DNA of 11,949 nt, taken from an uncultured Clostridia bacterium. GTDB lineage: Bacteria > Bacillota > Clostridia > Christensenellales > UBA1242. Below are positions 1-11,949 of the stretch, piece by piece; within the stretch, counting starts at the first letter, position 1, and each line of letters begins with the position of its first letter. A model generated the notes under the pieces. It had not been told where the DNA came from, searched no databases, and was given only the letters and a program-made list of their open reading frames with translations. The stretch is from assembly GCA_947631485.1 (NCBI GenBank), contig CANRLJ010000015.1, positions 1 to 11,949 of the forward strand. Direction: 5' to 3'. Position numbers and translations under genes: made by a program.

Positions 1-2307
1 TGAAACTTCAATCATTGCCATTTTGATTATGTCAGACGCTGTTCCTTGCAAAGGCATGTTCATAGCAACCCTTTCGCCAAATTTTCGGATGTTTGCGTTT
101 GAGGACACAATTTCTGGAATATGTCTGATTCTTCCAAAATACGACCTGATATAGGAGTTTTGTTTGGCAAACTCAACATTCCCGTCCATGAAGGTCTTTA
201 TTTTTGGATAGCGGTCAAAATAACTGTCAATATAGTTTTTTGCCTTAAAACGCGAAGTCTTAATGTTTTGAGAAAGCCCAAAGTCACTTATTCCATAAAT
301 AATGCCAAAATTCACCGCTTTTGCATCACGCCTTTGCGCCGCTGTGACCTCTTCAACAGGCACTCCAAAGATTTCGCTTGCGGTTTTTGTGTGGATATCA
401 ACACCCTTTTTGTATGCATCAATCATGCTTTCTTCGTCCGCCAAATTTGCAAGAAGTCTGAGTTCAATCTGATTGTAGTCCGCCGAAATAATCTCTCCGT
501 CAGCATATTTTGAAATGAAAATCTTGCGGAGATTTCGCCCTTCCTCATCTCTGGTTGGTATGTTTTGCATGTTTGGCTCAGAACTTGACAGTCTTCCTGT
601 GGATGTCAGAGTTTGATTGAAGACAGTGTGAACAACATCTCCTGTCGTTTCACAAATCGACTCATACACCTTTATATATGTGCTTATCAGTTTGCTTATC
701 TTTCTGTAGGAAATAATCAATTCAACAATTTCGTGTTGCCACCTTATGTCGTCAAGTATGGCAAAATTTGTTGACTGCTTTTTGTTGTTGTAAGACTTCA
801 GACCAAGTTTGTCAAAAAGAATAAATGCCACTTGCTTTGGCGAATTTATATTAAAACTTTCGCCGGCAAGAGAATATATTTGCTCAACAAGTTCATTAAG
901 TTCGGCGTCATATTTTTGGCTGAGACTGTCCAACATCTGTTTGTCAACCTTAAAGCCCTCGCCCTCCATGTCTGCCAAAACACTTACAAGAGGAATTTCG
1001 ATGTCATAATAAATTTTGTCAACCTTGTTCTCAACCATCCTCTTTTCAAGTTCAATTTTTTGATTTATAAACTCATTAACGCCGCAAGAAGGCATCTTTG
1101 GAAGCCCTGCATACAAAACATATCTTGCAATGTCAAGGTCAAAGAAATTGACAAGCGAGATGTTCAGATTTTTCAGAATTTCCATGTCGTTTTTGGAATT
1201 TTCAGTGATTTTCACAATGTTTTCATTTTCAAAAACAGGTTTAAACTCCCTCAAAACATCGTCAACATCAATCGTCTGAGAAAACAAATCCAATTCTTTT
1301 TTAAGATAGAATATTTCCTGCCCAGAGACGGCAAATTCCAAGTTTTTTAGGTCGATGCAAAACAAATTATTCACACTTTGGCACAACTCTTTGACTTGTT
1401 GGAGGTTTTCAAGACAAGTCCTTTTTGCCTCTTCCTTTTGAGAGTGAACGCCAACCCCAAAGATGTCTTTTCGATTTGTAAGACTTCTGAAATCCCACTT
1501 TTCAAAAAAGTCTCTAAGTTCTTGCGAAAATGGGAAGGAATATGTGAAATCTTGCATTTTATACTCAAAATCACAGTCCGTTTTGATTGTGGCAAGGGTC
1601 TTTGACATGAAGGCAGAGTCCTTGCCGGCAACCAACTTTTCCTTCAACTTGCCCGTTATGTCATCGATGTGATTGTAAATGTTTTCGACATCCTCATATT
1701 GTTCAAGCAAACTGAGTGCCGTCTTTTCGCCAACGCCCAAAACCCCAGGGATATTGTCAGACGCATCACCCATAAGCCCCTTCAAATCGATGATTCCCTT
1801 TGGTTTTAGGTGAAATTTTTCAAACAAAAACCCCTCGTCATATTTTTCGATGTCCGTGACACCCTTCTTTGTCAACCAAACCGTTGTGTTTTTGTCTATG
1901 AGTTGAAGCAAATCTCTGTCTCCCGACACCAATATATTTTGATTGGAAGAATTTTTTGCAAGCGTGCCAATGATATCATCAGCCTCAATGCCTGCTTTTT
2001 CAAGAACTTTGATGCCCATCTTTTCAAGCATCAATTTGATTATTGGAAATTGCGCAATAAGGTCTGGAGGAGTTTCCTTTCTCTTGGCCTTATATCCATC
2101 ATAAATTTCATTTCTGAAAGTCTTCCTTGCATGGTCAAATGCCACAGCAATATATTCTGGCCTCTGCTCAACAATAAGTTTGACAATCAGGTTTGCAAAG
2201 CCAAAGACCGCCCCTGATGGCTGTTTTTCTCTATTAGATAAATAGGGCATTGCGTAATATGCCCTATTTGCCAAACTGTTTCCGTCAATGATAATAAATT
2301 TTTCCAC
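1..2307 (-). CDS. polA: DNA polymerase I, 3' end cut off by window edge
   Basis: This is the replication and repair polymerase that removes RNA primers and fills gaps. The visible 769 codons read without a stop. The N-terminal 5' nuclease domain (about 1-290) has the start IIIDGNSLANRAYYA, the acidic cluster EADD (108-111), GDRDLLQL (129-136) and the helix-hairpin-helix GDASDNIPG with D181 and D184. The middle domain keeps only a degenerate 3'-5' exonuclease: where DxE is expected it reads IDLK (D319, K321), as in other non-proofreading Gram-positive enzymes. The polymerase domain has motif A DYNQIELRLLA (from D610) and the O-helix RRDAKAVNFGIIYG (from about 654). The last roughly 100 residues, including the HDE motif, lie outside the window. 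I chose the GTG at 2307 because it matches the usual family N-terminus; a GTG at 2316 is also in frame just after a stop. No strong Shine-Dalgarno is visible. It follows the 107-aa membrane gene by 17 bp and is probably cotranscribed with it. Confidence 0.96.
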   Translation of the reverse strand, partial: MEKFIIIDGNSLANRAYYAMPYLSNREKQPSGAVFGFANLIVKLIVEQRPEYIAVAFDHARKTFRNEIYDGYKAKRKETPPDLIAQFPIIKLMLEKMGIKVLEKAGIEADDIIGTLAKNSSNQNILVSGDRDLLQLIDKNTTVWLTKKGVTDIEKYDEGFLFEKFHLKPKGIIDLKGLMGDASDNIPGVLGVGEKTALSLLEQYEDVENIYNHIDDITGKLKEKLVAGKDSAFMSKTLATIKTDCDFEYKMQDFTYSFPFSQELRDFFEKWDFRSLTNRKDIFGVGVHSQKEEAKRTCLENLQQVKELCQSVNNLFCIDLKNLEFAVSGQEIFYLKKELDLFSQTIDVDDVLREFKPVFENENIVKITENSKNDMEILKNLNISLVNFFDLDIARYVLYAGLPKMPSCGVNEFINQKIELEKRMVENKVDKIYYDIEIPLVSVLADMEGEGFKVDKQMLDSLSQKYDAELNELVEQIYSLAGESFNINSPKQVAFILFDKLGLKSYNNKKQSTNFAILDDIRWQHEIVELIISYRKISKLISTYIKVYESICETTGDVVHTVFNQTLTSTGRLSSSEPNMQNIPTRDEEGRNLRKIFISKYADGEIISADYNQIELRLLANLADEESMIDAYKKGVDIHTKTASEIFGVPVEEVTAAQRRDAKAVNFGIIYGISDFGLSQNIKTSRFKAKNYIDSYFDRYPKIKTFMDGNVEFAKQNSYIRSYFGRIRHIPEIVSSNANIRKFGERVAMNMPLQGTASDIIKMAMIEVS
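2240..2269 (-). other. Perfect 11-bp inverted repeat (hairpin) inside the start of polA
   Basis: Plus-strand arms aaatagggcat (2240-2250) and atgccctattt (2259-2269) are exact reverse complements separated by 8 nt. In the polA mRNA they would form a hairpin over codons about 13-23, some 38 nt after the start codon. The repeat encodes part of a conserved stretch (RAYYAMPYL), so coincidence is possible. It could affect early elongation or mRNA stability. The structure is seen directly; any function is speculation. Confidence 0.5.
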
Positions 2308-2324
2308 AGTAGTCACTCACAAAT

Positions 2325-2648
2325 TTACAAAGTCAAAGCACTTGCGACAGCCTTGCCACCAAAAAGACCATAGATGAAATCAGGTGCTGCAAGAACAACC
2401 ACATAGCAAATGATTGCAACAATCAAAGCGATGAAAAATGCCGTTTTCAAAGGGCTTCCTGCAAAGTTTACAAGTGCAAAGCAGAAGATGATTGCCACAC
2501 CGCCAAAGTTTACAATCAAATTGAAATATTTTTCAAACCAACCCATGTTTATATTCCAATTTGCTTCCACTTTCAAGACATTTATAACCAAGAAGCAAAT
2601 ATAAACGATTGATAAAACAGACAATATCGTGTAAAGTATTTTCTTCAT
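2325..2648 (-). CDS. Small membrane protein of unknown function (107 aa)
   Basis: I do not recognise the family. The protein has three likely transmembrane segments, about residues 4-24, 42-63 and 68-90, with a short basic N-terminus (MKK) and a hydrophobic C-terminus ending SALTL. The start is well supported: a very strong ribosome binding site (GAGGAGGGG) lies just upstream of the ATG at 2648, and a near-consensus promoter precedes it. It lies 17 bp before polA, so it is probably the first gene of a two-gene transcript. It sits next to the phage-head operon but is separated from it by a terminator and has its own promoter, so I place it with the host genes. A role as a further holin-like protein cannot be excluded from topology alone. 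Confidence 0.8.
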   Translation of the reverse strand: MKKILYTILSVLSIVYICFLVINVLKVEANWNINMGWFEKYFNLIVNFGGVAIIFCFALVNFAGSPLKTAFFIALIVAIICYVVVLAAPDFIYGLFGGKAVASALTL

Positions 2649-2669
2649 ATCCCCTCCTCTAACGTTTTT

Positions 2670-2698
2670 ATTATATCATATAACAAGCACAATTTCAA
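2670..2698 (-). promoter_or_regulatory. Sigma-A type promoter for the 107-aa gene and polA
   Basis: On the minus strand, a -35 box TTGAAA (2693-2698) and a perfect -10 box TATAAT (2670-2675) are separated by exactly 17 bp. The predicted start lies near 2663, giving a short leader that contains the strong ribosome binding site of the 107-aa gene. The promoter begins about 12 bp beyond the T-tract of the preceding phage-operon terminator, so the two transcripts are cleanly separated. Confidence 0.85.
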
Positions 2699-2709
2699 GC
2701 AAAAACCAT

Positions 2710-2743
2710 AAAAAAAGAACCACAACAGCAGTTTGTGGTTCTT
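2710..2743 (-). terminator. Rho-independent terminator ending the phage-head operon
   Basis: Arms aagaaccacaa (2715-2725) and ttgtggttctt (2733-2743) form a perfect 11-bp stem with a 7-nt loop. On the minus strand the stem is followed by a run of seven U (complement of 2710-2716). It lies about 30 bp downstream of the stop of the last phage gene. The A-rich 5' side fits the minus orientation; it is unlikely to matter for plus-strand transcription because no plus-strand gene ends here. Confidence 0.9.
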
Positions 2744-2774
2744 CGTATGCATATTTATACATTTTTACAAATAA

Positions 2775-3041
2775 TTATTCGTCATTTTTGTCATCTTCGT
2801 CGTCGTCACTCTCTTCGTCTATGTCATCAACCTCATCGTTTGTGTTTGGTTTCTTGTCAGACAAACTGACAATTCCAAAAACGGCAAGAAAGCCGGCAAC
2901 AGACATAACACAATCCTCAACAACTTCGTTTTGAACTTCAAATCCAAAGGCCTTTCCAAGTGAAGTAAGCAGCATCACAAGTGCGGCAGACAAACTCACC
3001 CAAAAGCCATAAGATTTTATTCTTTTAAAAAAGTTCTTCAT
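2775..3041 (-). CDS. Phage holin-like protein with acidic tail (88 aa)
   Basis: It is a probable small membrane-permeabilising protein. Two transmembrane segments (about 13-28 and 45-60) flank a short loop, after a basic amphipathic start (MKNFFKRIKSYGFW). The layout and the FWVSL/GIVS motifs resemble the phi-LC3-type holin family; this is a recollection-based match. Residues 69-88 form an extreme acidic tail with 15 Asp/Glu of 20, where typical holins end in a few charged residues. I chose the ATG at 3041 rather than 3047 because GGGAGG directly abuts the 3047 ATG but is 6 nt from the one at 3041. The gene overlaps the preceding holin gene by 17 bp, is last in the operon and precedes the terminator. 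No endolysin is nearby. Confidence 0.72.
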   Translation of the reverse strand: MKNFFKRIKSYGFWVSLSAALVMLLTSLGKAFGFEVQNEVVEDCVMSVAGFLAVFGIVSLSDKKPNTNDEVDDIDEESDDDEDDKNDE

Positions 3042-3258
3042 GTTCATCCTCCCGATTTAATTGGTTTTTAATTTCTGTTATATCTTGTTTCACATCATCA
3101 AGCGTCTTCAAACTGTCCGTCAAAGTTTCGATGGTTTTCAAGTATTTGTTTTCCCGTTTCGAACTGTCTTTCAACTGATAGAAAAACAAAAAGACAAACA
3201 GTGTTGCAAAGATGCCGTTGCTGACAACAATGCTAACAATCTCTTTCCAAATATCCAT
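3025..3258 (-). CDS. BhlA/UviB-type holin-like protein (77 aa)
   Basis: The protein has one N-terminal transmembrane helix (about 7-28, hydrophobic stretch IVSIVVSNGIFATLFVFLFF), then a basic patch (KDSSKREN) and a long charged helix (about 38-70) likely to form a coiled coil. This architecture and length fit the BhlA/UviB family of phage- and bacteriocin-associated holins of Bacillota, in which the protein inserts in the cytoplasmic membrane and helps release the particle or toxin. The start codon lacks a clear Shine-Dalgarno and lies inside the preceding 38-aa ORF, so translation may be coupled. It overlaps the next holin-like gene. The family match is by pattern only. Confidence 0.75.
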   Translation of the reverse strand: MDIWKEIVSIVVSNGIFATLFVFLFFYQLKDSSKRENKYLKTIETLTDSLKTLDDVKQDITEIKNQLNREDEHEELF

Positions 3259-3349
3259 CTTTTTTTATGTCCAGCAAATTTTTAATCAGCCTTAGTTCTC
3301 GACTTCTATTTGCCTTTAAAAAGAGATTTGTATTGTCAAAAAATTTCAT
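3233..3349 (-). CDS. Possible coupled micro-ORF (38 aa)
   Basis: A short open frame starts at an ATG overlapping the TGA of the 497-aa gene (ATGA at 3346-3349) and ends at TAG (3233-3235), overlapping the start of the BhlA-like gene by 26 bp. The product begins MKFFDNTNLFLKANRSRELR and is basic, leucine-rich and probably helical in its second half. No Shine-Dalgarno is visible, so it would depend on termination-reinitiation. Evidence for a real gene is that it exactly fills the only gap between two operon genes and keeps the start/stop overlap seen elsewhere in the operon. Evidence against is its length and lack of a recognisable family. It may serve only to carry ribosomes to the weak downstream start. 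Confidence 0.4.
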   Translation of the reverse strand: MKFFDNTNLFLKANRSRELRLIKNLLDIKKDGYLERDC

Positions 3350-4839
3350 GACAACACATCATAAACAATCATTGGTTTTTGAATATAGCATTGTTGTTGA
3401 GTGGAAAAGATAAATTGAAAGTTTCTTCCGTAAATACAAGCTTTCTGGCGCTGTTCTTTATCTGAGGCATCAAAAGAATACATCTTTGTCTCCTCATCCG
3501 AAACAATCGTCAGCGTGCAAGGAAAATGTGTCGTCAAGACGATTTCTTTAATCTTTTTTCGCTTGCCTTTTGCGTTTAAATCGGTTTCAAATGAAGTCCA
3601 AGATTTTTCTGTTTCATCTCCGAAAATTGTTCCAGAATAATCAAGATAGCCTAGTCTTTGCGTGTAAACACTGTTAAAGCAAACACAAAGTTCGTTCATA
3701 AAAGGGCTGTCAATAGGCAGGATTTTTTGAACGTCAACTCCCCTGCAAAGATTCAGCGAAAATGTCTCTATGTCAAGTTCAAAAAGAGCGTTGTTTACAT
3801 ATTCTCCATTTTCGCACCCCACCTTAATTCCGTCATTAAAGTTGCATCTTGTTGCAAAATAAAACTTTCCGTTCAGGCAAGCAACTGCAGCCTTTTCGTT
3901 TTCCAAATTTTTGAAATAAACGTCATATTCTTCAGCTATTTTGCTTACAGAATTTCCGTTGAAGGCATACAGCCCGTCTCGAGTTGCAAAGAATATTCTG
4001 TCCCCGCAAACGCAGACGGTATTTTCATAGATTTTTGAAGGTGACCTATACAGATGAGTGAAGGAAAAATCATCATTTGCGGTGTAAATTGACAATTTTG
4101 TGATGCCAAACTCTCTGAATAAATATACATAATCATTAAAGGTAATCACCATGTTAAAAGTGCCGACATTGTCCAAAAACTCAATGGTTTTGCTGGCGCT
4201 GTCGTCCCACTCCAACAGGTTTTTGTTTTTTGTATAAACAAGTGTGTTTTGGTTTGTATTTGTGATTCCAAAAAAGTTGTCATAGTGAACGGCACAGGAA
4301 ATCATTGGAGGAACATTTTGATATTTTCCGTTTAAGCCAGAAAGAAATGCAATCATCCCGCTGCTTGTGAAAAACAAACTTGCGTCCTTGTTGTTCACCC
4401 TATAAAAACACTGATAGGTTGGATATGAAGGCAAGTCATATTGAGGAACAACAAAGAAGTTGTATTCGTTCACCAGAGGAATCCCCCAAAGTTTGTTTTG
4501 GCTGTCAATGACAAACAAACTGTATGTGTGACGCTTCAAGTTGTCGGAATACCAGCGATTCAGCCACATCCCACAGACCTTGTCCACAGAATCTGACAAA
4601 TCCACCAGATGCCTCTCGGGCCCTTCATAGTCTTCCATAACCGCAAACGGCTTGAAGCCTATGCCTGTCTTTAGCGCCCCGTCAACATAGGTCAGATTAT
4701 AAAAATTTTTACACTGGCAAGGTTGGCAAACATAGTCGTCCTTATTTGAAACAACACCCTCGTCGAAGATTGAAAACATCAAGTTTTTTTCTTTTGTTTT
4801 TGGATGTTTTTTCAGATTTTTATAGAATATCAAAGCCAT
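3346..4839 (-). CDS. Putative head-completion/tail-hub protein, gp10-like (497 aa)
   Basis: No family is certain. The length, the position after the neck-like gene and the composition (many short beta strands with aromatic and Gly/Asp turns, such as GDRIFFATRDGLYAFNGNSV, a blade-like repeat) resemble the packaged-DNA stabilisation protein gp10 of P22-like phages (about 470 aa), which joins the portal/neck to the tail needle. The resemblance also includes an FGITKLSIY segment at the place where gp10 has a similar strand. A cysteine cluster, CQPCQC, lies near residues 39-44. The gene overlaps the stop of the 184-aa gene by 10 bp. AAGGAG abuts the ATG at 4839 with no spacing, so the in-frame TTG at 4833, with normal spacing, may be the true start. 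No signal peptide is visible, which argues against a secreted or cell-wall protein. Confidence 0.6.
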   Translation of the reverse strand: MALIFYKNLKKHPKTKEKNLMFSIFDEGVVSNKDDYVCQPCQCKNFYNLTYVDGALKTGIGFKPFAVMEDYEGPERHLVDLSDSVDKVCGMWLNRWYSDNLKRHTYSLFVIDSQNKLWGIPLVNEYNFFVVPQYDLPSYPTYQCFYRVNNKDASLFFTSSGMIAFLSGLNGKYQNVPPMISCAVHYDNFFGITNTNQNTLVYTKNKNLLEWDDSASKTIEFLDNVGTFNMVITFNDYVYLFREFGITKLSIYTANDDFSFTHLYRSPSKIYENTVCVCGDRIFFATRDGLYAFNGNSVSKIAEEYDVYFKNLENEKAAVACLNGKFYFATRCNFNDGIKVGCENGEYVNNALFELDIETFSLNLCRGVDVQKILPIDSPFMNELCVCFNSVYTQRLGYLDYSGTIFGDETEKSWTSFETDLNAKGKRKKIKEIVLTTHFPCTLTIVSDEETKMYSFDASDKEQRQKACIYGRNFQFIFSTQQQCYIQKPMIVYDVLS

Positions 4840-5384
4840 CTCCTTTTTGGCATGATGTGCTCTCCATGTTTGCGACTGAGCATAAACAGACTTTGCTTAA
4901 ATCTTTCTTCCCAAATGTCCGCCTCTTCGCCAAGCCCATCGACAAGCAAATATTCACTTGCAACGCCATAGGCATAAACTCTTGCAGAAAGCCCACACAT
5001 AAACGCAACTTCGTCGTTCAAAGTCAAAGTTGCGGGCAGAAAACTGTATGTTATGCTTTTTGCACAGCCCTGCACCTCAACAAACTCTGGAAACAACTTA
5101 AATTTCAAATTAAAGCCAAATCTGTTTTTAACTTCATAGACATGCACCACTTTTTGCTTTAACTGTGAAAAGTTTATGATGGAATTTTTCACAGAAATTT
5201 CTTCGGTGGTTAAAAACGGCAAATAGTCGCTTGCAATCTCCTCGTTGACCAAGTTGAAGCATCTGACCATTGTGTCCAATTTTTCCTGTTCTCTTTCTGT
5301 GAAACTATCTGATGAAAGTTTGTTTAAGATTTCCTTTTCACCAACAAATTCACAAACCAATTTTAAAATATCTTTAACTGTCAT
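4830..5384 (-). CDS. Neck/adaptor-like head-completion protein (184 aa)
   Basis: It probably binds the portal ring from below, as gp4/gp6-type adaptors do; this is inferred from gene order (after coat, before the gp10-like gene) and from the fold suggested by the sequence. The N-terminal 55 residues are helical, residues 70-125 are strand-rich (VVHVYEVKNRFGFNLKFKL, ending LPATLTLNDE), and residues 126-170 are helical (ARVYAYGVASEYLL, WEERFKQSL). It ends with a basic PKRRWL motif. A longer frame is open to 5456, but the ATG at 5384 has an excellent ribosome binding site (AAGGAGAAACTTT) and fits the 11-bp overlap with the preceding gene's stop. I recall similar proteins in Clostridial phage-like loci but cannot verify that here. 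Confidence 0.6.
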   Translation of the reverse strand: MTVKDILKLVCEFVGEKEILNKLSSDSFTEREQEKLDTMVRCFNLVNEEIASDYLPFLTTEEISVKNSIINFSQLKQKVVHVYEVKNRFGFNLKFKLFPEFVEVQGCAKSITYSFLPATLTLNDEVAFMCGLSARVYAYGVASEYLLVDGLGEEADIWEERFKQSLFMLSRKHGEHIMPKRRWL

Positions 5385-5694
5385 AAAGTTTCTCCTTAAA
5401 GTCGTCCAAAACCTGTTTGACCACCATCTTCTCTCGCCTGGCATTGTGTTCGTCAATCATTTTGAAGATTTCGTCACTGTTGCACACCCTTGTCTTCAAG
5501 GCCAAATCAATCGTTCTCTCGTCGAGTGTGTCATACGGAATTGTCAAACAATAAGTCTTTTTCAGTTGATTGTGGCTGTGAAGTTCGAATGTGTTTTTGC
5601 TCAGATTTCTCACAACAAAATAACTTTTATCAATCGCTTTAAGGCGTTTTACGATGTCAAGGCAGTCACTTTTGATTTCAAACAACTCTCTCAT
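5374..5694 (-). CDS. Conserved-looking phage operon protein, unknown function (106 aa)
   Basis: I cannot assign a function. It is a small soluble alpha/beta protein: a helix at the start (FEIKSDCLDIVKRLKAID), a strand-rich middle (SYFVVRNLSKNTFELHSH, CLTIPYD) with a conserved-looking LDERTIDLALKTRV segment, and a charged helix to the end (about 75-106). Its place directly after the coat gene, 15 bp downstream, is where many phages encode head-decoration, connector or head-completion proteins. The start has only a weak ribosome binding site (GTGGTG), unlike its neighbours, which suggests lower expression than the coat. Its last codons carry the ribosome binding site of the 184-aa gene. Confidence 0.7.
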   Translation of the reverse strand: MRELFEIKSDCLDIVKRLKAIDKSYFVVRNLSKNTFELHSHNQLKKTYCLTIPYDTLDERTIDLALKTRVCNSDEIFKMIDEHNARREKMVVKQVLDDFKEKLYDS

Positions 5695-5709
5695 AACAAC
5701 ACCACGGAT

Positions 5710-6867
5710 TTATGCTTCAGGAACGGTTGTAGAAAGTCCAGTAACATGTCCCACACCAGATGGCTTATGGCAAAGAAGTTCAGTGTATTTGACAAGTGTA
5801 GCCGAAAATGCTGCTTTTGTTGGGTCTTGTTTCAAAACTCTGCCGCTTTCGTCCTCAAGCCACTTCCAATCACCAAGTTCATAGAAGACAAAATCGTTTG
5901 TGTTAAGGAAATAGCACTCGCCGTCAGCAACATAGTTTGTAGGAACAATAGGAGTTCCAAAATGAGTGATGACTTTCATGCCATCTTCCAAAGTTGTGTA
6001 TTCGATGTTTTTGTTGTAGATTGTCAAATATTTTTGATAGAGTCTTTTAAGTTTGTAAGAGCAGTTGATGAAGTTTACATTTGTTCCATTAACTTCAAGG
6101 TCGTCAATGATTGATTGAACATAGTCCTCGTCAAAAGCCTCTTCTGTGGCAGTGTAGTTTTGAGCGTTCATAACAGGATATTCCTCTCTGTTCACGCCAT
6201 AAAGGTCGCCCTTTCCAACAATCGCCTTCAAGCCCAAAATTTCGCAGTCCTTAGAGCCCTGAACATAAATTTTGTCGTTTGTTGTGATTTCCTCTTGTGT
6301 GTCAAGAACAATCTTTTTGGTATTGTAATCAACACTCTTTACTCTGACATTTTTTGCAACAGTTTTTGTCTCGTTGATTATGTCAACATACATGCCAGGA
6401 ACAATTCCACCAACATTGTCAACAGTGATGCTGCTTGAAGAGTTTGTCAGTTGCCCAAGAAGGCCTGTTCCGTCTCCATACAACATCCTTGAAAGATTGA
6501 AGATGCTGGCTTTTAAAAGGCTGTCCATCCCATCTTGCAAAAGATTTACAAAAGAGTTCACATCAGAAGAAGAGCAACGAATTGCCTTGTCGCTGATTTC
6601 AAACTTTCCATAAAGGTTTTTCAGTGGAGCAACAAATGAAAGATATGGCGTGTCAACCCCATTTGGAAGGTCGCTTGTTTCCAAGCCTGCCATCACCCCA
6701 CCGTTGATTCCGATTGGAGCAACAACTCGCACTTCTTTTCCAACAATGTTTCTGGTGCTTCTTTTTATTCTGCTGAAAAGTGGATTTGTTTTTGCGTTGA
6801 TTTGGTCAGCAATAACACCCAAATAAACGTCCTTAAGTACATTTTCTGCACTCTTTAATGTAACCAT
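5710..6867 (-). CDS. Major capsid (coat) protein, P22/HK97 fold (385 aa)
   Basis: This is the shell-forming subunit of an icosahedral head. The assignment rests on the order portal-scaffold-coat and on recognisable coat features: an N-terminal arm (1-45), a conserved GLETSDLP segment (61-68), a long helix (about 103-131) ending in MLYGDGTGLLG (128-138), a beta-rich insertion (about 145-208, with VPGMYVDI and DKIYVQGS) like the I-domain of P22-type coats, and a C-terminal segment (GDWKWLEDESGRVLK, then KAAFSATLVKYTELLCHKP) typical of Bacillota phage coats. At 385 aa it is somewhat shorter than P22 coat (430 aa). No protease gene and no cleavable delta domain are seen, consistent with protease-free P22-like assembly using the separate scaffold. 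The ribosome binding site is strong (AAAGGAGAAAAATT). A deletion or frameshift is not evident, so the protein should be able to fold. Confidence 0.9.
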   Translation of the reverse strand: MVTLKSAENVLKDVYLGVIADQINAKTNPLFSRIKRSTRNIVGKEVRVVAPIGINGGVMAGLETSDLPNGVDTPYLSFVAPLKNLYGKFEISDKAIRCSSSDVNSFVNLLQDGMDSLLKASIFNLSRMLYGDGTGLLGQLTNSSSSITVDNVGGIVPGMYVDIINETKTVAKNVRVKSVDYNTKKIVLDTQEEITTNDKIYVQGSKDCEILGLKAIVGKGDLYGVNREEYPVMNAQNYTATEEAFDEDYVQSIIDDLEVNGTNVNFINCSYKLKRLYQKYLTIYNKNIEYTTLEDGMKVITHFGTPIVPTNYVADGECYFLNTNDFVFYELGDWKWLEDESGRVLKQDPTKAAFSATLVKYTELLCHKPSGVGHVTGLSTTVPEA

Positions 6868-6879
6868 AATTTTTCTCCT

Positions 6880-7515
6880 TTAATCTAAAAGTTCAAGCAC
6901 AATCCTCTTGGCATCTTCAAATGTGTCTGGCTTGTTTGCAACTGGTTTTGTCACAGTTTCGCCAGCATTTGAAGAAATTGTGATGGGTGCGCTTTGTTTT
7001 TCAAGTTTTTTCATGTAGTTTTCGATGACCATCTTTTGCAGTTGGTCGTCATTTAGTATTAAGTTTTGCACGAGAGGCTCTTTTGCCCTGTCAACGCTGG
7101 ACAACTTTTCATACAATATGGTTGCCCAAACTTGGTCAAAGTTTGCCTCACCGCCTTTCTTTTCGCCCAAGCGAGAGCGTATTTCCTCCGCGTATGGACA
7201 AGCCTCTGTTGTCCTTGAAAGGAACGACTTAAAGTCCTCCTCAAATTTGTCGGTTTCTTTATTCGTTTTCTCTTTCTCCAACTCAGAAAGTCTTTGGCTT
7301 TTTCTTGTAAATTCAGCCTGAAGATTGTTGTAGGCATCGTATAGGTCGTTTACATTTTTAAATTTTCCCAAAGGACTGCCCTTTTCCGCTTCACCCAGGA
7401 CGCCTTGCAACTCCTCTTCCGTTTCTGGAGAGCCCTGCATGTCTTCTTCAACAGCATTTTCTTCTGCCAAAGGTTTGACATTTTCTGGTTGTTCTCCACT
7501 CATTTCTTCGTTCAT
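6880..7515 (-). CDS. Capsid scaffold protein (211 aa)
   Basis: It probably acts as an internal scaffold that directs coat assembly and leaves afterwards. It lies between portal and coat, as in P22-like head modules. The first 45 residues are acidic and disordered-looking, residues 50-82 (GKFKNVNDLYDAYNNL through ELEKE) form the best-conserved-looking segment and lead into a coiled coil (to about 95), and the rest is helical. The C-terminal helix (TFEDAKRIVLELLD) is the place where scaffolds usually bind coat, though here it is acidic. A strong ribosome binding site (AAAGGAGAATAGTT) precedes the ATG, and only two bases separate it from the portal stop. It has no protease motif. Confidence 0.82.
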   Translation of the reverse strand: MNEEMSGEQPENVKPLAEENAVEEDMQGSPETEEELQGVLGEAEKGSPLGKFKNVNDLYDAYNNLQAEFTRKSQRLSELEKEKTNKETDKFEEDFKSFLSRTTEACPYAEEIRSRLGEKKGGEANFDQVWATILYEKLSSVDRAKEPLVQNLILNDDQLQKMVIENYMKKLEKQSAPITISSNAGETVTKPVANKPDTFEDAKRIVLELLD

Positions 7516-7517
7516 AA

Positions 7518-9356
7518 CTATTCTCCTTTAATTTCTTTGTGTGCTCTTATATGCTTCAAAAATCTTTCTTCAATCTTCTTGTCAACCGCTTCCCCAGAGT
7601 ATAAGTTTTTAAGCATAAAGGAAATGTGCTGATTTATGTGAATATCGTGCTGGTCAATCTCCTTAACCTCAACATCTTTGCCAGAGGCAAGTTTCAAATT
7701 CTCCGCATCCGCATTTTTGGTGTGTAAATCGTTTAAATCCACAGGATTTTCCCAAAGACCAAAACCCAAATTTTCCAATATCTTTGTCTTCATTGAGTTT
7801 GTAATCTTTCCGCTTTCATCACACAACAACCCTCTGTCCAAAAGTGAGAAAATCAAATTCCTGCGCTGTGGCAAAGTGTCGTTTGTCTCGTTGTCGGTGT
7901 CAAACTGCACATCATCACTTGTGATTTCGCTTCCTCTGAAATATGAGATGTCAAGATTGCCGTTTTCCCCAACAATCTTAATAAGCCTTGGAAATGTTGC
8001 GTATTGCTTATAAAGCCTCAGGATGTGTTTTGCCATATTTTTTATGGCATTTTTCATGCTGTCAGTGGTGAACTTCAGCCTTGTTTCATTTTCATCAATC
8101 AAAAGTTCAAGTGCAACACCACTCATTGCTGAAATGCTTTCCATCGTTCCGATGTCGCTTGTGCCACTGAGAGAAAAGAATTCTTTTAAAAGCCTCTCCT
8201 CTTCCTTTTCAAAGTCCACAGGCAGTTGTTCCTCACCCAAAAACTGAGGAGAATTTGACCCTTGTCTGTAAACAAGCACTTTGCCCGGTGCCAAGCCCTC
8301 TTCTTCAAGATTGTCTATGTCAACACTTCCGTCCTCAACAGTCAAAACGCCCATTGTCAGTCTGTTTAGATATTCATGCTTTCTGTTTTTGACTGCATTA
8401 TAGGCACGCTGAATAGGAATAAGCCTTTCAATCATGCTGACGCCCCAAAAACTTCCAATTTCCTCATTGCATATCTGTTTGATGAAAGGAAATTCTCTTT
8501 TGCCGTCAATGCCGTTGAGATATGGCATTTCTCCGTCAAAGACCAACTTATCCCCGGCAATGATAATCAGTCTGCCATTTGGAAATTCCTCATTTGGCCT
8601 TATGTATTTTTCAAGGACAATGGCAGAGTTCTTTTTGGTGGTCTCAATAAGTTTTGTCGCAAGCCCAAAATATCCAAGTCCGCCCAAAGAGGATGACACG
8701 CCGTCAAGCGAATAGACATTTATGTCATGCCCTTCCACGTCCACGCCATAGTTTTGTTTTATCTGTGAAACTGTGTAGGCCTTTGCGTGAATAATGCTTT
8801 GGCAATCTTCAAGATTTTGGTGTGTCGAAGTGTCGGGATATATTTCAAAAGGCGAGCAAACGCTGATTTCAACATCTCCCGTTTTGACTTTCCTTCCGTT
8901 GTCCTCAATTGCCACAACCTGCCCCAAATTGGAGTTCCACGAAACTTTATAAAAACTTGTTCCGCAGATTTCGCTCCACATTGTTGCCTGATTTATCTTC
9001 TCAGAAAGGTTCATCTTGCCTGTAATCGAACTTAAAATCTTTCTTCCCACCTTTGCTGTGTATAAATCTTCCTCATCGTTTGTTGCAGGAATAATGTGCA
9101 TCTTTGGTTTGATGTTTGAAAGTTTTGAAAGCCTAATGTCAATGATTGGTGCAATGTGATTAAAGACCTCCCTCTCCTGCCAGAAAAACTGCTTGTCCAC
9201 CTCTCTGACAAATCCGCCATAGCCGACATCACAAAATTGGTTGCCCATATAAAAATTCATGTTCATCTGCCAGCGACTGTCAAAACTCTTTCTTTCTGCA
9301 ACTCTGTTTTCAAAATCCTTTAATGTTTCTTTTACAATGTTGTTGTCCTTTTTCAT
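7518..9356 (-). CDS. Phage portal protein (612 aa)
   Basis: It forms the dodecameric ring at one capsid vertex through which DNA enters and leaves and to which terminase and neck proteins bind. Features include an N-terminal helical region (1-45), wing/stem segments with VFNHIAPIIDIRLSKLSNIKP (about 83-103), a central block GSFWGVSMIERLIPIQRAYN, the stem and crown helices around SGTSDIGT and ALELLIDENETRLKFT, and a C-terminal DQHDIHINQH motif (568-577) typical of P22-like and related Bacillota portals. The length is a little below P22 portal (725 aa), within the range of the family. Its ATG overlaps the stop of the preceding gene (ATGA) and has a strong ribosome binding site (AAAAAGGAGAAAGT). 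All segments appear intact. Confidence 0.9.
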   Translation of the reverse strand: MKKDNNIVKETLKDFENRVAERKSFDSRWQMNMNFYMGNQFCDVGYGGFVREVDKQFFWQEREVFNHIAPIIDIRLSKLSNIKPKMHIIPATNDEEDLYTAKVGRKILSSITGKMNLSEKINQATMWSEICGTSFYKVSWNSNLGQVVAIEDNGRKVKTGDVEISVCSPFEIYPDTSTHQNLEDCQSIIHAKAYTVSQIKQNYGVDVEGHDINVYSLDGVSSSLGGLGYFGLATKLIETTKKNSAIVLEKYIRPNEEFPNGRLIIIAGDKLVFDGEMPYLNGIDGKREFPFIKQICNEEIGSFWGVSMIERLIPIQRAYNAVKNRKHEYLNRLTMGVLTVEDGSVDIDNLEEEGLAPGKVLVYRQGSNSPQFLGEEQLPVDFEKEEERLLKEFFSLSGTSDIGTMESISAMSGVALELLIDENETRLKFTTDSMKNAIKNMAKHILRLYKQYATFPRLIKIVGENGNLDISYFRGSEITSDDVQFDTDNETNDTLPQRRNLIFSLLDRGLLCDESGKITNSMKTKILENLGFGLWENPVDLNDLHTKNADAENLKLASGKDVEVKEIDQHDIHINQHISFMLKNLYSGEAVDKKIEERFLKHIRAHKEIKGE

Positions 9357-9562
9357 ACTTTCTCCTTTTTGTTTTTAAATGGTGATTTCACCGCTTTTGG
9401 AACAATCGTCTTTGAAAAACAGTCATACATCTTTTTCATGCAGTCCTCACAAAAGACAATTTCTCTCCTGATAAACCCCTTGGTGCTGAAGGCATATTTT
9501 GCCATGTTCTTGCAGCCATAAAAATCGCATTTAAGTTGGTTTTTACAAATTTCCATCTTCAT
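9353..9562 (-). CDS. Small four-cysteine, zinc-finger-like protein (69 aa)
   Basis: Two cysteine pairs, C12-X4-C17 and C38-X2-C41, are spaced as in treble-clef or zinc-ribbon folds and would hold one zinc ion. Between them lie basic and hydrophobic residues (FIRREIVF), and the C-terminal 20 residues are lysine-rich, so nucleic-acid or protein binding is plausible. The function is unknown. It occupies the position where a large terminase subunit would normally be encoded, but is far too small to be one and has no Walker motif. I chose the ATG at 9562 (7 nt after GGAG); ATG 9565 is nearly as good, and the longer frame to 9580 starts before the ribosome binding site. It overlaps the upstream gene by 20 bp and the portal by 4 bp. 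Confidence 0.65.
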   Translation of the reverse strand: MKMEICKNQLKCDFYGCKNMAKYAFSTKGFIRREIVFCEDCMKKMYDCFSKTIVPKAVKSPFKNKKEKV

Positions 9563-9839
9563 CATCTTTCTCCTTTTCAATTAAAAGTTTAATAAGGCGT
9601 TCTTTTTCGGCAAGAAGTTGTTTGTCGGTCATGTTCGAAATGTCATCGTCCGAAAGTTGTGATTGTTCCAACAAAAATCTTAAGGCGTTCAAGTCCGGAG
9701 GATTTGATTTTTTTGTAATCTTCCTCTTGGACAAGATTGGCTTTCCGTTTTCGTCGGCGGTGTATTCTTCCACAATCTCATCGCTTTCAAATCCCAACGC
9801 TTTTTTCAACAATGCCTGCTTTATTTCTTCTTCCTTCAT
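9543..9839 (-). CDS. Small terminase-like protein lacking the DNA-binding half (98 aa)
   Basis: It is the first gene of the head operon. Residues 1-50 contain ALLKKALGFESDEIVEEY, a NGKPILSKRKITKK linker, and NPPDLNALRFLLEQ (from about 47), a pattern resembling the C-terminal part of small terminase subunits of Bacillota phages, where (A/G)LG...EE...NGK...K.PPD.(T/N)A precedes the end. The usual N-terminal helix-turn-helix is absent. The remainder is an acidic/basic charged helix. The similarity is by memory, so an unrelated conserved protein is possible. A ribosome binding site (AAAGGAATT) precedes the ATG at 9839, and a promoter candidate lies 28 bp upstream of it. Confidence 0.5.
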   Translation of the reverse strand: MKEEEIKQALLKKALGFESDEIVEEYTADENGKPILSKRKITKKSNPPDLNALRFLLEQSQLSDDDISNMTDKQLLAEKERLIKLLIEKEKDDEDGNL

Positions 9840-9866
9840 AATTCCTTTCGCTTTTAACCTGCCCTA

Positions 9867-9896
9867 AGTGTAATTCGACAAAAATCGGCAAATCAA
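9867..9896 (-). promoter_or_regulatory. Candidate promoter of the phage-head operon
   Basis: On the minus strand, TTGATT (9891-9896) and TACACT (9867-9872) are spaced by 18 bp, ahead of the 98-aa gene. Both boxes are two mismatches from consensus, so the promoter would be weak or need activation. It lies back to back with the ABC-transporter promoter, 16 bp apart. No other better candidate is visible in the intergenic region. Confidence 0.4.
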
Positions 9897-9912
9897 CAAC
9901 AAATGCCAAAAA

Positions 9913-9941
9913 TTAACAAATTTCGATGTGCAAAATACAAT
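9913..9941 (+). promoter_or_regulatory. Promoter of the ABC transporter operon
   Basis: TTAACA (9913-9918) and TACAAT (9936-9941) are spaced by exactly 17 bp. The predicted start near 9948 leaves a leader of about 13 nt that includes the ribosome binding site (GAGGG) of the ATPase gene, so there is no room for a riboswitch in the transcript. Confidence 0.65.
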
Positions 9942-9947
9942 GTATTT
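9933..9947. promoter_or_regulatory. Operator-like palindrome over the -10 box of the ABC promoter
   Basis: aaataca-a-tgtattt is a perfect 7-bp inverted repeat around one central base. It covers the -10 box and the predicted transcription start of the transporter, so a dimeric repressor bound there would block RNA polymerase. The site also lies within about 40 bp of the phage-operon promoter candidate. A regulator gene is not visible in the window, and A/T-rich palindromes can arise by chance. Confidence 0.4.
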
Positions 9948-9960
9948 GTAGAGGGCAAAT

Positions 9961-10725
9961 ATGAAAAACACACTAGAATTTAAAAATGTAAATTATTATT
10001 ATCAAACCAAAACAGATGAGATATTTGCATTAAACAATATAAACTTCACAGTCGAAAATCAGCAGTTTGCGTCTTTGGTTGGTCCAAGTGGCTGCGGAAA
10101 GACCACAATCCTCTCTTTGACAGCCGGACTTTTAAAGCCCAGTGCAGGACAAATATTGCTTGATGGTCAAAGCAAGGTGGACACCTCAAAAATAGGATAT
10201 ATGTTTCAAAAAGACCAACTGTTTGAGTGGCGAACTGTTTGGAAAAACATAACGCTTGGGCTGGAAATTCAAAAGCCAAAAGACAAGGCAAGAAAACTTG
10301 AACTTGCCGAGCAACTTTTGAAAAAATATGATTTGTATGGCTTCATAAATCAAAAGCCGCGTTCACTTTCTGGCGGCATGCGACAGAGGGTTGCCTTGAT
10401 AAGAACGCTTGCACTTGAGCCAGAACTTTTGCTATTAGATGAACCATTTTCTGCACTTGACTTTCAAACCAGGCTGTCGGTGTGTGACGATGTGTATGAA
10501 ATCATCAAAAGCGAAAAAAAGACGGCTCTTTTGGTCACGCACGACATTTCAGAGGCAATATCCATGTCGGACAAAATAATCGTTCTCTCCCACAGGCCAG
10601 CAACGGTGAAGGAAGAACTCAGCCTCAATCTTTCAGGAGAAACGCCGCTAAAAAAGCGAGAGGACGGCATGTTTGCCACACTATTTGACAAAATATGGAG
10701 AGAACTCACAAATGAACAAAATTAA
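9961..10725 (+). CDS. ABC importer ATPase, NitT/TauT type (254 aa)
   Basis: It powers import by ATP hydrolysis on the cytoplasmic face, working with the permease encoded just downstream. The motifs are complete: Walker A GPSGCGKTT (41-49), Q-loop YMFQKDQ (Q83), signature LSGGMRQR (136-143), Walker B LLLLDEP (156-162), D-loop SALD and switch histidine in THD (193-195). The protein belongs to the SsuB/TauB/ThiZ-like group (nitrate, sulfonate, taurine or thiamine-precursor importers). The substrate cannot be told from the ATPase. Length and C-terminal GETPLKKRE segment are typical for Clostridia members. Its end overlaps the permease start by 14 bp. The ribosome binding site is GAGGG, 5-6 nt before the ATG. 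Confidence 0.93.
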   Translation: MKNTLEFKNVNYYYQTKTDEIFALNNINFTVENQQFASLVGPSGCGKTTILSLTAGLLKPSAGQILLDGQSKVDTSKIGYMFQKDQLFEWRTVWKNITLGLEIQKPKDKARKLELAEQLLKKYDLYGFINQKPRSLSGGMRQRVALIRTLALEPELLLLDEPFSALDFQTRLSVCDDVYEIIKSEKKTALLVTHDISEAISMSDKIIVLSHRPATVKEELSLNLSGETPLKKREDGMFATLFDKIWRELTNEQN

Positions 10726-11512
10726 CTTTTCAAAAACGCACAAACAATATGTAAGAAGGCTTAGGACAAACAAGGCGCTGATAATCTTTTTCAGAATATT
10801 TGTTTTGGTTGCGTTTATAGGACTTTGGGAACTTTTTGCACAAACGCACATAATAGACCCCTTCTTTTTCAGTTCCCCAACAAGAATTGTCAAGCAACTG
10901 ATTCAGATGGCGCAGGCAGGCACTTTGTTCACGCACACATGGGTGACGCTGTATGAAACGCTGCTTGGGTTTGCCATTGCCACCGTGCTTGGCTATATTA
11001 TTGCCGTTCTGCTGTGGTGGAACGAAAATGTCAGAAGAATATTTGAGCCATATATAGTTGTGCTGAATTCTTTGCCAAAGATTGCTCTTGGGCCAATAAT
11101 CATCCTTTGGGTTGGCGCTGGGACAAAAGCAATTGTTGTTATGTGCGTGCTGATTTGCATAGTGATAACAACAATGACAATGATAAACGCCTTTTCCTCG
11201 GTGGATGATGGGAAGATTTTGCTGCTAAAATCGATGCATGCAAACAAATTTCAGATTTTCAGAAAATTGATAGTCCCAAACACAATGCCAGACTTGGTGT
11301 CAGTGTTAAAAATAAATGTAGGGATGAGTTGGGTCGGAAGCATCATGGGAGAATATCTGACAAGCAAGGCAGGGCTTGGATATTTGATTGTTTATGGCGG
11401 ACAGGTGTTTAAGATAGACCTGGTTATGTCGGCCACCTTCATCCTGTGCATATTGGCATATTTGATGTATTTTGCCGTAAGCCTAATCGAAAAAAGATAC
11501 GGCAGAAAATAG
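10712..11512 (+). CDS. ABC importer permease, NitT/TauT (SsuC/ThiX-like) type (266 aa)
   Basis: It is the membrane channel of the importer encoded with the upstream ATPase. About six transmembrane segments are visible (the first at about 22-42, then roughly 82-102, 117-135, 138-160, 200-216 and 236-258). The conserved LNSLPKIALGPIIILWVG block (118-135), the EAA-type cytoplasmic loop (about 174-190, ending KLIVP) that docks on the ATPase, and GEYLTSKAGLGYLI (213-226) match the family. I chose the ATG at 10712, preceded by GGAGAG, over the upstream in-frame start at 10673, which would lie deep in the ATPase gene. No substrate-binding protein gene follows: the next gene is convergent after 9 bp. 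No terminator is obvious in that gap. Confidence 0.92.
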   Translation: MNKINFSKTHKQYVRRLRTNKALIIFFRIFVLVAFIGLWELFAQTHIIDPFFFSSPTRIVKQLIQMAQAGTLFTHTWVTLYETLLGFAIATVLGYIIAVLLWWNENVRRIFEPYIVVLNSLPKIALGPIIILWVGAGTKAIVVMCVLICIVITTMTMINAFSSVDDGKILLLKSMHANKFQIFRKLIVPNTMPDLVSVLKINVGMSWVGSIMGEYLTSKAGLGYLIVYGGQVFKIDLVMSATFILCILAYLMYFAVSLIEKRYGRK

Positions 11513-11521
11513 CGGACAAAT

Positions 11522-11949
11522 TCATCTCCAAGAAAGATATACAAACAGCATAAAAATGCCAAAAACACTTGAAATTGGATACAAAAAAGAAACAATCTTA
11601 GAAAAGCCCAAAACGCTTATGCACAAAGGCAAAAGAACAGCAACAAGCGTGGCAGTAAGATTGTTTTTAAACACCTTTTCAAAGGCGGATTTAAGATTGA
11701 AACAAAGCGAAATCAAGGTGGTGAAACAGCCCACCAAAATGACGAAATAGCAAAGCACAAAGAAAACAGCATTTTGGCTTGCAATGGCAAGAAACGGCAT
11801 GGCACTGTCAAGCATGTCACCATTTTTGATAAGCACAAAATTTCCAAAGAACAAAAAGACAAAAATCAAAAAAGCGGAAATGAGGCTTGCCCAAAAGGAT
11901 TGTTTTTTCGAAAGTTTTGTGCCCGCTTTAGAGATGATAAGCCCCTCCA
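11522..11949 (-). CDS. C-terminal part of a polytopic membrane protein, YkvI-like (partial)
   Basis: The frame stays open to the right edge, so the N-terminus is missing; 141 residues are visible. There are about four hydrophobic segments: residues near 20-36 (WASLISAFLIFVFLFF), a second after LDSAMPFLAIASQ, a third around NNLTATLVAVLLPLCISVLGF, and a last one near the end. The EGLIISKAGTKLSKKQ start and the GFSKIVSFLYPISSVFGIF segment resemble the YkvI family of APC-like membrane proteins related to spore-germination permeases. That match is tentative, and the substrate is unknown. It is convergent with the ABC permease gene, with a 9-bp gap. Confidence 0.6.
   Translation of the reverse strand, partial: EGLIISKAGTKLSKKQSFWASLISAFLIFVFLFFGNFVLIKNGDMLDSAMPFLAIASQNAVFFVLCYFVILVGCFTTLISLCFNLKSAFEKVFKNNLTATLVAVLLPLCISVLGFSKIVSFLYPISSVFGIFMLFVYLSWR

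Follow-up and report, generated by a model that had tools for sequence, protein, structure and literature searches.

The window, which is the whole stretch of 11,949 nt analysed here, corresponds to the entire contig C15 of the MAG. It harbours a minus-strand operon of ten open frames at positions 2775-9839, with polA on one side and an ABC transporter on the other side (Table 1). A preliminary description of this DNA, made from its letters without database searches, had proposed a phage-head operon with its own terminator. Both are real: 15 genes of the window were scanned with profiles, which matched portal, coat and two holins, and the terminator was found at the operon end. The scaffold proposed there is supported by its position between portal and coat, while the profile scans gave no confident family match behind the name; they gave none for the small Cys-rich protein either. 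The first gene of the operon, left unnamed in the preliminary description, encodes a TerS remnant. Relatives of the conserved 106-aa protein are present in likely phage contigs, too. Genes were called as the longest ORFs by a simple procedure, which may pick antisense frames, chiefly in higher-GC genomes. Names like C3, C14 and C33 denote protein families from our own clustering; the C33 protein is absent or reduced in the window genus.

Table 1. Features of the operon and its upstream region in the window, with the basis of each assignment.
Feature	Position	Strand	Basis and remarks
Motif GATTTTTGTC	9877..9886	-	10 bases; a copy also precedes the distant TerL gene (G000:C16)
TerS remnant, 98 aa, first gene of operon	9543..9839	-	phrog_309 positions 196-244 of 319, E 4e-4
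Small Cys-rich protein, 75 aa (ZnR, our own label)	9353..9580	-	Kept between TerS and portal; match in 39/42 genome_contigs loci
Portal protein, 612 aa	7518..9356	-	PF16510 2e-21; phrog_156 4e-37
Scaffold protein, 211 aa	6880..7515	-	Named from position between portal and coat and from conservation; 42/42 loci
Major capsid (coat) protein, 385 aa	5710..6867	-	NF033394 184.6 bits (cut-off 80); phrog_14242 1e-44
Conserved 106-aa protein, coat/adaptor gap	5374..5694	-	Match in 40/42 loci
Head-to-tail adaptor, 208 aa as listed	4830..5456	-	AlphaFold2 and Foldseek
Tail nozzle, P22 gp10 / T7 gp12 type, 497 aa	3346..4839	-	AlphaFold2 and Foldseek
BhlA-type holin, 77 aa	3025..3258	-	PF10960 1.4e-16
Phage holin (second), 90 aa	2775..3047	-	PF04531 22.7 bits (cut-off 22); phrog_297 4e-9
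Intrinsic terminator, operon end	2714..2744	-	12-pair stem and T run

The two proteins previously described as neck-like and gp10-like were modelled with AlphaFold2, and the models were compared with known structures by Foldseek. The adaptor model (pLDDT 88.4) had podovirus tails and adaptors as its top matches (7wmp, 2.0e-5; 9nwi, 3.5e-5), and the nozzle model (pLDDT 88.0) matched 9nwi (3.9e-21, TM 0.73) and the P22 tail 9jg6 (3.8e-12). Adaptor and nozzle are thus predicted to constitute a podovirus-type short tail, and the earlier view that the unit has no tail has to be abandoned. The true start of the adaptor may be 5384 rather than the listed one, since close relatives (e.g. L031, L032) are shorter, at about 184 aa, and the model has low confidence at residues 8-21. 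No tailspike or needle was recognised within the window, no toxin, lysin or fibre among its 15 genes, and no endolysin or receptor-binding gene among the proteins scanned.

A promoter candidate had been proposed for the operon as well. The promoter scan did not recover it: no minus-strand sigma-70 match was detected in 9840-9960, and only the 10-base motif GATTTTTGTC is found there. As a promoter element common to the head-tail and the TerL operons, this motif is a candidate that is suggestive only. The motif TTTTTGTC was discovered in the same data in which it was counted, and the 10-base form also occurs once within a gene per contig (C15, C16), so that it, too, stays suggestive. In the window, GATTTTTGTC is found once more at 11858-11867, inside another gene.

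Terminase genes and their linkage to the head genes

In the preliminary description, the unit was said to have no large terminase. This is correct for the 15 window genes, among which neither TerL nor an integrase was found (the lack of the latter had been stated, too), whereas it is not correct for the MAG: a search of the genome, as recommended there, revealed a full-length TerL encoded on contig C16. The statement that the missing parts are not simply outside a window edge cannot be maintained, since the window is a whole contig and in three relatives (G106, G086 and G109) TerL is located 6.5-7.1 kb upstream of the portal gene, past the ABC genes.

Nine other families have TerL immediately upstream of the head genes, resulting in a single unit of approximately 11 kb, and 18 of 20 loci of other families combine TerL, portal and coat in one stretch. 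In some members of the window genus, head genes and TerL module are not linked; five genomes of this genus have both modules on one contig, with 40-105 kb between them. The best reading is that the unit was split into two loci in the window genus. Both polA and the ABC ATPase flank the head genes in 33 of the 42 genome_contigs loci; five loci are cut by contig ends and four have different flanks. Between families, the flanks of the unit vary. Scans of ten proteins from the flanks or the cluster in three loci of other families (L147, L150 and L155) gave matches to housekeeping families. Neither among these ten proteins nor among the 15 window genes and six genes of C16 was an integrase, a repressor or a replication gene detected.

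TerL was called with PF03237 and its curated cut-off, in place of phrog_2; weak extra phrog_2 matches within long frames were taken for helicases and excluded. Among 60 genomes of the family, which we selected for quality, breadth and portal-negatives, 56 have a TerL above the cut-off, including the window's genome, and all genomes with a portal match also have TerL. In the order, a TerL of the window type was found with a strong match (E <1e-63) in 244 of 396 genomes; this tally (244 strong, 77 weak) is our own count from printed E-values, in which 55 matchless genomes are unlisted, and it therefore provides no per-family denominators. We compared 77 distinct TerLs, of which 72 are full-length. 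The catalytic residues of the motor and the nuclease are invariant in all 72, according to the alignment columns; this column test was used instead of a regex motif test, which undercounted the nuclease sites (all five in 49/72).

In TerS from six sister loci, the match to phrog_309 starts only at position 195-201, while in a full-length TerS of another Clostridia genome (L353) it spans 136-287. The 19 TerS from loci of the order are 85-128 aa long. TerS is thus predicted to be without a DNA-binding (HTH) domain, as in known GTAs; according to the review PMC11841831, a TerS without detectable DNA-binding domain is a trait of all known GTAs.

Distribution, inheritance and selection

A portal is present in 281 of the 309 genomes of the window's GTDB family, mostly in single copy, and was found in 41 of 42 genera and in 177 of the 190 better genomes. 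TerL with no match for portal and coat was seen in two genomes (G046, G138), and three others (G072, G147, G184) are without TerL, portal and coat, all five being fairly complete; the unit is therefore non-essential. The recipient genes for ComEC (26 of 27 genomes) and DprA (27 of 27) were found with the locus present or absent and do not track it.

In IMG/VR, a single-sequence portal search was blank while profile searches were positive, and the blank reflects a limit of sensitivity. According to the profile searches, likely phages have the portal-scaffold-coat block in common with the unit. Many of the close matches are short contigs with the same cluster; they were excluded as phage evidence. 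In three IMG/VR contigs (L200, L207, L277), the upstream genes have about the same lengths as those of the MAG locus L099. The inclusion of such loci as viral contigs in IMG/VR should be taken as a warning.

For the four closest pairs, dN/dS is 0.027-0.053 in portal and 0.066-0.182 in coat; in polA, it is 0.046-0.052 for three of these pairs. The preliminary description had proposed to look for a conserved chromosomal position and a dN/dS below 1; the position is largely fixed among close relatives, and dN/dS is low in these pairs. What it had named as counterevidence was not encountered: no full prophage is linked to the unit in the loci read, its presence is not sporadic, and nonsense mutations are not frequent (an internal stop in three portals among the matches listed).

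The distances of portal and polA, which adjoins the unit, are correlated (r=0.91, n=32). With the unlinked rpoB, portal has 12 of 26 splits in common (permuted maximum 3), TerL 13 of 26 (maximum 2) and coat 8 of 25 (maximum 2). The unit agrees only in part with the host tree: rpoB recovers the window's family as monophyletic, the portal, TerL and coat trees do not, and two further families are not monophyletic, f6 for portal and TerL and f20 for portal and coat. These conflicts with rpoB and a coat-type switch, which was also seen, indicate that some exchange occurred.

Interpretation and alternative explanations

The definition of GTAs given in PMC9662315 comprises tailed-phage-derived proteins, encapsidation of mostly random host DNA and its delivery to other cells. 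Further, GTAs are described there as fully endogenised, often in several loci, with a head too small for their own genome to be fully packaged, and as mostly vertically inherited, co-diversifying with the host. In our case, the tailed-phage-derived proteins are portal, coat, TerL, adaptor and nozzle, known here from genes alone; the flanks are chromosomal, with the TerL module at a separate locus in some members of the window genus; and inheritance is mostly vertical along with the host, with conflicts remaining. We consider it likely that the unit encodes head and tail of a GTA-like particle of podovirus type, which has been inherited mainly vertically in Christensenellales since early in the order. 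A domesticated GTA-like particle was one of the options in the preliminary description, and it has gained in weight by the near-universal and mostly single-copy presence in the family, the position largely fixed among close relatives, the low dN/dS, the partial congruence with rpoB and the TerS without DNA-binding domain. It appears that a sizeable group of gut bacteria with small genomes has long kept a short-tailed phage particle seemingly built to package and ship host DNA.

Such a particle could arise as follows. A RinA/ArpU-like regulator adjoining TerL would turn on the two operons, which are apart in the window genus, and coat and scaffold would assemble a small head on the portal. With a TerS remnant without DNA-binding domain, TerL would need no pac site to begin on host DNA and would fill the head with random pieces of it, and adaptor and nozzle would seal it as a short tail. 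The holins would aid the release of the particles through lysis of the producer, and recipients would presumably take delivery of the DNA.

A domesticated particle could also package DNA without gene transfer and, like PBSX, kill relatives or lyse its producer. Two holins and a tail nozzle would be kept in this case as well, ComEC and DprA do not follow the locus, and the same doubt is voiced for FpGTA in PMC12946183. We regard this as unlikely, since the scanned window genes included no recognisable toxin, lysin or fibre, and since the nuclease and motor of TerL are expected to stay intact only where DNA packaging is of importance. The invariant catalytic residues (72/72) and the TerL in every portal-positive genome among the 60 scanned, along with portal, adaptor and nozzle, which are sensible mainly for DNA passage, also disfavour the option of an empty-capsid locus with a new, DNA-free role. 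Although some members of the window genus have their TerL module away from the head operon, and two genomes have TerL without portal or coat, we consider such a role highly improbable.

Satellites (PICI and relatives) are mobile and depend on the packaging or structural genes of a helper, while temperate prophages have integrase, repressor and replication genes linked. The head-operon genes of the window, which include neither TerL nor an integrase or replication gene, would suit a PICI-like satellite using the terminase of a helper phage, as had been considered at the beginning; this origin was dropped once TerL was found in the same genome. Indeed, the genome's own cognate and conserved TerL, which other genera and families encode next to their head genes, together with an own coat, a largely fixed location and a vertical signal in place of helper dependence and mobility, leaves hardly any room for it. 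A temperate phage or its remnants, repeatedly re-acquired at favoured sites, would account for the portal-scaffold-coat block common to likely phages, for the exchange suggested by tree conflicts and the coat-type switch, and for flanks which vary between families and in four of the 42 nearer loci. The mostly single copy in the family, the polA/ABC position in 33 of 42 loci and the portal distances tracking polA (r=0.91) argue against it, as do the lack of integrase among the proteins scanned and of an integrated full-length prophage in the loci read, and we judge it very unlikely.

Based on the reading as a GTA-like particle, we lean towards a broader hypothesis: Christensenellales would ancestrally encode a podovirus-type GTA independent of the alphaproteobacterial ones, with a terminase that turned promiscuous when TerS lost its DNA-binding domain. 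They would have retained it while their genomes shrank to ~1 Mb, since exchanging random host DNA via particles, for repair or recombination, would outweigh the lysis of a minority of cells. If an order-wide GTA exists in these uncultured gut bacteria with small genomes, gene exchange by particles would be a stable trait of long standing in much of the gut microbiome, and there would be many species in which to test how a phage terminase turns promiscuous.

Comparison with known systems

Judged from the models, the fold of the window nozzle matches 9jg6 and 8u10 of the P22 tail machine, at a sequence identity of ~10%, and the adaptor fold is of the podovirus type. The Arthrobacter phages Brad, Jasmine and Adat (Jasminevirus) rank among the nearest INPHARED records (24% identity and E 8e-37 for portal; ~26% and 4e-15 for coat), and in phage Brad a terminase is followed by two hypothetical proteins, portal, one hypothetical protein and coat. 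They differ from the unit by phage genomes of 45 kb with a lysin and many other genes, by their soil source and by their Arthrobacter host.

RcGTA has a long-tail machinery, whereas the Christensenellales unit has a P22-like portal (PF16510) and podovirus adaptor and nozzle, which sets the two apart by description. Like this unit, RcGTA (Rhodogtaviriformidae), BaGTA and BhGTA (VSH-1) are described as mostly vertical, often in several loci and with a TerS without DNA-binding domain (PMC9662315, PMC11841831). According to PMC12946183, few GTAs were studied in detail, mostly in Alphaproteobacteria.

The closest published case, likened here by description, is FpGTA I/II of Faecalibacterium. PMC12946183 (January 2026) presents it as the first element of GTA-like nature in the human gut microbiome and also as the first whose morphology is podovirus-like. 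The same source mentions GTA-like packaging in the Christensenellaceae genera HGM11616/HMG11616 and QANA01 (3 of 25 events), without naming a gene locus. The TerL-portal loci in genomes of families f48 and f42, examined as possible FpGTA, have a weak portal similarity to the unit (22-32 bits). Like the unit, the podovirus-like FpGTA is reported to have a TerS without obvious DNA-binding domain, TerL, portal, scaffold and coat; its operon of 10.5 kb is described as encoding other phage proteins, too, and no replication genes, and a second operon is located ~125 kb away in one strain, comparable to the split loci of the window genus (PMC12946183). FpGTA belongs to another order and was characterised by EM, proteomics and DNA sizing (PMC12946183), while genes alone were read here. 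Unlike FpGTA, the Christensenellales unit extends over ten families of one order.

The operon and its terminase

The minus strand from 9839 to 2775 carries ten frames, mostly separated by short gaps or overlapping (see table), flanked by polA on one side and by an ABC transporter on the other, whose best NCBIfam matches include taurine transporters, all under their cut-offs. A tail was missing from the preliminary description, and this point has to be revised. The model of the 208-aa protein (pLDDT 88.4) has podovirus tails and head-to-tail adaptors as top PDB matches, and that of the 497-aa protein (pLDDT 88.0) matches podovirus tail nozzles (best 9nwi, 3.9e-21; P22 tail, approximately 4e-12), while a sequence-profile search of PDB with the family of the latter gave no convincing match. 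By these structural likenesses, the operon does include a short tail.

Features of the minus-strand operon in the window
Feature	Position	Strand	Size or evidence
TerS (small terminase) remnant	1st from 5' end	minus	98 aa
Cys-rich protein	2nd	minus	75 aa
Portal	3rd	minus	PF16510, 2e-21
Scaffold	4th	minus	named by position
Coat	5th	minus	NF033394, 184.6 bits (cut-off 80)
106-aa protein	6th	minus	between coat and 208-aa protein
208-aa protein	7th	minus	head-to-tail adaptor by predicted-structure matches
497-aa protein	8th	minus	tail nozzle by predicted-structure matches
BhlA holin	9th	minus	1.4e-16
Second holin	10th	minus	last frame of operon
Terminator	2744-2714	minus	closes operon

The phage-head operon proposed earlier is real, but the accompanying lack of a large terminase (TerL) does not hold at the genome level. 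Contig C15, which coincides with the window, is part of a 780-kb MAG (76.6% complete), and a strong TerL of 478 aa, recognized by both phrog_2 and PF03237, lies on another contig of it (G000:C16:3603-4913), next to a frame read as a putative ABC substrate-binding protein. Of 77 distinct TerLs, 72 are full-length, and these show no variation at G, R and K of Walker A, at DE of Walker B or at D289, D351, D433 and D437 of the nuclease. Among 60 family genomes picked by us, PF03237 was over its curated cut-off in 56. The other four (G072, G115, G147, G184) had no portal match either, although a coat gene, truncated by the end of its contig, is still found in G115. TerL was found without a portal match in G046, G059, G138 and G187, with coat in G059 and G187 and no coat in G046 and G138. 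G046 also harbours a second, different TerL (G046:C5:49506-50729; phrog_2, E 7e-50), which suggests an ordinary prophage there.

TerL is adjoined by an SH3-like protein on the opposite strand, weakly matched by PF08239 (0.09 in the own MAG and 1.6e-4 in locus L150, both below cut-off), and by a regulator with similarity to RinA/ArpU and to sigma-70 region 4 (phrog_36, 5e-10; TIGR01636, 1.3e-4, below cut-off). In the window genus, an approximately 850-aa frame which looks secreted and membrane-anchored adjoins TerL (L093:940-3492); a similar frame sits between TerL and TerS in L098.

The 98-aa protein and its relatives align to the C-terminal part of full-length TerS, and in the loci of the order TerS has 85-128 aa (n=19). 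In six TerS-like proteins scanned, the phrog_309 match starts only at position 195-201. By comparison, a full-length TerS (L353, from a genome of the class) is matched at 136-287 of phrog_309 and, over residues 30-97 or so, by several DNA-binding families. In 16 of 19 loci TerL ends at most 71 bases from TerS, so that a separate HTH gene would not fit between them.

Distribution, gene order and chromosomal position

The portal was detected in 281 of 309 family genomes, usually with a single match; these represent 41 of 42 genera and include 177 of the 190 better genomes. The coat profile, applied to 20 of the 28 portal-negative genomes, found coat in 6 and none in 14. TerL matches were obtained in 321 of 396 order genomes, 244 being strong (E <1e-63) and 77 weak (E >1e-60) by our tally. 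Among the matches listed, strong ones occur in families f1 (that of the window), f3, f6, f8, f10, f13, f14, f15, f17, f19, f20, f21, f25, f27, f29, f30, f32 and f33, and weak ones alone in f2, f4, f5, f7, f11, f12, f16, f18, f22, f24, f26, f28 and f31. TerL, portal and coat share one stretch in 18 of 20 TerL neighbourhoods from other families, the 18 belonging to nine families; the contigs of the remaining two measure 7.4 and 11.1 kb. In the class, the portal profile matches 31 of 291 genomes, 11 of these outside the order at E <1e-100.

The consensus order is regulator, SH3-like (opposite), TerL, TerS, Cys-rich, portal, scaffold, coat, 106-aa, adaptor, nozzle, C33, BhlA and holin, with single members missing in some loci. 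C33, a family from our own clustering (PF25588 in L099), was present in 7 of 10 genomes tested outside the window genus; full-length C33 was absent in all 16 tested within it, two of which (G053, G058) retain an approximately 100-aa piece. No integrase was among ten proteins scanned from the cluster or its flanks in L147, L150 and L155; two had no match, and the others gave threonyl-tRNA synthetase, pseudouridine synthase, RtcB, SpoU methylase, YfhO and the like. The portal frame has 489 aa in L109 (genus g41) and 350 aa in L110 (genus g23), where scaffold, adaptor and nozzle are shorter as well; this suggests either reduction or another lineage. Two coat genes lie in tandem within one unit in L354 (G249) and L278. 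In three genomes of family f76 (L343-L345), a solitary portal-like gene stands next to reverse-strand genes arranged in a similar row, and neither TerL nor coat was matched in its neighbourhood; L346/L347 represent a second locus, in which TerL, portal, scaffold and coat occur together.

Both flanks, polA and the ABC ATPase, were found in 33 of 42 loci on genome contigs; five are cut by contig ends, two have the ABC side alone (L052, L064) and two neither flank (L071, L072). One of the family's loci (L055) belongs to Candidatus Caccovivens faecavium, whose genus is listed in PMC8035907 under Christensenellales, family UBA1242, in GTDB R95; later releases may rename ranks. In three genomes of the window genus (G106, G086, G109) TerL lies 6.5-7.1 kb upstream of portal with ABC genes in between; in G043, G053, G058, G080 and G130 the two are 40-105 kb apart on one contig. 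The octamer TTTTTGTC precedes TerL in 10 of 24 upstream stretches (expected 0.47) and TerS in 8 of 41 (expected 0.80), compared to 2 of 307 for nine other genes and none (0/24, 0/41) on the other strand. Because the octamer was picked in the very data set in which it was counted, and because these are related genomes, this only suggests co-regulation.

Selection and descent

Median dN/dS (Nei-Gojobori, pairs with dS 0.1-1.5) was 0.148 for portal (52 pairs), 0.289 for coat (594), 0.202 for polA (93) and 0.119 for the ABC ATPase (68), and the highest value of any such pair in all 15 genes was 0.787. In the four closest pairs it was 0.027-0.053 for portal and 0.066-0.182 for coat, with 0.046-0.052 for polA in three of them. 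Distances in the window and L031-L070 correlate with those of polA for portal (r=0.91, n=32) and more weakly for coat (0.73, n=33); as polA is adjacent, linkage could contribute. In comparison with the unlinked rpoB (29 genomes of ten families, excluding the own MAG, which gave no rpoB match), the number of shared splits is 12 of 26 for portal, 13 of 26 for TerL and 8 of 25 for coat (maxima under permutation 3, 2 and 2), with distance correlations of 0.52, 0.45 and 0.41, respectively. Against vertical descent, the window's family is monophyletic in the rpoB tree but not in the portal, TerL or coat trees, and f6 (portal, TerL) and f20 (portal, coat) are non-monophyletic as well. Close relatives carry two coat types (L052, L054-L070 versus window, L031-L051, L053). 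Mean distances between versus within types are 0.54 versus 0.30 for coat, 0.35 versus 0.27 for portal and 0.61 versus 0.45 for scaffold, which looks like a capsid-scaffold allele switch.

Relation to phages and gene transfer agents

In INPHARED, portal and coat each had 12 matching records, Jasminevirus among them, with identities under 27% throughout. Five IMG/VR contigs of 37.6-60.6 kb (L319, L320, L322, L324, L325), presumably phages, contain portal (34-37% identity), scaffold, coat and the 106-aa protein; in their examined stretches TerL is either missing or scores no more than 103 bits, versus more than 800 in the loci of the order. Many other virus-filed contigs (L193-L207, L273-L317) hold this chromosomal cluster itself.

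The best-supported reading is that the locus is a mainly vertically inherited podovirus-type gene transfer agent (GTA). We infer that it forms particles, packages random DNA and transfers it. An earlier description of the locus was not found in the open-licence PMC literature. Five genomes of family f48 (L400-L404) share a conserved TerL and a weakly similar portal, a possible further GTA-like element, perhaps FpGTA. The latter is described in PMC12946183 for Faecalibacterium, and the same paper mentions, with no genes named at that place, GTA-like packaging events in genera of the Christensenellaceae.
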